Source: Candidatus Villigracilaceae bacterium (GTDB lineage Bacteria > Chloroflexota > Anaerolineae > Anaerolineales > Villigracilaceae). Taken from it: DNA of 64,000 nt. Below the pieces are notes generated by a model that was not told the origin of the DNA, made no database searches, and was given only the letters and a program-made list of their open reading frames with translations. The stretch's first letter is position 1; every line of letters starts with the position of its first letter. Shown in pieces: positions 1 through 64,000 of this stretch. Made by a program: the position numbers and the translations under genes. Location of the stretch: NCBI GenBank assembly GCA_026645935.1, contig JAPKMP010000010.1, positions 1 to 64,000 of the forward strand. Direction: 5' to 3'.

Positions 1-414
1 GAGACGTTGTTACAACAAATTGAACAGGAGATCGACAAGTTTGCTGCCGATGGCGCGTATGACAAACGCAAGGTCTATGACAGCCTGAATGCACATTCGC
101 CAGATGTGGACATCTTGATACCACCACGCAAGAATGCTCGTATTTGGCAACACGGCAACACCAAAACTCAGCGCCTTAAACGCGACAAGAATTTGCGTTC
201 CATCCGCAAGCAAGGACGCCAGGAATGGAAGAAACTGGCTGGCTATCATGTTCGCTCACTAGCTGAAACAACCATGTTTCGTTTGAAAGTCATCTTTGGA
301 GATGAACTTTCTGCCCGTTTGATTGAAACACAAACGACACAGGCATTAGTTCGTTGTGCCGCTCTCAACAGTATGACCCATCTGGGTATGCCACAATCAT
401 ACAAGGTTGCCTAA
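1..414 (+). CDS. IS5/IS4-type transposase, C-terminal part
   Basis: The frame is open from the first base of the window, so this is the C-terminal piece of a DDE transposase that starts outside. The family signature Y-x2-R-x3-E-x6-K is intact (YHVRSLAETTMFRLK, about residues 82-96 of the visible part), giving the third catalytic acidic residue, and ADGAYDKRKV upstream fits the second Asp. It ends at TAA 412-414. It would cut and rejoin the ends of its own element. Its right end lies about 50 bases downstream, where it interrupts the phospholipase D-like gene on the other strand. The N-terminal part is not visible, so activity cannot be judged. Confidence 0.85.
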   Translation, partial: ETLLQQIEQEIDKFAADGAYDKRKVYDSLNAHSPDVDILIPPRKNARIWQHGNTKTQRLKRDKNLRSIRKQGRQEWKKLAGYHVRSLAETTMFRLKVIFGDELSARLIETQTTQALVRCAALNSMTHLGMPQSYKVA

Positions 415-466
415 CCAATCAAGATGCACAGGCGAATTCTGCCTACTTCTCGATTTATGCACCAAA
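1..466 (+). mobile_element. Right end of an IS5-type insertion sequence
   Basis: Transposase end plus about 50 bases of element DNA. The boundary is inferred from the minus-strand phospholipase D reading frame: plausible family sequence (PVDFANYIHVR) runs down to about position 467 and then becomes unrelated. The bases around 448-466 (a TTTATGCACC-like tip) are the likely terminal repeat. The left end and the target duplication are outside the window, so the exact border is uncertain by several bases. Confidence 0.6.
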
Positions 467-1235
467 GCCGAACGTGGATGTAATTCGCAAAATCCACCGG
501 ACGAACGCGCGTCTCATGTGATAGTAAAACGTTTACCTGCACGCCTTTCCGCGCTTGGGCGCATAACGCGCCGAGCATTTCATCGTCTGGCAGGAAGTAC
601 CAGGTGCGGATAAAGATGGATTTATCCGCTTCGGTAATGAGTTTCATCAGCGCATCGCGGATGTCGTACCGGTGGCGGGGGACGGTCAGCCAGAGTCGGT
701 CGCTCCCGGCGCTTAGATTCGAAACGTCCAATAATCGCGAGGCGAGATCCCCGTTCTGCGAAAAGCCTCGCAGGAAGTCGTAAACGTTGTGGAAGGTCTG
801 CCCCAGTTGTCCGTCCACGCGCAGGTTGGAGTCGCTCCAGGCGGTGTAGTAATCACCGATGTTCGAGCCGCCGAGGAAGACGATGCGGTCATCGATGGCG
901 GCGATTTTGCAGTGCAGGCGGTTATTAATTCTCAGGGGGGAGGCAGGTCGGTATACATCCACCTGGATGCCGTGTTCGCGCAGGCGATTGAACAGGGCGA
1001 TGTTCCGAAACGCGTGGCGCGGCTCGTCGAAGACCTGCCCGATTTCATCCACCATGAGGCGGATGTTTAGGCCTTCCGCTGCTTTTGCGATGAGGACTTC
1101 CGCAATTCGATTCGCCCACAATCCGCTGTCAAAAGCCAGAAAGGTCATCGAAACGGCTCGGCGCGCTTTGGCAAGTTCCCAGATCAGGTTTTGGTAGTGC
1201 TCCTGAACATGGGTAAAAAGAGTGTGTCGGTTCAT
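411..1235 (-). pseudogene. Phospholipase D/cardiolipin synthase-like, truncated by IS
   Basis: The product would join or hydrolyse phosphodiester bonds of phospholipids. The first catalytic HKD-type motif is present (LHCKIAAIDDRIVFLGGSN, about residues 107-125), with the second half starting at IFIRTWYFLPDDEML near residue 208. The reading frame runs into the insertion sequence at about residue 256, before the second HKD motif, so a complete active site cannot form. The start has a strong AAGGAGAG ribosome site. Full members are usually 380-480 residues; 274 are left, the last 17 or so encoded by IS DNA. Confidence 0.75.
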
Positions 1236-1397
1236 GGCTCTCTCCTTCGTTGAACCGACTTTCCCACTTTCGAACTGCCACTAACAGGGAAAAGACTGCC
1301 AAAAGACGCCGAACCAAAGTACCGGTATTGTGAAAAAAATTCGAACTGTATGTGTTAGAGAACGCATCTTATGCGTCTGACATTGGGTATTGCGCTG

Positions 1398-1433
1398 AAA
1401 AAAAACATCCCCGAAGTTTTCGATCCTTCGGGG
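1398..1433 (-). terminator. Rho-independent terminator of the 575-aa sensor gene
   Basis: An 8-bp stem CCCCGAAG/CTTCGGGG (1409-1416 with 1426-1433) is followed on the minus strand by eight T residues (1398-1405). It lies about 80 bases past the stop of the gene ending at 1515. The rest of 1236-1514 shows no supported gene. Confidence 0.85.
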
Positions 1434-1514
1434 ACGTTTGGGTTCGCATTCCGCCCTTGCAGAGATACGCGCGTTTTCGCGCCTATGTAATGGACGATGT
1501 CTTATGCGCGCGCT

Positions 1515-3242
1515 TTATGACCGAGCCTGCCTGTTCTTCTCCGTCAACAACCTCGCCAAACCCCGTATCGCGTTACGGCGGGTTCGGTTGAAAGTCCCTT
1601 CGGAGATATACAGCCGCGCCATGATCTCACGGTTTGGCACGCCCTCTACATAGGCATCGTGCAGGACAACATGGTTGTACCAAACACGAGGTAAAGGCTC
1701 GGGCGGACGCTTGTCGGTGGGGCGTAACATTTCGATGGCTTCGGTTAAAGTCTTTTGCAGTTCCCGCCCACGCTCCACATGTGACCCTGCTTTGATTTCC
1801 AATGTGTCTACCAGCGGCGATTGCCCAAGCGTAATCACATCCGAAAGATGCCGCAGTCCGTCCTCCACGGTTTTGACGAATTCTGGGTTGAGGTCGCGCC
1901 CCATTGCGCCCAGCATCCTGTCAGATTCAGAGTCTGTTTCGTTTTGACCGCCCCTCAGCTGCCCTGCCCTCCTTGAATTTTCCAAAGAAACCAGTGTGCC
2001 GACCTGATCCGCCACTTCCGACAACAATTCGAGATCGCCGCTGGAATACTCCAGTTTGACGTTAGGCTTGCCGATGCCTACCACCGCGATCTGTGTGCGC
2101 CCGTCGAAGGATGGCGCGAAAAGGATGATGCCAGGAATGGATTCCGCCCAGGCTTTGGCAACATCGTCGAAGAATACTTGCGAAGAAAGCAGTCGCCTCT
2201 CTGCCTCGACCGAATTGCGGGTCGCCATTACGACGAATTCCTGCCCCTCGCGGACGGCGATCAGCCCGCTGGATGCGTCGAGCGAGCGGCACATCATTTC
2301 AAGTCCCTGTTGGAGGCGCAGTCGCAAGGTGTTCTCCGGGCTTTCGGCTTCAAGTTGGCGTAGTTGTTTTCGGAAATTGCTTTCCTTTCGGGCGCGCGAC
2401 CGTTCGAGGTATTCGCGGGCGAGATCGTAGAGACCATGCGTCAACACCACAAAAGCCGCGATGGGACCAACTAACTGCAGGGGGAGTCCGAGGCTGAGCG
2501 AGGCGAGGGCGTAAATCAGGACAAGGAGAATGGTCATCACGCCGGTGACGGGAAATTCTTGGAGCGAAGTCCGCCGTTCGACCATCGCCTGCTGGTGTGC
2601 CACCGAAAGTCCCATTGCGAAGACTCCGCAGAAGGCGAGTAAATCCTGGATCAGGCGAGGCATGGGAGAGGGGAAGGCAAGGGAGACGATTCCGTAGGCG
2701 ACACCTATCAGGGCGAAGAAGGAGCCGAGCAGGAAGTATCTTCCTTCGGGTTTGAATCCGACCCGGTCATATGCCAGCAGGTTGTAGTGAATGCCTGTAA
2801 ACACGGCAATTTCGAACACTCCATAAAGGATGTAGGGCAAGCCGCCGCCCGAGTGCGCCACATAAAGCGCATTGCCCGCTTCATCCACGAAGGCGTTGCG
2901 CGCGCCTAGCAGCATGGCGACTGTGATGAACCCGACGATGTATATGAGATAGGTCAATGGGCGGCTGCGAATCTGCGCTTTTTCAGGAAGAAGTTGCAGA
3001 GTAATGTGATACCACTGGGTCAGCCCGGTGATGAGAAAAGCGGCGCGCCACGCGGCTGTGCCGGGAATCTGTTCGAAGAGATTATTGTACGCGCCGAAGA
3101 AGAACGCCCCCAGCGAAATAAGTAAAACCGCACCGCGCATAGCGATCGTACTGGGATAGCCTCGCGCCAGCAGGTAGAACGCCATCCACAGGCAGATAGA
3201 CATAGCAATCAGATCCACCAGCAGGGTCGCCTGGAATAACAT
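1515..3242 (-). CDS. Membrane sensor with GAF-like and C-terminal HTH regions
   Basis: The first ~290 residues hold eight or nine hydrophobic segments, so this is an inner-membrane protein. A soluble part follows with a GAF-like fold (about 305-430, including LRLRLQQGLEMMCRSLDASSGLIAV), a linker, and a C-terminal helix-turn-helix-like stretch (VPNREIMARLYISEGTFNRTRR, near 530). That layout suggests a membrane-tethered or one-component signalling protein that may bind DNA. The start is supported by an AGAGGAGGAGGC ribosome site. It is a single-gene unit with its own terminator. The ligand and targets cannot be told from sequence; the HTH call is tentative. Confidence 0.6.
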   Translation of the reverse strand: MLFQATLLVDLIAMSICLWMAFYLLARGYPSTIAMRGAVLLISLGAFFFGAYNNLFEQIPGTAAWRAAFLITGLTQWYHITLQLLPEKAQIRSRPLTYLIYIVGFITVAMLLGARNAFVDEAGNALYVAHSGGGLPYILYGVFEIAVFTGIHYNLLAYDRVGFKPEGRYFLLGSFFALIGVAYGIVSLAFPSPMPRLIQDLLAFCGVFAMGLSVAHQQAMVERRTSLQEFPVTGVMTILLVLIYALASLSLGLPLQLVGPIAAFVVLTHGLYDLAREYLERSRARKESNFRKQLRQLEAESPENTLRLRLQQGLEMMCRSLDASSGLIAVREGQEFVVMATRNSVEAERRLLSSQVFFDDVAKAWAESIPGIILFAPSFDGRTQIAVVGIGKPNVKLEYSSGDLELLSEVADQVGTLVSLENSRRAGQLRGGQNETDSESDRMLGAMGRDLNPEFVKTVEDGLRHLSDVITLGQSPLVDTLEIKAGSHVERGRELQKTLTEAIEMLRPTDKRPPEPLPRVWYNHVVLHDAYVEGVPNREIMARLYISEGTFNRTRRNAIRGLARLLTEKNRQARS

Positions 3243-3316
3243 GCCTCCTCCTCTCTATGACCAATTCCTGTGATGTAGAACCCCCGCGCTTCTCGTTGGT
3301 GACTGTCGGTTTTGGA

Positions 3317-3646
3317 TCAGCGGTTATCCCCGTCCCCTTTTATCTTTCCGCGCGCCTGCCGATCCAGTAGTTTCGCAAGGTTTTCTTCCGCAATCTCGTC
3401 GAGCGGAAGGTTCAACTCGGTGGCGACCTGTGCGATGTACCAGAGCACGTCTCCGAGTTCGGCTTTGAGCGCCTCCCGCTCCGCTTCGCCGATGTTCCCC
3501 TGCTTGTCCCTGAATATCTTTTTGATCTTTCCCGCCACTTCGCCTGCTTCGTTGACCAGTCCCAGCGCTGGGTAGATGACGGGATGCCCAATGGAGGGGT
3601 ATTGAGCAGTGGCGCGGGATTTGGTTTGGTAGTCGTTGAAGTCCAT
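3317..3646 (-). CDS. MazG-like nucleotide pyrophosphohydrolase
   Basis: A 109-residue all-alpha NTP pyrophosphatase of the MazG/dUTPase type, expected to hydrolyse non-canonical nucleoside triphosphates to the monophosphate. The Mg-binding pattern is visible: NEAGEVAGKIKK (about 33-44) supplies the paired Glu residues and ELGDVLWYIAQ (about 63-73) the ExxD part. The start is three bases past the stop of the glyoxalase-fold gene, so the two are probably co-transcribed. The size fits single-domain MazG proteins. The real substrate is unknown. Confidence 0.8.
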   Translation of the reverse strand: MDFNDYQTKSRATAQYPSIGHPVIYPALGLVNEAGEVAGKIKKIFRDKQGNIGEAEREALKAELGDVLWYIAQVATELNLPLDEIAEENLAKLLDRQARGKIKGDGDNR

Positions 3647-3649
3647 GAG

Positions 3650-4051
3650 TTAGTCTCTTTCCAAAGGTTGGTTGATCTCGATCAAATGCCCGTCCGGGTC
3701 GCGGAAGTGGGCGGTGCGGATGCCCCAATCGGCATGGTCGGTGGGTTCGGTGAGGAGGGTTACACCATGAGCGCGTAAATGCTTGCAGAACTCATCCACG
3801 CTTTCGACGGAGAAGATCAGGCAGACGGTGTCTTGCATCTCGGCTTGTACGGGCTTGGAGGATGTGCCAAGTGTGGCACTCATTTCGATTTTATCGAAGA
3901 GTGAAATGTTGACCGCGCCAATCTCGAAATCGGCGTAGGTGTCGTTTTCGGTGCCGAAGTTGGGCTTGAAACCCATCACGTCGCGGTAGAAGCGGAAGCA
4001 GGCTTTGAAGTCTGTCACGAGCAGGCGGGTGAATTCGTATTTGGGAGCCAT
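3650..4051 (-). CDS. VOC/glyoxalase-fold protein
   Basis: A 133-residue vicinal-oxygen-chelate protein with two beta-alpha-beta-beta-beta modules. The N-terminal FTRLLVTDFKACFRFYRDVMGF and C-terminal WGIRTAHFRDPDGHLIEINQ are typical of the glyoxalase/bleomycin resistance family; the Asp-Pro-Asp-Gly-His and the final Glu match the usual metal-ligand region. The start has a GAGGAAATC ribosome site. It is upstream of and close to the MazG-like gene. Possible roles are a metal-dependent lyase, isomerase or dioxygenase, or simple ligand binding; the sequence does not choose. Confidence 0.75.
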   Translation of the reverse strand: MAPKYEFTRLLVTDFKACFRFYRDVMGFKPNFGTENDTYADFEIGAVNISLFDKIEMSATLGTSSKPVQAEMQDTVCLIFSVESVDEFCKHLRAHGVTLLTEPTDHADWGIRTAHFRDPDGHLIEINQPLERD

Positions 4052-4135
4052 AGTTGATTTCCTCGTAAGATAGGCTTTTAACCCGCAAAATCAGATATTT
4101 GACTGATACGAAAGGGTAAAAGCCGGACCTACAAT

Positions 4136-5134
4136 TTAATTGAACGCCTTCGCCAAATTCTTCCACCACTTATCCTTCTCGCCGGGGACGAAGGGCGTGT
4201 AAAGCGTAATTCTATCCGCGATGCCGCCGAAGCGTTTCTTCAAATCAGAAGCGAGGTTTTCCTGCGTGGTCATCAAACAAAATTTGTCGAGCATCTCATC
4301 TGTGATGAGCATTGGCATCTCGGCCCACTCGCCTTTGGCGGCGAAACCTGAGAGTTTTTCAGCGGTCGCGCCCCAGCCATGCAACTCCATCACGGGCTTG
4401 TAGGATGGTGTCGAAGCGTAGAAAGAAATCTGCATCCGCGCGAAGCCTTCTTCTTCCGGCGTGGTGGCGACAAATGGGGTCACCGAGACGGAAATATCAC
4501 TGCGTTTGCGTCCGCTTTTTTGCAGTCCCTCTTCGATGGCGGGTAATAACACTTCGTTCATATAACGCGGGTTATTGAACGGGTGCGCGTGAAATCCCTC
4601 GCACAGTTCGCCAGCCAGCCTCGCAAGACCTGCATTGACTCCTGCAATGTAAATTGGAATGTTCGGGTTCTCGATCTTACCGGGATTAAAGAACGGCGAC
4701 ATCAACGCGATCTTGTAATGCTCGCCGCGAAAATTTAACTTCGTTCCATTTTGCCAGCAATCCCAAAACGCGCGGATGACCTGAATCTGCTCGCGGAGTT
4801 TTCCCGTCACCGACTCGGGCCACGGCATTCCGAAACGCCTCTCGATGTGCGCCTTGACCTGCGTACCCAAACCCAAAATGAATCGTCCCCCAGACTGAGC
4901 CGCCAAATCCCATGCGACATAAGCGAGATTGGCGGGCGAGCGTGCAAAGGACACGGCAATTGCTGTCCCTAATTCCATTTTTGACGTGTGCTCTGCGATC
5001 AATGCGCAAGGCAGGAATGGGTCGTGCTGCGTTTCCTGAGTCCACAACCCCGCAAAGCCGATCTCTTCCGCGGCTTTCGCGATCGCAGAAACTTCATTCA
5101 ACTGTACGAGAGGCATTGCCGCATCGAGTTTCAT
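4136..5134 (-). CDS. LLM-class (F420-type) oxidoreductase
   Basis: A luciferase-like TIM-barrel oxidoreductase of 332 residues, expected to use F420 or FMN. Family landmarks are the N-terminal strand with IAKAAEEIGFAGLWTQE, ALIAEHTSKMELGTAI, GGRFILGLGTQ, and PIYIAGVNAGLARLAGE near residue 190. ATG 5134 is chosen because AGGAGG lies seven bases before it; the earlier in-frame ATG at 5149 overlaps that site. A long palindromic repeat lies directly upstream. The family is common in actinobacteria and Chloroflexota with F420; the substrate cannot be named. Confidence 0.8.
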   Translation of the reverse strand: MKLDAAMPLVQLNEVSAIAKAAEEIGFAGLWTQETQHDPFLPCALIAEHTSKMELGTAIAVSFARSPANLAYVAWDLAAQSGGRFILGLGTQVKAHIERRFGMPWPESVTGKLREQIQVIRAFWDCWQNGTKLNFRGEHYKIALMSPFFNPGKIENPNIPIYIAGVNAGLARLAGELCEGFHAHPFNNPRYMNEVLLPAIEEGLQKSGRKRSDISVSVTPFVATTPEEEGFARMQISFYASTPSYKPVMELHGWGATAEKLSGFAAKGEWAEMPMLITDEMLDKFCLMTTQENLASDLKKRFGGIADRITLYTPFVPGEKDKWWKNLAKAFN

Positions 5135-5153
5135 TATTCCTCCTGTCATTGCG

Positions 5154-5225
5154 TGGGCGAAGCCCGAAGCAATCTCACGATCTTCAGGGATTGCTTCGTT
5201 GCCCTTCGGTCTCCTCGCAATGACA
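5154..5225. repeat. Long palindromic repeat, TGTCATTGCG family (copy 1)
   Basis: The ends are inverted (TGTCATTGCG ... CGCAATGACA) and an inner inverted pair GAAGCAATC/GATTGCTTC forms a nested hairpin. It lies between the LLM oxidoreductase start and the M42 peptidase stop. Other copies: 18812-18889, 28542-28652, 58440-58519 and 61719-61807. Confidence 0.85.
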
Positions 5226-6266
5226 TTAATCCATCAAATATGCCATGATCCAACTCGTCGTTGCGTTCAAACCGTCCATGTGCGCGCGCTCGTAGTTGTG
5301 CGACGCATCGATCCCGGGACCGATCAACGACAAAGCCACATCACCGCCTGCCCGCCAGAACGCTTCACCGTCCGAGCCGTAGAAGGGATAGACATCCGTC
5401 TTGTATGGAATTGCATGCTTCTCGGCGATTTCGCGAAGTTTTTTATTCAAGCCTTCATGATACGGACCACCGCTGTCCTTGATACATAGCGTCGCATGGA
5501 ACTCGTCCGACTCCTGTCCTTCGCCGACGACAGCCATATCCACCGTGACCAACTCAGCAACTTCCTGTGGGATTCCAGCCGCCGCGCCATGACCAACCTC
5601 TTCATAGTTCGAGATGAGGAAATACGCGCTTCTTGCTGGACTTTGACCCGCATCCACCATCGACTTGATTGCCGCGACCAGATTTGCCACGCAAGCCTTA
5701 TCGTCGAGAAAACGCGAGCGGACGAATCCATTCGTCACTTCGGTGCGGGTATCGATCGCTACGCAGTCGCCGATATTGATTCCCATCGCGCGGGTTTCTT
5801 TTTCAGAGGTTGTCTTTGCATCAAGGCGGACTTCCAAATGTTTTTCGTCGCGCGGGAGGTCCGGTCCGCTGTGGATGTGACCCGATGCCACGTCGATCAG
5901 CACCGAGCCGCGAATCTTTTTGCCTTTGGAGGTGAACACCCACACGCCTTCGGTTTCGATTGTCGGCCACTGAATCCCGCCGATGCGGCTGAGGCGCAAA
6001 CGCCCGTTGCCTTTGATCTCCTTCACCACCGCACCAAGCGTATCCGTGTGAGCGGTCAATGCGACAGGGGGCAGATCACTTTCCACTTTCCACTTTCCAA
6101 CCAAAGCCCCTTTTTTCGTCCTTGAAAGTTCCAATTGCTTGTATCTGGACAGTTCTTTTTCTACGAAATCGATCGCCGGGCTTGCGAAACCCGTCGGCGA
6201 GGGGACGTTGAGCAGGTCAACGAGGAAGGTGGTGAAATATTTTTCGTCAATTTTTGGAAGGGACAT
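5226..6266 (-). CDS. M42-family metallopeptidase
   Basis: A cocatalytic two-zinc aminopeptidase/glucanase-type protein of 346 residues. Metal ligands are visible as TAHTDT (about 71-76), FLDDKACVA (about 197-205) and NYEEVGHGAA (catalytic and ligand Glu, about 231-240), with DASHNYERAHMDGL near the C-terminus. It would act in the cytoplasm on peptides. About residues 58-63 (GKWKVES) come from a short GGAAAGTGG repeat inserted in frame. The stop lies one base from the palindromic repeat at 5154-5225. Confidence 0.85.
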   Translation of the reverse strand: MSLPKIDEKYFTTFLVDLLNVPSPTGFASPAIDFVEKELSRYKQLELSRTKKGALVGKWKVESDLPPVALTAHTDTLGAVVKEIKGNGRLRLSRIGGIQWPTIETEGVWVFTSKGKKIRGSVLIDVASGHIHSGPDLPRDEKHLEVRLDAKTTSEKETRAMGINIGDCVAIDTRTEVTNGFVRSRFLDDKACVANLVAAIKSMVDAGQSPARSAYFLISNYEEVGHGAAAGIPQEVAELVTVDMAVVGEGQESDEFHATLCIKDSGGPYHEGLNKKLREIAEKHAIPYKTDVYPFYGSDGEAFWRAGGDVALSLIGPGIDASHNYERAHMDGLNATTSWIMAYLMD

Positions 6267-6351
6267 GGGGCACCTTTTGTAGCAGGTTGAAAGTTTCAGG
6301 TTACAGGTTGGTCAAGGGTTTCAACTTGCAACCTTCAACCTTAAACTCTTT

Positions 6352-6771
6352 TTACAACCCTTCAAACTCCGAAATCTTCTTCCTCCATTCATCCGGCACG
6401 GCGATCGTCTTCGATCCTTCGTAGTCGAACGTCACCATGATGACCGTCCCGCTTGCCATCACCTTGCCGGTATCGGCATGCATCACACACTGCTCCACCG
6501 TAAGCGACTTGTTGCCGATCTTTGTGATCTTCACGCCAACCTTGATCGGGTCGCCGTAATGCGTGGTGGTGTGGAAGGCGATATGGATATCCGCGATAAT
6601 GACACCCACCTCCATAAAAGACTGGTCCTTGCTGAAGAGCCCGAGTTGAATAAGGTAATAGACGCGCGCCTGCTCGAAGTAGGTCAGGTATTTTGCGTTG
6701 TTGACGTGTCCCTGCGGGTCCAGGTCTCCATACCGGACTTCGGTGGGGTGAAAGAATTTGTATCCAGTCAT
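6352..6771 (-). CDS. Acyl-CoA thioesterase, 4-hydroxybenzoyl-CoA type
   Basis: A 139-residue hot-dog-fold thioesterase. The FHPTEVRYGDLDPQGHVNNA stretch (about 5-24) has the DxDxxGHVNN active-site signature of the 4HBT family, followed by the long helix KYLTYFEQARVYYL. It would hydrolyse acyl-CoA in the cytoplasm. An upstream in-frame extension exists, but ATG 6771 is preferred: it opens exactly at the fold start and a TATAAT box lies six bases before it. It is divergent from the DUF951 gene. The chain-length preference is unknown. Confidence 0.85.
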   Translation of the reverse strand: MTGYKFFHPTEVRYGDLDPQGHVNNAKYLTYFEQARVYYLIQLGLFSKDQSFMEVGVIIADIHIAFHTTTHYGDPIKVGVKITKIGNKSLTVEQCVMHADTGKVMASGTVIMVTFDYEGSKTIAVPDEWRKKISEFEGL

Positions 6772-6777
6772 GGGGTG

Positions 6778-6809
6778 ATTATAGCCGAGTAAATTTGCGG
6801 CGGTATAAT
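6778..6809. promoter_or_regulatory. Divergent -10 boxes of the thioesterase and DUF951 genes
   Basis: Two TATAAT boxes face away from each other: minus strand 6778-6783 (six bases from the thioesterase ATG) and plus strand 6804-6809 (seven bases from the DUF951 ATG 6817). With starts about seven bases past a -10 box, both mRNAs would have almost no leader. No good -35 boxes are visible. Confidence 0.6.
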
Positions 6810-6816
6810 TCTTTCC

Positions 6817-7047
6817 ATGCTTCCAGACCTGCAAATGAACGATCACCTGCGATTGCGAAAACCCCATCCATGCGGCTCCTACGAATGGACCGTGGTGCGG
6901 CTCGGCGCGGACATCGGTCTGGAATGCAAAGGCTGCCGGCATCGCGTCATGCTCACCCGCCGCGAACTGTCGAAACGGATGAAGGCGAACCTTTCGCAAC
7001 AGGAACGGGAAAAGAATCGCGACCCCAACGTTTCCGGGAATTTTTAG
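6817..7047 (+). CDS. DUF951 family protein
   Basis: A 76-residue basic protein with the DUF951 pattern: RLRKPHPCGSYEWTVVRLGA (about 12-31) then LECKGCRHRVMLTR (about 35-48). Three Cys residues (near 19, 37 and 40) could bind a metal, as in a small zinc ribbon or SH3-like fold. The family is found across Firmicutes and Chloroflexota, often near ychF or parB; its function is not established. The start could also be ATG 6835, but the -10 box placement favours 6817. It ends 20 bases before the glycosyltransferase, suggesting an operon. Confidence 0.8.
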   Translation: MLPDLQMNDHLRLRKPHPCGSYEWTVVRLGADIGLECKGCRHRVMLTRRELSKRMKANLSQQEREKNRDPNVSGNF

Positions 7048-7067
7048 GGTCTTTGTTTGGAGAATCC

Positions 7068-8369
7068 ATGACCTCGAACAATACAGAACTCCCCATCGGT
7101 TCGCTGCGCATCGGCTTGTTCACCGACACCTACGCCCCGCAGGTGAACGGCGTATCGGTCTCTTTACAGATGATCTCGGAGGGACTGAAAAAACGCGGAC
7201 ATCAAGTGACCATCTTTGCTCCGCGTTTCCCCGGTTATAAAGACAACGAACCGAATGTGATGCGCCTGCCTTCGCTAAAATATCTCAACAATCCACCCAT
7301 CTATGTTGCCGTGCTGGGAACTCCGCGCTCAACGTGGAAATTGACGCGCAAGCATTTCGATGTGCTTCATGCGCACAGCCCGGCAAGTGTGGGGTTGCTG
7401 GCGTATCTCACTGCATCCACCAAGAGATTGCCATTGATCTACACTTATCACACGTCCATTACCGATTACACCCATTACATCAAGTTCATCGGGAATACGG
7501 GTATTATCAAATATGCGGCAGCGTGGTTTAGCAAGGCATCCACGGATCTGGGGGATCAAATCATTGTCCCTTCGCCGAAATTCCATCGTTTGCTCTTGAA
7601 TCAAAAAGTAAAACAGCCCATCACGGTCATCCCGAACGGAATCGATTTGAGCATGTTCAAGGCGGTCAAAAACCCCGGGGCGTTGCGAAACAGGCTTGGG
7701 CTGGGTCCCGATGCGCCGATTCTTCTCACCGTCGGGCGCATGGATCCGGAGAAGCGGCTCGAATTCATCGTGGAAGCCTTTGATTTGATTGCAGACCGCT
7801 TTCCCAATGCCCATTTGGTTTTTGTCGGGGATGGCAGTGCGCGCAAACAAGTAGAAGAAAAAGCAAACGTCACCCGTGCCAGGGACCGCATTCATTTCCT
7901 TGGCATGATCGACCGCGCGGACCTGCCCGATATTTTGCACGATGCCAATTTGTTTCTCTCTGCATCCACCACCGAGGTTCATCCCATCTCGGTCATCGAA
8001 GCGATTGCCTCCGGCCTGCCATTCGTTGCCGTGCAAGATGAAGCCTTCGAAGGCATGCTCGAAGATGGACGGAACGGATATGCGGTTCCGCTTGACGTGG
8101 AAAAATATGCCGATGTGCTCGCAGACCTGCTCCCAGACCGCGAGCGCCTGAAGCGTTTCGGCGAACATTCGCTGGCATTGAGCGAGAAGTATTCCATCGA
8201 AACGCAGGTCCGTTCGCTGGAGAAACTTTACCTGGAGGCCATCCTGCAAAACTGGCGCGGAAGTTTGTTCAAGCGTATTCTCCCCAGGCAGATCAACCAG
8301 ATCCCCACCCGCATCAACAGGGTGATCCGCGCTGAAATTGGAAAGTTGATTCCCCGGAGGAGAAAATAA
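7068..8369 (+). CDS. Glycosyltransferase family 4
   Basis: A GT-B fold transferase of 433 residues. The N-terminal domain starts GLFTDTYAPQVNGVSVSL, the acceptor-side signature of PimB/MgtA-like and diacylglycerol glucosyltransferases. The C-terminal half has VGRMDPEKRLEFIVEAF and the EX7E-like region (STTEVHPISVIEAIASGLP). It would move a hexose from GDP-mannose or UDP-glucose onto a lipid or glycan at the inner membrane face. ATG 7068 has a GGAG site; the longer upstream frame overlaps the DUF951 gene and is not used. The exact sugar is not determinable. Confidence 0.85.
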   Translation: MTSNNTELPIGSLRIGLFTDTYAPQVNGVSVSLQMISEGLKKRGHQVTIFAPRFPGYKDNEPNVMRLPSLKYLNNPPIYVAVLGTPRSTWKLTRKHFDVLHAHSPASVGLLAYLTASTKRLPLIYTYHTSITDYTHYIKFIGNTGIIKYAAAWFSKASTDLGDQIIVPSPKFHRLLLNQKVKQPITVIPNGIDLSMFKAVKNPGALRNRLGLGPDAPILLTVGRMDPEKRLEFIVEAFDLIADRFPNAHLVFVGDGSARKQVEEKANVTRARDRIHFLGMIDRADLPDILHDANLFLSASTTEVHPISVIEAIASGLPFVAVQDEAFEGMLEDGRNGYAVPLDVEKYADVLADLLPDRERLKRFGEHSLALSEKYSIETQVRSLEKLYLEAILQNWRGSLFKRILPRQINQIPTRINRVIRAEIGKLIPRRRK

Positions 8370-8372
8370 CCT

Positions 8373-9284
8373 TCACAGAAAATATGGGGGACTGGTCAAC
8401 AGATAATTTTCGAACTTCCCGAACGGCGTATCAGACATGATCGAGCCCATGAATCCTTCGAGGCGATAGCCGCGTTTCAATAGATGATCGATGGCGACAA
8501 TGTTTATGGTTGGAACTTCGAACCCGACCGCGGATGCGCCCATCTCCCAGGATTCATTCTCTGCATGGGCAAGCACGGCGGGAAAATCATTCTTGTCCAG
8601 CAGCGCGAACGGACCGTACAAATCCTTGTGGATATATCCGTACCCGACGATCTTCCCGGCACGTTTGTAGATATGAAGTTTGCGGTCACTCATCAAATAT
8701 CGATGATCCACATCGCGGCGGTGACCGATGATCTGCAAGTCAATATCGCTGATTGCTTCGACGGGGGCGGTTGACATGGATGGCGTTTCGATGACGAGGT
8801 CAGTTTCAACCATCACAGGTTCAGGCTTGCGTTCGAGGTAGAACTCGGTCAGGAAGGGATAAACTCCCGCCTTGAGATACCGCGCCTGGGCGCGCAGGTC
8901 CGGCGTTGCGATGATGGAGCGATGAGGCGCATCGTTCGGGAAGGCGCGCTGGAGCAGTTCCCTGCCCACACCCGCGGACTGATTTCCCGGCAGGACGAAA
9001 AACTCGGTCAACTCGCGGTGATCTCCGCGCAAAATGCTGCGTGCATAGCCGATGGCTTCCCCGTCCATATCAGCGATCCAGTAATTGTCGCTGGTTCGCG
9101 AGAGATGTTCCCAGAACGGTCGGCGGCTTTCCCAAAGTTCCTGCATTTTTTGCGGGTCGTTCCCGCCCGTGATGGCTTGAACTCCCATCCGCTCGCTGAA
9201 ATCCATCAGTGATCTTCGGAAAATGGTGAAAGTGACGGGATTATCTTCAGGCCTGGCGCGGCGGTATTCGACGGTCATGGTCAC
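8373..9284 (-). CDS. GNAT family N-acetyltransferase
   Basis: A 303-residue protein with an N-terminal GNAT domain (YWIADMDGEAIGYARSIL, then ELTEFFVLPGNQSAGVGREL, the acetyl-CoA pyrophosphate loop Q-x-x-G-x-G/A being QSAGVG) and a second, weaker GNAT-like half (about 170-300). It would acetylate an unknown amine. It starts with GTG at 9284, directly after the TAG of panC (TAG-GTG), so translation is probably coupled; ATG 9278 is the alternative. Two-domain GNAT proteins of this size are common in Chloroflexota. Confidence 0.75.
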   Translation of the reverse strand: MTMTVEYRRARPEDNPVTFTIFRRSLMDFSERMGVQAITGGNDPQKMQELWESRRPFWEHLSRTSDNYWIADMDGEAIGYARSILRGDHRELTEFFVLPGNQSAGVGRELLQRAFPNDAPHRSIIATPDLRAQARYLKAGVYPFLTEFYLERKPEPVMVETDLVIETPSMSTAPVEAISDIDLQIIGHRRDVDHRYLMSDRKLHIYKRAGKIVGYGYIHKDLYGPFALLDKNDFPAVLAHAENESWEMGASAVGFEVPTINIVAIDHLLKRGYRLEGFMGSIMSDTPFGKFENYLLTSPPYFL

Positions 9285-10118
9285 CTATCCCAACACAAAA
9301 TTATCGATCAACCTGGTCTTCCCCATGAACACCGCCATCGAAAGCAAAGTCTTGCCGGAAACTGTGTCCAATTCTTCCAACGAGTCATAATCGGCGCAGG
9401 AGACGTATTGCATCTGCGCAAGCGGTTCCGAAGCCAACACTTCCTTCATTGTTTCTCTGAGAGATTCCGCGTTCCGTTCACCGCTTTCGTACAGTTTCTT
9501 TGCCGCGCTAAGCGACCGAAATAGAATTGTCGCCGCCTTGCGTTCGAATTCATTCAAATACTTGTTGCGGCTGGACATTGCCAGCCCGTCCGCTTCGCGC
9601 ACCGTCGGGCAGACGATCACTTCCAGCGGGAAGCTCAAGTCGACCGCCATGCGCCGGATGACCGCCGCCTGCTGGGCATCCTTTTGACCGAAGTAGGCTT
9701 TATCGGGCTGCGTTGCGTTGAACAATTTCGCCACGACGGTTGCCACTCCCCGGAAGTGACCAGTCCTCATCGCGCCTTCCAAGCCTTTCGTCAACGCCTC
9801 GACCTCCACCCAGGTTTGGTAGCCGGGCGGATACATCACCTCCGCTGTTGGCATCCAGACCAAATCCACGCCAAGGGGCTCAAGCAGTTTCAGGTCGCGG
9901 TCAAGGTCGCGCGGATACTTGGAGAGGTCTTCGCTTGGACCGAACTGGGTCGGGTTGACGAAGATGGTGACGACAACATGGTTGCATTCCGCCTTCGCCT
10001 GGCGGACAAGCGATAAATGCCCCTCGTGCAGGTAACCCATCGTGGGAACAAGACCAACCGTCCCGTCGAAAGAGAGGCGGACCTCCCTCATGGAAGCAAG
10101 CGTCTCGGCAATCTTCAT
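9285..10118 (-). CDS. panC: Pantoate--beta-alanine ligase
   Basis: Makes pantothenate from pantoate, beta-alanine and ATP on the route to coenzyme A. The length (277) is standard. Nucleotidyl-transferase motifs are clear: VPTMGYLHEGHLSLV (HIGH-type, about 24-38), FVNPTQFGPSEDLSKYPR (about 53-70), YFGQKDAQQ (about 150-158) and the KMSKS-like MSSRNKYL (about 186-193). It has a GAGGATGGT ribosome site. It is first in an operon with the GNAT gene. No panB or panD neighbours are visible. Confidence 0.97.
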   Translation of the reverse strand: MKIAETLASMREVRLSFDGTVGLVPTMGYLHEGHLSLVRQAKAECNHVVVTIFVNPTQFGPSEDLSKYPRDLDRDLKLLEPLGVDLVWMPTAEVMYPPGYQTWVEVEALTKGLEGAMRTGHFRGVATVVAKLFNATQPDKAYFGQKDAQQAAVIRRMAVDLSFPLEVIVCPTVREADGLAMSSRNKYLNEFERKAATILFRSLSAAKKLYESGERNAESLRETMKEVLASEPLAQMQYVSCADYDSLEELDTVSGKTLLSMAVFMGKTRLIDNFVLG

Positions 10119-10159
10119 ACCATCCTCGAAATTTGTATATACAACAACTGTTTTCCTAC

Positions 10160-10188
10160 TTGACAGGCTAGAAACTTTGTTCTACACT
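10160..10188 (+). promoter_or_regulatory. Sigma-70 promoter of the 72-aa gene
   Basis: TTGACA (10160-10165), a 17-base spacer, TACACT (10183-10188), then AAAAGGAG (10205-10212) ahead of ATG 10220. This is one of the best consensus promoters in the window, so the small gene is probably well expressed. Confidence 0.8.
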
Positions 10189-10219
10189 TTTATTACAATT
10201 CAGGAAAAGGAGCAATTGA

Positions 10220-10438
10220 ATGGCTTACGGATACACCAACTCAAAAGGCACGACCTATTACCTGCACGCGAAGGGCAAGATGTTCTTCTTCGCGAAAGAG
10301 GTCAAGGAAGGCGCCCTCGACGCCGTCCCCGCCGGATACAACGTGGTTGAAATGAAGACCGGCATGCCCGTCCTCAAGAAGGCTGAAAGCGCGGCAACCA
10401 CGTCCACCTCATCCAATACGGAAAGCGCAGGGTCGTAA
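10220..10438 (+). CDS. Small conserved-looking soluble protein, unknown function
   Basis: 72 residues with no membrane segment or signal. The first 52 residues (starting AYGYTNSKGTTYYLHAKG) are a compact basic-aromatic domain with FFFAKEV and GYNVVEMKTGMPVLKK; the last 18 are Ser/Thr-rich and probably disordered. The strong promoter and ribosome site argue that it is real and abundant. It sits just upstream of ssb on the same strand. I do not recognise the family; the pattern resembles short domains used for beta-sheet binding, but this is only an impression. Confidence 0.75.
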   Translation: MAYGYTNSKGTTYYLHAKGKMFFFAKEVKEGALDAVPAGYNVVEMKTGMPVLKKAESAATTSTSSNTESAGS

Positions 10439-10528
10439 CCAAGTATAACCCTGTTAATTCTCGCCCATGCGCGGCTTGGGCGATCTACAACTTAATAGCC
10501 TGTTCTTTTAGAGAAAAAGGAGACCAAA

Positions 10529-10591
10529 ATGACACGTAAACAGCATCTAAAAGTAATCGAAACGAAAGGGGAGCCGGCATGCCAACACTAA
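10529..10591 (+). CDS. 20-codon leader ORF overlapping ssb
   Basis: A short frame (MTRKQHLKVIETKGEPACQH) with an AAAAAGGAG site ends 13 bases inside ssb, in a different frame. Its translation could open or couple the ssb start. It may be a chance ORF; the good ribosome site and the overlap are the only support. Confidence 0.35.
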   Translation: MTRKQHLKVIETKGEPACQH

Positions 10592-10971
10592 ACCGCGTTC
10601 AACTGATCGGGCGGCTCGGCCGCGACCCCGAAACCAAGTTCACCCCCACCGGCAAGAAAGTCTGCCATTTCAGTCTCGCCGTCACCAATCGCTGGAAGGA
10701 TAAGAACGGCGAGACGCGGGACTCCACCGAGTGGATGAATATCGAAGCGTGGGGGCGGCTCGGCGAAGTCTGCCAGGAATACCTGAAGAAAGGCAGCCTG
10801 GTCTTCGTGGAGGGCCGGTTGAAGACCGACAAATACGAGGCCAACGGTGAAACGAAATATTTCACCAAAATCGTCGTCCAAAGCCTGCAATTCCTCGACC
10901 GCAAGGAGAAGGAAGAGCCGGTAATGGCGGTGGACGAAGATCCCGGCGAGTACGAGTTGGCCGGCGAGTAA
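10579..10971 (+). CDS. ssb: Single-stranded DNA-binding protein
   Basis: An OB-fold protein of 130 residues: N-terminal LNRVQLIGRLGRDPETKFTP, then FSLAVTNRWKDKNGE and TEWMNIEAWGRLGEVCQEYL, all classic SSB positions. It protects and organises ssDNA as a tetramer. The tail is acidic (VDEDPGEYELAGE) but lacks the usual DDIPF end, so binding of SSB partner proteins may differ. It has an AAAGGGGAG site and an efficient terminator downstream. The usual rpsF/rpsR neighbours are missing. Confidence 0.95.
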   Translation: MPTLNRVQLIGRLGRDPETKFTPTGKKVCHFSLAVTNRWKDKNGETRDSTEWMNIEAWGRLGEVCQEYLKKGSLVFVEGRLKTDKYEANGETKYFTKIVVQSLQFLDRKEKEEPVMAVDEDPGEYELAGE

Positions 10972-10979
10972 ACAACCAG

Positions 10980-11012
10980 GTAACAGTCACCGCAGGGTGG
11001 CTGTTACTTTTT
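10980..11012 (+). terminator. Terminator after ssb
   Basis: A 12-bp stem (10980-10991 with 10996-11007, one G-T pair) with a four-base loop and a TTTTT run at 11008-11012. Confidence 0.9.
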
Positions 11013-11051
11013 AAAATCATTCCAAAACCATAATACGCCCGTTAAATCTTC

Positions 11052-11080
11052 TTGCGCCGATGTTTTGGCTGGTTTATACT
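11052..11080 (+). promoter_or_regulatory. Promoter of the Ser/Thr kinase
   Basis: TTGCGC (11052-11057), 17 bases, TATACT (11075-11080); ATG 11088 follows seven bases later with no ribosome site, suggesting a leaderless mRNA. Confidence 0.6.
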
Positions 11081-11087
11081 AGCGAGC

Positions 11088-12557
11088 ATGCCACTCCCTG
11101 AAAAGATCGGACGTTACGAAGTCAAGTCGGAATTGGGCCGCGGCGGCATGGCAACTGTTTACCGCGCATTCGACCCCAACTTCGACCGCGAAGTTGCCAT
11201 CAAGGTCCTGCCGCGCGAGATGCTGCATGACCCGCAGTTTCGTTCGCGCTTCGAGCGTGAGATCAAGATGATCGCCTCGCTCGAACATCCGTCCATCGTG
11301 CCGGTGTACGATACGGGGGAATTCAACGAACAACCCTACTTCGTCATGCGCTTTATGAACGGCGGCTCCCTTTCGGATGTGATCGAAAAAGGGGGCATCT
11401 CGATTCAGGACACTGCAAAGATCGTCGAAAAGATTGCCCAGGGACTCGCCTATGCCCATCGCAAAGGTGTGATCCACCGCGACTTGAAGCCCGATAACAT
11501 CCTGTTCGATGAGAACGGCGAACCTTTCATTTCCGATTTCGGTGTTGCCAAACTGACGGAATCCACCAGCAACCTGACCGGCTCCGGGGTGATCGGTACT
11601 CCCGCCTATATGAGTCCCGAACAGGCACAGGGAGTCGAGATCGACCAACGCAGCGATGTGTATGGATTGGGAGTCATCGTTTACCAAATGTTGAGCGGAC
11701 ACCAGCCCTACAGCGCGGATACGCCCATGGGGGTGGTGGTCAAGCATATAACCGAACCCGTGCCTGAAATCCTTAAAGTCCTGCCAGACTTGCCGCCCGA
11801 GGTGGATGCGGTCATTAAGACCGCCATGGCAAAGGATAAGAACCAACGCTACGAAAACACCATCGAGCTGGCAAAAGCCATGAACACGATCGCGTTCGGG
11901 CACTCGGGAAACCTTACCTTCAATACGAATAGCGGCATTACCTCGCGGCTGGGCGCGACAGGCAAACCGGCTTCCCGTAAATGGAATACCGGCCTGATCG
12001 TTACAGGCATTGTGGCATTGGTTGCCGTGATCGGCTTCCTCCTGCTTCGCAACCAACTCCTCGCGCCGGATGTCACATCAACAGCCCCGGCTCCCGGCGA
12101 GACACAATCGGACGAACCCCCGGCTCTTGTCACTGTGGTGGTCACAGCCACGCTCCAACCGACCGCGACCGGTCCTGCATTTGCTCCCGCGTGCTCGGCG
12201 GATATCGCCTTCCCCACACCCATTGCAAGGCTGACGGATAACTTGTGCAATCAGAAGATCCCATACGCCTATGCGATGATGGAAGAAAACGCAACATTTA
12301 CCGTATTGAACACCGATGGGAGCAAATGCCGCCAGGAGGCCGTCAAGAACGGTGAAAGGATTGTCTCCTGCACCGGGCCAAGTTTTGCCGTGGTCCAACT
12401 TCAGGTTTGCAAAGTGCCGGAGCTATCCGAACAGGAACTGGCGCAATGTTCACCGGATTCGACTTTCAATGCCGAAAACGGATGCTGTATTGCCATTCCA
12501 AAAGAAGAGGCGGGCTGCCGGGTGATCGAAATCCCGCTCAAAGGATGCGGCGGATAA
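11088..12557 (+). CDS. Membrane Ser/Thr protein kinase with Cys-rich outer domain
   Basis: A Hanks-type kinase of 489 residues. The kinase domain (about 8-270) has GRGGMATVYRA (P-loop), AIKVLPRE (Lys), HRDLKPDNILFDENGEP (catalytic loop), SDFGVAKL and GTPAYMSPEQAQ. One transmembrane helix (about 305-325, GLIVTGIVALVAVIGFLLL) leads to a Pro/Thr linker and an outer domain of about 110 residues with ten Cys, ending GCGG. There are no PASTA repeats, so the sensed signal is unlike PknB. The even Cys number suggests disulfides. It forms a single-gene unit with its own promoter and terminator. Confidence 0.9.
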   Translation: MPLPEKIGRYEVKSELGRGGMATVYRAFDPNFDREVAIKVLPREMLHDPQFRSRFEREIKMIASLEHPSIVPVYDTGEFNEQPYFVMRFMNGGSLSDVIEKGGISIQDTAKIVEKIAQGLAYAHRKGVIHRDLKPDNILFDENGEPFISDFGVAKLTESTSNLTGSGVIGTPAYMSPEQAQGVEIDQRSDVYGLGVIVYQMLSGHQPYSADTPMGVVVKHITEPVPEILKVLPDLPPEVDAVIKTAMAKDKNQRYENTIELAKAMNTIAFGHSGNLTFNTNSGITSRLGATGKPASRKWNTGLIVTGIVALVAVIGFLLLRNQLLAPDVTSTAPAPGETQSDEPPALVTVVVTATLQPTATGPAFAPACSADIAFPTPIARLTDNLCNQKIPYAYAMMEENATFTVLNTDGSKCRQEAVKNGERIVSCTGPSFAVVQLQVCKVPELSEQELAQCSPDSTFNAENGCCIAIPKEEAGCRVIEIPLKGCGG

Positions 12558-12562
12558 AAATG

Positions 12563-12595
12563 AAATCGGGCGTATTCAAACGCCCGATTTTTATT
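12563..12595 (+). terminator. Terminator after the kinase gene
   Basis: A perfect 11-bp stem AAATCGGGCGT/ACGCCCGATTT (12563-12573 with 12580-12590), a six-base loop and a following T-rich run. Confidence 0.9.
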
Positions 12596-12610
12596 TTAGA
12601 ACCGGGATGA

Positions 12611-12616
12611 TAAAAT
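12611..12616 (+). promoter_or_regulatory. -10 box of rsmI
   Basis: TAAAAT six bases before ATG 12623; no ribosome site. The -35 position falls in the T-run of the preceding terminator. Confidence 0.45.
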
Positions 12617-12622
12617 TACAAA

Positions 12623-13447
12623 ATGGGCACCCTGTTTCTCGTTGCCACGCCGATCGGCAATCTTGAAGACATCAGTCCGCGGGCTTTGAACGTCCTGCGT
12701 AATGCGGTTCTGATCGCGGCGGAGGATACGCGTCACACGGGGAAACTTCTCGAACACTTTGGCATCGATACCAGGATTACCAGTTATTGGGAACACAATA
12801 AACTGGATAAACTTGATTTCATCCTCGAACAACTTTCGAAGGGCGATGTGGCTCTGGTCTCGGATGCAGGGACTCCCGGGATAAACGACCCAGGCTACGA
12901 GTTGGTCCGAGCCGCCCTCGCCGCCTCTTTCGACGTTATCCCTGTCCCCGGACCCTCAGCCCCCATCGCCGCCTTGAGCGCATCCGGCTTGCCCACGGAT
13001 TCCTTTCTTTACCTCGGCTATCTTCCGCACAAATCCACCGAACGCCGCAAGGCTTTGACTCAGGTCTCCGACCTGACCTACACACTTGTCTTTCTCGAAA
13101 CCCCGCATCGGATCATTAACTCGCTCGAAGATATACTCTCAACATTGGGCGATCGTCGAATTTGCGTCGCGCGTGAAATGACCAAACTGCACGAGGAATA
13201 CTGGCGCGGAACGGTCACCGGTGCGGTCTCGCATTTCAGATCGAAGGAACCGCGCGGCGAGTTTACTTTGGTGATCGAAGGAAAGGGAAAAATGGAGAGT
13301 GGAAGGTGGGGGAAGGATGAATTGCTGAAAGCCATTAAAAAGGGATTGAAAACGGGTAAATCCGCCAGGGAACTATCAACTGAATTGGCAGAGCAAAGCG
13401 GCTGGAATAAAAAAGAAGTCTACGCTCTTATCAATTCAATAAAATAG
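12623..13447 (+). CDS. rsmI: 16S rRNA (cytidine-1402-2'-O)-methyltransferase
   Basis: A SAM-dependent tetrapyrrole-methylase-fold enzyme of 274 residues that 2'-O-methylates C1402 in the ribosomal decoding centre. Family motifs: LFLVATPIGNLEDISPRAL (N-terminus), AEDTRHTGKLL, LVSDAGTPGINDPGYELV, PVPGPSAPIAALSASGLPT and YLGYLPHKSTERR. About residues 225-235 (GKMESGRWG) look like another in-frame GGAAAGTGG-type microrepeat. It has the normal length for the family. Confidence 0.96.
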   Translation: MGTLFLVATPIGNLEDISPRALNVLRNAVLIAAEDTRHTGKLLEHFGIDTRITSYWEHNKLDKLDFILEQLSKGDVALVSDAGTPGINDPGYELVRAALAASFDVIPVPGPSAPIAALSASGLPTDSFLYLGYLPHKSTERRKALTQVSDLTYTLVFLETPHRIINSLEDILSTLGDRRICVAREMTKLHEEYWRGTVTGAVSHFRSKEPRGEFTLVIEGKGKMESGRWGKDELLKAIKKGLKTGKSARELSTELAEQSGWNKKEVYALINSIK

Positions 13448-13516
13448 CGGGTGGTATATGTCATGAAAAAGCTTCGCGTGCTTACGCCTTTGCGTTAAGA
13501 ATCTCGATTGTCAGTT

Positions 13517-13841
13517 GCGCGCGACCGGACAAAACAAAAACGCACCCAAAACAGTGTGTGTTTTTTGCGGAGAGGGCGGGATTCGAATATCATCCCCTCA
13601 ATGGGGGCGCGCGACCGGATAAAACAAAAACGCACTCTTGCGAATGCGTTTTCAGTGGAGAGGGCGGGATTCGAATATCATCCCCTCAATGGGGACGCGC
13701 GACCGGGCTTAAAACAAAAACACACCCAAAACTGAGTGTGTTTTTTAGCGGAGAGGGCGGGATTCGAATATCATCCCCTCAATGGGGGCGCGCGACCGGG
13801 CTTAAAACAAAAACACACCCAAAACTGAGTGTGTTTTTTAG
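13517..13841 (-). repeat. Tandem copies of the tRNA-Ser(GCU) 3' end plus terminator
   Basis: Three and a half units of 88-93 bases directly follow the tRNA-Ser(GCU) gene in its direction of transcription. Each contains a 19-base exact copy of the tRNA 3' end (13569-13587, 13657-13675, 13750-13768; the genuine one is 13843-13861), a degenerate T-arm/variable-arm remnant, a short CCCC/GGGG hairpin, and an AAACACAC/GTGTGTTT terminator hairpin with T-run. Copies 13690-13841 are nearly identical; the most distal are more diverged. Nothing protein-coding is supported in 13448-13841. Confidence 0.9.
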
Positions 13842-13928
13842 CGGAGAGGGCGGGATTCGAACCCGCGACCGGTTTTACCCGGCACTCACTTAGCAGGCGA
13901 GCCCATTCAGCCACTCTGGCACCTCCCC
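13842..13928 (-). tRNA. tRNA-Ser (anticodon GCU)
   Basis: An 87-base class II tRNA. The acceptor GGGGAGG pairs with CCTCTCC (one G-U), the anticodon loop CTGCTAA gives GCU for AGC/AGU codons, there is a long variable arm, and the T-arm is GCGGG-TTCGAAT-CCCGC. CCA is not encoded. A terminator hairpin follows immediately and is amplified downstream. Confidence 0.95.
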
Positions 13929-13985
13929 GATTTGATTTACGAATTTATTTTAATCGCAAATCGTCAACCGTCAATCGAAATCGGC

Positions 13986-14073
13986 TGGCGGAGGGAGTGG
14001 GATTCGAACCCACGTTGGTGTGACCCAAACATGTTTTCAAGACATGCGCCTTCAGCCGCTCGGCCATCCCTCC
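13986..14073 (-). tRNA. tRNA-Ser (anticodon UGA)
   Basis: Class II tRNA with acceptor GGAGGGA/TCCCTCC, anticodon loop CTTGAAA (UGA, for UCA-type codons), long variable arm and T-loop TTCGAAT. Unlike its neighbour, it has CCA encoded right after the discriminator base (13986-13988). It lies 57 bases upstream of tRNA-Ser(GCU), so both may come from one transcript. Confidence 0.95.
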
Positions 14074-14144
14074 AAATTCCATTTTTTCGGAAGCGGATGC
14101 GATTTTACCATACCCATCCTGTCCCGATCCGCTTGGGGCGCTCC

Positions 14145-14219
14145 TCAGCGGAAATGGTCGTAGATGGCGATCGCAATGACGATGCCGATCACCGCCAGGA
14201 CGATCCAGATAAGAATCAT
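14145..14219 (-). CDS. Possible 24-aa single-helix membrane peptide
   Basis: A short frame just upstream of the tRNA-Ser genes encodes MILIWIVLAVIGIVIAIAIY followed by DHFR. Almost the entire peptide is one strong hydrophobic helix with a charged end, as in known small membrane proteins. The ribosome site is weak (AAAGAAAA), so it is only a candidate. The rest of 14074-14295 shows nothing else. Confidence 0.3.
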   Translation of the reverse strand: MILIWIVLAVIGIVIAIAIYDHFR

Positions 14220-14295
14220 GCAGTATTTTCTTTGACGAGCCTAGCTTCCGGTTCAACGAGAAAATTGAAAAGTTGCTAAATCAAATCTGGGTTTA

Positions 14296-15174
14296 TCACT
14301 TTGTTGATGGTCGTAAGTGTTTCTGATACCAAATTTTAATTTTAGAATCATAATCCATAAAATCCTGATCGGGTAAATCTCGCTGTTTCCTCATCTTATC
14401 GAGATAACCAGCCTTGTAATCTAATTCATACATATAATTTAGGAGATCTTCACAAATCTCAATAGCTAATTGAATCTCGTCTTGAGGCGGCGAGCTTAAT
14501 TCGTGCGCAGCTTCATTTCCCATAAACCGAAGATTGTGTAAATTTGAGACGATGTTTTTGGGAAGGACACTTGCCAATCCTTCAATCTTTTTTTCTAAAG
14601 TCCTTCCTGTTATTTCTTGGTCAAAACATATGCCTTCAATAAGCGCTCGTATTCCAACCGCACATAGCAGAGGCGTTTCATTATTATGCGCCATAATGAC
14701 TTCTTTATAAATATTAATTAATCTCTCTGGTAATTGAGTATATTTTTTAGGGGAGAGAATATTCTTGGCGCGTTTTGGAAAAAAATTTCTAATCATATCA
14801 TCTGTATCTAATGGATATGATATTCCATATTCTTCCATTTCTTTTATGTCTTCGGGTTCGTATTCATTAAAATCAAAATCTTCCCCACTACTATAGTTTT
14901 CCAAAACAACAGTTTCACACCCTGCACACATCCATAGGCAACAACCATCAGTGAGCAAGCCTACTTTCTTTCCGTGTGAATACAAAACATTATGGCAAGA
15001 ATGGAACTTGCATACATGGTTTGTTTCACGCTTGCAAGAGTTGCAAAAAATGAGATCATTGGGAAGTAATGGCGGTGCTTTTTCAGTCTCTTCAATCCAT
15101 TTGAGCTTTGCCTCTATATATTCCATCATGTCTTTTGGGAGAGAATTTAGCAATTTATCTTCTGAGTTCATCAC
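14296..15174 (-). CDS. DUF4145 domain protein, AT-rich, likely acquired
   Basis: 292 residues. The N-terminal third has three CxxC-like pairs (FCNSC, FHSCH, CAGC; about 44-103) that could bind zinc. The C-terminal half (about 165-260) has the DUF4145 pattern: PLLCAVGIRALIEGICFDQ, KIEGLASVLP and LRFMGNEAAHE. DUF4145 is often seen in restriction and phage-defence enzymes or alone. Base composition and codon use are much more AT-rich than in the flanking genes, pointing to horizontal acquisition next to a tRNA cluster. A stand-alone defence role is possible but unproven. Confidence 0.8.
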   Translation of the reverse strand: MMNSEDKLLNSLPKDMMEYIEAKLKWIEETEKAPPLLPNDLIFCNSCKRETNHVCKFHSCHNVLYSHGKKVGLLTDGCCLWMCAGCETVVLENYSSGEDFDFNEYEPEDIKEMEEYGISYPLDTDDMIRNFFPKRAKNILSPKKYTQLPERLINIYKEVIMAHNNETPLLCAVGIRALIEGICFDQEITGRTLEKKIEGLASVLPKNIVSNLHNLRFMGNEAAHELSSPPQDEIQLAIEICEDLLNYMYELDYKAGYLDKMRKQRDLPDQDFMDYDSKIKIWYQKHLRPSTK

Positions 15175-15260
15175 CTACCTCCATTCTGAAATACTCAACT
15201 GCAACCGCTATCCTTTGTAGGATGTTCAGGGATTAGAGTCACTTGTAAATTATAATATCC

Positions 15261-15294
15261 AAAACAAAAGAAACCGCAATTTAATTTGCGGTTT
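15261..15294 (-). terminator. Terminator of kbl
   Basis: A 9-bp stem AAACCGCAA/TTGCGGTTT (15271-15279 with 15286-15294) followed on the minus strand by CTTTTGTTTTGG. It separates kbl from the DUF4145 gene. Confidence 0.8.
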
Positions 15295-15325
15295 CCACTT
15301 TCCACATCGAACTAACCATTTCAAA

Positions 15326-16504
15326 CTAAATCACACCCAACTTCTTACCCACGCTCTTGAACGCCTCCAAGCCTTTATCAAGATCATCCTTCGAGTGCGC
15401 GGCAGAGATCATCATGCGGATGCGCGCCTTGCCCTGCGGCACGGTTGGAAAGCCGATTGCCATTGCAAAAACGCCTGCTTCGAACAATTCGCGGCTGAAC
15501 TGTTGTGCGAGCGGCGCTTCTCCAAGCATGACCGGTGTGATGGGTGTTTCGCTCATGCCTGTATTGAAACCGAGGTTCTTCATTTCGGCTTTGAAGTATT
15601 TGGCGTTCTCCCAAAGTTTATCCACCAGTTGAGTCGAATCTTCGAGCAAGTCAACAGCTGCCAGACAAGCCGCCGCATCCGGGACGGTCACTGCCGAAGA
15701 GAAAAGGAAGGGGCGTCCACGCTGGCGCAGCCATTCGATGATAACCGCTTTGCCCGCCACGATCCCGCCCACCACGCCGAAGGCTTTGGACATCGTGCCG
15801 ACTTCCACGTCCACTTTGCCATGCAAGCCGAAGTGATCGACGATGCCGCGTCCGCCTTTCCCGAGCACGCCTTCGCCGTGCGCGTCGTCCACCATCAAAA
15901 GAATGTCGTACTTCTTCGCCACTTCGTAAATATCGGGCAGGGGCGCAATGTCGCCGTCCATGCTGAAGACGCCGTCTGTGATAATGAGCGCGCGGCGATA
16001 ATCTTTCAGATTCGCTTTGATTTGCTCCTCAAGCGATTTCATGTCGTTGTGTTCATACGCAATGATCTTCGCGCCTGAGAGGCGGCAGCCGTCAATGATG
16101 GATGCGTGGTTCAACCTGTCCGAAAAGATCACATCTTCCTTCCCAACCAACGCGGGGATGGTGGCTAAATTGGCGGTAAACCCGCTTTGGAATGTGATCG
16201 CCGCTTCCACCCCTTTGAACTGTGCCAATCGTTTTTCGAGTTCCACATGCAGGGTCATCGTCCCCGCAATGGAACGCACGGCGGCAGGACCCACGCCCAT
16301 CTCATCCGTTGCCTTTTTTGAAGCCGCAACCAGGGCAGGATGATTGGCAAGCCCGAGATAATTGTTCGAACAAAAATTCAAAACTTTTTTGCCATCCACC
16401 TGGAGCCATGCGCCCTGAGGCGAGCCGATGGTGCGGATGTTGTTATACAACCCTTGCGATTTCAAACCATCGATCTCCTTCTGGATCCAATCGATTTTCG
16501 ACAT
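15326..16504 (-). CDS. kbl: Glycine C-acetyltransferase (2-amino-3-ketobutyrate CoA ligase)
   Basis: A PLP enzyme of the alpha-oxoamine synthase family, 392 residues: 2-amino-3-ketobutyrate + CoA to glycine + acetyl-CoA, in threonine breakdown. It has [17 protein letters not shown] (about 38-54), the PLP site [17 protein letters not shown] and the Lys region [16 protein letters not shown] 16504 follows AAGGAGATAAC. No threonine dehydrogenase is adjacent; a BioF-like role is less likely because the N-terminal [18 protein letters not shown] matches Kbl best. A TATAAT lies about 30 bases upstream. Confidence 0.9.
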
Positions 16505-16569
16505 GTTATCTCCTTGTTGAATGTTCGGTTTCATTATAGCGACTTCAAATGACGCAATGTGTCACGAAT

Positions 16570-18195
16570 CTATTTGTCACTTATCACTTCTGCCAGCACC
16601 CCCAGCTCGGCAAGTTCCGCCAACACTTTATGGATGGCTCCGCTTTTGACAACCACTGCGGTCGGGCTGAGGAGTTCGCCAAGGAATTTCCCCGCCTTCG
16701 ACTTTCGCATCTCTTCCATAATCTCGGACCTGCTGACTCTTAGCACATGCAGACTCTCCACCCGGGCCTCGGGTCCGTTCGCATCCCAGCGCTTCAATGC
16801 CTTGACCAATGCAGGCGGGACCGAGCCGTTCGTGTACTTGACCAGCATCGCAAGTAACTGCTCGGCTTTCAATCCCTGTTCGCTGGCGCGTTTCAATGAT
16901 TCAGCCGAAATGCGGTAAAAATATTCATCACTCTTTGGCTCATCCCACTCGCAGAACCGCGCCAGTTGATAGCGCACTGCGCGCGAAAACAAACGCGGGA
17001 CAGTGATCCTTCCAGTGGAAGTGGTGATGATCTTGTTGTCTTTGCTCCTGCTGCCGTCCCCGGCGCCATGAGCAGGGCGAAACGCCGTCGCTTCTTTGTC
17101 CTCCTCCGGCGACGCCAGATCAGCCTGCCCCAGCCAATGAAGTGTTTGAATGACATATTTCACCAACGCGCCATCCACTGAATCCCAATACGCGAATCCG
17201 CGCAGGTAGGTGCCGTCCGATTCGCGCCTGATAAACCAGGAGTCGTAATCTCCGGCGGGACGTTGGAAATCCGGATATTTTTCCTTGACTGCTTTAACGA
17301 AGGCTGGAATGCTCCACCACTTGCCTTGTGGGATGTCGCTGATGAGATTTGTCAAGAAATCGCGTGTCACTTGCGGCTGATTCTTCCATTCGCCCTCACA
17401 GACGATGCCGGGGATCAAACGCAATTCATCGAAGGTGGTAGAGCCGAGCCAGACGTTATAGAGCATGTCCAAAGCTTCTGCGCGGGGGACTTCGAGAAAT
17501 TTTTTGACGGCTTCGGGATGTAATCCCTTGTCTTTGATAAGACCGGCTGTTTCAAGTAACTTTTGCAGGTCAGGCTTCAAGTGCAACGCGCCTTTTTCTT
17601 CGCCAATACGCAATGCAGCCAGGTAGGTGGTTGCATTGTCGAGGATGTGGTCGGTGGCGGGAATCTCGAAGGCTTTTTCGATGGGCGTGGCTGGGCGGCC
17701 CAACGGCTCGTTTTGACTCCTGCCCCTCTTCGGCGTAATTGCGGCGGCGTCTTTGTCATGCCCCTCCCCGCCAATGATCTCGAGCAAATCCTCGGGGATG
17801 TAGGCGAACTCCTGCGCGCCCTTTTCGGTATCGAAGAATGCTTTGGCGATCAAGCCGTGATAATACAAAACTTCTGCGATGGAAACAGGCTTAAGGTGCG
17901 GACGTTCGCGGTCGCGTTTGCCTGAACCCATCTCGCGGATCTCGCCGTATTTGCGTGTGAAGATCGTCCATTCGATTTTTCCATCTGCGGCGGCGAGTTC
18001 GTTCAGCGCGGAGCGGGCGTCGGCGGGGAGAACCTCCAGGGTTTCGGAGACAGTTTCAAGGTCCAGCAAAGAGGCGCAGATTTCTTCAAGGGCCGATTCA
18101 ACGCCGGCGGATTCCAATTCCAATCCCCATAATTCAGCGATGATGCGTAGATGTCCGATATCGGCTCTTTGAAGACTTTGCTCGAGGGTGGGCAT
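16570..18195 (-). CDS. XPB/Ssl2 N-terminal-like (helicase-associated) protein
   Basis: 541 residues without Walker motifs, so not a helicase itself. The C-terminal part (about 395-541: TGRITVPRLFSRAVRYQLARF, AELAELGVLAEV) resembles the helicase XPB/Ssl2 N-terminal domain (Helicase_C_3) proteins of actinobacteria and Chloroflexota; the N-terminal half carries winged-helix-like segments. It may be a DNA-binding or repair accessory factor. A TAGAAT box six bases before the ATG suggests leaderless translation. A Ser/Lys/Asp-rich linker lies near 365-385. Confidence 0.65.
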   Translation of the reverse strand: MPTLEQSLQRADIGHLRIIAELWGLELESAGVESALEEICASLLDLETVSETLEVLPADARSALNELAAADGKIEWTIFTRKYGEIREMGSGKRDRERPHLKPVSIAEVLYYHGLIAKAFFDTEKGAQEFAYIPEDLLEIIGGEGHDKDAAAITPKRGRSQNEPLGRPATPIEKAFEIPATDHILDNATTYLAALRIGEEKGALHLKPDLQKLLETAGLIKDKGLHPEAVKKFLEVPRAEALDMLYNVWLGSTTFDELRLIPGIVCEGEWKNQPQVTRDFLTNLISDIPQGKWWSIPAFVKAVKEKYPDFQRPAGDYDSWFIRRESDGTYLRGFAYWDSVDGALVKYVIQTLHWLGQADLASPEEDKEATAFRPAHGAGDGSRSKDNKIITTSTGRITVPRLFSRAVRYQLARFCEWDEPKSDEYFYRISAESLKRASEQGLKAEQLLAMLVKYTNGSVPPALVKALKRWDANGPEARVESLHVLRVSRSEIMEEMRKSKAGKFLGELLSPTAVVVKSGAIHKVLAELAELGVLAEVISDK

Positions 18196-18263
18196 GGCTG
18201 GATTCTAACATCCTGCGTAGCGAATTTGCATTTCAGGGTTTTTACTGGCAAAGGAGATACACC

Positions 18264-18770
18264 ATGACTTTATTGTTTTCGACTCTGCGGGTGCTACATA
18301 TAATATCTGGCATACTTTGGGCGGGCGGGGCAATCGCGATGTATTTTTTCATCGTCCCGACCATCGGCGCGACGGGCGATTCGGGCAAGCAGTTTGCCGG
18401 GCATTTGATGGGCAGGACGCGTTTTACTCCATTCATGATGATCGTCGGTGCGACAACTGTGGTTGCGGGTACGATCCTGTATGGGATCGATTCGAACTGG
18501 TTCCAATCCGCCTGGATGAGGACGCCGACAGGCATTGGGTTCGGGACGGGCGCAACAGCCGGCATACTGGCTTTTATCTTTGGCGTGATGGTGGGCAATA
18601 CGAATAAGGCGTTGGCGGCTTTGGGGGCGCAGATTCAAGGGAAGCCCACCCCGGAGCAGATGTCTGCATTGCAGGCGCTTCAGAAGCGCCAGGCGCTGGT
18701 TGGCAGATTAAATGCATACTTCATCATGATTTCGATCTTTTTCATGGCATCGGCGCGCATGTTTGGATAG
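18264..18770 (+). CDS. Four-helix integral membrane protein, DUF2269/CopD-like
   Basis: 168 residues with four transmembrane helices. The first helix holds LRVLHIISGILWAGGAIAMYFF, typical of DUF2269 and CopD-like proteins where the His may bind heme or metal. The start has an AAAGGAGAT site. It stands alone between divergent neighbours and is followed by a palindromic repeat and a terminator. Function unknown. Confidence 0.7.
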   Translation: MTLLFSTLRVLHIISGILWAGGAIAMYFFIVPTIGATGDSGKQFAGHLMGRTRFTPFMMIVGATTVVAGTILYGIDSNWFQSAWMRTPTGIGFGTGATAGILAFIFGVMVGNTNKALAALGAQIQGKPTPEQMSALQALQKRQALVGRLNAYFIMISIFFMASARMFG

Positions 18771-18811
18771 TCCTTCAACGAAATAGACATGATCGGAAAT
18801 AATATATGAGA

Positions 18812-18889
18812 TTGTCATTTCGAGCGCCAGCGAGAAATCTTTGCCCAATCGAACCAGATTTCTCCTCGCTTCGCTCGTCGAAATGACAA
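18812..18889. repeat. Long palindromic repeat, variant TTGTCATTTCGAG (copy 2)
   Basis: Inverted ends TTGTCATTT/AAATGACAA with inner GAGAAATCT/AGATTTCTC arms. The 18771-18973 gap holds this and a terminator. Confidence 0.8.
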
Positions 18890-18941
18890 ATCCAACAAAA
18901 AAAATAAATCCCAATTCCTATTTCCGATAAAGTCTAATAGG

Positions 18942-18974
18942 AAACAGCGGCTGAAAATCAGCCGCTGTTTTGTT
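18942..18974 (+). terminator. Terminator hairpin
   Basis: A perfect 13-bp stem (18942-18954 with 18958-18970), a three-base loop and TTGTTT following on the plus strand. It serves the gene ending at 18770 and overlaps the stop region of the convergent lipid kinase. Confidence 0.8.
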
Positions 18975-19897
18975 TAACCGTGTACCACTCTCAACGCTTG
19001 GGGCAATATTTCGAAACTTGCCTTTTTGAGGTTGCTTCCGAAACTGGTGAAGATCTCCCCGTCGGCATGGATGTAGAGCGGCAGGCTCGAGGTGATGGAC
19101 ATTTTTTTGAATTCGCCCATGCGAATCTGTTTGAAGCGCATGTGCGTTCCGCTCATGAACTCGGGCACGAGGCGGAACATCATGGCGCGCGAAACCTTGG
19201 TGACGGCAACGCTTTCCATTTTGCCGTCGTCGTTCTTTGAATCGGGAGAGAGCATGAAGCCGCCGCCTTCACGGGGACCGTTGCACAGCGTGAGCATGAG
19301 CAGTTCGTCGTCCCAGTTCCCGCTGTCTGCTTCGACATGCACGCGCGCCGGGTTGTGGTTGAGGAGGATGGTTTGAATGACCGCCGTGAGATACATCAGA
19401 AAGCCTTTGACGATGGGCAGTTTATGCGAGCGGATGGTCACGACCGCGTCGAAACCGATGCCGAGTGTGTTGTCGAAATATTCCCTGCGCCCGTGCTCGT
19501 CGGTCATCAAGCCAATGTCCACGGGTTTGACGACTTCCGCTTTGAGGGCATGCGCAAGCGCATGGTCGGCTTTTTGTGCGATGCCGATGGAATAGGCAAA
19601 GTCGTTGCCCGAGCCGATGGGGACAACGCCCATCACGGGTCGTTTCTCCGCCGGGATCTGCATCAGGCCATTCGTCACCTCATGCGCCGTACCGTCCCCG
19701 CCCATGGCGATGACCATGTCGCATCCCTCCTCTGCGGCCTGCCTGGCAAGTTCGATGGCGTGTGTGGGATAGACGGTCCCGCTCCAGGTGAGATCGCCTT
19801 TGAATTCCTGCGCAATGGGGCGCAGGTCGTTGGCGGTCTTCCAGGCGCGGCCCATGTCTGCCATGGGATTGAGAATCAACTTGACTTTGCGGGGCAT
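18974..19897 (-). CDS. Diacylglycerol/lipid kinase family protein
   Basis: A DagK/YegS/sphingosine-kinase-fold enzyme of 307 residues, expected to phosphorylate a membrane lipid with ATP. The nucleotide motif VIAMGGDGTAHEVTNGLM (about 63-80) and the GSGNDFAYSIGI stretch (about 98-109) are diagnostic, and KLILNPMADMG is the usual N-terminal strand. The start has an AGGAG site. The GGDEF gene is directly upstream on the same strand (67 bases), so they may be co-transcribed. It could make phosphatidic acid or act on another lipid. Confidence 0.88.
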   Translation of the reverse strand: MPRKVKLILNPMADMGRAWKTANDLRPIAQEFKGDLTWSGTVYPTHAIELARQAAEEGCDMVIAMGGDGTAHEVTNGLMQIPAEKRPVMGVVPIGSGNDFAYSIGIAQKADHALAHALKAEVVKPVDIGLMTDEHGRREYFDNTLGIGFDAVVTIRSHKLPIVKGFLMYLTAVIQTILLNHNPARVHVEADSGNWDDELLMLTLCNGPREGGGFMLSPDSKNDDGKMESVAVTKVSRAMMFRLVPEFMSGTHMRFKQIRMGEFKKMSITSSLPLYIHADGEIFTSFGSNLKKASFEILPQALRVVHG

Positions 19898-19963
19898 CGG
19901 CGTTCTCCTGAGCTTGTTTATGGATATAACCCCGGCTTTGGGGCTTTGTTTCCCCCAAAAAGC

Positions 19964-21259
19964 TTATGCCGTTTCCTTGGCCTTGAGCGGATTTAATTTT
20001 CCCGTGACCCCCTTGGCAAGGGTAAATTGCCCCCGGTTGTACTTCTTGGCGTGATATAAAGCCGAATCTGCGGCGCGGAGCAGGTCGCTTGGGTTGAGCG
20101 CGTGGGTCGGGTACACGGCGATGCCCGCCGTAATGCCCAGCTTCATTTCCTTTCCGGCTGGGAACGGGAAGCGGTATTCGCTCATCAATTCGATCACTTT
20201 TCTCGTGACCGTTTGTGCCGCCTCGATGTCGGTGCTCCGCATGACCAGGGTCAGTTCGTCGCCTCCGTATCGCGCCAGGAAATCGGAACTGCGCATCCGT
20301 TGGGCGAGGAAGTTGAAAAGTGAATAAAGCAATTCGTCGCCTACATTGTGACCGAAACTATCGTTCACCGCCTTGAAGCCATCCAGGTCCATCATCACGA
20401 CCGTGAAGGGCATGCCGGTCTGTTGGGCAAGCCGCCATTCTTCCTGCAGGCGCTCATCCAGGGCGCGGCGGTTGGGTAGCCCGGTTACGCTGTCGGTGTT
20501 CGCCATTTGACTCAGGCGTTTATAGAGGCGGGCATTGTAGATCGCAACCGCCGCCTGGTCAGCCAGCAGATTGATCAATCGCAATTCCGAGCGGGAAAAC
20601 CTGCCCGTTACTGTCCGTGACAAGTTCATGACACCCAGGATCTCATCTTTGAATTTGAGCGGGATGCCGATGATCGAACCGGACCAGTCAGCCGGCCTGT
20701 CCTTGTAGATCGGGTGCGTGGACATATCTTCGACTGTGATCGGTTTGCCTGTCTTGACGACGGAATGGGTCAGTCCTCCCTTGCGCGGCGTGGAAATGGG
20801 CTTATTTCTCTCTCCATTGACATTCAGGGACGCGCCGAATTCGAGCGCGCCACGATCGAACAGGTAGAAATGCACCGCGTGCGCATTTTTGACCAGGTTC
20901 ATGGCTTCCGTCACCATGGCATCCAGCACTTTTTGCAGATCCAGGTTCGAGGTCAGGTTGAGGCTGATGCGCTGAAGCGCATCCAGTTCGTCCGCCTGAT
21001 GTTTGACGGTGGACATCAGCGAATGTTTCGAGATGATCTCCTGTGTGATCGGCTTGACGTTATCGCCTTCGGTTTTCTGCGGATCGGGGAATCGTTCGCG
21101 CGCCTCGATCAGGACCTGGATCAACTTCAGGATGGCTTTCTTTTCCTCGGGCGGGATGGAATTGTCATGGGAAATGATCTCCCACGCGCGTGAGAAAACC
21201 GTCTCGTTTTTTTTCTGATTTCCGTCCATTTCGTTAAGTGATATATCCAGGAATGGCAT
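19964..21259 (-). CDS. GAF-GGDEF diguanylate cyclase
   Basis: 431 residues. The N-terminal helical part is followed by a GAF domain (about 95-240, ALQRISLNLTSNLDLQKVL to LADQAAVAIYNARLY) and a GGDEF domain (about 255-415). The active site reads YGGDEL rather than GGDEF, still with the catalytic acidic residues. An RxxD inhibitory site (RSSD) lies five residues earlier, so product feedback is likely. It would make cyclic di-GMP. ATG 21259 is preferred because a TATAAT lies 18 bases upstream. Confidence 0.9.
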   Translation of the reverse strand: MPFLDISLNEMDGNQKKNETVFSRAWEIISHDNSIPPEEKKAILKLIQVLIEARERFPDPQKTEGDNVKPITQEIISKHSLMSTVKHQADELDALQRISLNLTSNLDLQKVLDAMVTEAMNLVKNAHAVHFYLFDRGALEFGASLNVNGERNKPISTPRKGGLTHSVVKTGKPITVEDMSTHPIYKDRPADWSGSIIGIPLKFKDEILGVMNLSRTVTGRFSRSELRLINLLADQAAVAIYNARLYKRLSQMANTDSVTGLPNRRALDERLQEEWRLAQQTGMPFTVVMMDLDGFKAVNDSFGHNVGDELLYSLFNFLAQRMRSSDFLARYGGDELTLVMRSTDIEAAQTVTRKVIELMSEYRFPFPAGKEMKLGITAGIAVYPTHALNPSDLLRAADSALYHAKKYNRGQFTLAKGVTGKLNPLKAKETA

Positions 21260-21277
21260 ACACGAGCCCTTTGGGCT

Positions 21278-21283
21278 ATTATA
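21278..21283 (-). promoter_or_regulatory. -10 box of the GAF-GGDEF gene
   Basis: TATAAT on the minus strand; the short leader contains an AGCCC-AAA-GGGCT hairpin before ATG 21259, which could affect translation. Confidence 0.5.
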
Positions 21284-21359
21284 CACTTTCAATCTCGATG
21301 GCGAGTGCTGAATATGGTCTGTGTTAGAATGACTTTAATTCGTTTTCATTGAGGTTCAT

Positions 21360-22172
21360 GTGTCTGATTCATCCAAATCTGTCGATGCAGCGCGGGGAAA
21401 GCCTGCTCCCGCCACGCCTCTCAGTGCCCGCCGCCGCGCTCTGGTGATCGGCGCTTCGGAGGGTATGGGCGCGGTACTTTCCCGGAAACTTGCCGGGGAG
21501 GGATATACAGTGGCGTTGGTGGCCCGTCAGAAGGACAAACTGAACGCTTTGTGCGCCGAGATGAATGCGGGCGGCGAAAGGCTTGCGCTGGCGTATCCCC
21601 ATGACGTGACCAAATACAAGGAAGTTCCGGCTTTGCTTCGCCGGATCGTCGCCGACATGGGCGGGTTGGATGTCGTCGTCTTCCTTGCGGGGGTGAACCA
21701 TCCGCCCGGCGGAATGGATAAATACAATTTCGAAAACGACCGCCAGATGGTGGAAACCAACCTCATTGGCGCGATGGCATGGCTCACCCCGGTCGCTGAA
21801 ATGTTCCAAAACGCAAAAACCGGGCAGATCGTCGGCATCGGTTCGGTCGCAGGCGACCGCGGGCGCGTGGGCAACCCCGGCTATAACACTTCGAAAGGCG
21901 GCTTGCATGTATATCTCGAAGCGCTGCGCAACCGGTTGACGCGCCACGGCGTGAATGTGCTGACCGTCAAACCGGGGTTTGTCAAAACAGAAATGCTCAA
22001 AGCCGCGGTTGGACCAACCCCCTTTGCCATCCCTGCCGAAAAAGCGGCGGATGACATCTACAAAGCCATGCGCAGGCGGAGGCAAACCGTTTATACGCCT
22101 TTCTTCTGGTCGTATATCATGTTCGTCATCCGGCATATTCCATCTTTCATTTTCAGGCGGATGTCTTTCTAA
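21360..22172 (+). CDS. SDR oxidoreductase, DprE2-like
   Basis: A classical short-chain dehydrogenase of 270 residues: NAD(P) site VIGASEGMGAVLSRKL (about 29-44), catalytic Ser in IGSVAGDRG, YNTSKGG (Tyr-x3-Lys, about 179-185). The C-terminal tail (about 240-270) is basic and hydrophobic and ends FIFRRMSF, suiting membrane association. It starts with GTG after TTGAGGTTC. The next gene is a DprE1-like flavoprotein; in mycobacteria DprE2 reduces the keto intermediate made by DprE1. The pairing suggests a similar two-step sugar epimerisation here; this is inference. Confidence 0.8.
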   Translation: MSDSSKSVDAARGKPAPATPLSARRRALVIGASEGMGAVLSRKLAGEGYTVALVARQKDKLNALCAEMNAGGERLALAYPHDVTKYKEVPALLRRIVADMGGLDVVVFLAGVNHPPGGMDKYNFENDRQMVETNLIGAMAWLTPVAEMFQNAKTGQIVGIGSVAGDRGRVGNPGYNTSKGGLHVYLEALRNRLTRHGVNVLTVKPGFVKTEMLKAAVGPTPFAIPAEKAADDIYKAMRRRRQTVYTPFFWSYIMFVIRHIPSFIFRRMSF

Positions 22173-22178
22173 CGATAA

Positions 22179-22211
22179 AAACCTGACAGGTCTTCAATAC
22201 CTGTCAGGTTT
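22179..22211. repeat. CTGACAGGT palindrome between SDR and flavoprotein genes
   Basis: A perfect 13-bp inverted repeat AAACCTGACAGGT/ACCTGTCAGGTTT with a seven-base loop. A close relative is at 40106-40136. As an RNA hairpin, it lies between two genes of a probable operon and could lower expression of the second. Confidence 0.8.
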
Positions 22212-22222
22212 CATGAACAACC

Positions 22223-23617
22223 ATGTTCAATACATTCAAACAATTCGACAACTTCGGTCATTCATTGAACGCGCCCGGGTATCACATCCAGGCGCGCACT
22301 GCCGACGATATCCTTTCCGCGTTCGATCTCGCCAAAAAACACGGGCTCACCGTCACCGCGCGCGGAGCGGGACGCAGTTACAACGACGCCGCGCTCAACG
22401 GCGGCGGCATCGTGCTGGATATGTCGGCGATGAATCTGATCCAGTCGTGGAATCCAGCCACCGGCGTGGTGCGAGCCGAGTCCGGCGTCACGCTCGAGCA
22501 GCTCTGGCAGAAAGTCGAACCCGACGGCTGGTGGCCCCCCGTCGTCTCCGGGACGATGAAAACGACGCTGGGCGGTTGTCTTTCCGCGAACATTCACGGT
22601 AAAAACAATTTCAAGATGGGCACGTTCGGCGAACACGTCATTGAGTTCACAGCGATCCTGCCCACCGGCGCGGAGGTGACATGTTCCCCAAAATTCAACG
22701 CGGACCTTTTCCACGCGATGATCAGCGGATACGGGTTGCTCGGCATCTTCACTTCTGTGACCATGAAGATGAAACGCCTCCATTCCGGACTTTTGACCGT
22801 GGATGCGTTCCCCGTGCCGAATCTCAGCCGACACCTTTCCGCATTGCATGACGGCGCGCCGAACAACGATTACATCGTCGGCTGGCTCGATACGTTTGCA
22901 GGCGGGCGTTCACTTGGACGCGGACAGATCCACGCCGCGCGATATTTGCACGAAGGTGAGGATAAGAAACCGGGCGAGACAATGAAGTTGAAGAACCAAA
23001 TTTTGCCGCCCTATATCTTCGGCGTCTTTCCAAAATCCCTTCTTTATCATTTCATGAAACCGTTCGCGAATAATCTTGGCTGGTCGCTGGTGAACCTGGC
23101 GAAGTATGCTGCGTCGTTGCGGACTCACACCTTCCGCCAGGCGCATGCGGCGTTTCACTTCCTTTTGGATTATGTGCCGAACTGGGAGCTATCCTATGGG
23201 CGCGGCGGGTTGATCCAATATCAATCCTTCCTGCCCAAAGAGACCGCCGAAGCCGCGTGGACGGAGATCATCACGCTCTCGAAGAAGCGCGGCATGCCCT
23301 CCTACCTCGGCGTGACCAAACGCCACCGACCCGATAAATTTTTGCTCACCCACGCCGTGGACGGCTTCTCCTTTGCGATGGATTTCAGAGTAACGCGCTC
23401 GAACCAAGCCAAAATGCGCGAGATGCTTTTCGAGTTCGACAGAATCGTCCTTGACAACGGCGGTCGCTTCTACTTCGCCAAGAACAGCGAGACCACCGCC
23501 GAAACCGCGCTGGCTTTCTACGGCGAAGAGACTGTCAAGAAATTCAAGCGTCTCAAGAAGCGCTGCGACCCGAACGGGCTATTGGAATCGGATTTGTATC
23601 GCAGGATATTTGAATAA
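22223..23617 (+). CDS. FAD-binding oxidoreductase, DprE1-like
   Basis: A 464-residue VAO-type flavoprotein. The FAD domain has VTARGAGRSYNDAALNGGGI (about 49-68) and GGCLSANIHGKNNFKMGTFG (about 117-136), matching decaprenylphosphoryl-ribose oxidase DprE1; later parts (LGRGQIHAARY, IQYQSFLPKE, FYFAKNSETTAE) also align. At the place of the mycobacterial benzothiazinone-reactive Cys the local sequence is FSFAMDF, apparently Ala. It would oxidise the C2 hydroxyl of a lipid-linked pentose or a related sugar. Aldonolactone oxidases are the main alternative. Confidence 0.82.
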   Translation: MFNTFKQFDNFGHSLNAPGYHIQARTADDILSAFDLAKKHGLTVTARGAGRSYNDAALNGGGIVLDMSAMNLIQSWNPATGVVRAESGVTLEQLWQKVEPDGWWPPVVSGTMKTTLGGCLSANIHGKNNFKMGTFGEHVIEFTAILPTGAEVTCSPKFNADLFHAMISGYGLLGIFTSVTMKMKRLHSGLLTVDAFPVPNLSRHLSALHDGAPNNDYIVGWLDTFAGGRSLGRGQIHAARYLHEGEDKKPGETMKLKNQILPPYIFGVFPKSLLYHFMKPFANNLGWSLVNLAKYAASLRTHTFRQAHAAFHFLLDYVPNWELSYGRGGLIQYQSFLPKETAEAAWTEIITLSKKRGMPSYLGVTKRHRPDKFLLTHAVDGFSFAMDFRVTRSNQAKMREMLFEFDRIVLDNGGRFYFAKNSETTAETALAFYGEETVKKFKRLKKRCDPNGLLESDLYRRIFE

Positions 23618-23717
23618 CCTTCACTCATTATGTTTCACTTTTCACGCGATGTTTGAAGAGTGAAACGTGAAATACAATCACATCTCGTTATTCGTCCCTC
23701 GTTATCCCTTTACTGTT

Positions 23718-24467
23718 ATGTCTCTTGAAATTCACGACCTCGGTTTGATCGATTACGAATCTGCCTGGAAGCTGCAAGACGAATATGCGGCGCAGATCGC
23801 GGAAGGGAAACGCCTGCCGACCCTGCTATTGCTCGAACATCCGCACGTCTACACCTTCGGGCGCAAGGGGAACGCGGATAATTTACTCTGGAATGAAACT
23901 CAACTAAAAGAAAAGGGAATCTCCACTCACTGGGTAGACCGCGGCGGCGACGTGACCTATCACGGACCCGGTCAGTTGGTGGGTTATCCGTTAATTGGAC
24001 TGCAACGTCTTATCATCCCCGGTGGGGACCCGACATTGCAGAGCCGAAGTCGGGAGACTTCGGACTCAGTTCACATTCCCCAGGCTGACTATGTTGGCTA
24101 CATCCGCAAATTGGAAGAGATGCTTATCGGCGTCTTGATGGGATACGGCATTGCCAGCGGGCAGATCCCCGGCAAGACCGGCGTGTGGATTCAAGCCGAC
24201 GTCCACTCGCGCTGTCCGCGCTGTAAGCCCGAAGACCGCAGGAAACCCGCCAAAATCGCCGCCATCGGCGTCAAAGTGGACGTGAACGGCGTGACGCGAC
24301 ACGGCTTTGCATTGAATGTAAATCCCGATATGGATTACTGGAACGGCATCATCCCCTGCGGTCTACCAGAGCCAGTCGTTTCTCTGGCAGACTTACTAGA
24401 CCCTGTCCCTTCGATGGCGGATGTGAAAAGGGTTGTCTCAAAGGAATTTTCCAAAATCTTTGAGTAG
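23718..24467 (+). CDS. lipB: Octanoyltransferase with inserted segments
   Basis: Moves octanoate from ACP to lipoyl domains, the first step of lipoate synthesis. Signatures: LLLLEHPHVYTFGRKG, VDRGGDVTYHGPGQLVGYP, and the catalytic Lys/Cys pair in KIAAIGVK and IIPCGLPEP. Two stretches are unusual: about 20 extra residues between PLIGLQ and YIRKLEE, encoded by a hairpin-forming DNA segment (24041-24067), and a CPRCKPEDRRK insert before the Lys motif. ATG 23718 is chosen from homology; an in-frame GTG at 23667 is possible. The TAG stop is inside a palindrome. Confidence 0.92.
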   Translation: MSLEIHDLGLIDYESAWKLQDEYAAQIAEGKRLPTLLLLEHPHVYTFGRKGNADNLLWNETQLKEKGISTHWVDRGGDVTYHGPGQLVGYPLIGLQRLIIPGGDPTLQSRSRETSDSVHIPQADYVGYIRKLEEMLIGVLMGYGIASGQIPGKTGVWIQADVHSRCPRCKPEDRRKPAKIAAIGVKVDVNGVTRHGFALNVNPDMDYWNGIIPCGLPEPVVSLADLLDPVPSMADVKRVVSKEFSKIFE

Positions 24468-24491
24468 GGACACGATATATCGTGTCCCTAC
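24464..24491. repeat. GTAGGG palindrome overlapping the lipB stop codon
   Basis: A perfect 28-base palindrome (GTAGGGACACGATA and its complement); bases 24465-24467 are the lipB TAG. It is followed by CTATTTTTAG and may also act as a terminator. Related palindromes: 24867-24899, 24961-24987, 61094-61120. Confidence 0.9.
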
Positions 24492-24496
24492 TATTT

Positions 24497-24844
24497 TTAG
24501 AACACCAACAAAATCACCAACGCCAAAATGGCAGGGACAGCCTGAATATAAAAGATGCGCTTGCTCACCGTGAACGCACCAAAGATCCCTGCAATGATGA
24601 CACAACTGAGGAAGAAAATTTTCACCGGGTCGCCTGCGAACAGCCCCCATATCAGACCGGCGGCGAGGAAGCCGTTGTATAGTCCCTGATTCATGGCGAG
24701 GGTCTTCGACTGTTTGGCTTGCTCCTCCGTCATGCGAAAGGATTTCATCCCGCGCGGCTTATCCCATAGAAACATTTCAAGATAGAGGAAGAAGAAGTGC
24801 AAGAGAGCGACGATGACGATAAGAATGTCTGATACGAGTTTCAT
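24497..24844 (-). CDS. DUF1304 membrane protein
   Basis: 115 residues, four transmembrane helices. LHFFFLYLEMFLWDKPRG in the first helix and NQGLYNGFLAAGLIWG in the third are the DUF1304 hallmarks. ATG 24844 is chosen for the AGGAAA site. It is flanked on both sides by GTAGG-type palindromes and runs against its neighbours. Function unknown. Confidence 0.85.
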   Translation of the reverse strand: MKLVSDILIVIVALLHFFFLYLEMFLWDKPRGMKSFRMTEEQAKQSKTLAMNQGLYNGFLAAGLIWGLFAGDPVKIFFLSCVIIAGIFGAFTVSKRIFYIQAVPAILALVILLVF

Positions 24845-24866
24845 GAGGTTTTCCTGTGGCAATAAA

Positions 24867-24899
24867 ATTGTAGGTCACGCTTCAAGCGTGACCTACAAT
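24867..24899. repeat. GTAGG-type palindrome
   Basis: 16-base arms around a single central base (ATTGTAGGTCACGCTT and complement), just upstream of the DUF1304 gene. Confidence 0.9.
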
Positions 24900-24960
24900 G
24901 TACAGTATAGCAGACTCTAAAAACAGAACAAAAATTCTGTTATACTGACCGCAATGAATT

Positions 24961-24987
24961 GTAGGGGCGAGGTCACCTCGCCCCTAC
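24961..24987. repeat. GTAGG-type palindrome before radA
   Basis: 13-base arms GTAGGGGCGAGGT/ACCTCGCCCCTAC around one base, ending right before the radA ribosome site TTGAGGAAT. In RNA it would form a hairpin in the radA leader. Confidence 0.9.
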
Positions 24988-24999
24988 TTGAGGAATCTT

Positions 25000-26400
25000 A
25001 TGGCAAAAACAAAAACCCATACCCGATATGTCTGCCAGCAATGCGGACGAGTCTCCGCTTCGTACATGGGCAAGTGCCCGCAATGTGGAGCGTTCGACAG
25101 CATGGTGGAGGAAGTCATCCACGATGAACCTGTCGCGAAGAAAGGCGCGGTCAACGTCCGCGGGCTGACCGGGCGCTCGGAGCCGCGACCCATTTCCGAG
25201 GTCAGTGGTGAGGCGGAAGATCGTGTCCACCTGCCCATCGGTGAGTTCGCGCGCGTGCTCGGCGGCGGTATCGTCCCCGGCTCCATCGTGCTCGTCGGCG
25301 GTGACCCCGGCATTGGCAAATCCACGCTGATGCTGCAAATGGCGATGGAGATGGGCAAGGTTCAGCGCGTGCTGTATGTGTCGGGTGAAGAGTCGGAGAG
25401 GCAGATCAAGATGCGTGCTTCGCGCCTGTTCAACGGCGGGAAGGATCTGCCAAGGGATTTGCTGTTGGTGACGGAGACCAATCTTGAAATTATCCTCAAC
25501 CATGTCCGCGAATCAAAACCGGACTTGTTGATCGTGGATTCCATCCAGACCACTTATCTTTCTGAATTGGATTCGTCGGCGGGCTCGGTCTCGCAGGTAC
25601 GCGAATGTTCATCGCAGTTGCGTGAGCTGGCGAAGTCCACAGGTTTGACCGTTTTCATGATCGGTCATGTAACGAAAGAAGGTTCGATTGCCGGTCCGCG
25701 TGTGTTGGAACATATCGTGGATACAGTTTTGTACTTGGAAGGCGATCGTTTCCAGGCGTATCGCCTTTTGCGTTCGGTGAAGAACCGTTTCGGTGCGACA
25801 TCCGAAGTGGGCGTGTTCGAAATGCGCGAAGGCGGCATGATCGAAGTGACCAATCCATCCGAGGCGTTCTTGGCGGAGCGTTTGGTCAATGCCGCAGGGT
25901 CTGCGATTGCTGTGACGATGGAAGGCACTCGTCCCATTCTCGTAGAGGTGCAGGGACTCACGTCACCGACGCAATTTGGCAATGCCCGCCGCACCCCCAA
26001 CGGCGTAGACTTCAATCGTCTGTTGTTGATCACGGCTGTGCTCACTCGTCGCGTTGGGTTGAAACTCGCCGAGCAGGATGTCTTTGTCAATGTGGTCGGC
26101 GGCATCCAAATCGACGAACCCGCCGCAGACTTGGCAGTTGCCGCCGCCATCGCTTCATCATGGAAGGATTTGCCGATTCAAGCCAACGTGGTTTTGATCG
26201 GTGAGATCGGTTTGGCGGGCGAGTTGCGCATGCCAGGGCAAATGGTGGCGCGTTTGAAGGAAGCGCAGAAACTTGGTTTCAAGATTGCCATTATTCCGAA
26301 AGCGCTGCGAAAAGGGGAGGAATATCCCAATGGAATCGAGGTCATCGAAGTCCGCTCGGTGGACCAGGCGTTGGACAAGGCGTTGAAAAAGGATAAGTAA
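25000..26400 (+). CDS. radA: DNA repair protein RadA
   Basis: A 466-residue RecA-like helicase that helps branch migration in recombination. Order of parts: C4 zinc finger CQQCG...CPQCG (about 9-26), RecA core with Walker A GGDPGIGKST (about 99-108), the RadA KNRFG motif (about 257-261), and a Lon-protease-like C-terminal domain (about 290-466, ending KALKKDK) with GGIQIDEPAADLAVAAAIAS. ATG 25000 is used because zinc-finger homology starts just after it. No LexA-type box is visible; a CAGAA-N6-TTCTG inverted repeat lies upstream at about 24925. Confidence 0.97.
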   Translation: MAKTKTHTRYVCQQCGRVSASYMGKCPQCGAFDSMVEEVIHDEPVAKKGAVNVRGLTGRSEPRPISEVSGEAEDRVHLPIGEFARVLGGGIVPGSIVLVGGDPGIGKSTLMLQMAMEMGKVQRVLYVSGEESERQIKMRASRLFNGGKDLPRDLLLVTETNLEIILNHVRESKPDLLIVDSIQTTYLSELDSSAGSVSQVRECSSQLRELAKSTGLTVFMIGHVTKEGSIAGPRVLEHIVDTVLYLEGDRFQAYRLLRSVKNRFGATSEVGVFEMREGGMIEVTNPSEAFLAERLVNAAGSAIAVTMEGTRPILVEVQGLTSPTQFGNARRTPNGVDFNRLLLITAVLTRRVGLKLAEQDVFVNVVGGIQIDEPAADLAVAAAIASSWKDLPIQANVVLIGEIGLAGELRMPGQMVARLKEAQKLGFKIAIIPKALRKGEEYPNGIEVIEVRSVDQALDKALKKDK

Positions 26401-26402
26401 AC

Positions 26403-26621
26403 ATGTGCCGAAGTATCAAACCCCTTAGAAATATGGATCACATCGTCTCCGAGCAGGAGATCTACGAAGCCGCTTTGCAATATGTGAGAAAAGTCAGCGG
26501 GTATCGCAAACCGTCCAAAGCGAATGAAAAGGCGTTCAACAAAGCCATCGAAGAAGTCGCCGAATCCACGCGCAAAATGTTGGGATTATTGACAACGAAA
26601 ACACTTCAAGAAAAATCATGA
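26403..26621 (+). CDS. DUF2277 family protein
   Basis: 72 residues starting MCRSIKPLRN and containing YEAALQYVRKVSGYRKPSKA and FNKAIEEVAESTRKML, which is the DUF2277 pattern of small helical proteins. It starts two bases after the radA stop and overlaps the next gene by four bases (ATGA), so all three are likely one transcript. Function unknown. Confidence 0.85.
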   Translation: MCRSIKPLRNMDHIVSEQEIYEAALQYVRKVSGYRKPSKANEKAFNKAIEEVAESTRKMLGLLTTKTLQEKS

Positions 26622-27205
26622 AGCGGGTCATCCTTCTTGGTCCGATCCTGTTCGCAAGCGTCCTCACCATTCTCACCCTCGCCAATTACGAATTCCTCCT
26701 CAACCTCGGCTGGCATCCCATAAACGATCCCACATTCGACTGGCCCAGTGGGCTGGCGCTCGGTCGCTTCGGTGGAGTCATGACCGCGACCTTTATCGCC
26801 ACGGGATTTATCATGACTCTTTTCGCCCGCCGCCTCTTTCTGGATCTGAAGCCGACTCTTTCTTCCAAGCTTGGCACCACGCTGATGGCGTTTGCCGGTC
26901 TATTTCTCGCTGCCTTAGCCTTCACCACCGACCCGACGATTCGAGACTATCCCGCCACCCTGCACGGACGTTTGCACGACCTCTCCTTCATATTTCTCGG
27001 TCTGACGCTTTTCCCTGCGATGATCGTCCTCGGCTTCGCCTTCCGCGCCGACGAGCGCTGGAAGAATCTTGCTGTTTATACCTGGGGGACACTTGCACTG
27101 GCAGGTCCCGCATTCTTTATCAAGGGTGCGGCGTTTTATGTTTTTCTGTTCGCCATTTTGGTCTGGAATGAAATTGCGGCGTCGAGATTGAATCAGTATT
27201 CATAA
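26618..27205 (+). CDS. DUF998-like membrane protein
   Basis: 195 residues with six predicted transmembrane helices. It resembles DUF998 proteins (FGGVMTATFIATGFIMTLFARR, HGRLHDLSFIFLGLTLFPAM). Its start overlaps the DUF2277 stop. A weak hairpin (CAGGTC/GACCTG, 27230-27252) with TTTTGTCTTT follows as a probable terminator. Confidence 0.7.
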   Translation: MKRVILLGPILFASVLTILTLANYEFLLNLGWHPINDPTFDWPSGLALGRFGGVMTATFIATGFIMTLFARRLFLDLKPTLSSKLGTTLMAFAGLFLAALAFTTDPTIRDYPATLHGRLHDLSFIFLGLTLFPAMIVLGFAFRADERWKNLAVYTWGTLALAGPAFFIKGAAFYVFLFAILVWNEIAASRLNQYS

Positions 27206-27338
27206 CAAGGGAAAACCATCATGAACTGGCAGGTCGGAGAAATCCTGACCTGTTTTGTCTTTAATAAAAGAAAACTCCGGATTGCCACAAGATTATATAT
27301 AATTTACAATCCGCGCCAATTCAAGGAACACCTTCCCC

Positions 27339-28541
27339 ATGCTAAATCTCAACCTTAAAACCACACCCTTCCATGAACGAACCTCCGCGCTGTGCCAGCC
27401 GCAGAACTGGCGCAAGTGGGCGGGATATTTTGTCGTCGGCTCGTATGAGCATGTGCTTGACCGCGAGTATTGGGCGATCCGCAACTCGGCGGCGCTGATC
27501 GACGTCTCACCGCTGATCAAGTACGTCATCCAGGGCAAGGATGCGGCGGCACTGTTGCACCGCGTCACCACCCGTGACATCCACAAGATGAAAGTGGGAC
27601 AAGTCGCTTACACCGGCTGGTGCGACGAAGAAGGCAAGCTGATAGACGATGGCACCGTCTCCCGCCTCGAAGAGCGGACCTTCCGCCTGACCGCCGCGGA
27701 ACCGAACTTGCGCTGGCTGACGATGAATGCGGTCGGCATGGACGTATCCATCACCGAAGTGACCGATGACGTGGCGGCGCTCAGTTTTCAGGGACCGAAC
27801 ACGCGCAAGGTTTTGAATAAAGTCACCGAGAAACCAGTTGACGAGTTAAAGTACTTCCGCTTGATGACCAACAAGATCAACGGCGCGGACGTAACCATCT
27901 CCCGCACCGGCTACACTGGCGACCTTGGTTATGAGATCTGGATGGACGCGAAAGACGCGCTCAAAGTATGGGACGCGCTCATGGAAGCCGGTTCGGATTA
28001 TGGCATCACTCCGGTTGGCATTTTGGCAATGGACATGGCACGTGTGGAAGCGGGCTTGTTCATGCTCGAAGTGGATTACACCTCGACTACTCACGCATGG
28101 ATCGAATCGCAGAAATCATCCCCCTTTGAGTTGGGACTCGATTGGACGGTCGCACTCGACAAACCCGGCTACTTCGTCGGTCGCCGCGCGCTGGAAAAAG
28201 AGAAGCGCGAAGGCTCGGCGTGGAAGATGGTCGGCTTGGCAGTGGATTGGGTGGGCATGGAAAAATTATTCGGCAAGGTCGGCTTGCCGCCGCAGATTCC
28301 CGGCTCGGCGATACGTGCCAGTCTACCTGTGATGGTGGGCAATGTGCAAGTGGGCTATGCGTCCACTTCTACATGGTCACCGTTATTGAAGACCTACATC
28401 GCCCTCGCGCATTTGCAGAAACCCTACTACGAAGTCGGCACCGACGTCCGCATGGAAATCACGGTGGAACATCACCGTCAACATGCGCCTGCAAAAGTGG
28501 TCAAGTTGCCGTTTTACGAACCCGAGTGGAAGAAGAAATAA
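27339..28541 (+). CDS. GcvT-like aminomethyltransferase
   Basis: A folate-dependent T-protein-family member of 400 residues. The N-terminal domain has the RNSAALIDVSPLIKYVIQGKDA region and later ISRTGYTGDLGYEIWMD (about 188-204) and GLFMLEVDY, which surround the folate site in GcvT. It is not next to gcvH/gcvP, so it may act on another N- or O-methyl donor such as dimethylglycine, sarcosine or an aromatic methyl ether. The start has an AAGGAACACC site. Two flavin oxidoreductase genes follow, hinting at an oxidative demethylation pathway (inference). Confidence 0.82.
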   Translation: MLNLNLKTTPFHERTSALCQPQNWRKWAGYFVVGSYEHVLDREYWAIRNSAALIDVSPLIKYVIQGKDAAALLHRVTTRDIHKMKVGQVAYTGWCDEEGKLIDDGTVSRLEERTFRLTAAEPNLRWLTMNAVGMDVSITEVTDDVAALSFQGPNTRKVLNKVTEKPVDELKYFRLMTNKINGADVTISRTGYTGDLGYEIWMDAKDALKVWDALMEAGSDYGITPVGILAMDMARVEAGLFMLEVDYTSTTHAWIESQKSSPFELGLDWTVALDKPGYFVGRRALEKEKREGSAWKMVGLAVDWVGMEKLFGKVGLPPQIPGSAIRASLPVMVGNVQVGYASTSTWSPLLKTYIALAHLQKPYYEVGTDVRMEITVEHHRQHAPAKVVKLPFYEPEWKKK

Positions 28542-28652
28542 CAAATGTCGTTGCGAGGAGGGCGATAGCCCGACGAAGCAATCTCCTTGAAACAAATATA
28601 TGGTTGATATTGGGAGATTGCTTCGCCACTTCGTGGCTCGCAACGACATTTG
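28542..28652. repeat. Long palindromic repeat (copy 3)
   Basis: 16-base inverted ends CAAATGTCGTTGCGAG/CTCGCAACGACATTTG with inner GAAGCAATCTCC/GGAGATTGCTTC arms. It starts on the base after the aminomethyltransferase stop and ends just before the next gene's ribosome site. Confidence 0.9.
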
Positions 28653-28667
28653 AAAGAGGAATCATTC

Positions 28668-30269
28668 ATGACATCATCCAACACGTACGACGCAATCATC
28701 ATCGGCGGTGGACACAATGGGCTTGTGGCTGGCGCATATCTCGCTCGGGCTGGCAAGAAAGTGGTCGTGCTCGAACGCAGACATATCGCGGGCGGCGCGG
28801 CAGTGACCGAGGAAATCTTCCCCGGCTACAAGTTCACCGAGTTCTCCTACGTGGTGAGCCTCTTGCGCCCGGAGATCATCCGCGACTTGGAACTGCCCAA
28901 GCACGGACTGAAGATCCTCCCGCTGCCTTCCACCTTCACGCCCATGGAAAACGGCGACTACCTCGCCTCATGGGATGACCACGACCTGACCCGCCGCGAG
29001 TTGTATCGTCACTCACCCAAGGACGCGGAAGCCTACGACGAGTACGCCCGCGTCATGGCAAGAGCCGCAAAAGCCATCAAGCCGATCATCAACTTGATTC
29101 CGCCTGACCCATCCTCCATGAGCATCCGTGACTTGATGGGACTTCTCAAAGTCGGTCAATATGCGGCGGGACTCTCTGAAAAAGAACTCTACATGGTTGC
29201 CAAACTCGCCACGCAATCGTCCGCGGACTTGCTCGAAGAGTGGTTCGAGACCGACGCGCTCAAAGGCACCAAAGCTGCCAGCGGCATCATCGGTACGTTC
29301 CTCGGTCCACGCTCGCCGGGGACGGCGTATGTGTTGCTCCATCACTACATGGGCGAAATTGACGGCGCCTTCCGTGCCTGGGGTTTTGCCAAGAACGGTT
29401 CCGGCGGAGTCAGCGGCGCGATCTATAACGCGACTCAAGCGCTTGGGGTGGAGGTCAGAGTCAACGCGAGCGTGCAGCAGGTCAAGGTCAAGGGTGGACG
29501 CGCTGTGGGTGTCATCCTTGAAAATGGCGATGAACTCGATTCCAAAGTTGTGATGTCCGCTGCTGACCCGAAGCGCACCTTCCTGCAATTTGTCGAGCAG
29601 AAACATCTGCCCGATGATTTTGTCACCTCGATTCAAAACTTCCGCACGCGCGGCTCGTCGGGCAAGGTCAACATCGCCTTGAGCAAACTGCCGAACTTCA
29701 CCGCGCTGCCATACACGGGCAACGGCGCGAACTCGGTTCTGCATCGCGGCGCGGTTTCCATCAGCCCGAGCATTGATTACATCGAACGCGCCTACGACGA
29801 CGCGAAGTATGGGCAGATCTCGAAACGCCCCTACATCGACATGATCTTCCCCTCGATGATCGACCCAGATATGGCGCCTCCCGGACATCACGTGATGTCT
29901 TGTTTCGTGCAATACGCGCCCTACGACCTCGAAGGCGGCTGGACAGACGGACGCCGCGACGAACTCGGTGAAGCGGTCATTGCCACCATCGAACAATACG
30001 CGCCGAACATCCGCGAGTGCATCGTGGGCATGCAGGTCATCTCGCCCAAAGATATCGAACGCATCGCAGGTATCACTGGCGGCAACATCTTCCACGGCGA
30101 ATTACTGCTGCATCAAATTTTCTTCCTGCGTCCCACCCCGCAATGGGCAGACTTCCGCACCCCGCTCAAAGGTTATTACTTCGGCGCGAGCGGCGCACAC
30201 CCCGGCGGCGGCGTGATGGGCGCGCCCGGCATGTTGGCGGCAAAGGAAATTTTGAAGGATGGATTTTAG
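28668..30269 (+). CDS. NAD(P)/FAD-dependent oxidoreductase, phytoene desaturase-like (copy A)
   Basis: A 533-residue CrtI/PYROXD2-type flavoprotein. The N-terminal dinucleotide fold reads IIIGGGHNGLVAGAYLARAG with Glu at the end of the second strand (VLERR), and the C-terminus has the second FAD-contact pattern YFGASGAHPGGGVMGAPG. ATG 28668 follows AGAGGAATC. It is homologous end to end with the gene at 31257. Related proteins desaturate or oxidise carotenoids or unknown substrates; no other carotenoid genes are present, so the substrate is open. Confidence 0.85.
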   Translation: MTSSNTYDAIIIGGGHNGLVAGAYLARAGKKVVVLERRHIAGGAAVTEEIFPGYKFTEFSYVVSLLRPEIIRDLELPKHGLKILPLPSTFTPMENGDYLASWDDHDLTRRELYRHSPKDAEAYDEYARVMARAAKAIKPIINLIPPDPSSMSIRDLMGLLKVGQYAAGLSEKELYMVAKLATQSSADLLEEWFETDALKGTKAASGIIGTFLGPRSPGTAYVLLHHYMGEIDGAFRAWGFAKNGSGGVSGAIYNATQALGVEVRVNASVQQVKVKGGRAVGVILENGDELDSKVVMSAADPKRTFLQFVEQKHLPDDFVTSIQNFRTRGSSGKVNIALSKLPNFTALPYTGNGANSVLHRGAVSISPSIDYIERAYDDAKYGQISKRPYIDMIFPSMIDPDMAPPGHHVMSCFVQYAPYDLEGGWTDGRRDELGEAVIATIEQYAPNIRECIVGMQVISPKDIERIAGITGGNIFHGELLLHQIFFLRPTPQWADFRTPLKGYYFGASGAHPGGGVMGAPGMLAAKEILKDGF

Positions 30270-30382
30270 AAAGTGGTGAGTGGAAAGTGGATGAAGATCC
30301 CGCTTCTTTCTTAACTGGAAGTTGATTCTGTTTAATGAAGTTTGGTTTACCCTTGGGCTTTTTCTGAAATCAAATTGAGCGC

Positions 30383-31246
30383 ATGATGAACAAAGAAGAG
30401 CTGAAAACAAAACTTGATAAAGCTGGTCTTGCTCGTGTTAGTCATCAATTACTTTCACTAGCAAAGATGTCCATCCGCTTTACATCTAGTAAGTCGAGCG
30501 ATAAAGAAATTCCTATTGGCGGTTCTAAGATTGGTGGATATCCTGATTTGCCTTCTGGCTTTTCATATCCAAAATGGAAGAATATGCCGCTAGCATTTCT
30601 GGCTCAAATCAATCTTGCTGAGATCTCAGGTTTCAGTGCTTCATCTGATTTGCCTTCATCAGGCTTTCTTTCATTCTTCTATAACGCTTCTCAAGAAACT
30701 TGGGGCTTTGACCCCAAAGACAAAGGAAGCTGGCAAGTCTACTATTTTTCTGACATGAATAATATTCAAAGAATTGAATTCCCAAATGGCCTTCCCGATG
30801 AAAGACGTTATTTACCATGCTCATTATCCTTCTTTGAGGAGTTGACCTTACCGCCTTGGGAGTCTATTGCGATTGAGAATCTAAGTCTAACTAGAGAAGA
30901 AATGGATGTTTACATCGAACTACCATATAATATTTTATCCAGTGGGAGCGGTTTAATAAATCGCATTCTAGGTTATCCAGAACAAATTCAAGGTGACATG
31001 CAGATAGAGTGTCAGATGGTTTCAAACGGTATTTATTGTGGGGATGGAAAAGCACATGAACATCCTCGTTACAAAGAATTAATGCCTGGGGCTACTGACT
31101 GGGAATTATTGCTGCAACTTGATTCTGAAGAAGAAAACGCTCAAATAATATGGGGAGATGTTGGACGCGTGTATTTTTGGATACATAAGAAATCTTTAGA
31201 AAACCGCGAGTTTGACAAAGTTTGGTTTCAACTACAATGTTTTTAA
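30383..31246 (+). CDS. DUF1963 (YwqG-like) protein, AT-rich
   Basis: 287 residues with the DUF1963 pattern: GGSKIGGYPDLPSGFSYP (about 46-63), PLAFLAQINLAEI (about 70-82) and the C-terminal LLLQLDSEEE...WGDVGRVYFWI. Composition is clearly more AT-rich than the neighbours, and it splits two paralogous oxidoreductase genes, so it is probably an insertion. DUF1963 proteins often travel with polymorphic toxin immunity loci and may be immunity-like; no toxin is adjacent here. Confidence 0.8.
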   Translation: MMNKEELKTKLDKAGLARVSHQLLSLAKMSIRFTSSKSSDKEIPIGGSKIGGYPDLPSGFSYPKWKNMPLAFLAQINLAEISGFSASSDLPSSGFLSFFYNASQETWGFDPKDKGSWQVYYFSDMNNIQRIEFPNGLPDERRYLPCSLSFFEELTLPPWESIAIENLSLTREEMDVYIELPYNILSSGSGLINRILGYPEQIQGDMQIECQMVSNGIYCGDGKAHEHPRYKELMPGATDWELLLQLDSEEENAQIIWGDVGRVYFWIHKKSLENREFDKVWFQLQCF

Positions 31247-31256
31247 GGAATCATCA

Positions 31257-32762
31257 ATGACAACTACTCAATACGACACCATCATCATCGGCGCGGGGCA
31301 CAATGGACTGGTCGCCGCCGCCTATCTCGCCAAACAAGGCAAAAAAGTTCTCGTGCTCGAACGACGTTCCATCGTCGGCGGTTCAGTGGTCACAGAATCT
31401 TTTGCCGAAGGTCCCCGTAGGGGAGAGGATGATTTTTCTGTGGATTCCATCAACACCGGCGGGACTCTGCGCCCAGACATTATCAAAGACCTGAAACTCG
31501 CCTCACACGGGCTTTCAGTTGACTCTGCTCCCCAGCCTTTTATCACTCTGTTAGCGGATGGCTCTCCCCTCACGCTCGACGCCGAGTCCATCAAACGCAT
31601 CTCCGAAAAAGACGCGGCGCGTTTTCCTGAGTTTGTCCGCTTCATGGATAAAGCGGCGCAGATTATGGATGTGACGTATGCCACCATCATGCCGCGCCTG
31701 CCGATGAACTTCGGCATCCGTGAAGGCTATGGCTTGCTCGAATGGGGTCTCGAACTTCGCCTCGCCGGTCGAAAGGACATGCTCAACTTCATCCGCGCCC
31801 TGCCAATGACCGCGCAGGAACTCGTGGAAGAATATTTCGAATCCGAAATCGTCAAAGCCGCGATTTGTGCTGTCGCCATCCACGGCTCGACGATGGGACC
31901 GATGGGTGCGGGCACCGGCTACACCCTCATCCACAACTGGATGAATCGTGGCGGGCTCGCTCACAAGAATGTCGGTAAAGCAGGTGAGATCACATCCGCT
32001 TTAGCCAATGCTGTGAAAGCCTTCGGCGGTGAAATCCGCACCGAAGCGGAAGTAGCCAGCATCCTAGTGGAAAATCAAATTGCCAATGGCGTCGTGTTAG
32101 CGAATGGCGAAGAAATTTCTGCGGACAGAATCCTCTCCTCCGCTGACCCCAAACACACCCTGCTCAAACTCGTTGGCGCACAGGATTTACCACCTGAATT
32201 TGTCTGGCACACACAATCCATCAAAATGCGCGGCTCGGTGGCGAAGATGCACCTTCATACAAACCGCAGTCACGGCATCCCCGAAGGGACAGTCGTCCTC
32301 GCTCCGTCCATCAAGTATCTCGAAAAAGCCTACGACGCCACCAAGTATGGCGAGATTTCAGAAAAGCCGTATTTGGAAGTGACGACTTCGGGCAATGTGG
32401 TGAGTATCCATTTCCAGTTTGCTCCGTATGCTTTGAGGAATAGTGATTGGAAAGTGGAAAGTGGAAAAGTTGCTGAATTGGCGATAAAGACATTGGAAGA
32501 ATACTTCCCTGCACTTCACGCATCACGCATCACGCATCACATCATCACTCCACAAGATATGGAATCCACCTACGGTCTCACCGAAGGCGACCTCAACCAC
32601 GGTCAACTCATGCTCGATCAATTCCTGTTCATGCGACCGATACCGGGTTGGTCGAACCACAAGACCCCCATCGATAACCTCTATCTCTGCGGCAGCGGAG
32701 TCCACGGCGGGGGCGGCATCAGCGGCGCGGCGGGGCGGAATGTGGTCCGAGCCTTGAAGTAA
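31257..32762 (+). CDS. NAD(P)/FAD-dependent oxidoreductase, phytoene desaturase-like (copy B)
   Basis: 501 residues, paralogue of the gene at 28668 with the same fold (IIIGAGHNGLVAAAYLAKQG at the N-terminus, YLCGSGVHGGGGISGAAG at the C-terminus). Even the start region is alike (AAGGAATCATCA before ATG). Two in-frame short repeats are seen: a CCCCGTAGGGG segment giving about eight extra residues near 62 and a GGAAAGTGG run giving WKVESGK near 402, plus an ATCACGC run near 423. Divergence between the copies suggests separate substrates or subunits. Confidence 0.85.
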   Translation: MTTTQYDTIIIGAGHNGLVAAAYLAKQGKKVLVLERRSIVGGSVVTESFAEGPRRGEDDFSVDSINTGGTLRPDIIKDLKLASHGLSVDSAPQPFITLLADGSPLTLDAESIKRISEKDAARFPEFVRFMDKAAQIMDVTYATIMPRLPMNFGIREGYGLLEWGLELRLAGRKDMLNFIRALPMTAQELVEEYFESEIVKAAICAVAIHGSTMGPMGAGTGYTLIHNWMNRGGLAHKNVGKAGEITSALANAVKAFGGEIRTEAEVASILVENQIANGVVLANGEEISADRILSSADPKHTLLKLVGAQDLPPEFVWHTQSIKMRGSVAKMHLHTNRSHGIPEGTVVLAPSIKYLEKAYDATKYGEISEKPYLEVTTSGNVVSIHFQFAPYALRNSDWKVESGKVAELAIKTLEEYFPALHASRITHHIITPQDMESTYGLTEGDLNHGQLMLDQFLFMRPIPGWSNHKTPIDNLYLCGSGVHGGGGISGAAGRNVVRALK

Positions 32763-32805
32763 GCCAGACATCCGAGGCAATGGCTTCGGATGTTTTCTTT
32801 GATGA

Positions 32806-32811
32806 TAGAAT
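32806..32811 (+). promoter_or_regulatory. -10 box of the receiver-reductase gene
   Basis: TAGAAT six bases before ATG 32818, no ribosome site; likely leaderless. Confidence 0.45.
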
Positions 32812-32817
32812 GCAAAG

Positions 32818-34470
32818 ATGGCAAAGCCAGCGATCCTGACCGTTGATGACGATCCGTCAGTTCTCAACTCTGTTGAACGCGACTTGCGCTCGAAGTATGG
32901 ACAGGACTATCGCATTCTCCCCGTCAACTCCGGCAAAGTTGCCTTGGAATATTTGATTAAACTCGAACAGCGCAGCGAAACCGTCGCGCTGTTTTTGGTC
33001 GACCAGCGCATGCCGGAAATGAGCGGCACGGAATTTTTGGCAGAGGCGATGAAGACCTTCCCGCATGCCAAACGGGTCTTGCTCACTGCATATGCGGATA
33101 CAAAAGCGGCAATTGATTCGATCAACGAAGTGGGGCTTGATTATTACTTGATGAAGCCCTGGCATCCTCCCGAGGAAAAACTGTATCCGGTTCTCGACGA
33201 GTTATTGGAGGATTGGAGGATTCATGTTCGACTGCCGTATGAAGGCATCCGAGTCGCCGGGACGTTATGGTCGCTTGCAAGCCATGAGGTGAAGGATTTC
33301 CTCACGCGGCATCAGATTCCCTATCAATGGCTTGATATCGAAAAGGATTCAAACGCGCGAAACCTGGTCGAAAGCGCGACCGGTGAAACAAAACTTCCCG
33401 TCATCTTCTTTCCCGGTGGGGCAACTCTCATCCAGCCGGACTTGAAATCGCTGGCGGATAAAGTCGGATTGCAAACGCAGGCGGAACTTCCGTTTTATGA
33501 TGTGATCGTTATCGGGAGCGGTCCCGCCGGGCTGGCAGCGGCTGTGTATGCAGGCTCCGAAGGTTTGAAATGTCTCGTCATCGAAAAAGCCGCGCCGGGC
33601 GGACAGGCGGGCTCGAGCCCGAAGATCGAAAATTATCTCGGCTTTCCGGCTGGCATCTCGGGCGATGATCTCACGCGCCGCGCGGTCTCGCAGGCAAAAC
33701 GATTCGGCGTGGAAATCCTATCGGCGCAGGAAGCGGTCCAGGTCGGAGTCAAAGAGGCGTATCGGATCGTCAAGTTAAAGGATGGGACGGAGATTTCGTC
33801 TCATGCGGTATTGATCGCAACCGGCGCGTCGTTCCACACTTTGAAGATGCCCGGCGCGGAGAATCTTACCGGCGCGGGAATCTATTACGGCGCGGCGTAC
33901 ACCGAAGCGATGAACTACATGGATAAAAACGTCTTTGTCGTGGGCGGCGCGAACTCGGCGGCGCAGGGCGCGATCTATCTCAGCCGTTTTGCGAGCAGGG
34001 TCACGGTGCTGATCCGCGGACACGCCCCCATTGCGTCGAAATATCTTGTTGATGCGCTGAACGAAAACAAGAAGATAGAGATGCTGACGGATACGGATTT
34101 GATCGAGGTGAAGGGTACGAACACGCTCGAAGGGATCGTCGTCAGGAATACCAGGAGGGACGAAACGAAGTCTTTCGATGCCGCGGCTTTGTTCGTTTTC
34201 ATCGGCGTGCGTCCGCAAAGCCAGGTCGTTTCGGGATTGGTGAAGTGCAGCGACAAGGGATATATCCTCACGGGACCCGATGTGATGGAAGAAAAATCCC
34301 CGCCTCGCGGCTGGACCCTTGACCGGGATCCGTTTCTGTTGGAGACATCCACGCCGGGAATTTTTGCCGCAGGCGATGTGCGCTATGGAACAAACCATCG
34401 GGTCGCTTCGGCGGTCGGCGAAGGCGCGATCGCCTATGCGTTGATCAAGGAATATTTGAAGGGATTGTAA
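32818..34470 (+). CDS. Receiver / glutaredoxin-like / thioredoxin reductase-like fusion
   Basis: A 550-residue three-part protein. Residues 1-130 form a receiver domain (TVDDDPS acidic pocket, phospho-Asp in FLVDQRMPEMSG, Lys in LMKPWHP). Residues about 140-220 are glutaredoxin-like (PVIFFPGG as the cis-Pro segment), but the CPxC site is replaced by LWSLAS. Residues about 225-550 are thioredoxin reductase-like with VIGSGPAGLAAAVYAGSEG and VVGGANSAAQGAIYLSR, but the CxxC between the domains reads YYGAAYTEA. It can bind FAD and NAD(P)H, yet lacks the redox Cys, so it may sense rather than reduce. First gene of an operon with the kinase below. Confidence 0.88.
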   Translation: MAKPAILTVDDDPSVLNSVERDLRSKYGQDYRILPVNSGKVALEYLIKLEQRSETVALFLVDQRMPEMSGTEFLAEAMKTFPHAKRVLLTAYADTKAAIDSINEVGLDYYLMKPWHPPEEKLYPVLDELLEDWRIHVRLPYEGIRVAGTLWSLASHEVKDFLTRHQIPYQWLDIEKDSNARNLVESATGETKLPVIFFPGGATLIQPDLKSLADKVGLQTQAELPFYDVIVIGSGPAGLAAAVYAGSEGLKCLVIEKAAPGGQAGSSPKIENYLGFPAGISGDDLTRRAVSQAKRFGVEILSAQEAVQVGVKEAYRIVKLKDGTEISSHAVLIATGASFHTLKMPGAENLTGAGIYYGAAYTEAMNYMDKNVFVVGGANSAAQGAIYLSRFASRVTVLIRGHAPIASKYLVDALNENKKIEMLTDTDLIEVKGTNTLEGIVVRNTRRDETKSFDAAALFVFIGVRPQSQVVSGLVKCSDKGYILTGPDVMEEKSPPRGWTLDRDPFLLETSTPGIFAAGDVRYGTNHRVASAVGEGAIAYALIKEYLKGL

Positions 34471-34478
34471 AAAAATTC

Positions 34479-34525
34479 CGCTGGTTGAGTAGCGGCGCTG
34501 CAAGCACCACGTTTCGAAACCAGCG
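34479..34525. repeat. REP-like element A (GGTTGAGTAG type)
   Basis: Inverted ends CGCTGGTT/AACCAGCG enclosing GAGTAGCGGCGC and CGTTTCGA, a pattern seen in many genomes as extragenic palindromes. It pairs with element B at 34563-34593 in opposite orientation. Confidence 0.6.
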
Positions 34526-34562
34526 CGTTGAGATCGATCGAGAAATTATATGGAAACATGGC

Positions 34563-34593
34563 GGTCTCGTTACGGGTTTCGCCCTACCCGACC
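34563..34593. repeat. REP-like element B, inverted relative to A
   Basis: GGTCTCGTTACGGGTTTCG...CCCGACC; its complement reads GGTCGGGTAGGGCG like element A. The two fill most of the gap between the receiver-reductase and kinase genes. Confidence 0.55.
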
Positions 34594-34614
34594 ACCGGTT
34601 TATTTTTGAGATAA

Positions 34615-36009
34615 ATGAACTTAAACGACCTTCGCAAATCCCCCCTCTTTCAGGGACTCTCCGACGATGAGTTGCAGCGACTCGTGGACATGGCGGAGCC
34701 TCTTTCCCTGCGCGCCGGTGAGTGTTTGATCCGGCAGGGAGATATGGGCGATGCGGCTTATGTCGTTCTGGGCGGGGAATTGGAGATTCAAAAACAGACC
34801 GGCAACTCGTTGATCAAAATAGACGTGCGCAACCCCGGCGATGTGGTCGGTGAGATGGCATTGTTGTCGAACGCGACCCGAAATGCTTCGGTGATTGCGA
34901 AGAGCAATGTCGAGGTTTTGCGGATCCCGCAGGATGCTTTCGTCTCCCTGCTAACTTCCAGTCCCGGCGCGGCAATGACGGTCCTGCATTGGGTCATGGC
35001 GCGGCTTCAGCAGAATGAGGCGCTTCTACATCAACAGGAAAAGATGGCGGCGCTGGGCACGTTGAGCGCGGGGCTGGCTCACGAGTTGAACAATCCCGCC
35101 GCGGCGGCTCAGAGAAGCGCCGCGGAGTTGAATCGCGCGTTGATCAAATGGCAGATGTTGACACACGAAATCGTAGCGGCGGCGTTGAAGGAGGAAAAGA
35201 TCGAATGGTTGACCGGACTGATGAATGAAGCGACCAGGCATTATGAGTCACCGGTCAAACTCGAGACGTTGGAAAGGCTCGACCGGGTGGAAACGCTTCA
35301 GGACTGGCTCGAGGCGAACGGGATCGACTCCGCCTGGGAGTTTGCGCCCGCGATGGTCAATTTCGGGTGGGATGGTCCGTCGCTGGAAAAATTGAAAAGC
35401 ACCACGTTTTTTAAAACCGCCGTGCGATGGCTGGGAATAAGCTGTCTGGTGATGGGGTTGCTCTCCGAAGTGCGCGAAACGACGGACCGGCTTTCGGGCA
35501 TCGTGCGCGCGATGAAATCTTATACCTATCTCGATCAGGCGCCCCTGCTCGAAGTGGATTTGCATGAGGGTTTGGAAAATACGCTCACCATCCTCCAGCA
35601 TAAATTGAAACAGGGCGTGACGATAAAACGGGAATATTCGCCAAGCCTGCCGCGCATCGAAGCCTATGCCAGCGAGTTGAACCAGGTCTGGACGAATATC
35701 ATCGATAACGCCATTGATGCCATGAGTGGTAAAGGTGAGATCATCCTGCGGACGTATCTATTGGATGATAAGGCAATGGTTGAAATCATAGATAACGGAC
35801 TGGGCATTCCCGGAGAAATCCAGCCGCGTATCTTCGAGCCGTTCTTTACCACGAAACCGCCCGGGAGCGGCACAGGATTGGGACTCCACATCTCGCACGA
35901 CATCATTGTCAACCGCCATCACGGGCAGATCAAGGTCGAATCCAAACCCGGCGAGACGAAATTCCAAGTGATATTACCGGTGAGAATTACCAAAGGAGAG
36001 AAATCATGA
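34615..36009 (+). CDS. cNMP-binding-domain sensor histidine kinase
   Basis: 464 residues, no membrane segment. A cyclic-nucleotide-binding/CRP-like domain (about 1-130: [34 protein letters not shown]) is followed by a dimerisation domain with the phosphoacceptor His in [17 protein letters not shown] (about 150-166) and a HATPase domain ([37 protein letters not shown]). It probably phosphorylates the receiver domain of the upstream fusion protein. The start lies 144 bases downstream of that gene. The downstream CoA-binding gene overlaps by four bases. Confidence 0.9.
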
Positions 36010-36425
36010 ATAATGAACAATTGAGAGAAATCCTTTTGAATGCCAAGACCATCGCGAGTGTGGGGTTGTCATCCAGCGATGAAAAGGAAAGTTATCACAT
36101 CGTTGCCTACCTTCAAGAGCAGGGTTATCGCATCATTCCGGTCAACCCGACGGCGAAGGAGATCCTCGGTGAAAAAGCGTACGCGAGTCTTTCCGAGATT
36201 CCTGAAAAGATCGATATCGTGCAATTGTTCCGCAAATCGGAGGATGTGCCGCCGTATGTGGACGAGGCGATCCGCATCGGCGCGAAGGTGATTTGGATGC
36301 AGGTGGGAATCGAGAACGAGCAAGCCGCGGCGAAAGCGCGCGCCGCGGGCTTGCAGGTGGTGATGAACGCCTGCCTGCGCATCACGCATCGGACCTTGAT
36401 CGGTCCGAAGCCGGTCAATTTATAG
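36006..36425 (+). CDS. CoA-binding protein (YccU-like)
   Basis: A 139-residue Rossmann-type CoA_binding_2 protein. It has IASVGLSSSDEKESYHIVAYLQ near the N-terminus, VNPTAKEILGEKAYASL, and IWMQVGIENEQAA then VMNACLRITHR, all usual for the family. Its ATG overlaps the kinase stop (ATGA), so it is in the same operon; a CoA- or acyl-CoA-responsive role in that signalling unit is an inference. It ends overlapping the convergent methyltransferase by six bases. Confidence 0.85.
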   Translation: MNNEQLREILLNAKTIASVGLSSSDEKESYHIVAYLQEQGYRIIPVNPTAKEILGEKAYASLSEIPEKIDIVQLFRKSEDVPPYVDEAIRIGAKVIWMQVGIENEQAAAKARAAGLQVVMNACLRITHRTLIGPKPVNL

Positions 36426-37019
36426 GCGCGCGCATTTCAGCATCAGCGCGTGAGGGTCGCGCCCAAAGGCGAGTCGTTTTGCCCATGTACTGGGGAAATT
36501 GCGCAGGGACGTTGAATCCATCGTTTCGGATTTCCTGATGAGCCAGCCTGCCCGACTCAAATTCTCGCGCACCCGCTCCGCGCCGTCTTCGAGAGTCCAG
36601 CCTGCTTCGGATAACGCGCCTCCGTTCAAGCGGACCTCGAGCCGGGCGCCCGAACCCATAATGGATTCAAGCCCAAGCATGAGTCGGGCGTCGTCCTTCA
36701 ATAAACTTTCCAACAGACTGCCCCAGGGAAAATTGATGGTGACCTGCGAGACCAGCCCGGTCAACTCATCTGGCAGGGATTGCGCACTGGCAATGACGTA
36801 AAGCAGGTTTGGCAGACTCGCGCGTGAATACCCGCGCAGGTTCTCGCGGCATGAGTCCACGCCGATGACGAAGTGGCCGGGAAAATTATCAGCGAGGTTA
36901 AAGGCAAATTTGCCGTCGCCCGTTCCCAGGTCCAGGATGATGCGGTTGTGATTCGCGATCCGCGCGCGTAATTGATCCAAATCCATATCAAGGGACGTTT
37001 TGCCCCGAATCGTTTCCAT
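36420..37019 (-). CDS. KamB/NpmA-like 16S rRNA (adenine-1408) methyltransferase homologue
   Basis: A 199-residue Rossmann-fold SAM methyltransferase. LDLGTGDGKFAFNLA is motif I, LPNLLYVIASAQSLPDEL and VTINFPWGSLLESLL match the specific PNLLY..A..LP and PWGSLL blocks of KamB/NpmA, and STWAKRLAFGRDPHALML fits the C-terminal TSW..RL block. Those enzymes methylate A1408 of 16S rRNA and give high-level resistance to kanamycin, apramycin and related aminoglycosides. ATG 37019 has a GGAGG site. Whether this chromosomal homologue has the same activity is unproven. Confidence 0.8.
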   Translation of the reverse strand: METIRGKTSLDMDLDQLRARIANHNRIILDLGTGDGKFAFNLADNFPGHFVIGVDSCRENLRGYSRASLPNLLYVIASAQSLPDELTGLVSQVTINFPWGSLLESLLKDDARLMLGLESIMGSGARLEVRLNGGALSEAGWTLEDGAERVRENLSRAGWLIRKSETMDSTSLRNFPSTWAKRLAFGRDPHALMLKCARL

Positions 37020-37319
37020 TTGAAACCTCCAATTTGTCGAATGTGGGAATGTCGGCAAATTGGAGCGGGGCGGCGCGCGTGCGCGATTAAATGCAAACGG
37101 ACGGCCGCGTCAGGCGCCGTCGAGATCGTCGGGCGTTGGTTTTTTACGGATCAGGATGAAGCATGAAATTACCCCTTGGGCTTCATGGGTTAAGACTTAG
37201 CAGGGAGGGCGGGTCCTGTTCATGAAATCGATGATAGCACAGCCGGTTACAGAGCGCATTAATTTTTTCTATGAGCGGGGATGGATGATTTTTTGCTTTT
37301 GGGTATAATTCGAGTCAGC
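37020..37319. other. Intergenic region with hairpin and tRNA -10 box
   Basis: No gene seen. It holds a 7-bp inverted repeat ATGAAGC/GCTTCAT around 37155-37186, a GC-rich stretch at 37065-37085, and a TATAAT at 37304-37309 placed 11 bases before tRNA-Arg. Confidence 0.5.
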
Positions 37320-37391
37320 GCCCTGATAGTTCAATGGACAGAACAAGGCACTCCTAAGGCTTAGATGTAGGTTCGATTCCTACTCAGGGCA
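37320..37391 (+). tRNA. tRNA-Arg (anticodon CCU)
   Basis: 72 bases: acceptor GCCCTGA/TCAGGGC, anticodon loop CTCCTAA (CCU, reads AGG), T-arm GTAGG-TTCGATT-CCTAC. CCA is not encoded. A TATAAT box lies at 37304-37309. Confidence 0.95.
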
Positions 37392-37430
37392 TGGTTGTTG
37401 AAATATATCTTCCTTTTCAAGGAGAAAACC

Positions 37431-37724
37431 ATGAACAATAAGAATACCGGTCTCATCGCAACCATCGCTTCGGTGGTTCTGTGCGGCTGCCCCGGGCTTT
37501 TCATGTGCTTTTTCGGAGCGGTCTCCACATTTGCCAGTTTCGTGCCGGGCGCGGATATCAACGTAGGCGGCAGTACCGACCCTGCGGCCGCCACCGCGAT
37601 GGGGATCGGCTCGATATGCGCTTCGATCATCTTGATCGCCATCCCGATCGCAGTGTGGTACTTTATGATGCGCAAGAAACCCGCTGAACCTTCAAGCAAC
37701 GAACCGCTTCCCCCCGCTTCCTGA
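37431..37724 (+). CDS. Small two-helix membrane protein
   Basis: 97 residues with two transmembrane helices: one near residues 7-40 (starting GLIATIASVVLCGCPGLFMC) and one near 60-80 (SICASIILIAIPIAVWYFM), and a short Pro/Ser tail. The start has a strong AAGGAG site; the longer frame overlaps tRNA-Arg and is rejected. It is followed by a good terminator. No family recognised. Confidence 0.65.
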   Translation: MNNKNTGLIATIASVVLCGCPGLFMCFFGAVSTFASFVPGADINVGGSTDPAAATAMGIGSICASIILIAIPIAVWYFMMRKKPAEPSSNEPLPPAS

Positions 37725-37732
37725 TAAAACAT

Positions 37733-37759
37733 TCTCCGGGCTCAACACCCGGAGATTTT
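37733..37759. terminator. Two-way terminator
   Basis: An 8-bp stem TCTCCGGG/CCCGGAGA (37733-37740 with 37748-37755), T-rich on both sides, between convergent genes. Confidence 0.85.
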
Positions 37760-37763
37760 ATTA

Positions 37764-38387
37764 TTAATTGACCTTGATCCTGAGTTCCATCGGGCAGAAG
37801 CGCACCTTCCCGGCGTTGATGCGCCATCTGGTGTAGTACTCCCCCGGTGAGGCCGGCGCCTGCATATCCACTTCGAGTTGGACGGTCGAGCCGGGCTGAA
37901 CCGTCGCCGGAAAGTCGTAAATGGATTGCAGATGGAGTTTGTCCCCATCCACGTATTGATAGTCCAGGTTGTTCGCGTCCCATGTGACCTTGCCTATGTT
38001 CGCGATCAGCCATTTGCCGAAGAATCTGGAGGATACGGCCACCAATTCCTGCGGCTCGAACGAAAGCACCTGGCATTCGAAATCGAGGTTGGAACTTCCG
38101 AGCGGAATTTGTGTGGGAGGGATGAAAAGAGTGGGGACCAGAAATAAAAAGGTCGGTGTCGAAGTCGGGGTATCGGTCGGCGTTCGCGTGGGCAATGGGG
38201 TTCCCGTGGCGGTGGGAGGCGCATAAAGCGCGGTTTGGGTGGCGGCAACTCCGGCCGTTTGGGCGATGGCTGTCAGGGGAGCGTTTGCGTCGAAAGTGGG
38301 CAGGGGCTCAGGACCCAGTGTGGGCAGGCAGGCGAGTGTGATCACTGCCGCGATCAATATCAATGAGAGTTGGTGACTTTGCCGCAT
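37764..38387 (-). CDS. Lipoprotein with NBR1-like Ig domain
   Basis: 207 residues. The signal peptide ends in a lipobox (VITLAC, Cys near residue 20). A Thr/Pro-rich spacer follows (about 50-85, repeated TPT/TDTPTST), then an Ig-like domain (about 100-207; GKWLIANIGKVTWDANN is the characteristic NBR1 central domain core, W and N conserved). It would sit on the outer face of the membrane. ATG 38387 is used since the signal peptide starts there. The gene at 39461 is a paralogue. Confidence 0.75.
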   Translation of the reverse strand: MRQSHQLSLILIAAVITLACLPTLGPEPLPTFDANAPLTAIAQTAGVAATQTALYAPPTATGTPLPTRTPTDTPTSTPTFLFLVPTLFIPPTQIPLGSSNLDFECQVLSFEPQELVAVSSRFFGKWLIANIGKVTWDANNLDYQYVDGDKLHLQSIYDFPATVQPGSTVQLEVDMQAPASPGEYYTRWRINAGKVRFCPMELRIKVN

Positions 38388-38419
38388 GATCTTCCGGAAA
38401 TTACAAACGCGTTTGCCTG

Positions 38420-39295
38420 TTATTGGGGCGGGTTCGTCGAAAGGTAGGATTCCTTGCCATCGTTCCTTCGAATCGCAACCCATTGCCCGTTGAACTCGCC
38501 GCCGACGATCGGTCCCCAGGTGAGAGTGGCATCCTTGCGTCCATTCTGCACATCCACGGTCACTTTCGTGCCGCGCGGCAGCAGGGCGGATTTTTCAGCA
38601 GTGGTGCTTGGGCTTTTATAGACTTGCGCGCCTTTCGGATCGATCACAAACCAGGTCGGGAGCGGTTTCGCGTCCTCTGGTTTTCTCCCGTCGGTTGTAC
38701 CGCTTCCTGTCCCGCCCGAAACGGACGCGCCGCTCGGCAGAGTCTCCGCTGTTGCATTGAAGTTCTCGCGAAGCCAATCGCGCGGGTTGACGAAATGATG
38801 CTTGGTCCCTTGCAGGTCCAGCCCTGGCCAGTAAGTCGGCGATTTATCCAATTGTTCGGTGGTGGAAATGTCAAAGTGCAGGTGATATGGGAAACGTCCG
38901 AATTGGTTTCCAACCTTGGCGATCGGGTCGCCCACCTTCACCGCCTGTCCCTTCGTAACGACGATATCTTCGACATGCCCATACCGGCTGAAGAGCGGCT
39001 TTCCATTCAAGGTGCCGTGGTTGATCACGACCAGGTTCCCCCAGGATGTTTTGGAAACCAGTTGGGCGAAACGTACGACCCCATCCCCAATGGAATAAAT
39101 CTGCGCGAGGCGGTCTTTATCGGCGGGCAGGTTCAAATCTGCACCGGTGTGAAAGGCAAAATTACCGGGTCCCAATTGATATTTGGGCGGATTATTCCCC
39201 GTCCAGGCGTTGGCGTCAAGCCAGGAGCCGGGCCAGATGTTGATGGGCATTTTATTCCGTTCATCTTCGGTACCAACAGGAGATCGAAAAGCCAT
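38420..39295 (-). CDS. M23-family metallopeptidase with C-terminal SH3-like part
   Basis: 291 residues. LytM-type zinc site: HTGADLNLP (about 49-57) and HLHFDI (about 141-146), with the intervening GHVEDIVVTKGQAVKVGDPIAKVG typical of peptidase M23. The C-terminus (about 215-291) looks like a bacterial SH3 domain (VIDPKGAQVYKSPSTTAEK). No clear signal peptide is seen, odd for a cell-wall hydrolase, so export is uncertain or the enzyme works elsewhere. It lies between two NBR1-like lipoprotein genes on the same strand. Confidence 0.82.
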   Translation of the reverse strand: MAFRSPVGTEDERNKMPINIWPGSWLDANAWTGNNPPKYQLGPGNFAFHTGADLNLPADKDRLAQIYSIGDGVVRFAQLVSKTSWGNLVVINHGTLNGKPLFSRYGHVEDIVVTKGQAVKVGDPIAKVGNQFGRFPYHLHFDISTTEQLDKSPTYWPGLDLQGTKHHFVNPRDWLRENFNATAETLPSGASVSGGTGSGTTDGRKPEDAKPLPTWFVIDPKGAQVYKSPSTTAEKSALLPRGTKVTVDVQNGRKDATLTWGPIVGGEFNGQWVAIRRNDGKESYLSTNPPQ

Positions 39296-39460
39296 GAGGT
39301 TGCTCCTTTGTCGATGGTTCGGGATGGGTGAGGTTCCATCGATTATAACGATAAAAGAATCAGTAATTTACCAGACCTCTTGCATAAGTGCTCCCGCCGC
39401 AATCCCCGGCGGCGGGGACGCCGCCTTGAACAAGATAAAATTGCGACTTTTGCAGGAAGT

Positions 39461-40087
39461 CTACTTTACCATGATCGTCACACTGGCGTAACAGATGGGA
39501 CCGTCCACCTTCCAGGACATGTACTTGAGTCCGCCATTAGCCGGCGCTTTGCCCGTCAGAACGATCTTGTATTGATCGCCCGGGTTCATTGGGACCGGGA
39601 TTTCCACGCGTGAAGGACCTGTCAGATTCACGCCTCCGGCAAATTTAACATCAACGCCCGCGTTCCACCGTGCTGTGCCGGTGTTAACCACGATCCACCT
39701 GATCTCGAAACTGTCCCCGGGGTTCACTTCCAGTCCGCTCTTGGGGCTGAGCGTGCTGATGTAACAGGAGTATGGGGGCTGTGTCCTGGCAGGGGCAGGC
39801 GTGTCGGATGGGAATATCAGCGGGGGGAATGGTGTATCGGTATCGATAATCAATGGTTCGAGAGTATCGGTTACGGCGGGAGTATCGGTCGCGACGGGCG
39901 TCGGCGAAGCGATGGGCGCCAGAGCCGTGAGCGTGTTTGAAACGTTCCGCGCCACCTGCTCATTGACCTGCATGGTCAGGGCAATTGCCGTTTGGACGCG
40001 CGATTCGAATTCCGCCTCGTTCTGCCCAGGGAGGCAGGCCGAGATCAGAAATACAAACACCGCACCGATGATCAAATTTTTGCGCAT
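39461..40087 (-). CDS. Lipoprotein with NBR1-like Ig domain
   Basis: 208 residues: signal peptide with lipobox (LISACLPG, Cys near 18), a helical stretch, a Pro/Thr-rich spacer (about 58-105) and an Ig-like NBR1 domain (about 108-208, IRWIVVNTGTARWNAGVDVKF). It is the paralogue of the gene at 37764 and has an AAAGGAG site. A GGCGGCG/CGCCGCC hairpin at 39408-39425 follows. A role in envelope scaffolding or substrate display near the M23 peptidase is a guess. Confidence 0.75.
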   Translation of the reverse strand: MRKNLIIGAVFVFLISACLPGQNEAEFESRVQTAIALTMQVNEQVARNVSNTLTALAPIASPTPVATDTPAVTDTLEPLIIDTDTPFPPLIFPSDTPAPARTQPPYSCYISTLSPKSGLEVNPGDSFEIRWIVVNTGTARWNAGVDVKFAGGVNLTGPSRVEIPVPMNPGDQYKIVLTGKAPANGGLKYMSWKVDGPICYASVTIMVK

Positions 40088-40105
40088 GATATTCTCCTTT
40101 GTGCA

Positions 40106-40136
40106 GACCTGACAGGTATTGGAAACCTGTCAGATC
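40106..40136. repeat. CTGACAGGT palindrome (second copy)
   Basis: 12-base arms GACCTGACAGGT/ACCTGTCAGATC with one mismatch and a seven-base loop, as at 22179-22211. It lies between the kamA stop and the lipoprotein start. Confidence 0.75.
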
Positions 40137-40143
40137 CTATATC

Positions 40144-41469
40144 TTAATCCGATTCGCCGGAGCCGATGCCCAGCGGCTTCCACTTGTTTTCGTCCTTCAA
40201 GCGGTGCTGGATGCCGTCGCGGTTATGAAGTTCGTCGAAGCCTTCGGGCTTGATGAACATCTCTTCGCCGTCGAGCAGGCCCGTCAGTCCGGTTTGACCC
40301 GGTTCGGGTCGTTTGAGTCCCTTATACTGCGCCGCATCCGAGGGGAGGTAATCGGTCGGTTCCTCGTAGGTGGTGATGTAGCCTTCGTAGTTACGCAAAA
40401 GAATCTTGTGGTCGGACATGCTCAGCAGATAGTTCGGCATGAGCGGAATCTTGCCGCCGCCGCCGGGCGCATCCACGATGAACTGCGGCACTGCGTACCC
40501 GGAGGTATGTCCGCGCAAGCCTTCCATGATCTCGATGCCCTTTGCCACCGGCGTGCGGAAATGACCCGCGCCTTCGACCAGGTCGCATTGATATAAATAG
40601 TACGGGCGAACACGGATGCGCACAAGGTCATGCACCAATTGACGCTGGATGTGGACGTTGTCGTTAATGCCGGCAAGTAGAACGGCCTGGTTGCCCAGCG
40701 GGATTCCCGCGCGGGTGAGCCGGTCGCAGGCTTCGGCGAGCTCTTTTGTGATCTCGTTCGAATGATTGACATGGATGTTCAGCCATAACGGATGATATTT
40801 TGCGAGCACGTCGCACAGTTCCTGCGTGACGCGCATCGGCATGAAGACCGGCACGCGCGAGCCAATGCGGATGATCTCGATGTGGGGAATCTCGCGGAGA
40901 CGCGAAAGTAATTCTTCGAGAATCTTGGGCGCAAGCACGAGCGGGTCGCCGCCGGAAAGCAACACGTCGCGGACCTGGGGCGTGCGCTTGAGATATTCGA
41001 TCTGCATTTCAAACTCTTCGCGCTTGAACGTCTGACCGGGGTCGCCCACGATGCGCGAACGCGTGCAATAACGGCAGTACGAGGCGCATTGGGTCGTCAC
41101 CAGCATCAACACCCGGTCCGGGTAACGATGCACCAGCCCCGGCACGGGAGAGTGCCGGTCCTCTGCCAGGGAATCCTCCATCATGGCGGTGAAGGACTGC
41201 ATCTCCTCGGCGCGCGGGATGATCTGTTTGCGGGTCGGGTCGTTCGGGTCGTCCGGGTCGATCAGGGAAATAAAGTAAGGCGTCACATCCACGCGGAAGA
41301 TGCCCTGGGTTTGAAGCGCTTTGCGTTCGCTTTCAGTGAGCGGAATGACCTTTTCGATCTCTTCCGCGGTGTTGAGCCGGTTGGATAGCTGCCAGCGCCA
41401 ATCGTTCCATTTTTCGTCGGGAACATCGGCGTAAATCTTTGCGCGTTTGGATACAAACTCGGTTTTCAT
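40144..41469 (-). CDS. kamA: Lysine 2,3-aminomutase family radical SAM enzyme
   Basis: 441 residues. The radical SAM cluster motif is in QCASYCRYCTRSRIVG (about 117-132, CxxxCxxC), with LSGGDPLVLAPKILEELL following and PLP Lys in the C-terminal IVDAPGGGGKIPL. Interconverts L-lysine and beta-lysine. Downstream fermentation genes (kal, kce) are not present, so beta-lysine may serve as an osmolyte precursor or be passed elsewhere. ATG 41469 has CTGGAGG. A promoter and a possible leader peptide lie upstream. Confidence 0.92.
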   Translation of the reverse strand: MKTEFVSKRAKIYADVPDEKWNDWRWQLSNRLNTAEEIEKVIPLTESERKALQTQGIFRVDVTPYFISLIDPDDPNDPTRKQIIPRAEEMQSFTAMMEDSLAEDRHSPVPGLVHRYPDRVLMLVTTQCASYCRYCTRSRIVGDPGQTFKREEFEMQIEYLKRTPQVRDVLLSGGDPLVLAPKILEELLSRLREIPHIEIIRIGSRVPVFMPMRVTQELCDVLAKYHPLWLNIHVNHSNEITKELAEACDRLTRAGIPLGNQAVLLAGINDNVHIQRQLVHDLVRIRVRPYYLYQCDLVEGAGHFRTPVAKGIEIMEGLRGHTSGYAVPQFIVDAPGGGGKIPLMPNYLLSMSDHKILLRNYEGYITTYEEPTDYLPSDAAQYKGLKRPEPGQTGLTGLLDGEEMFIKPEGFDELHNRDGIQHRLKDENKWKPLGIGSGESD

Positions 41470-41499
41470 GGTTCCTCCAGTGAACTGTAAATGGTGAGG

Positions 41500-41589
41500 T
41501 CAATAAGAAAAGATAGCCGCTCCCCTTGGAGGGTCATGGTCGGGAAGGTAAAAGCCTGCGATACCCGTTCCGGGCACTTTCTTCGTCAT
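41500..41589 (-). CDS. Possible 29-aa leader peptide of kamA
   Basis: The frame MTKKVPGTGIAGFYLPDHDP...AIFSY opens six bases after the -10 box of the kamA promoter and closes 31 bases before kamA. It would be translated as a leaderless ORF. No similarity recognised; it may be chance. Confidence 0.3.
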   Translation of the reverse strand: MTKKVPGTGIAGFYLPDHDPPRGAAIFSY

Positions 41590-41595
41590 GAGTTC

Positions 41596-41624
41596 ATTTT
41601 ACGGGCAAACGAAAAGCGGGTCAA
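41596..41624 (-). promoter_or_regulatory. kamA promoter
   Basis: TTGACC (41619-41624), 17 bases, TAAAAT (41596-41601) on the minus strand, giving a leader of about 120 bases before kamA. Confidence 0.7.
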
Positions 41625-41659
41625 TGACCCTTTAAATAATAAGCCGGATTATCTCGCAT

Positions 41660-41688
41660 GGAACCGGCGAGATCCCGCCGGTGTATAA
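41660..41688 (+). promoter_or_regulatory. Possible ECF-type promoter of the sigma gene
   Basis: GGAACC (41660-41665) matches the usual ECF -35 sequence, with GTATAA 17 bases later (41683-41688). Transcription would begin just inside the annotated ATG, fitting use of TTG 41722 as the true start and self-activation. It overlaps an ACCGGCG/CGCCGGT hairpin. Confidence 0.35.
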
Positions 41689-42282
41689 ATGACAAAGGAC
41701 CACCTCTCCGGAGAGGCGCGCTTGGATGAAATTACCTTAATCCGTCAAGCCGTAAACGGCGACGCGGCATCTTGGGAACCGCTGATGCTTTCGCACCAGC
41801 AGGCGGTCTTCCGGTTTGCCTATCTGATCCTGGGCGATCCCGACGAAGCGGAAGACGTCGCCCAGGAAACCTTTTTGCGCGCCTGGAATCATCTCAACCG
41901 GTTCGATTCATCGCGCCCGCTCCGCCCCTGGCTCTTGAGCATCGCCTCGAACCTTGCGAGCAACAGGCGTCGTTCCGCGGGCAGGCATCTCGCTGCGCTC
42001 ACGCGCGCCTTTCGAGACGAACCCGGCGAAGCGGAGATCGAAGAAAGAAGCGCGGAACGCATCGAATCCGACTCGCTCTGGCAGGCTGTGAAAAACCTCG
42101 ATCTTGCCGACCAGCAGATCATCTATTTGCGCTATTTCCTTGAACTTCCCGTTGAAGAGACGGCGCAGGTTTTGAGTGTGGCGGAGGGTACGGTCAAATC
42201 GCGCCTGAGCCGCGCGCTCGAAAAACTTCGCAAGGTCATCCAGCAGGACTTTCCCCTTCTCGTCGAAGGACGCAACGCATGA
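41689..42282 (+). CDS. ECF-family RNA polymerase sigma factor
   Basis: 197 residues. Sigma2 (about 35-100: FRFAYLILGDPDEAEDVAQETFLRAW, PLRPWLLSIASNLASN) and sigma4 (about 125-185: LADQQIIYLRYFLELPVEE, SVAEGTVKSRLSRALEKLRK) are both complete. It directs polymerase to its regulon. ATG 41689 has no ribosome site; TTG 41722 has GGAGAGG five bases before it and may be the real start (186 residues). The next gene overlaps by four bases and is the likely anti-sigma factor. Confidence 0.92.
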   Translation: MTKDHLSGEARLDEITLIRQAVNGDAASWEPLMLSHQQAVFRFAYLILGDPDEAEDVAQETFLRAWNHLNRFDSSRPLRPWLLSIASNLASNRRRSAGRHLAALTRAFRDEPGEAEIEERSAERIESDSLWQAVKNLDLADQQIIYLRYFLELPVEETAQVLSVAEGTVKSRLSRALEKLRKVIQQDFPLLVEGRNA

Positions 42283-43043
42283 ACGAATTCGAGAATCGTC
42301 TGATCGATATTGCAAAAGGGATGGACTATCCGCCCACGCCCGACATTGCCCGATTCGTGTCCACGCGCCTGCGCCCTGCAAAATCACCGCGGCTCATGTC
42401 CAGGAAACTGGTTTGGTCGCTGACCATCCTGTTGATTCTACTCTCCAGCCTTTTGCTCATCCCGCCCGCCCGTGCCGCCATCCTTGAGATCATCAAAATC
42501 GGCATTGTCCGCATCTTCCCACAACCCATCATACCGACCGCAGAACCGATTCAAACCATCAAACCCAGCACTGCCACACCCATTTCATCCATGCCCTTTC
42601 TAGAAACCATCGCTGGGAAAACCACACTCGAAGACGCTCAGAATCAGGTCAGCTTTCCAATTTTGCTTCCCACCTATCCTGCGGACATCGGCGAACCGGA
42701 TTACGTTTTCGTTCAAAACGCCGACGGGAACATGACCATCCTCGTCTGGCTTGACCCGCAGAATCCTCAAGCTGTGTTGCTAAGCCTGCACTTCGTCCCA
42801 CCCGGCAGTTGGGCAATCGAGAAAGTCGCACCGACCGTCATTGAAGAAACTACCGTGAACGGAGTCCGAGCCATTTGGGCCGTGGGACCCTACCCGCTCC
42901 GCTTCACCAACGGCAACTTGGAATTCACCCGCATCATTAATGGCAATGTCCTCATCTGGGCGGATGACACCCTCACCTACCGCCTCGAAACAGACATGTC
43001 TCTCGAAGAAGCCCTCAAGATCGCGGAGTCGCTCGAACCCTGA
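42279..43043 (+). CDS. Putative anti-sigma factor, DUF4367-like
   Basis: 254 residues. A short cytoplasmic N-terminus (about 1-42), one transmembrane helix (about 44-63, KLVWSLTILLILLSSLLLI), a Pro/Thr-rich spacer and an outer domain (about 100-250) with the DUF4367 pattern (VSFPILLPTYPADIGEPDYV, TVNGVRAIWAVGPYPLRF). Start overlaps the sigma gene (ATGA), a standard sigma/anti-sigma layout. The cytoplasmic part lacks an obvious zinc HxxxCxxC motif, so binding to the sigma factor differs from ZAS-type factors. Confidence 0.75.
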   Translation: MNEFENRLIDIAKGMDYPPTPDIARFVSTRLRPAKSPRLMSRKLVWSLTILLILLSSLLLIPPARAAILEIIKIGIVRIFPQPIIPTAEPIQTIKPSTATPISSMPFLETIAGKTTLEDAQNQVSFPILLPTYPADIGEPDYVFVQNADGNMTILVWLDPQNPQAVLLSLHFVPPGSWAIEKVAPTVIEETTVNGVRAIWAVGPYPLRFTNGNLEFTRIINGNVLIWADDTLTYRLETDMSLEEALKIAESLEP

Positions 43044-43062
43044 TACGAAAGAGGTAATGAAC

Positions 43063-43527
43063 ATGAACCGGCGTATTCGATTCGTATCGATCCTTATATT
43101 GCTATTCTCCATTCTCCTGAATGGTTGCTCTGCCAAAAGAAACTGTCCTGTCACCGAGCCTGTTTGGGCATTATCCCCTGAAGACGGCGCAATTTTGAAT
43201 CCGCCTGCCTACGAAAATTTCTTTATCAACGAAGACCGGTCGATTTGGGCATCTGCCTGGTGGGTGGAACCGGATATTGATTATCGGCTGATTCTCGAAG
43301 AAGGCATTAAAGTGGGCTGGTTTCGCCCCGAAGGCGCGGAATTAATTATCACCGGTCAGCGGCTGGATGGCGATGCGCCCGCGCTCGAAGCGCATGTCCC
43401 ATGTTGTTATCCAACCCGGTTCCAAGCCACGGGTTTGTACTTCCCAACGGGAGGGTGCTGGGAAGTCAACGCAAAAGCGGCAGATAAGAAGATTACATTC
43501 GTGGTCTGGCTGGAATCGTCGAAATAA
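43063..43527 (+). CDS. Lipoprotein of the ECF operon
   Basis: 154 residues with a signal peptide and lipobox (LLNGCSAK, Cys near 21). The mature part has several Cys (NCPV, CCYP, GGCWEV) and many Trp, with a beta-rich look. ATG 43063 is used because AGAGG lies at proper distance; ATG 43057 is too close. Twenty bases after the anti-sigma gene, so it is in the operon. Family not recognised. Confidence 0.65.
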   Translation: MNRRIRFVSILILLFSILLNGCSAKRNCPVTEPVWALSPEDGAILNPPAYENFFINEDRSIWASAWWVEPDIDYRLILEEGIKVGWFRPEGAELIITGQRLDGDAPALEAHVPCCYPTRFQATGLYFPTGGCWEVNAKAADKKITFVVWLESSK

Positions 43528-43582
43528 AAGGGAACCTTCCATCCCCGGGCGGTGTATTTCCAAAAACCAATAGGAGGTTCCC

Positions 43583-44458
43583 ATGCTTATTCGCAAACGT
43601 CTCTTAATAGGGATGGCGTTGTCCCTATCCTTTCTTATCGTTCCCGTCGTCTTTGCAGGCGGATGGGCGGTTGTTGTAGTGGATGATCTGCCGGTCACTG
43701 CCAAAACGGGGGAACCGCTGACGATCGGATTCACCGTTCTGCAACATGGAAGAACGCCTGCATCCGGCTTGACTCCTACCATCACATTTACGCTGCCAAA
43801 GGAGGAACAATTCACTGTTAATGCCGAAGGAACCGACAAAGCGGGGCACTACTCCGCAATAGTGGCATTTCCGAGGGAAGGCGAATGGAACTGGTCCATC
43901 AATGCATATTCCTTTCCCCAGGCGATGCCGGTGATCTCAGTCGCCGCCGGGGCAGCGACGGCGACTGTTCAACCTGTGGAAGCGAAAGCCTTTCCCAGTC
44001 CGAGCCTTTTACGTGTTGCCGCGTTTGCCATCGGACTCGTCGGCTTGATTCTCCTATTTCGAACGAAAAATCGAATCGCGATGGCTTTCACAACAGTCTG
44101 CCTGATGGTTGGATTCGCCACCTTCATACCAGGAGTCACTGTCCCCAAGGCTGAGGCGCAGAATGATTTACCGGTCAAAGCCGCGGATGAATCATTCATC
44201 TCACAAGTGGAGTTGGGTCGGCGGTTATTCATCGCCAAGGGCTGCATTACCTGCCACGTCAACAGCAAAGCCGCCACATCCGGCTATGTGACCATCGATA
44301 TGGGCGCGCCGAATCTTTCCACATTTTCTGCCAGCCCCAAAACCCTGTTCCTTCGATTGAAAAACCCAACCTCGGTCAAGTCCGATACGCAGATGCCGGA
44401 CTTGAAATTATCCGAGGCGGAGATCGAGGCATTGATCGCATTCATCAACTCGAATTAA
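43583..44458 (+). CDS. Membrane protein with C-terminal cytochrome c domain
   Basis: 291 residues. Signal/anchor at the N-terminus, an Ig-like FixH/YtkA-type domain (about 25-130: PVTAKTGEPLTIGFTVLQHG), two membrane helices (about 145-185), then a class I cytochrome c domain with heme site GCITCH (about 220-225) and axial Met in QMPDLKLSE (about 272). Electron transfer at the outer face of the membrane. The start has an AGGAGG site. Last gene of the ECF operon, hinting at a respiratory or copper/redox stress link. Confidence 0.82.
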   Translation: MLIRKRLLIGMALSLSFLIVPVVFAGGWAVVVVDDLPVTAKTGEPLTIGFTVLQHGRTPASGLTPTITFTLPKEEQFTVNAEGTDKAGHYSAIVAFPREGEWNWSINAYSFPQAMPVISVAAGAATATVQPVEAKAFPSPSLLRVAAFAIGLVGLILLFRTKNRIAMAFTTVCLMVGFATFIPGVTVPKAEAQNDLPVKAADESFISQVELGRRLFIAKGCITCHVNSKAATSGYVTIDMGAPNLSTFSASPKTLFLRLKNPTSVKSDTQMPDLKLSEAEIEALIAFINSN

Positions 44459-44481
44459 AGATAACTTTGCCGCGCACAATT

Positions 44482-44510
44482 GCGGACAGCGAATCGCTGT
44501 CCGCTTTTTT
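44482..44510 (+). terminator. Terminator of the ECF operon
   Basis: A perfect 11-bp stem (44482-44492 with 44494-44504) and TTTTTT at 44505-44510. Confidence 0.92.
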
Positions 44511-44544
44511 CTTAAAACGGTACAATCGTGATGAGGTGATAACC

Positions 44545-45444
44545 ATGGCAGAGGAAGGCAATCACGGCTACTGGGGCGACTTGCACCGCCCGGATATGAC
44601 GCCCGAACAGGCGGATTTTTCTGTGATCGGAATCCCATTTGACGGCCTTGCCAGCGCGAGGAAGGGAGCGGCTCTCGCTCCCGAACGCCTGAGATACTGG
44701 TCCAGGCATGTGACTCCCTTTAGCGAAGACCGCACCCGTTTGAAGGATATGACCGTCTGCGATCTGGGCGATATTCGAATCACAAACCCCGAAATAGATT
44801 TTGTGACTGTGCGCCAGCGCGTGGCTTCCCTTCCAAACATGCCGATCCTGATCGGCGGCGATCATTCGGTGACCATTCCCATTTTGCAGGGACAGCGCGA
44901 ACGATATAAAGATCTACGCCTCGGCGTGCTATGGGTGGATGCGCACCCGGACCTGTGCGATTTCTTCGACGGCTCGCGCATCTCTCACGCCAACACCATG
45001 CGCCGCGCGCTGGAGTTCGGCATCGAACCGCATGATGTTTGCATGGTAGGACTCCGCTCGTGGGAAGACCAGGAGATCGATCTGATCGAGAACAGCGGCA
45101 TTCACGTTTACACCGCCGCCGACGTTGCCGAACGCGGTATGAGAAAGGTGGCAGACAGCGTCTACAACATACTCAACGATTGCGACGCTGTTCACATCTC
45201 GCTCGATATCGATTGTCTCGATCCATCCGCCGCGCCGGGGACGGGTATTCCCGAATTCGGCGGTTTGACCTCGCGGGACGTGCTGACTCTCATCAAATCC
45301 ACCCAGGATTTATCCCTGGTCGGTCTCGATGTGGTCGAGATCGCCCCGCCGCTCGACCCGTCCGAGTCGACGGTCTTCGCCGGCTTGAAGATCATCATGG
45401 AATATATTGCGGTTATCGCAAGGAAGATGCAGAAAAATGGCTGA
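44545..45444 (+). CDS. Agmatinase/arginase family ureohydrolase
   Basis: 299 residues with the three manganese motifs: GGDHS (about 101-105), DAHPDLCD (about 130-137) and SLDIDCLDP (about 220-228), plus PGTGIPEFGGL near 232. It hydrolyses a guanidino compound to urea and an amine; agmatine is the commonest substrate for this branch, but guanidinobutyrate or arginine cannot be excluded. ATG 44545 is chosen from homology; the longer frame runs through the terminator. It overlaps the next gene by eight bases. Confidence 0.88.
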   Translation: MAEEGNHGYWGDLHRPDMTPEQADFSVIGIPFDGLASARKGAALAPERLRYWSRHVTPFSEDRTRLKDMTVCDLGDIRITNPEIDFVTVRQRVASLPNMPILIGGDHSVTIPILQGQRERYKDLRLGVLWVDAHPDLCDFFDGSRISHANTMRRALEFGIEPHDVCMVGLRSWEDQEIDLIENSGIHVYTAADVAERGMRKVADSVYNILNDCDAVHISLDIDCLDPSAAPGTGIPEFGGLTSRDVLTLIKSTQDLSLVGLDVVEIAPPLDPSESTVFAGLKIIMEYIAVIARKMQKNG

Positions 45445-45748
45445 AACTCAAATTCATTTCGATAAACTCGAAGTCACGCACAATCCGGAAGAAAACCGGT
45501 TTGAAATCCAGCTCGAGGACCTGCTTGCAAAACTCGATTATATGGAGGATAAGGACTCCATCATGATGATGCATGTCGGCGTGCCGGTCGAATTCCGCGG
45601 ACATGGCATCGCCGGGGTTATCACCCGCACGGCGCTCGAATACGCAAAGTCCAAATCCCTGCGCGTGATTCCCATGTGTTCGTATGTCAGGGCGTATATC
45701 AAACGGAATCCCCAATACGTCGAGCTGACGAAAGTTCGCAATGGCTGA
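45437..45748 (+). CDS. YjdJ/GCN5-like N-acetyltransferase
   Basis: A 103-residue single-domain protein of the small GNAT-like group (DUF4442-free, NATD1 type): MMMHVGVPVEFRGHGIAGVI is the acetyl-CoA loop and VIPMCSYVRAYIKRNPQY the C-terminal block. It starts inside the ureohydrolase stop region, so translation is coupled. The pairing suggests polyamine or amine acetylation, only as inference. Confidence 0.8.
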   Translation: MAETQIHFDKLEVTHNPEENRFEIQLEDLLAKLDYMEDKDSIMMMHVGVPVEFRGHGIAGVITRTALEYAKSKSLRVIPMCSYVRAYIKRNPQYVELTKVRNG

Positions 45749-45769
45749 TTCATAAGGTTTGAAAACAAA

Positions 45770-45797
45770 GACGCTCCGGAGAATTCCGGAGCGTCTT
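45770..45797. terminator. Terminator between convergent genes
   Basis: An 11-bp stem GACGCTCCGGA/TCCGGAGCGTC (45770-45780 with 45785-45795); the better T-run is on the minus strand, for the gene ending at 45802. Confidence 0.85.
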
Positions 45798-45801
45798 GAT
45801 T

Positions 45802-46722
45802 CTATCCTTTCGCTTCGCCGCTTTCTCCGCCCCCGCCTCCCCCGCTTTTGGATGGAGAGACTAGTTTCTTCAACAAGTCATACCAGAAGGAAGACCCTTG
45901 CGAGACGGCCGCCATCGTCAAGCCCAGCCCCACCAACTTCATTAACACAAACTTGACCCAGTCCATCGCGTCGGCAGGCTTTTCCGGGCGCTCGTTTAAA
46001 AACCATCCGATATTGATCACTTTCAATTCGCCCAGGTCTGTGAACAGTTTTTCGATATCCTGTTTTTCCTCCTCCTGCTGAACGGCTTCCTCGGCTTTGG
46101 CCACCACCAGAGCGCGAAGCCCGGCGTTCTCCCACAAAGCCTGCGCCATTTGGATGCTGTCCGTTCCGAGCAGGAGGGTCAGTAAGATGGAGAGCATGAT
46201 GACAAAACTGCGGGCGTTCGAACGAAATGTGGCCGCGGCCTGGTCCATCAAACCGGTGAAATAAGCGGTGGTCCGCTTTCGTAAGTCCTCAACTTTGGTC
46301 ACACCCTGGCTGACCCATTTCAACATCGCTTGTTTCCCCTCCGACTCGGGGAAGGCATTGATGAGCATCTTGAGTTCATCCAATTCGAATTCCTTCGAGA
46401 CGGTCAGACCCATAAAATCAAAATACGACTCGACCAGCGTGGCGGCGGGAACTTTCTCGAGTTTCTTCGGCTCGGTCGCCGAGGTGAGGAAGCTGTACCA
46501 GTTCTTGTATCGAATGGGACGCAAAGACTGCAATTGCGGCAGTTTCACGAAATCACTCACGTTCTTGTCGCCGACGATCTTGATCAAATGCTTTTCCAGC
46601 GACTTCCCGCGGGTTTCGAGGGCTTCGTTGATCCATTGCGTGAAAAGCGAAACGATAGAGCCCAGGACGTAATAGATGAAGATCAACCCGATGACTACTT
46701 CAAGAGCTTGTGAAAATGACAT
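45802..46722 (-). CDS. Integral membrane protein of unknown family
   Basis: 306 residues. One helix at the N-terminus (about 5-30), a soluble acidic part, then helices near 170-190 and 265-285 and a Gly-rich end (SGGGGGGESG). A coiled-coil-like Glu/Gln stretch lies near 215-235. The start has an AAAGGAG site. It lies 21 bases downstream of the Vps62-like gene on the same strand, so they are probably an operon. No function can be given. Confidence 0.6.
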   Translation of the reverse strand: MSFSQALEVVIGLIFIYYVLGSIVSLFTQWINEALETRGKSLEKHLIKIVGDKNVSDFVKLPQLQSLRPIRYKNWYSFLTSATEPKKLEKVPAATLVESYFDFMGLTVSKEFELDELKMLINAFPESEGKQAMLKWVSQGVTKVEDLRKRTTAYFTGLMDQAAATFRSNARSFVIMLSILLTLLLGTDSIQMAQALWENAGLRALVVAKAEEAVQQEEEKQDIEKLFTDLGELKVINIGWFLNERPEKPADAMDWVKFVLMKLVGLGLTMAAVSQGSSFWYDLLKKLVSPSKSGGGGGGESGEAKG

Positions 46723-46743
46723 GTTGTTCTCCTTTGGTATGCG

Positions 46744-48300
46744 TTAATGTGCGTTCTTTTCCAGGGTTGCAAGCCAATCCAGCGGCTTTTCCCAACGAAC
46801 TCGTCTGCTCACTCTTCCTTTTTTACCTTTGGGTTTGTCCCATTTGGGTCCCGGCGGACCCGACTCTTCACCCAACATGCTTTTTACGCCCCACAATCCC
46901 TTATATTGTACCCATCCCGGCTCGGAATTCAAGAGCACACACTTCCATTCCTTTACCGTCGGTAGCGATACCTTTCTATCAGACATTACCCGCCTCAAGT
47001 AACTCGCGGATTTCAATAACGGCTCTTTGGAACTCTTTCCCTGGAACCCGATCCGCAGGCCGTCGCCCGTCGCGATCTCCATCGGCAGGCGGACGACATA
47101 GTGATCCGTTTCGTCGCGCAGTTCGTCGAAGACATGCTCCTCGAACAACTGGCCATACTTTGCGCGTATCTCCTCCAGAGCGATATGGCGCGCCTTCTGG
47201 CTCGGGTTGAATAAAAGGAACAGGTAGTGGATCAGACCGTCAAACCAGAAAAGGAAGCGCTGGAGACGTCCTGGGTCGTACATCGCAGGCGAACGGATCA
47301 CATCCGGTTTGCTGTAATTGGCGTGCGAACCAAGCGCCGCATAAATGACCGGATGCGTTGTCTCGTTCCCGTCCTTATCCCTCGCCTTGATCATGTCCTC
47401 CCACTTTTCGAGATCCCCCGCGCCGTGCTGTGAAAGCAGGACGGCATGCGGCGAGTCGTTTTTGAGATAAACGGCCGCCATCTCCCAATCGCCTTCATGA
47501 TGGTTGAAACCGTTTGCCGCCAGCCGCCAGTCGTTGAAGGCGTAAAAGAAATGGTACTGCAGGACCGTCCAGCGGTTGCCCTCCTTGTCGGTTTCGCTCA
47601 CAACCCTGCCGTAATAGACAGGCTGGGGATGTTTTTTTAGAATTTCGGCGTAAAGATCTCCCGCCTGTCTTGCAATGGTCTCGGTTGCCTGCGAAAGCAT
47701 ATCCATCACCAGACCCGGTCCTTCCGGCAGGATTCTTTCAACGATGAATTTCAAGGTCCGCATCAGGAGATAGAACAACAGGAATATATAGATCGGCAGG
47801 AAGATGAAATATTCGACCGCGATGCTGATTCCCGGCATGGGCTTGAAGAACAGCGCCACCGGCGCGCTGCCAAGCGCGAGAAAGAATGAGACCGCCAACA
47901 AGCCGGGGATGATTCGCAACCGAATGGGCGATGCCAGCATGAAAAGGACCAGCGCGGCAGAAAACGAAGCGCCGGCGATGATCTCGATCCCAATCCACCC
48001 GAGCGTGAACCAGCCTGTTACAAGGCCGAGCGCGGAACCCGCACCCCACCAGAGCCACGCATCGAAATCGTTCAAGGGCTTGTTCACGAAGCGTAAAAAA
48101 TATTCATGGCTTTTCAAGCCGCCGATCCTGCCGATCAACGGCTCGTTGAAATGACCGAATAATTCAGCCGCCCCGGTTGGCCCGCTTGGGAAGAGCATGC
48201 ATTTTTCCAGGTACGGTTCCACCGCCATGGGAAAGAAGCGTTCGCTTTTTGCAAAGCGCAGAACAGGTTCGTACTTTTTTAACAGTTCAATTTCGTCCAT
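46744..48300 (-). CDS. Membrane protein with Vps62/NPP1-like domain
   Basis: 518 residues. An N-terminal soluble part (about 1-75) is followed by four or five transmembrane helices (about 80-190), then a domain with VLQYHFFYAFNDWRLAANG, FNHHEGDWEMAAVYL (about 265-280) and YAALGSHANYS (about 322-332). The HxGDWE and GSHA motifs match Vps62/DUF946 and the related NPP1 fold. The fold is metal-binding in NPP1 toxins; its job in bacteria is unknown. ATG 48300 is used; ATG 48324 is possible. Divergent from galK. Confidence 0.6.
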   Translation of the reverse strand: MDEIELLKKYEPVLRFAKSERFFPMAVEPYLEKCMLFPSGPTGAAELFGHFNEPLIGRIGGLKSHEYFLRFVNKPLNDFDAWLWWGAGSALGLVTGWFTLGWIGIEIIAGASFSAALVLFMLASPIRLRIIPGLLAVSFFLALGSAPVALFFKPMPGISIAVEYFIFLPIYIFLLFYLLMRTLKFIVERILPEGPGLVMDMLSQATETIARQAGDLYAEILKKHPQPVYYGRVVSETDKEGNRWTVLQYHFFYAFNDWRLAANGFNHHEGDWEMAAVYLKNDSPHAVLLSQHGAGDLEKWEDMIKARDKDGNETTHPVIYAALGSHANYSKPDVIRSPAMYDPGRLQRFLFWFDGLIHYLFLLFNPSQKARHIALEEIRAKYGQLFEEHVFDELRDETDHYVVRLPMEIATGDGLRIGFQGKSSKEPLLKSASYLRRVMSDRKVSLPTVKEWKCVLLNSEPGWVQYKGLWGVKSMLGEESGPPGPKWDKPKGKKGRVSRRVRWEKPLDWLATLEKNAH

Positions 48301-48313
48301 GAAGTCTCTGTGG

Positions 48314-48319
48314 TATAAA
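48314..48319 (+). promoter_or_regulatory. -10 box of galK
   Basis: TATAAA seven bases before ATG 48327 with TTTCGT 17 bases upstream; no ribosome site. Confidence 0.4.
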
Positions 48320-48326
48320 AGCAAAT

Positions 48327-49487
48327 ATGGTTCCGGCGACTCTCGTTCGAAAATTCCAGTCTGATTTTAACGCCAAACCGGGTTTTATCGTCCGCGCGCC
48401 GGGGCGGGTGAATTTGATCGGCGAACATACCGATTACAACGAAGGCTTTGTCCTGCCGATGGCGATCGACCGTGAGGTGTGGATTGCCCTCAAACCCCGG
48501 CAGGATTCAACCGTCCGCATCGCCTCGCTCGAACTTGAAACTGAATCAGCCTTCGAGTTGACTTCTCTCACCCCAGGCAGCGGCTGGATCGAATATCCCA
48601 AAGGCATTGCCAATAAGTTGATGAACGCCGGTTATATCTTGAAAGGCTTCGACGCCGTCATGACCGGCGATGTGCCTCGCGGAGCCGGGCTCTCCTCCTC
48701 TGCGGCGGTGGAGTTGGCTGTCGCCCGCGCCTTCGCATGTTCCTCCGGCTTTGAATGGGATGCCGTGACGATGGCGAAACTCGCGCAAAAAGCGGAAAAT
48801 GAATGGGTCGGCGTCAACAGCGGCATCATGGACCAGATGGCAAGCGCTGTTTGCAGGGAAGGTCATGCGCTCTTTTTGGATTGCCGTTCGCTGGAATTCC
48901 AGCACGCGCCCCTGCCAAAGGGAGTTTCCGTTGTCATTCTCGACACTTCCACGCGGCGCGGATTGGTGGGCTCCGCTTACAACGAAAGGCGCAGTCAATG
49001 CGAGGAGGCGGCGCGCTGGTTTGGTGTTAAGGCGTTGCGGGATGTGGGGATGAAAGAGCTTGGAAAGTGGGGAGTGGAAAGTGGATTAAGCGAGATTGCC
49101 TTCAGACGCGCAAGGCATATCGTGACTGAAAATGCCCGCGTACTGGAAGCGATTGAAGCGATGAACAATGGAAATTTAAAGCGATTGGGCGAATTGTTCA
49201 ACGCCAGCCACGTCAGCCTGCGCGACGATTTCGAAGTGACGAACGATGCATTGAACATCATCGTCGCTTGCGCGCGGGAGCAGGAGGGTTGTTACGGCGC
49301 AAGGATGACGGGCGCGGGATTCGGCGGGTGTGCCGTGGCGCTCGTTGCGGATGAAAATGCCGAGGCGTTTACCCGAGCTCTTTCTGCGGCATACAGGCAA
49401 AGGTCCGGGCTCGAGGCGGCGGTCTACGTCTGCAAGGCAAGCGAAGGGGCGGGAGTCGCCCAATTCGAAGAAGGCGGCAGATCGTAG
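48327..49487 (+). CDS. galK: Galactokinase
   Basis: A GHMP kinase of 386 residues that phosphorylates galactose at C1. Motif 1 GRVNLIGEHTDYNEGFVLPM (about 26-45), motif 2 PRGAGLSSSAAVELAVARAF (about 114-133), and motif 3 TGAGFGGCAVALV (about 332-344) are all intact. A GGAAAGTGG-type repeat gives GKWGVESG near residue 247. No galT or galE nearby. Its 3' end overlaps the convergent DNA polymerase gene by 64 bases. Confidence 0.93.
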   Translation: MVPATLVRKFQSDFNAKPGFIVRAPGRVNLIGEHTDYNEGFVLPMAIDREVWIALKPRQDSTVRIASLELETESAFELTSLTPGSGWIEYPKGIANKLMNAGYILKGFDAVMTGDVPRGAGLSSSAAVELAVARAFACSSGFEWDAVTMAKLAQKAENEWVGVNSGIMDQMASAVCREGHALFLDCRSLEFQHAPLPKGVSVVILDTSTRRGLVGSAYNERRSQCEEAARWFGVKALRDVGMKELGKWGVESGLSEIAFRRARHIVTENARVLEAIEAMNNGNLKRLGELFNASHVSLRDDFEVTNDALNIIVACAREQEGCYGARMTGAGFGGCAVALVADENAEAFTRALSAAYRQRSGLEAAVYVCKASEGAGVAQFEEGGRS

Positions 49488-51706
49488 GCAAGTTGTTTCG
49501 CGCCGTTCAACCAAAATGTTTCATCATCGATGAACGGCTGCAGGATGGTCTCGAGCGCGCGATCCAACATGCGGCGATAGCGCGGAAGGTTCACGCGGCG
49601 CAGGTCGAAATCCCCCGGCGCATCCCAGGCATGGGCGCGCGGCAATCCCAACGTATGGATCAAACGAATCGTCTGCCCGGGTCGAAGCGTTTTACCCGCG
49701 CTTTCCAATTGTTGTAACGCGCTGAACGCTGGCACGGGCGCGCGATATTTGTTCAAGGTCCGGCTCACGGTTTGATGCACCACCAGTTTTTCAGGCGGGA
49801 CTCTCCCGCAGCGAAGTTCATTCTGTTTTGCGCGGATCAACGCGCGGATTTCCGGCAAATATTTTTTCGCATCTTCTTCATCACAAGCCTTCGCGAGGAT
49901 CTCCAACACTTGCATTTGCGTTTCGCGGATGAAGGCGGGGGTATCATGTCGGCGCGTTTCGATTCCGCGCGTTTTTATTTCGCCATCCTGAAAGACTCCA
50001 AAATATCGGTTTGGCACGGCGATGCGTTTACGGCGGCGCGACGGTAAGAACACGACCCATTTATAAACTCCGTCCAATGCGATCGGCAGCCCTGTGCGCC
50101 TCTGGACTTCCTCGATCAGGGGCGCAAAATCTTTGGGCTTTTTACTCCCCGGTTTTTTTACCCACATCCCATCCACGTATAGATGCAAGACTCGAAAGCC
50201 CAGGTCTTCCGCGGCCTCCTTGGCGCGCAAAAGGACCTCACGCCCGTAGGCGGTGACGGCTTCATGCGCCTCGATCCTCCCGAAGCGGGCGTTCTTGTAT
50301 CCGAGATAGCCAAAGCAGGTGACCAGCAGCCATTTATGCGCGGCGGCGTTCGCCTTGTAAGTTTTGTACCTGCAATCCATGCGCGAAAGCGCGGTCAATT
50401 GCTGTTTAAGTTTATAACGCTTTTCCAGCAGGGGCGCGAGCGTCTGCGGGATCAAGCCCGATTCTTTTTCTTGCGTCATGTTTTCCAGATCGGCGACCAG
50501 GTCGGCGGTGGGACTTCTTGTATTCACGGTTTCAGGCGAGATGTTGAACTTCACCATGATGCTCGGGTACATCGAAAAGAAATCCACTTCTGCCACGTCT
50601 TCATGCAGGCCGATGATGGGGTCGTATACCGTCCCGCCCATATCTTCGCGGAATAATTGTGAAGCGGTCTTGGGGCGTTCGATCTGTTCCTTTCGCAACG
50701 GTACAAGGATCTCATTTTCCAATGCTTTGACGATCTGCATGGCTGAGACCCCCGTGCCCGGCGAGACGCGCGCCGCGGTTTGAATCGGAAGCGACGTAAC
50801 ACGCGCCATTTCGAATACTCCATCCACGCCGTAATCGTGATACATGACCGTATTGTTGATATCGAGATGCAGTCTGCCTGCAAGATGAAATTGCTGCCCG
50901 CGATAGATGATCTGGTTATATGCAAAATAACTTCGCTCCTTCTTGTAATGAATCTGCGCAGCAGGATCGCGATTGAAGGATAGCGATCGATGCTGTTCCT
51001 CTGCAAGACTCAAAAGCAAAGGCAGAAGCCATGTATCTCCGCACGAAGTGATGATGAGATCGGGATCATCCTGATTCAAAAGATAATCGATCAACCCAAG
51101 ATTCGATTTTGCCTTCGCCAGATCCAGCGTGATGCAATTCCGTTTGCTTCGAAAATGGATCCGTCCCGGCTTGTCGTGTATCGGGTCCACATCGGTTTCC
51201 ATCGTAAGGATGTTCAACGGCGGAGCTTCATGATCGAACTCCCATTTCGAACTCAATATATCGAAGTCACGAATAAAACCCTGTTCGTCCACGGCGACAT
51301 GGCAGCGCGCCAGCGGGAACGTCCCGTGTCTTGCGGCGTGACGAAGCGCCACATGCAGGTCGGCATCGTAAAAGGTCAGGTCCGGAAAATGGTTTGCCAG
51401 TTTCAGAAAGAGTTCCGGCAGAAGCGCGGGCGCATCGAGCGAAGCGGACAGGACGACAACCGAACCAAAAAACAGATCCTTACGCTCCTCACGCGCCAGG
51501 TCGATTCGCATCGGCTGGCAGGCAAGGAATTTCCACAAATCCCGCAGGCGGTGCGGCTTCCCGGCAGCGTAGAACGTAACGGGGAATTCCTGCTGCAGGC
51601 AGCGCCGTTTGCCGTCGTCACACAACAGCCACAATGCAACACCGCGCCCGGGATGTGGATACATATCCAAAAGCCAGCCAGTGTATTTATTCATCTTTCT
51701 TTGCAT
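49424..51706 (-). CDS. Family-B DNA polymerase with degenerate active sites
   Basis: 760 residues. Motif A is intact (DFFSMYPSIMVKFN, Asp near 375). Motif B reads HKWLLVTCFGYLGY, with Asn-Ser-x-Tyr changed to Val-Thr-Cys-Phe. Motif C reads YVDGM near 510 in place of YGDTD, so the second Asp, a metal ligand in replicative family-B enzymes, is missing. Exonuclease motifs are weak (LTMETD near 167, SCGDTW near 221). This is the pattern of PolB2-type polymerases linked to damage tolerance. The start (51706 or 51694) overlaps the 95-aa gene. Likely works with the RecA-like protein upstream. Confidence 0.88.
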   Translation of the reverse strand: MQRKMNKYTGWLLDMYPHPGRGVALWLLCDDGKRRCLQQEFPVTFYAAGKPHRLRDLWKFLACQPMRIDLAREERKDLFFGSVVVLSASLDAPALLPELFLKLANHFPDLTFYDADLHVALRHAARHGTFPLARCHVAVDEQGFIRDFDILSSKWEFDHEAPPLNILTMETDVDPIHDKPGRIHFRSKRNCITLDLAKAKSNLGLIDYLLNQDDPDLIITSCGDTWLLPLLLSLAEEQHRSLSFNRDPAAQIHYKKERSYFAYNQIIYRGQQFHLAGRLHLDINNTVMYHDYGVDGVFEMARVTSLPIQTAARVSPGTGVSAMQIVKALENEILVPLRKEQIERPKTASQLFREDMGGTVYDPIIGLHEDVAEVDFFSMYPSIMVKFNISPETVNTRSPTADLVADLENMTQEKESGLIPQTLAPLLEKRYKLKQQLTALSRMDCRYKTYKANAAAHKWLLVTCFGYLGYKNARFGRIEAHEAVTAYGREVLLRAKEAAEDLGFRVLHLYVDGMWVKKPGSKKPKDFAPLIEEVQRRTGLPIALDGVYKWVVFLPSRRRKRIAVPNRYFGVFQDGEIKTRGIETRRHDTPAFIRETQMQVLEILAKACDEEDAKKYLPEIRALIRAKQNELRCGRVPPEKLVVHQTVSRTLNKYRAPVPAFSALQQLESAGKTLRPGQTIRLIHTLGLPRAHAWDAPGDFDLRRVNLPRYRRMLDRALETILQPFIDDETFWLNGAKQLAYDLPPSSNWATPAPSLALQT

Positions 51707-51974
51707 GGAAGGCTTCCAGTAGTCTTCTCAGGTTCCGAATCTCTTCGCGCAGATGCATCACTTCCTTGTGATCTTCAATCTGCATGGCAAGCAGGAATGT
51801 CTCAAAGGGCAATAGATGTCCTGCATACGCGGCCGCAGCGCGATGTTTGTATGCGGCGGCAAACAGGTCATCGAAGACGAGCTGGTCTTCGCGGCGCAGC
51901 GCCCTGCGGAACTTTGCCAGGTTGGCTTCCTCGGCGTGTAAAAGATCGGTGATGGTGGGGGTTACATTTCCCAT
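51687..51974 (-). CDS. 95-aa helical protein of the polymerase cassette
   Basis: An all-helical, charged protein with a likely coiled coil at the C-terminus (EVMHLREEIRNLRRLLEAFH, about 71-90). Start codon shares a base with the stop of the RecA-like gene (TAATG) and its end overlaps the polymerase start, so the three genes are translationally coupled. No family recognised. It may bridge the RecA-like protein and the polymerase. Confidence 0.75.
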   Translation of the reverse strand: MGNVTPTITDLLHAEEANLAKFRRALRREDQLVFDDLFAAAYKHRAAAAYAGHLLPFETFLLAMQIEDHKEVMHLREEIRNLRRLLEAFHAKKDE

Positions 51975-52489
51975 TATAAGAATCTCAATTGCCCCGACGA
52001 CTGCGGGGTCGATTCGTAACTCGACACATTCGGTGCGGCGGCTCGCAGCCGCTCGAAGAGAAGGATCGAATCAGGGGACGGGGACGGCAAATCCACGCTG
52101 ACAGCCAACCCTGCCCCGTGGCTCAAGCGTTGAAAATGGCGGATCGAAACCTCCAGAAGGTAGCGTCGACTCTGCGTCTTCACGTTCTCGTCCTGGAAGG
52201 TCGAAAGGAAATCGAGAACGATGACCGGCGCATTTGCGCCCGGCAGTCTTTCGATCAGCTTTACGGCTTCATAGCAAGTGAAAGCCCGCTGGACCTTGAT
52301 ACGATCGATCACGTCGTGCCGTCCCCTTGCGGCGCGCGCCACAACAGACGAGTCGAATTGCCTGCCGCAATCCAATATCGTCAACTCCGCGTGATATGCG
52401 ATATGGGCAATGGCGATCAACATCCGTGTGTGAGGCGGGGAGATGATCAGGTTCCATTCTTTGGGGCGCAGAACGGGCAGGGTATTCAC
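51974..52489 (-). CDS. RecA/RadA-like protein lacking Walker A
   Basis: 171 residues on the RecA core plan. Where the P-loop should be, the sequence is LIISPPHTRMLIAIAHIA (about 14-31) with no GxxxxGK[ST]. The following strand LTILDCGRQFD matches the VLYIDTE region, and VIVLDFLSTF (about 89-98) is a Walker-B-like strand, then RHFQRLSHGAGLAVSVDLP. It resembles ImuA/SulA-like and RadC-type RecA paralogues that act as adaptors. GTG start at 52489. First gene of the tightly coupled trio. Confidence 0.72.
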   Translation of the reverse strand: MNTLPVLRPKEWNLIISPPHTRMLIAIAHIAYHAELTILDCGRQFDSSVVARAARGRHDVIDRIKVQRAFTCYEAVKLIERLPGANAPVIVLDFLSTFQDENVKTQSRRYLLEVSIRHFQRLSHGAGLAVSVDLPSPSPDSILLFERLRAAAPNVSSYESTPQSSGQLRFL

Positions 52490-52517
52490 TTCCCAACATT
52501 AGCTCATGAATAAAAAC

Positions 52518-52552
52518 GAAAAAACCCCTGTTCGGGGGAATGTATTCAGGGG
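52518..52552 (-). terminator. Terminator or attenuator between regulator and polymerase trio
   Basis: CCCCTG/CAGGGG (52547-52552 with 52525-52530) can form an outer stem, with an alternative inner CCCC/GGGG stem, and six or more T follow on the minus strand. It would reduce read-through from the SOS-type promoter into the RecA-like and polymerase genes unless regulated. Confidence 0.6.
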
Positions 52553-52599
52553 AAGGTGTTGGGGGGTGGCAGATGTGGGGGAGGCGAAACGGGAAATGC

Positions 52600-53019
52600 C
52601 TAGCGCTGGGACTTCCTGCGCTCCCATGCGCTGAAATCCCAACCGGCAAAAACCACCCTTAAATCCGCTTTGCTTTGCAGTCCGAGTTTATTCAGCACTT
52701 TTTGCAGGTAGGTCTTGACCGTTTCCTTCGACAACCCCAGGCGCGCGGCGATCTGCGGGTTGGTGAATCGCAGGCAGGTCAATGCGGTTACATCCTGTTC
52801 CCTTGGGGAAAGCAGGAGCCAGCGTTGTTGAAGATCGTCTTGTTGTGGGAGATACGGTGAACTTACAGCCGGAAAATCGTGCTCGATTTTTTTTCGTTTT
52901 TCTTGGGCGGCTGAATTCTCTTGTTCGGCGGGAAAAAGGTTACCCAAAACATAATGATAGGTTCTGTTCTTTTGCTGCAAGCCCGTCCGCCAATTTTTGA
53001 TAAATTGCCAGATGGACAT
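52600..53019 (-). CDS. LuxR-type HTH regulator
   Basis: 139 residues. The C-terminal HTH is clear (about 70-125): LSPREQDVTALTCLRFTNPQ, IAARLGLSKETVKTYLQKVL, NKLGLQSKADL. The N-terminal 65 residues are short and have no receiver or sensor domain. ATG 53019 starts eight bases after the -10 box, so the mRNA is leaderless. Under a LexA-type box it should be induced by DNA damage, and it may then control the polymerase genes downstream or other loci. Confidence 0.85.
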   Translation of the reverse strand: MSIWQFIKNWRTGLQQKNRTYHYVLGNLFPAEQENSAAQEKRKKIEHDFPAVSSPYLPQQDDLQQRWLLLSPREQDVTALTCLRFTNPQIAARLGLSKETVKTYLQKVLNKLGLQSKADLRVVFAGWDFSAWERRKSQR

Positions 53020-53026
53020 ATGCAGG

Positions 53027-53055
53027 ACTATAACAGAACAAATGTTCTTGGTCAA
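53027..53055 (-). promoter_or_regulatory. Promoter of the LuxR/polymerase locus
   Basis: On the minus strand TTGACC (53050-53055), exactly 17 bases, TATAGT (53027-53032). The LexA-type box fills the spacer. The predicted transcription start is within one or two bases of ATG 53019. Confidence 0.85.
53036..53047. promoter_or_regulatory. LexA-type SOS box
   Basis: GAAC-AAAT-GTTC on the plus strand (GAAC-ATTT-GTTC on the minus), extended by A/T to a 14-base palindrome AGAACAAATGTTCT outside the central four. This fits the GAAC-N4-GTTC core of Bacillus-type LexA sites. Its position between -35 and -10 is right for repression. Confidence 0.8.
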
Positions 53056-53065
53056 GGGGAATGTA

Positions 53066-53091
53066 AAAACGCTCCTGCAATGGAGCGTTTT
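53066..53091 (-). terminator. Terminator of the ATP-grasp gene
   Basis: A 10-bp stem AAAACGCTCC/GGAGCGTTTT (53066-53075 with 53082-53091), T-run on the minus strand; it isolates the SOS-type promoter from the gene upstream. Confidence 0.85.
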
Positions 53092-53115
53092 ATTTTACGA
53101 AACGAAATTATCCGG

Positions 53116-54135
53116 TTATGTGTACGCCATCTGCTCGACCGGCACGCGTTTGCGCTGCTGGCGTTTGATGATGCGTTCGGCTGCGATGCGCGTCTGGCGG
53201 TACTGCGCATTGCGGATGATCAGCTTCATGAACTTGGTGTGATTGGTGGTCGGATCATTCAGCAGCGAGAAATCGGCGGAACCGGGCTCGGTCGGCGGAT
53301 AGAAGATGCCGCAGTTGGGGTTGATCTCAAGCATGTGGATCGCGCCGTCTGCATCCATTCGATAGTCACAGCGAGCATACCCATTACCGCCGAGTTCCTT
53401 GAAGACGCGCACGGTCTGTTCGCGCAGGGTCTTTTCGATGCGCGAATTCTTCACCACGGCAACAGACATCTTTGCATAATCCACCCACTTCATGTCATAG
53501 TGCTTGAAGGATTCACCTTCAGGGAAGATGAATTCGACCGGCGTGAACGTATATGGCTTGTTCGGGTTGGTTGGATTCTCCGCCACGAGACAGGTAAACT
53601 CGCGACCTTCGACGAATTCTTCGACCAATGCGCGCCCGAATTCAACGACGGCAAGTTTCAATTGTTCGCGCAATTCCTCGACATTAACGACGCGCGAGTT
53701 GCGGCGGATGCCGACACTGGCATATCCGTGCGGCGGTTTAATCAGCATGGGGAATTTCAGTTTCTTTGCGATCTTTTCGGCATCTTCAGCGCGGTTGGCA
53801 AAAGCCCAACTCGGCGTTGGAACGGAGACGCGTCTGGCGGCATTCTTCATTTCGTCGCGCGTGGGGTCGAAAAATTTCGAATCGGCGCCGGTGAATGCTG
53901 CGTTGAGTTTTTCAAGGGTCTTGACCAGGGCGATCCCCGAGACCACATCGTCCGGCGTGCCGTCGCATAGATTGACGAATACATCCACTCCCTCGCTCAT
54001 CAACTGCTTGATCTGTTTTTCAAGTTGTGCTGGCGCCACGAGATGCTGCTTCCAACGATATCCGTTCATATAATGCGACGGATCGTAGGGGATATCGTCC
54101 GCATCCGGCGTGCTTGTCAATACGCAGATATACAT
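53116..54135 (-). CDS. ATP-grasp ligase, D-alanine--D-alanine ligase-like
   Basis: 339 residues. ATP-grasp landmarks: KPPHGYASVGI (about 133-143), VEEFVEGREFTCLV (about 171-184) and the Mg-binding CDYRMDADGAIHMLEINPN (about 257-275). It joins a carboxylate to an amine via an acyl phosphate. The N-terminal CDGTPDDVVSGIALV resembles the LxxGxxGEDG region of Ddl but is altered, so the substrates are probably not two D-Ala. The start has an AAGGAAAA site and a long AT-rich upstream region. Confidence 0.82.
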   Translation of the reverse strand: MYICVLTSTPDADDIPYDPSHYMNGYRWKQHLVAPAQLEKQIKQLMSEGVDVFVNLCDGTPDDVVSGIALVKTLEKLNAAFTGADSKFFDPTRDEMKNAARRVSVPTPSWAFANRAEDAEKIAKKLKFPMLIKPPHGYASVGIRRNSRVVNVEELREQLKLAVVEFGRALVEEFVEGREFTCLVAENPTNPNKPYTFTPVEFIFPEGESFKHYDMKWVDYAKMSVAVVKNSRIEKTLREQTVRVFKELGGNGYARCDYRMDADGAIHMLEINPNCGIFYPPTEPGSADFSLLNDPTTNHTKFMKLIIRNAQYRQTRIAAERIIKRQQRKRVPVEQMAYT

Positions 54136-54586
54136 GTTTTTTCCTTTGTTATATCTCTCTTTGTTTTCATTCCTGTTCTACTGGCGTAGCATTGGATTGA
54201 TTTTATGTCTCATCATCACGGCATTCAACATATAACGATGTAAACAACATAAAAAACATAATTTATCGTTGTTTACATTATTATTTTATACGACAATTCG
54301 TTTATGTAAAGGTTTTTGAACATGTTTTTATCTTAAAATATTTGAAAGTCTTGCATGAGATATTGCTTAGAAAATGCGTTGTAAAGCCATTAAGGTCTTT
54401 AAGGACTTTAACGTCTTTAAGAAATAAGGCGATCCTGTGAGGGCAACAAGAACACTTTTGTTGCCTGGTTTGATTGAAACTGGATGAATGGGCGCATTGA
54501 CATGCAGGGTAATGCGTTGCATCTTCGCGATGGTGTTCTTTTTCGTAGCTTGTTTTTATATGGGGTTCGCTGAAGGTACCAATTCT
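54136..54586. other. AT-rich gap with inverted and tandem repeats
   Basis: No gene supported. Contains a perfect 11-bp inverted repeat ATGTAAACAAC/GTTGTTTACAT (54238-54248 with 54268-54278), three 9-base units of the AGGTCTTTA type (54393-54419), and a GCAACAAGAA/TTTTGTTGCC hairpin near 54442-54465 that could end transcription. Confidence 0.6.
54238..54278. promoter_or_regulatory. Inverted repeat upstream of the ATP-grasp gene
   Basis: ATGTAAACAAC and its exact complement, 19 bases apart, about 100-140 bases before ATG 54135. It may be a dimeric regulator site or a hairpin. Confidence 0.45.
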
Positions 54587-55393
54587 TCAATCCCCCGCTT
54601 CAAATTTCACGATTCGATCGAGGCGAAAAGTGCGCTCGGCTTCGCGTGTATGGCAGTATGCTTGCAGGTAGAGGTAGTCGGACAACCCGATGACCTCTTT
54701 CGGTGTGATCCAGCGTTCGGATATTTCGCCTTCCTTGTCGATGTATTGAATGAAGAGGTTTTTATTGCTGTAAATGGCTTCACTCAACTCGGTGGGGAGG
54801 TAAATCCCCTCCGCTGGCCAGGCGGGCGAGTTGTATATTCCGATCAGGTCGTCCAGGAACCTGTCGACGGTTTTGAGCGAATCCGCCATGGCGAAGAAAA
54901 GATTCTTCATGGTGACGGCATCGGCAAAGGCGCGCGAGCCCTGAATATAAGTGGTGAGTTGAAAATCCCGCGCGAGATGACCCAGGCTATAAGACGGCAA
55001 ATCGAAATACTCGCGCGCCAGCAGCAACGTGTCGATCAGGTTGGGGAGTTCAATGACGCGGCCCAGTTTCCGATACTCGTTGTCGAGGAATTGGATATCG
55101 AACCTGGCGTTATGGCAGACGACGATCCCTTCGCTCAATGCCATGCCGATCTCGTCAGCGACGTTTTCAAAACGGGGCCTGCCTTTCAATGATTCGCCGA
55201 CCAGCCCATTGACGTGAACCGCAGACGGCGAAAGTTCCCGCTCAGGGTCGATGAGCAGGTCGAGGGTCCGTTTGATGCGTTTCCCTTCGGTGACGATCAC
55301 AGCCACCTGGCAGATGCGATCTCCGAACCAGGGGGAAAGCCCGGTGGTTTCGATATCCAAAAATGCGAATCGTGTGTTGGAAAGTTCAAGCAT
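54587..55393 (-). CDS. DnaQ-like 3'-5' exonuclease fused to a WYL-like domain
   Basis: 268 residues. Exonuclease domain (about 1-170): FLDIETTGLSPW (Asp13, Glu15), CHNARFDIQFLDNEYRKLG (Asp near 99), and GSRAFADAVTMKNLF (Asp near 158). In DEDDh enzymes the last motif is HRAxxDA, here Ser replaces His, so activity may be altered. Residues about 210-265 (IQYIDKEGEISERWITPKEV, YLYLQAYCHTREAERTFRLD) have the pattern of a WYL domain, a ligand sensor found in defence and DNA-damage regulators. It could sense nucleic acid fragments; this is inference. Confidence 0.8.
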   Translation of the reverse strand: MLELSNTRFAFLDIETTGLSPWFGDRICQVAVIVTEGKRIKRTLDLLIDPERELSPSAVHVNGLVGESLKGRPRFENVADEIGMALSEGIVVCHNARFDIQFLDNEYRKLGRVIELPNLIDTLLLAREYFDLPSYSLGHLARDFQLTTYIQGSRAFADAVTMKNLFFAMADSLKTVDRFLDDLIGIYNSPAWPAEGIYLPTELSEAIYSNKNLFIQYIDKEGEISERWITPKEVIGLSDYLYLQAYCHTREAERTFRLDRIVKFEAGD

Positions 55394-55422
55394 GCGGTTT
55401 TCGATGTCAGCCGCAAGTATAA

Positions 55423-55458
55423 CAAGAAGGCGTCAGATAATTACCTGACGCCTTCTTG
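55423..55458 (-). terminator. Terminator of the DegV gene
   Basis: A perfect 14-bp stem CAAGAAGGCGTCAG/CTGACGCCTTCTTG (55423-55436 with 55445-55458). A TATACT of the exonuclease promoter (55416-55421) lies right behind it. Confidence 0.8.
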
Positions 55459-55474
55459 GATGAAGCATTTTTGT

Positions 55475-56311
55475 TTATATAAAAAATCCCACTCCCATTG
55501 CGCGCGGACCGGCATGAACGACAATGGCGGGCGGCAATTCATAGATGGGAATGTGCGGGACATTGACCTTCGATTTCAATTCCTCGACGAGAGCCTCCGC
55601 TTCTTTCTCCGCCTCGACCTGTAACACACACAAATGAGCCGACTCCCCGCCGGGACATTGTTCGGTCACCACCTCCACGAGCCGGGCAAGGGCGCGTTTC
55701 TTTGTCCTTTGTTGCTCGAACGCCTCCACCTGTCCATCCTTCACCTGCAATATCGGCTTGACCTCCAACAACTCAGCCACAAGCCGCTTTGCCCCGCCGA
55801 TGCGCCCGCCTTTTGCGAGATATTCAAGCGTATCGACCAGAAAATAGATTCGTCCGCGCGGAATCAGTTCATTGAGCTTTGCCACGATCTCATCGGCAGA
55901 TTTTCCAGCCTTTGCCATGTCGTCTGCCAAAAGCACGAGCGAACCGAGGTTGCATGAGATGGTCAGCGAGTCCACGACGCGAATATCCACACCCGGATAT
56001 TCCTGCGCCGCCGTCTGCGCCGAACGCACCGTCCCGCTGGCTTTTCCCGTCGGGGCTACTACAACGACGCTTTCTCCCTTCTCTTTCGCTTCTTCGAAGA
56101 TGGGAAAATACAAAGGCGGCTCGGGCGCGGCGGTTTTTGGAAGCGTTTTCGAGGCTTTGAGTTTTTGAAGAAATGCCGCAGTGTCGAGGTCCTTGTCGTC
56201 GTGGAAGGACTCTTCCCCAAAGATCACAACCTGCGGGACGGTCGGAATCCCTCGTTTGGCGAGCAGGTCGCGCGGCAAGCCGCAGGTGGTATCGGCAACG
56301 ATGATGGTCAT
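55475..56311 (-). CDS. DegV family fatty-acid-binding protein
   Basis: 278 residues with the two-domain DegV plan: IIVADTTCGLPRDLLAKRGI at the N-terminus, DLDTAAFLQKLKASKTLPKTAAPEP (Thr/Ser-rich lipid-head site), GAPTGKASGT-like loop and LVLLADDMAKAG. Such proteins hold fatty acids and, as FakB, present them to FakA kinase. No fakA is seen here. It has an AGGAGG site. Confidence 0.88.
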   Translation of the reverse strand: MTIIVADTTCGLPRDLLAKRGIPTVPQVVIFGEESFHDDKDLDTAAFLQKLKASKTLPKTAAPEPPLYFPIFEEAKEKGESVVVVAPTGKASGTVRSAQTAAQEYPGVDIRVVDSLTISCNLGSLVLLADDMAKAGKSADEIVAKLNELIPRGRIYFLVDTLEYLAKGGRIGGAKRLVAELLEVKPILQVKDGQVEAFEQQRTKKRALARLVEVVTEQCPGGESAHLCVLQVEAEKEAEALVEELKSKVNVPHIPIYELPPAIVVHAGPRAMGVGFFI

Positions 56312-56409
56312 GTCAGCCTCCTGGTTTTATTGTATTCGCATTCGGTAGGCAAAAGAACTGTAAAAAGAAACGATTTTTTTGTTACAGACCTCGCCCTTGG
56401 GGGGCTGGC

Positions 56410-56958
56410 TCAATCCATCCCCATGCTTTTCTTCCCTTTTTTCAAAACCTCGTCATAGAGAGTTTCAAGCTCCTTGTTCGATCCGCGCACCCCTTTAATG
56501 ACCTTTTCCGTCCAAAGCAGGTATTCCTGCCTGCGCTTCAACGGCCAATCGGCGGGCGGCGAGTTGACGATGTCTTTCACATTGCAGATCTTATCTGCCA
56601 ATTTCAGGAGTTTTGCCCGCTGCGATTTGTGCGCCGCCGTCTCGATCTGCAATTGTTTACGGACCTCTTTTGGCAGGCTTTTATCGTCGGTCACTTCGAG
56701 CACAAGGTTCAGCACCTCCCCGCCGAATTCCCGTCTGAGCTCTTCCGGCGTGGCATCGGTGTCTTCGATGGTGTCGTGCAGGATGGCGGCGGTAATCAAT
56801 GCCTCATCTCGCACACCGCCCACCGTCCACAACGTCTCAGCCACCTCGATGGGATGGTTGATATACGGCGAAGATTTCGAATCCTTCCTGCGCTGGTCGT
56901 TGTGTTTCTCCGCTGAAAAACGCATCGCCTTCAAGATCATTCCGATTGTATTGTCCAT
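56410..56958 (-). CDS. HD-domain (p)ppGpp hydrolase-like protein
   Basis: 182 residues, a small alarmone hydrolase (MESH1/SAH type). HD residues: NHPIEVAETLW (His near 36), AAILHDTIEDTDATPEELRREFG (HD near 60-61 plus ED) and LKLADKICNVKDI (Asp near 120). It lacks the synthetase and TGS-ACT parts of RelA/SpoT. It would break down (p)ppGpp or a related nucleotide. Its start has AAGGATAATGA. Confidence 0.88.
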   Translation of the reverse strand: MDNTIGMILKAMRFSAEKHNDQRRKDSKSSPYINHPIEVAETLWTVGGVRDEALITAAILHDTIEDTDATPEELRREFGGEVLNLVLEVTDDKSLPKEVRKQLQIETAAHKSQRAKLLKLADKICNVKDIVNSPPADWPLKRRQEYLLWTEKVIKGVRGSNKELETLYDEVLKKGKKSMGMD

Positions 56959-57033
56959 TCATTATCCTTGTTGTGAAAGCGGTCGATCGTGCGCAAACAG
57001 TATTCGGACATTACACCTGCCCTGGCGGGGGTG

Positions 57034-57897
57034 TCAGGGGAGAACGTCTGCTGCGCTTCTAAACCTCGCCGTCATCACCGGGCAGACAGCGTGATCCATG
57101 ATCTCCGCCGTGACGTTTGCCGAATACATCTGCCGCAGGGAATGCACGCTGTACGACGACCCCATGCACAAGAGATCATGATTGCCGTCGCGCATTTCGG
57201 CAAGGATCTCCTCGATCACATTTCCATGCCGGACTTTGACCGAAGCCGCCAATCCTGCGCCGCGGGCATTCTCCAGCGATTTCCGTAAACTCCGCCCAAC
57301 GGGCGTATCGGTCTCGGTCAGGTTCTGCCAGTTCTGGCTCATCACCTTCGCGGTCGGATAATCCAGATCGATGGGCGGCACGATATGCAGAAACGCAACC
57401 TCTGCGCCGCACTTCGCCGCCACCTGCATGGCGAGATGTTCCGCGGTCACGTCGTAACCCAGCCCGCCCACACTGATCAGAATCTTTTTTACGGGCAGTT
57501 TCGTCTCCGGCACGTAAAGAAGCGGCTGCTCGATATCTTCGATGAACGTGCGGATCGAACGTCCCGTCATCCAGCGCTGAAGTTGCGGACGTCCCAACGG
57601 TCCCAACACCACAATGGAATCATTCTTCTTTGCTTCCATTGCGACGATCTTCTCCGCGCTTCCATTGCGAACCTCGAGCTGGTATTTCAATCCCTGAGCC
57701 TCAAACACGCTGACGGCTTTTTCGAAAACGTTCTCCAAAGGGTGGACCGAATCAATCGCGGCCGGATCCTGCCTCTCGGTCACGCCCAGAAGCGTGATAG
57801 GCGAGTCGAGAGTCGCCGCGAGCCACGCCCCCTGCTCGATGGCGGGATAACTTTCCTTCGTTCCATTGGTGACGATCAAAATATCATCAGTTGGCAT
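57034..57897 (-). CDS. Tandem universal stress protein (UspA)
   Basis: 287 residues with two Usp domains. The first (about 1-140) ends with VLGPLGRPQLQRWMTGRSIR; the second (about 145-287) has LCMGSSYSVHSLRQMYSANV, each near the G-2x-G-9x-G-(S/T) ATP site. Tandem Usp proteins bind ATP and support stress survival. ATG 57897 is chosen at the first Usp strand (DDILIVTNG); the much longer open frame upstream is an artefact overlapping the chromate transporter. Confidence 0.85.
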   Translation of the reverse strand: MPTDDILIVTNGTKESYPAIEQGAWLAATLDSPITLLGVTERQDPAAIDSVHPLENVFEKAVSVFEAQGLKYQLEVRNGSAEKIVAMEAKKNDSIVVLGPLGRPQLQRWMTGRSIRTFIEDIEQPLLYVPETKLPVKKILISVGGLGYDVTAEHLAMQVAAKCGAEVAFLHIVPPIDLDYPTAKVMSQNWQNLTETDTPVGRSLRKSLENARGAGLAASVKVRHGNVIEEILAEMRDGNHDLLCMGSSYSVHSLRQMYSANVTAEIMDHAVCPVMTARFRSAADVLP

Positions 57898-57908
57898 ATA
57901 AAATCCGA

Positions 57909-58430
57909 TCAACGGAAAAGGATCACGCCGAAAACTCCTGCGCCCAATAAAACCAGCGGCGAAGGGACATTCAGCCAGAGGGCGATCGCGCTCAAGGCGG
58001 CAATGAGAAGCGTACGCTTGCCGATGCTTTTGGTCTGCCCCACGCGGAACAACTCCCACGCCACCAGCACGATCAATGCCGCCACGGCGGGACTCATCCC
58101 TTTCACAAAACCTTCCAGCCAGCCCTCGTGCTGAACCTGTTGAAGGATGAGAGCCACCACGAACATCATCACAGTTGGAGGCAGGACCGCGCCAAGCAAA
58201 GCGACGAATACACCCGGCACGCCGCCTGCGGCATACCCGACGAACATCGCCAGTTTCAGCGCTTCGCTCCCCGGCAGGAAGTTCGAGAAGCCCACCGCCT
58301 CTACGAATCGTTCTTCGGTCATGATCCTCCCGACCGCTTCCTTGTACAACAATCCCACCGAGGCGGGACCCGAAGGCGAAAGCAGGTTCACCTTCAGGAA
58401 CATCCAGAATAATTGAGTCCACTTGTTCAT
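57909..58430 (-). CDS. Chromate transporter half (CHR domain), copy 1
   Basis: 173 residues, six hydrophobic segments, one CHR domain. FLKVNLLSPSGPASVGLLYKE, GFSNFLPGSEALKLAMFVGYAAGG and GVFVALLGAVLPPTVMM are the family motifs (usual FxRxxxxxFGGP and PGP variants). Half-size CHR proteins act as pairs of opposite topology; the partner is the gene at 58540. They export chromate in exchange for other ions; natural substrate in this organism is unknown. Confidence 0.85.
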   Translation of the reverse strand: MNKWTQLFWMFLKVNLLSPSGPASVGLLYKEAVGRIMTEERFVEAVGFSNFLPGSEALKLAMFVGYAAGGVPGVFVALLGAVLPPTVMMFVVALILQQVQHEGWLEGFVKGMSPAVAALIVLVAWELFRVGQTKSIGKRTLLIAALSAIALWLNVPSPLVLLGAGVFGVILFR

Positions 58431-58439
58431 GGTATAAAA

Positions 58440-58519
58440 ATGTCGTTGCGAGCGGAGCGAAGCAACCTCCAGATTTCAAGAGCGAGGTTGCTTCGGGAAA
58501 ACCAACCTCGCAACGACAT
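58440..58519. repeat. Long palindromic repeat (copy 4)
   Basis: ATGTCGTTGCGAG ... CTCGCAACGACAT outer arms and GAAGCAACCTC/GAGGTTGCTTC inner arms, between the two chromate transporter halves. Confidence 0.9.
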
Positions 58520-58539
58520 ACTGGAAATTATCCACTTGT

Positions 58540-59061
58540 TCATGATGCCGAAAGAAAGATCACGCCGATGATTCCGGCAAGGATGATCACGAATCGCTCG
58601 GGGACCTTGAACCACATGGCGGTGAAACTTCCCAGGGCAAGCCCCCATCCCATCCAGGTCAACCCGCCGCCTTTATCGAAGATCTTCCAAGCAGTGAAGA
58701 CCATTAAGACGGCAATGGCGGGGGTTAATCCTTCGACGAAACTATTTACCCATGCTTCGCGGCGAAGGCGATGCAGGATCATCGTCACGCCGAGGATGAT
58801 AAGCGTTGGCGGCAGGATCGAAGCAGTAAGAGCCACCAACCCGCCCGCCACCCCACCCGCTGCGTAGCCGATGTACATTGCCAGTTGGAGCGCGTCGCTC
58901 CCCGGGAGCACGGATGAAAACCCCACCGCCTGTACGAACTGCGCTTCCGTGACGAACCGCCCAACGGCTTCATGGTACAACAATCCCACCGAGGCGGGAC
59001 CGGACGTGCTGAGCAGGTTGACTTTTAGAAATGTCCAAAAAAGATTAAGGAGAATTTCCAT
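58540..59061 (-). CDS. Chromate transporter half (CHR domain), copy 2
   Basis: 173 residues, same length and plan as the gene at 57909 (FLKVNLLSTSGPASVGLLYH, GFSSVLPGSDALQLAMYIGYAAGG). The two are tandem duplicates separated by a palindromic repeat and are likely subunits of one heterodimeric transporter. The start has AAGGATGG. Confidence 0.85.
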   Translation of the reverse strand: MEILLNLFWTFLKVNLLSTSGPASVGLLYHEAVGRFVTEAQFVQAVGFSSVLPGSDALQLAMYIGYAAGGVAGGLVALTASILPPTLIILGVTMILHRLRREAWVNSFVEGLTPAIAVLMVFTAWKIFDKGGGLTWMGWGLALGSFTAMWFKVPERFVIILAGIIGVIFLSAS

Positions 59062-59073
59062 CCTTCGAGTTTA

Positions 59074-59598
59074 TCACGCGATAACCGCCCCTTCCAATTT
59101 CAACAACCATTCCTTTGTTGGGAGTCCATCCCCGCCGCCGTAGCCGTGGAGTTTGCCATCCACGCCGAGGACGCGGTGACAGGGAACGATGATGGGCATG
59201 GGATTCATGGCATTGGCGGCGCCAACGGCACGATAAGCATGCGGACGGTCGATTTCGCGCGCAATGTCAATGTAAGTGCGGGTTTCGCCGTATGGTATGC
59301 GGAAGACAGCTTGCAGAGCTTCTCGCTGGAAAGGTGTGAAAAAAGTCCAATCGATGGGGATGGTGAAGGCGGTGCGCCTGCCGTTCAGGTATTCTTTCAA
59401 TTCCTTCGCGTAGGGAGTGATTTTCCTCTGGTTCGGCTCTACAGGGCGCTTCAATTTCGCTAGGTAGGCATCAAGCTCGAGCTGGGAATCTGCCCACTCG
59501 ACGGCGACCAGGCCCAAGTCCGAGGCGGCGAGGCGGAAATCTCCTAGTGGGGTGTCATTCAATTCGCCCAGATAGATTTTGGGAGGGGAGGATGTCAT
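59074..59598 (-). CDS. ogt: Methylated-DNA--protein-cysteine methyltransferase
   Basis: 174 residues. Active-site PCHRVLG with the preceding IIV (about 141-150) accepts the alkyl group from O6-alkylguanine; FQREALQAVFRIPYGETRTY (about 92-111) is the DNA-binding helix-turn-helix region, and NAMNPMP precedes the Cys loop. A suicide repair protein. The start has AAAGGATTCCC. It forms the upstream end of a run with the two chromate transporter genes. Confidence 0.93.
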   Translation of the reverse strand: MTSSPPKIYLGELNDTPLGDFRLAASDLGLVAVEWADSQLELDAYLAKLKRPVEPNQRKITPYAKELKEYLNGRRTAFTIPIDWTFFTPFQREALQAVFRIPYGETRTYIDIAREIDRPHAYRAVGAANAMNPMPIIVPCHRVLGVDGKLHGYGGGDGLPTKEWLLKLEGAVIA

Positions 59599-59757
59599 CG
59601 GGAATCCTTTGTCAACAAAAATACTCGAAAACCGCTTACAGAACGGTTAATTGTTCGACAAACGTAGGGCAATCGTAGGGTTTGCGTCAAGTAGGTTTCG
59701 GATAACCATGATAAAAATACGCTCGTAAGGTGATTTCTCTTCTCCTCCTTTCAAAGG

Positions 59758-59782
59758 GAACCGCGGTCGGCGTCCGCGGTTC
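59758..59782 (+). promoter_or_regulatory. Hairpin and -10 box upstream of tyrA
   Basis: A GAACCGCGG/CCGCGGTTC hairpin (59758-59766 with 59774-59782), then TATAAT at 59808-59813, about 30 bases before ATG 59843. Confidence 0.4.
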
Positions 59783-59842
59783 TCGCATTTTAAGGGGGCG
59801 GCTGGCGTATAATTCGGTCATAATCCAAGTTTCGAGGTTGAC

Positions 59843-60832
59843 ATGCCTGTAAAAATCACCATCATCGGTTTGGGTCAGATCGGCGCTTCGATGGGGCTGG
59901 CGCTCGCAACGCACAAGGACAAGGTGGTCACAACCGGCCACGACAAGGAATACAGTGTGGAAGGGCGGGCGAAAAAACTCGGCGCGGTAGACCAGACCAG
60001 CCACAACCTGCCCAATGCGGTGGAGAACGCCGACCTGGTCGTACTCGCCCTGCCCCTGACAGAGATACGTGACACATTCCATTATATAGCGCAAGACCTC
60101 AGGAAGGATGCTGTTGTGGTGGATACTTCCCCGGTCAAGGCGCAGGTTGCGAAGTGGGCGCAGGAACTTTTGCCCGAGTCGGCTCATTACGTGGGAATCG
60201 TCCCCGCGATTGGGGCAAAATACCTGGCCATGACGGAAACGGGTCTGGACTCAGCCCGGGCGGATCTGTTTTCAAAAGGCATTTTCCTCCTCTCGGCCCC
60301 TTCCGGCACTCCTGGCGAGGCGGTGAAACTCGTCTCTGATTTCGTCGAGTTGCTCGGCTCCACAGCGATCCTGACGGATTTCGTCGAGTCAGACGGCTTG
60401 ATGGCTTCGACCCATCTTTTGCCGCAGTTGCTCTCTGCAGCTTTGCTCAACGCCACCATCGGCCAGCCCGGCTGGAACGACCTGCGCAAAACGGCGGGCC
60501 GAAATTACTTTACCGCCACATCCACATTGACGGATTCAGACGGCGCGGAGGCGCTGGGCATGGCCTCCGTGCATGACCGTGAGAATGTGGTGCGCGCGTT
60601 GAACGCGGTGATCACATCGCTTATTGATCTGCGCGACGATCTCGAAGGGAACGAGGACGCCTTCCGCAAACGTCTCGATTCTGCACGCAACGGACGGGTA
60701 AACTGGATTCTCGAACGCGGCAAAGCCGATTGGACGAAAATGCCCGACGATAATTTCGAAAAACCGTCCCTGATGGAAACCCTGCTTGGATCGAAACTTG
60801 GGAAGATGGGCAGAGCGAAAGATAGAGGATAG
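59843..60832 (+). CDS. tyrA: Prephenate dehydrogenase
   Basis: 329 residues. NAD(P) fold: ITIIGLGQIGASMGLALATH (about 4-23); LVVLALPLTEIRDTF and VVDTSPVKAQVAKWAQELLP follow, then the helical dimer domain with LPQLLSAALLNATIG. Oxidatively decarboxylates prephenate in tyrosine synthesis. Ribosome site GAGGTTG. The lack of an ACT domain means feedback control by tyrosine is not obvious. No aro genes nearby. Confidence 0.85.
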   Translation: MPVKITIIGLGQIGASMGLALATHKDKVVTTGHDKEYSVEGRAKKLGAVDQTSHNLPNAVENADLVVLALPLTEIRDTFHYIAQDLRKDAVVVDTSPVKAQVAKWAQELLPESAHYVGIVPAIGAKYLAMTETGLDSARADLFSKGIFLLSAPSGTPGEAVKLVSDFVELLGSTAILTDFVESDGLMASTHLLPQLLSAALLNATIGQPGWNDLRKTAGRNYFTATSTLTDSDGAEALGMASVHDRENVVRALNAVITSLIDLRDDLEGNEDAFRKRLDSARNGRVNWILERGKADWTKMPDDNFEKPSLMETLLGSKLGKMGRAKDRG

Positions 60833-60854
60833 TGAATTGTAATTGGGTGGAAGG

Positions 60855-61097
60855 ATGAGTTGTTTTTGTTACATCCTCGAGTGTTCGGACGGGACGCTTT
60901 ACACCGGCTGGACGAACGACCCCGAGCGCAGGATGGCGCAGCACAACAAGGGACTTGGCGCGCGTTACACCAAAACCCGCCGCCCGGTGAAGATGGTCTA
61001 TCTCGAAGAGCTGCCGAATAAGATCGCGGCGTTGAAACGAGAGAGAGCCATCAAGGCTCTCCCACGAAAAAAGAAAATGGAATTGTTTTCGACGTAG
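60855..61097 (+). CDS. GIY-YIG family protein (UPF0213)
   Basis: 80 residues: FCYILECSDGTLYTGWTNDP is the GIY-YIG core (here CYI...LYTGWT), then RMAQHNKGLGARYTKTRRP and a basic end RAIKALPRKKK. The Arg and Glu of the nuclease family are present. Single-domain YhbQ-like proteins may cut DNA; the role is unknown. The TAG stop (61095-61097) is inside a palindrome. Confidence 0.88.
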   Translation: MSCFCYILECSDGTLYTGWTNDPERRMAQHNKGLGARYTKTRRPVKMVYLEELPNKIAALKRERAIKALPRKKKMELFST

Positions 61098-61120
61098 GGG
61101 CGGGGTTACCCCGCCCCTAC
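61094..61120. repeat. GTAGG-type palindrome overlapping the GIY-YIG stop codon
   Basis: 13-base arms GTAGGGGCGGGGT/ACCCCGCCCCTAC around one base; supplies the upstream TAG as at lipB. Confidence 0.9.
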
Positions 61121-61124
61121 ACGT

Positions 61125-61676
61125 TTAATCAGTAAACAACGGCAAATGCCCCAGCGCGTGGATGTGCATCCATTGGGCGCGGTCGCCTTCGGTGAAGATC
61201 GCCGCTTCGCCCGCCACGCTCGCGCGGGCTTTATCGAGGATCATGCGCATGCCTTGAAGCGTCGAGCCGGTGCTGATCACATCGTCTACGAGCAAGACCT
61301 TTTTGCCCTCCAGCGCGTCTTTATCCTTCTCGTCCAAAATCAAAACCTGCGGCTGACCGGTGGTGATCGAAAGGGTTTCCGCTTTGACGGCGTCGCCCAT
61401 GTACGGCTTGTACATCTTGCGCAAAACGATGTATGGTTTCCTTGTCTCCACCGAAAGCGCGTGGGCGAGGGGGATGGATTTCGCCTCAGCTGTCACGATC
61501 AAATTGAAGTCCACATCCTTGACCTTTTCAGCCAGCCCGCGTGCGCAGGCTTGCACGAGTTCGGTGTCGCCCAAAATGTTCAAAATGGCGATGCGCAGCC
61601 CGGGCTTGATCTCGAACAGCCGCAAGTCGCGTTTGATTCCAGCAATTTCGACGGAATAGGTTTCGCGTTTGGTCAT
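61125..61676 (-). CDS. Type I phosphoribosyltransferase
   Basis: 183 residues. PRPP motif VLLVDDVISTGSTLQG (about 123-138) with the preceding flexible loop, and LNLIVTAEAKSIPLAHALS upstream. It resembles adenine/xanthine phosphoribosyltransferases, for purine salvage. ATG 61676 has GAGGAAATC; the earlier in-frame ATG lies in the palindromic repeat. Exact base not determinable. Confidence 0.82.
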   Translation of the reverse strand: MTKRETYSVEIAGIKRDLRLFEIKPGLRIAILNILGDTELVQACARGLAEKVKDVDFNLIVTAEAKSIPLAHALSVETRKPYIVLRKMYKPYMGDAVKAETLSITTGQPQVLILDEKDKDALEGKKVLLVDDVISTGSTLQGMRMILDKARASVAGEAAIFTEGDRAQWMHIHALGHLPLFTD

Positions 61677-61718
61677 ATGATTTCCTCGCAATAACGCCGA
61701 AAGTTTATCACGGTTTTT

Positions 61719-61807
61719 CATGTCATTGCGAGACCGCGAAGCGGTCGAAGCAATCTCCCATTAACTTGGGGGTTGCTTCGCGTCCTGCGGACGCTCGCAA
61801 TGACATG
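61719..61807. repeat. Long palindromic repeat (copy 5)
   Basis: CATGTCATTGCGAG ... CGCAATGACATG, inner GAAGCAATC/GGTTGCTTC arms and further small stems. Confidence 0.88.
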
Positions 61808-61830
61808 GAATCCAATTAGAAAATTTGTGC

Positions 61831-61836
61831 TATACT
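61831..61836 (+). promoter_or_regulatory. -10 box of the Cas4-like N-half gene
   Basis: TATACT six bases before ATG 61843; no ribosome site. Confidence 0.5.
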
Positions 61837-61842
61837 GTCCCC

Positions 61843-62079
61843 ATGCGCGCCATCCGCTCCTCTGAGATCGGCAATTACCTGTACTGCCGCCGCGCCTGGT
61901 GGTATCGCAAGACCGGGACTCCTTCGGAGAATCAAGCCGAACTCGCCTCCGGGACAGAGCTCCACCGCCGCCACGGACGGCAGGTCCTCGCCGCCTCTCT
62001 CACGCGGACCTTGGGCTGGCTCCTGCTCCTTGCAGCGATTCTTACACTGGTGGCGTATCTCGCCTTTCAATTGATCTAA
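61843..62079 (+). CDS. Cas4/Dna2-like nuclease, N-terminal half with membrane helix
   Basis: 78 residues. IRSSEIGNYLYCRRAWWYRK has the N-terminal Cys (residue 15) that in Cas4-type nucleases is the first ligand of the 4Fe-4S cluster, and GTELHRRHGRQVL fits the conserved Gly-x3-His block. A transmembrane helix (about 57-78) ends the protein. The nuclease core and the three other Cys are in the gene at 62741. It appears to be a genuine separate gene, not a frameshift, as another gene lies between. Confidence 0.7.
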   Translation: MRAIRSSEIGNYLYCRRAWWYRKTGTPSENQAELASGTELHRRHGRQVLAASLTRTLGWLLLLAAILTLVAYLAFQLI

Positions 62080-62096
62080 ATAATGGATTTCACTCC

Positions 62097-62726
62097 ATGA
62101 CCGTTCTGAATCGACTTGCCTTCGCATTGAAGCACCGCGACGAAGTTCCCAACCAGGAACTGGCCCGCGACCTCGCCGTGAAAAAAGACAAAGCCGGGAT
62201 TCGCGAAGTCGCGGAAAATCTATGGAACAAGGATAAGAACATTCAAGCGGACTGCATCAAGGTCTTGTATGAGGTCGGATACATCGAACCAAAGTTGATC
62301 GCTCCTTTTGTGGATGATTTTGCAAAACTTCTCAAAAGCAGGAACAATCGACTCGTCTGGGGCGGCATGACCGCGCTCGCCGAAGCCGCCAAACCGAATC
62401 CCGATTCCGTGTTCGCTCATCTGGACGCGATCAAGAAGGCAAAAGAAACCGGTTCTGTCATCACCGTGGATAATTCCATCTCCGCGCTGGCAATCACCGC
62501 TTCGGCGAATAAAAATTATTCCGAAGCGATCTTTCCTTACTTGCTGAAACATCTCTCCACCTGCCGCCCCAAGGAAGTGCCCCAACACGCCGAGCGGACT
62601 CTGCCCGCCGTTAACAAATCGAACAAAGACGCCTTCATCAAAGTTTTGACCAGACGCCTGGAAGACTTGAACGGAGGCGGGTTGGCGAGAGTCAAGAAGG
62701 TGATGAAACAAGCTTCCAATCTTTGA
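62097..62726 (+). CDS. HEAT-like helical repeat protein
   Basis: 209 residues, all helical. Paired helices of HEAT type: ELARDLAVKKDKAGIREVAE, ADCIKVLYEVGYIEPKLIAP, RLVWGGMTALAEAAKPNPDS. Probably a scaffold or binding protein in the cytoplasm. It lies between the two Cas4-like halves on the same strand, 17 bases after the first and 14 before the second, so it is likely part of the same unit. Confidence 0.65.
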   Translation: MTVLNRLAFALKHRDEVPNQELARDLAVKKDKAGIREVAENLWNKDKNIQADCIKVLYEVGYIEPKLIAPFVDDFAKLLKSRNNRLVWGGMTALAEAAKPNPDSVFAHLDAIKKAKETGSVITVDNSISALAITASANKNYSEAIFPYLLKHLSTCRPKEVPQHAERTLPAVNKSNKDAFIKVLTRRLEDLNGGGLARVKKVMKQASNL

Positions 62727-62740
62727 TCTCTTAACTGCGC

Positions 62741-63253
62741 ATGTTTTACGTTTTTCTTCTTCTTTTCCTCCTCGCGCTGATTTTCTTCTGGCAGTCCAAC
62801 CGCCAGCGGAAAGCGGCGGGACTTCCCGGCGGGCGCATCGTATACACCGATACGCGCGGATGGGGCAAGGTGGAGAAGCCCTTGTACTACCCCGCACTTG
62901 CGCTTACCGGCAAGCCAGACTACCTGATCGAAAAGAACGGACAGATCATCCCGGTGGAGGTCAAATCGGGGCGCGCGCCCGAAGCGCCCTACGACTCGCA
63001 CATCTATCAACTGGCTTCGTATTGCCTGCTCGTGGAGAAGACCTACGGCAATCGTCCGCCGTATGGGATCATCCACTACGAGAACCGCGACTTTGCCGTG
63101 GATTACACGCGGGAACTGGAATCGGCGTTGATCGAGTTGATCGCCGATATGCGTGAGGATGACGTTCGCGGAAACATTGCCCGCTCGCACGAGCAGGCGT
63201 CCCGCTGCAAAGGATGCGGATTCAGGAATATCTGCGAGCAAAGTCTGGCGTAA
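62741..63253 (+). CDS. Cas4/Dna2-like nuclease, C-terminal half with membrane helix
   Basis: 170 residues. An N-terminal transmembrane helix (2-17), then the PD-(D/E)xK core: GKPDYLIEKNGQIIPVEVKS with Asp60, Glu73 and Lys75, the helix with Gln90 and Tyr94 (QLASYCLLVEK), and C-terminal CKGCGFRNIC with three Cys (156, 159, 165). Together with Cys15 of the N-half this would complete a Cas4-type 4Fe-4S site. It may be a membrane-anchored nuclease acting on ssDNA ends. No CRISPR array or other cas gene is near. Confidence 0.78.
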   Translation: MFYVFLLLFLLALIFFWQSNRQRKAAGLPGGRIVYTDTRGWGKVEKPLYYPALALTGKPDYLIEKNGQIIPVEVKSGRAPEAPYDSHIYQLASYCLLVEKTYGNRPPYGIIHYENRDFAVDYTRELESALIELIADMREDDVRGNIARSHEQASRCKGCGFRNICEQSLA

Positions 63254-63282
63254 AAGCAGGCGCGTCGCACATTATCAAAAGG

Positions 63283-63288
63283 TATAAT
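63283..63288 (+). promoter_or_regulatory. -10 box of nadK
   Basis: TATAAT seven bases before ATG 63296; no ribosome site. Confidence 0.5.
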
Positions 63289-63295
63289 TTCCCGC

Positions 63296-64000
63296 ATGTC
63301 ATCGCCCTTCATTCCGAAGCGCATTGTCATCACGGCTTACCCGAAGATCAACGAGGCGTACTCCGAGGCGGAAGCCATGCGCGGATTCCTCGGGGAAAAG
63401 GGCTTGGATGTGCTTGTCGGTTCCCTTTATGATGAGGGAATCCGCCAACGGGTCAAGGAGGGCGAGTTCGATCTGCTGATCGCCGTCGGCGGGGATGGAA
63501 GCGTGCTGCGCGCCGGTCATCTATGCGCGCCGGCGAAAGTTCCCATCCTCGGCGTCAATCTCGGCAGGCTCGGCTTTCTTATCCAGATCGACCGCAGGGA
63601 ATGGCGCGGGTACTTCGAGCGTTTGCTCGACGGCGAGGCATGGATCGAAAACCGCATGATGCTCCGCACGGAACACGTGCGCGCGGGCGAAAACCTGGGC
63701 GTATTGATTGCGTTGAACGAGGCGGTGGTCGCGCGCGGTGAAAACCTGAGACCGGTGCGATTGACCGCATTCGTGGATGCTCGTGAGCTATCCAGCTACG
63801 TTGCAGACGGGTTGATCGCCGCCACGGCGACCGGGTCCACGGCGTATGCTCTTGCCGCAGGTGGACCGATCCTGCCGCCCGAACTTCGCAACATCCTGCT
63901 TGTGCCCATTGCGCCTCATCTTTCCGTGGACCGCGCAGTTGTTCTCTCAGAGGGTTCGTCGGTGGGCATCGTAATAAAAAGCGAAAATGCCGTGCTGAGC
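63296..64000 (+). CDS. nadK: NAD kinase, truncated by the window end
   Basis: 235 residues visible. LIAVGGDGSVLRAGH (about 61-75) is the GGDGT-type motif with the catalytic Asp; ILGVNLGRLGFL (about 84-95), and NEAVVARG and ATATGSTAYALAAGGP (about 178-193) are the NE/D and TGSTAY blocks. It phosphorylates NAD to NADP. The C-terminal end is beyond base 64000. Confidence 0.92.
   Translation, partial: MSSPFIPKRIVITAYPKINEAYSEAEAMRGFLGEKGLDVLVGSLYDEGIRQRVKEGEFDLLIAVGGDGSVLRAGHLCAPAKVPILGVNLGRLGFLIQIDRREWRGYFERLLDGEAWIENRMMLRTEHVRAGENLGVLIALNEAVVARGENLRPVRLTAFVDARELSSYVADGLIAATATGSTAYALAAGGPILPPELRNILLVPIAPHLSVDRAVVLSEGSSVGIVIKSENAVLS

What the first reader, a model, noticed from the sequence alone, without database searches (positions are those of the whole stretch)
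13517..13930. Tandem array of tRNA-Ser 3' ends each followed by a terminator
Three extra copies of a 19-base tRNA 3' end, each with a degenerate T-arm and a terminator hairpin, follow the intact tRNA-Ser(GCU) at 88-93-base spacing. Such arrays can be left by repeated integration and loss of elements at a tRNA attachment site, or arise by slippage. They would also give several terminators in a row or tRNA-like RNA fragments.
Basis: partly seen in the sequence, partly recalled or inferred. Interest (0 to 1): 0.65.

Follow-up and report, generated by a model that had tools for sequence, protein, structure and literature searches.

The report
Hairpin-bearing repeats behind tRNA genes
Behind many tRNA genes of one group of bacteria sit repeated copies of the tRNA's own tail, each split at the same spot by a conserved small hairpin, which points to a specific copying process or RNA element rather than scars of inserted viruses.

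Summary
The array is real: on the minus strand, three units spaced 88-93 nt follow tRNA-Ser(GCU), plus a partial fourth. The "degenerate T-arm" is not decay. Each unit copies the tRNA from about 11 nt before T54 to its 3' end and trailer, and a 20-nt hairpin module (YCCCC-ATTGA-GGGGA-NNNNN) sits exactly between T-stem and T-loop. The same architecture follows tRNA-Ser(GGA) and Ser(CGA) in this genome. The model hits 92 of 152 genomes of the family, behind Ser, Met, Lys, Glu, Asn, Arg and Gly tRNAs. In loci chosen by tRNA sequence alone, 40 of 82 tRNA-Ser loci carry copies; 59 of 66 copies have a stem of at least 4 bp (shuffled 8-14%), and none has a plain T-stem before its T-loop. Between neighbouring units the stem differs at 1% of sites, most other parts at 5-22%. 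No integrase lies within 27 kb of the listed arrays of eight genomes, and inserts are not shared between loci of a genome, so serial island integration is unlikely. The closest known thing is the E. coli tyrV repeat array (RtT RNA), with a different unit. Function is unproven. I favour a structure-constrained, tRNA-anchored repeat made by T-arm-directed copying.

The parts
13841..13928 (-). intact tRNA-Ser(GCU), source of the copied 3' end
   Evidence: ARAGORN; Rfam tRNA 53.3 bits
13809..13838 (-). terminator-like hairpin in the tRNA trailer
   Evidence: inverted repeat, 92% complementary arms
13789..13799 (-). unit 1 left flank CCGGTCGCGCG: copy of the 11 tRNA nucleotides before the T-loop (one mismatch)
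13769..13788 (-). unit 1 insert CCCCC-ATTGA-GGGGA-TGATA: hairpin plus pentamer at the T-stem/T-loop junction
   Evidence: R1 match 57.9 bits
13750..13768 (-). unit 1 copy of tRNA 3' end (T-loop to acceptor)
   Evidence: 19 of 19 identical
13716..13745 (-). unit 1 terminator-like hairpin, same letters as in the tRNA trailer
13696..13706 (-). unit 2 left flank
13676..13695 (-). unit 2 insert TCCCC-ATTGA-GGGGA-TGATA
   Evidence: R1 match 57.3 bits
13657..13675 (-). unit 2 copy of tRNA 3' end
   Evidence: 19 of 19 identical
13625..13654 (-). unit 2 terminator-like hairpin, different sequence
   Evidence: terminator scan, minus strand
13608..13618 (-). unit 3 left flank
13588..13607 (-). unit 3 insert CCCCC-ATTGA-GGGGA-TGATA
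   Evidence: R1 match 57.9 bits
13569..13587 (-). unit 3 copy of tRNA 3' end
   Evidence: 19 of 19 identical
13536..13565 (-). unit 3 terminator-like hairpin
   Evidence: by reading; the scan reports it on the + strand at 13540-13559
13517..13530 (-). partial unit 4: left flank only, array stops just before the hairpin
   Evidence: repeat family D2, letters

Best explanation
This is one member of a lineage-specific family of tRNA-anchored tandem repeats in Anaerolineales. SHOWN: a unit is a copy of the local tRNA from about 11 nt before T54, through T-loop and acceptor strand, to the end of the trailer. An 18-20-nt hairpin-plus-pentamer is inserted at the T-stem/T-loop junction. The stem is conserved, with some compensating changes, while loop, pentamer and flanks vary. 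Units in one array are alike, and inserts are not shared between loci of one genome. INFERRED: copy and insert arise together in a T-arm-directed copying event, because none of 66 copies in loci chosen by tRNA sequence alone has a plain T-stem before its T-loop and the left edge lies at a near-constant distance. Copy number then changes by unequal exchange over the shared stretch, which leaves the tRNA intact. The stem is kept because it acts when one strand is single and folded. The likeliest setting is read-through or trailer RNA, where T-stem and hairpin can stack and the T-loop becomes a bulge, so that the copy cannot compete as a normal T-arm. I put this RNA role at about 0.3 and a single-stranded-DNA role in array growth at about 0.2.
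For: Same architecture behind three tRNA-Ser genes of the own genome, where all 6 R1 hits lie. 92 of 152 family genomes; 18 of 396 class genomes, 16 in the own family f1 and 2 in f13. In 92 loci with 160 units, 82 loci lie behind a tRNA on the same strand: 61 Ser, 21 Glu, Met, Lys, Asn, Gly, Arg. 75 of 139 units equal their own tRNA over 20 of 20 nt; mean identity 0.905 own, 0.890 same anticodon elsewhere, 0.700 other tRNAs. Left flank matches for 10-11 nt in 61 of 81 loci and scores at least as well with its own isotype as with any other in 67 of 81. Stem: 97.8% of cells paired, 14 cells changed on both sides, shuffles mean 2.0. Differences between neighbouring units: stem 3 of 312 sites, loop 12 of 195, pentamer 16 of 195, T-loop 15 of 273, left flank 59 of 390, T-stem 3' strand 30 of 195, acceptor 69 of 312. 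Loci chosen by tRNA sequence alone: 40 of 82 have copies, 59 of 66 copies have a stem of at least 4 bp, shuffled flanks 8-14%. Inserts no more alike within a genome (0.855) than between genomes (0.848), but 0.938 within a locus.
Against: Folding energy is unremarkable: mean z -0.24 sense, -0.29 antisense over 120 distinct unit cores. A terminator-like hairpin precedes unit 1 in 70 of 81 loci, so little RNA may reach the units. T-stem pairing in units is weaker than in tRNAs (mean 3.4 of 5 pairs, tRNAs 5, shuffled partners 2.9). Only 2 of 4 stem pairs show a change on both sides, a value that 33 of 500 shuffles reach, and related sequences inflate the counts. The R1-based sets need a hairpin to be found. 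42 of 82 tRNA-Ser loci have no copy, so the element is dispensable. Decay away from the tRNA is not steady: 3'-end identity by unit number is 0.922, 0.864, 0.919, 0.750 for units 1-4. Glu loci fit the left-flank rule poorly. No expression data.
Confidence: 0.52

Rival explanations
1. Tiny integrative elements: each unit is a gene-less circle of 55-110 bp carrying an attachment site, inserted at the T-loop by a tyrosine recombinase supplied in trans, so that new units arrive next to the tRNA and old ones move away.
For: Precise junction at the T-loop in many tRNA types; left flank of nearly constant 11 nt, the size of a recombinase core arm (the size of such arms is recalled); last units match the tRNA less well than the others (0.878 against 0.935); all eight genomes searched carry tyrosine integrases.
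Against: The insert lies between the left arm and the T-loop, where a core site should be continuous; no integrase within 27 kb of listed arrays in 8 genomes; no match of three exact patterns in viral contigs; inserts not shared between loci of a genome; identity does not fall steadily with unit number.
Confidence: 0.17
2. Neutral debris: local tandem duplication of tRNA 3' ends by slippage, kept alike by concerted evolution; the hairpin was present in an ancestral copy and merely persists.
For: Variable copy number and 42 of 82 loci without a copy; trailers alike within arrays; truncated remnants behind some tRNAs; ordinary folding energy.
Against: Stem more conserved than any other part in the same units; insert at the same place behind seven tRNA isotypes with local flanks on both sides; no plain copy among 66.
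Confidence: 0.2
3. One reading: scars of repeated integration and loss of islands at a tRNA attachment site.
For: Copies of a tRNA 3' end are what islands leave; in 4 of 92 loci (L090, L218, L223, L235) the array lies behind only a 3' part of a tRNA with other DNA before it, as at an island end.
Against: In those four cases the foreign DNA lies before the array, not between units. No nearby integrase in eight genomes; uniform hairpin, near-uniform unit length within an array, local trailer in each unit.
Confidence: 0.03
4. The array is selected as a row of terminators that insulates the tRNA from its neighbour.
For: Each window unit is followed by a terminator-like hairpin, by reading; 70 of 81 loci have one before unit 1.
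Against: The Arg, the Lys-CTT, one of two Asn and 4 of 5 Met loci have none before unit 1 (the scan allows no mismatch, so three Ser-CGA loci and the Gly locus that it also fails look like terminators by eye); does not explain the hairpin or the copied T-loop; in the window the scan finds no more than shuffles.
Confidence: 0.06

Closest known systems
E. coli K-12 tyrV repeats (RtT RNA, Rfam RF00391; genes rttR, tpr)
   Same: Tandem units downstream of an intact tRNA, each with a copy of that tRNA's 3' end plus trailer, and stem-forming sequence between copies.
   Different: E. coli units are spaced 178 nt, with a copy that begins inside the T-loop (AATCC...), a long unrelated middle and RtT matches; the window has no RtT match. 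By reading, no hairpin insert at the T-stem/T-loop junction. Only this one E. coli locus was looked at.
Attachment-site repeats of genomic islands at tRNA 3' ends (features recalled)
   Same: Direct repeats of a tRNA 3' end.
   Different: No nearby integrase in eight genomes, short units with an inserted hairpin.
REP/RAYT hairpin elements (features recalled)
   Same: Short conserved hairpins with compensating changes.
   Different: Not dispersed: all 6 R1 hits of the own genome lie behind tRNA-Ser genes; one exact 13-mer elsewhere has no hairpin or tRNA (L043). Y1 transposase matches occur in all 12 genomes tested (11 above the cut-off), four of them without an R1 hit, though copies or remnants are seen there too.
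tRNA 3' external transcribed spacer sponge RNAs (recalled)
   Same: Would also act from a tRNA trailer.
   Different: No tRNA copy and no tandem array that I recall; not tested here.

Membership tests
E. coli tyrV / RtT repeats | tandem copies of a tRNA 3' end behind the intact tRNA | tested here: met
   window; E. coli
E. coli tyrV / RtT repeats | match to Rfam RF00391 | tested here: not met
   three matches in E. coli, none at E up to 1 in window 13300-14200
E. coli tyrV / RtT repeats | peptide encoded in the repeat | tested here: inconclusive
   only a 111-aa antisense ORF of 80 aa or more; unit spacing 88 and 93 and insert lengths 18-20 break frame; shorter peptides not surveyed
genomic-island attachment scars | integrase or mobile genes between or beside the copies | tested here: not met
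   PF00589 in eight genomes against arrays listed (the list is cut); closest 27.6 kb
genomic-island attachment scars | junction sequence present in mobile elements | tested here: not met
   0 matches in viral contigs for three exact patterns; variant loops not covered, plasmid and phage records not searched
REP elements | dispersed intergenic copies | tested here: not met
any Rfam RNA family | match above gathering score other than tRNA | tested here: not met
   (window 13300-14200)
expressed small RNA | detectable transcript | not testable with these tools
   no expression data

The most novel reading that the evidence does not exclude
A dedicated cellular process copies a fixed 3' piece of tRNA genes or pre-tRNAs (left edge 11 nt before T54, right edge at the transcript's T-run) back next to the gene and splices a hairpin in at T54. 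This could be an RNA-templated or recombinase-driven copying system, giving tRNA-anchored arrays that grow like a record beside the gene.
Probability: 0.25. Interest if true: 0.82.

Novelty: new variant of a known kind. Interest (0 to 1): 0.6.

Why it matters
The tRNA 3'-end repeats that I know of (from recall) are those of the E. coli tyrosine tRNA locus. Here a whole bacterial family carries such arrays behind several tRNA species with one precise architecture, so origin, copying mechanism and function can be compared across dozens of natural replicates. The near-constant left edge and the conserved hairpin make a specific enzyme or RNA role testable. They also warn annotators that such repeats need not be island scars.

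Tried and rejected
Coding: the antisense ORF 13558-13893 reads the repeats, but unit spacing and insert lengths break the frame, and the ATTAA loop variant gives an antisense stop by reading, so I rejected it. Mobile hairpin jumping between tRNAs of one genome: inserts are not more alike within a genome (permutation p 0.33; 20-nt inserts only, first unit per locus). IS200/605-like transposase as driver: matches in all 12 genomes tested, uninformative. Strand bias: the outermost stem pair is T-A in 35, C-A in 57, C-G in 4 and G-A in 3 of 99 inserts, which pairs better on the antisense strand; the inner pairs give 4 C-A (one a shift of the hairpin) against 2 T-G, so the bias is suggestive only. 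T-stem pairing of the units as the conserved feature: weak. Folding z-scores: no signal. Trailer identity to the tRNA trailer does not fall with distance (0.85, 0.92, 0.96 for trailers 1-3), so steady growth at the tRNA end is not shown. Literature: nine searches ran; the listings and abstract openings seen show no paper on such repeats (one search listed 8 of 261, 10 of 45); no paper was opened. Most papers of subscription journals are not held.

Rows dropped: 15 of the 175 hits before (14 from loci L076, L079, L089, L103, which repeat L182, L222, L129, L188, and one hit cut by a locus end). 19 units without a detected tRNA and 2 without a readable T-loop were left out and what builds on it. 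My first count of Ser-GCU loci used loci found with a query that itself held a unit and a looser match; I replaced it by a search with the tRNA alone and a recount at 15 of 19 or more. That recount read 90 loci, the 30 returned of 50, 51 and 50 matches, and left out 8 near contig ends. Seven of its 66 copies fall short of a 4-bp stem: in six the stem has a mismatch or only 3 bp, and in one an insertion separates hairpin and T-loop. Some of the 59 stems are not the usual pairing.

Full report
What is there. The window's minus strand carries tRNA-Ser(UGA) at 13986-14073 and tRNA-Ser(GCU) at 13841-13928. Behind the latter come three units at 88-93-nt spacing and a fourth that stops after its first 14 nt. 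A unit reads, in transcription sense: CCGGTCGCGCG, which copies the 11 tRNA nucleotides before the T-loop with one change; the insert YCCCCATTGAGGGGATGATA; TTCGAATCCCGCCCTCTCC, the tRNA from T-loop to acceptor; then a terminator-like hairpin and T-run. So the T-arm is not decayed at random but is opened at one point by a hairpin module. In window 13300-14200 only the two tRNAs reach an Rfam gathering score.

It is a family. In the own genome the same units follow tRNA-Ser(GGA) (two units, contig C11) and tRNA-Ser(CGA) (one unit with a second hairpin, contig C68); all 6 R1 hits of the genome lie in these three arrays. An exact pattern over one genome per species found 47 stretches. Nearly all carry labels of Chloroflexi, Anaerolineales or genera that I recall as Anaerolineae. 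The exceptions are one contig labelled Herpetosiphon with the length of a contig of this genus (G535), one labelled Pelotomaculum, and one Bradyrhizobium stretch with no tRNA in the locus that I take for chance. A covariance model of the core (R1) hits 18 of 396 genomes of the class, 16 in the own family and 2 in a second family of the same order, and 92 of 152 genomes of the family in 17 of 26 genera. Arrays occur in assemblies listed with 1, 2 and 4 contigs (G026, G017, G032, G472), which speaks against an assembly artefact.

Anatomy over many loci. I read 92 loci with 160 units. 82 loci follow a tRNA on the same strand: Ser-GGA 27, Ser-GCU 18, Ser-CGA 16, Glu 7, Met 5, Lys 5, Asn 2, Gly 1, Arg 1. 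Of the ten others, six lie at contig ends and four (L090, L218, L223, L235) show, by reading, only a 3' part of a tRNA behind other DNA. In 139 aligned units the 20 nt from the T-loop equal the own tRNA in 75; mean identity is 0.905 to the own tRNA and 0.700 to other tRNA species, but 0.890 to the same tRNA elsewhere, so the excess over orthologous tRNAs is small. The copy follows unusual T-loops too (TTCGAGCC in one Lys, TTCAAAT in some Ser-GGA). The left flank matches its own tRNA for exactly 11 nt in 50 of 81 loci and for 10-11 nt in 61 of 81, over Ser, Met, Lys, Gly, Arg and Asn; Glu loci fit poorly. The unit begins a median of 2 nt after the last T-run of the trailer (76 loci measured, range 0-45). 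A terminator is not essential: 11 of 81 loci show none by my strict scan, among them Arg, Lys-CTT, 4 of 5 Met and one of two Asn; three Ser-CGA loci and the Gly locus also fail it but look like terminators by eye.

The hairpin is constrained. In an alignment of 150 of 175 matches (93 distinct rows), 97.8% of stem cells pair and 14 cells changed on both sides against 2.0 in shuffles and at most 2 in slid versions. Only 2 of 4 pairs show such changes, which 33 of 500 shuffles reach, and relatedness inflates the score. Between neighbouring units of one array the stem differs at 3 of 312 sites, the loop at 12 of 195, the pentamer at 16 of 195, the T-loop at 15 of 273, the left flank at 59 of 390, the T-stem 3' strand at 30 of 195, the acceptor part at 69 of 312, while the A that closes the stem differs in 1 and the base opposite in 9 of 39. 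The model needs a hairpin to find a unit, so I repeated the test on loci chosen by tRNA sequence alone within the genus. At 15 or more of 19 matching bases, copies follow 13 of 25 Ser-GGA, 13 of 29 Ser-CGA and 14 of 28 Ser-GCU genes. 59 of 66 copies have a stem of at least 4 bp a few nt before the T-loop, against 12%, 8% and 14% in shuffled flanks, and 0 of 66 have the tRNA's own T-stem strand (4 of 5 bases) directly before the T-loop. Loops differ in some genomes (GGAA, AAAA, ACAGG, GCAG, GCAA) while the stem stays. Against a strong RNA claim, folding energies are ordinary.

Origin. Inserts are alike within an array (0.938), hardly more alike between loci of one genome (0.855) than between genomes (0.848), and slightly more alike at the same tRNA in other genomes (0.865, label shuffles p 0.032). 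That fits old loci with local homogenisation, not a hairpin that is jumping now. Last units match the tRNA less (0.878) than others (0.935), but identity does not fall steadily with unit number (0.922, 0.864, 0.919, 0.750 for units 1-4), nor does that of trailers, so growth at the tRNA end is only suggested. Tyrosine integrases are present in all eight genomes searched but none is within 27 kb of the arrays listed there (closest: contig C11 of the own genome, 27.6 kb); the list is cut, so weak hits were not all checked. Three exact patterns found nothing in viral contigs.

Comparison. E. coli K-12 tyrV is followed by repeats that carry the tRNA-Tyr 3' end and three RtT matches spaced 178 nt. 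This is the same kind of thing, a tandem array anchored on a tRNA 3' end with stems between copies. It differs in unit, junction and, as far as I looked, spread over tRNA species, and the window fails the RtT model test. The array here works, at most, like those repeats; it is not a member. That the E. coli repeats were linked to the stringent response is recalled and comes from no call.

Verdict. Island scars are unlikely as the origin. The best reading is a structure-constrained, tRNA-anchored repeat module produced by a T-arm-directed copying event, with function and enzyme unknown and both open to direct tests.

Noticed in passing
L008:1777-1830 (own genome, C68), L026, L216, L271, L276: Double-hairpin form: a second hairpin-plus-pentamer (TCCC-ACAAG-GGGA-CTATG, TACCC-TTC-GGGTA-CGATG and others) stands between the first module and the T-loop, with different paired letters in different genomes.
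   Followed up: partly
L223:425-626 (G487 contig 25): A hairpin unit lies behind a tRNA-Lys 3' half whose 5' half is replaced by other DNA, as at an island end upstream of a pre-existing unit.
   Followed up: partly
L090 (contig labelled Pelotomaculum): Two hairpin units behind a tRNA-Met-like 3' part with no tRNA 5' half; ARAGORN finds no tRNA. Perhaps an island end or a misbinned contig.
   Followed up: partly
L141 and L315, distal unit of tRNA-Ser(GCU) in G237: An insertion with inverted ends (TTCGTGTGCAAGCAAAGGT / ACCTTTGCTTGCACACGAA), by eye some 150-200 nt, interrupts a unit at its T-loop.
   Followed up: no
L138:1501-1879 (G048, tRNA-Arg TCG): Six units of about 70 nt with a complete T-stem, GGAA loop and no terminator-like hairpin before unit 1: the array may be transcribed with the tRNA.
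   Followed up: partly
window 13558-13893 (+): 111-aa antisense ORF over the array, of the spurious kind often annotated opposite tRNA genes (recalled).
   Followed up: yes
L262, L249, L252, L027: Remnants behind tRNA-Ser genes that end within or just after the hairpin, without a full tRNA 3' copy.
   Followed up: no
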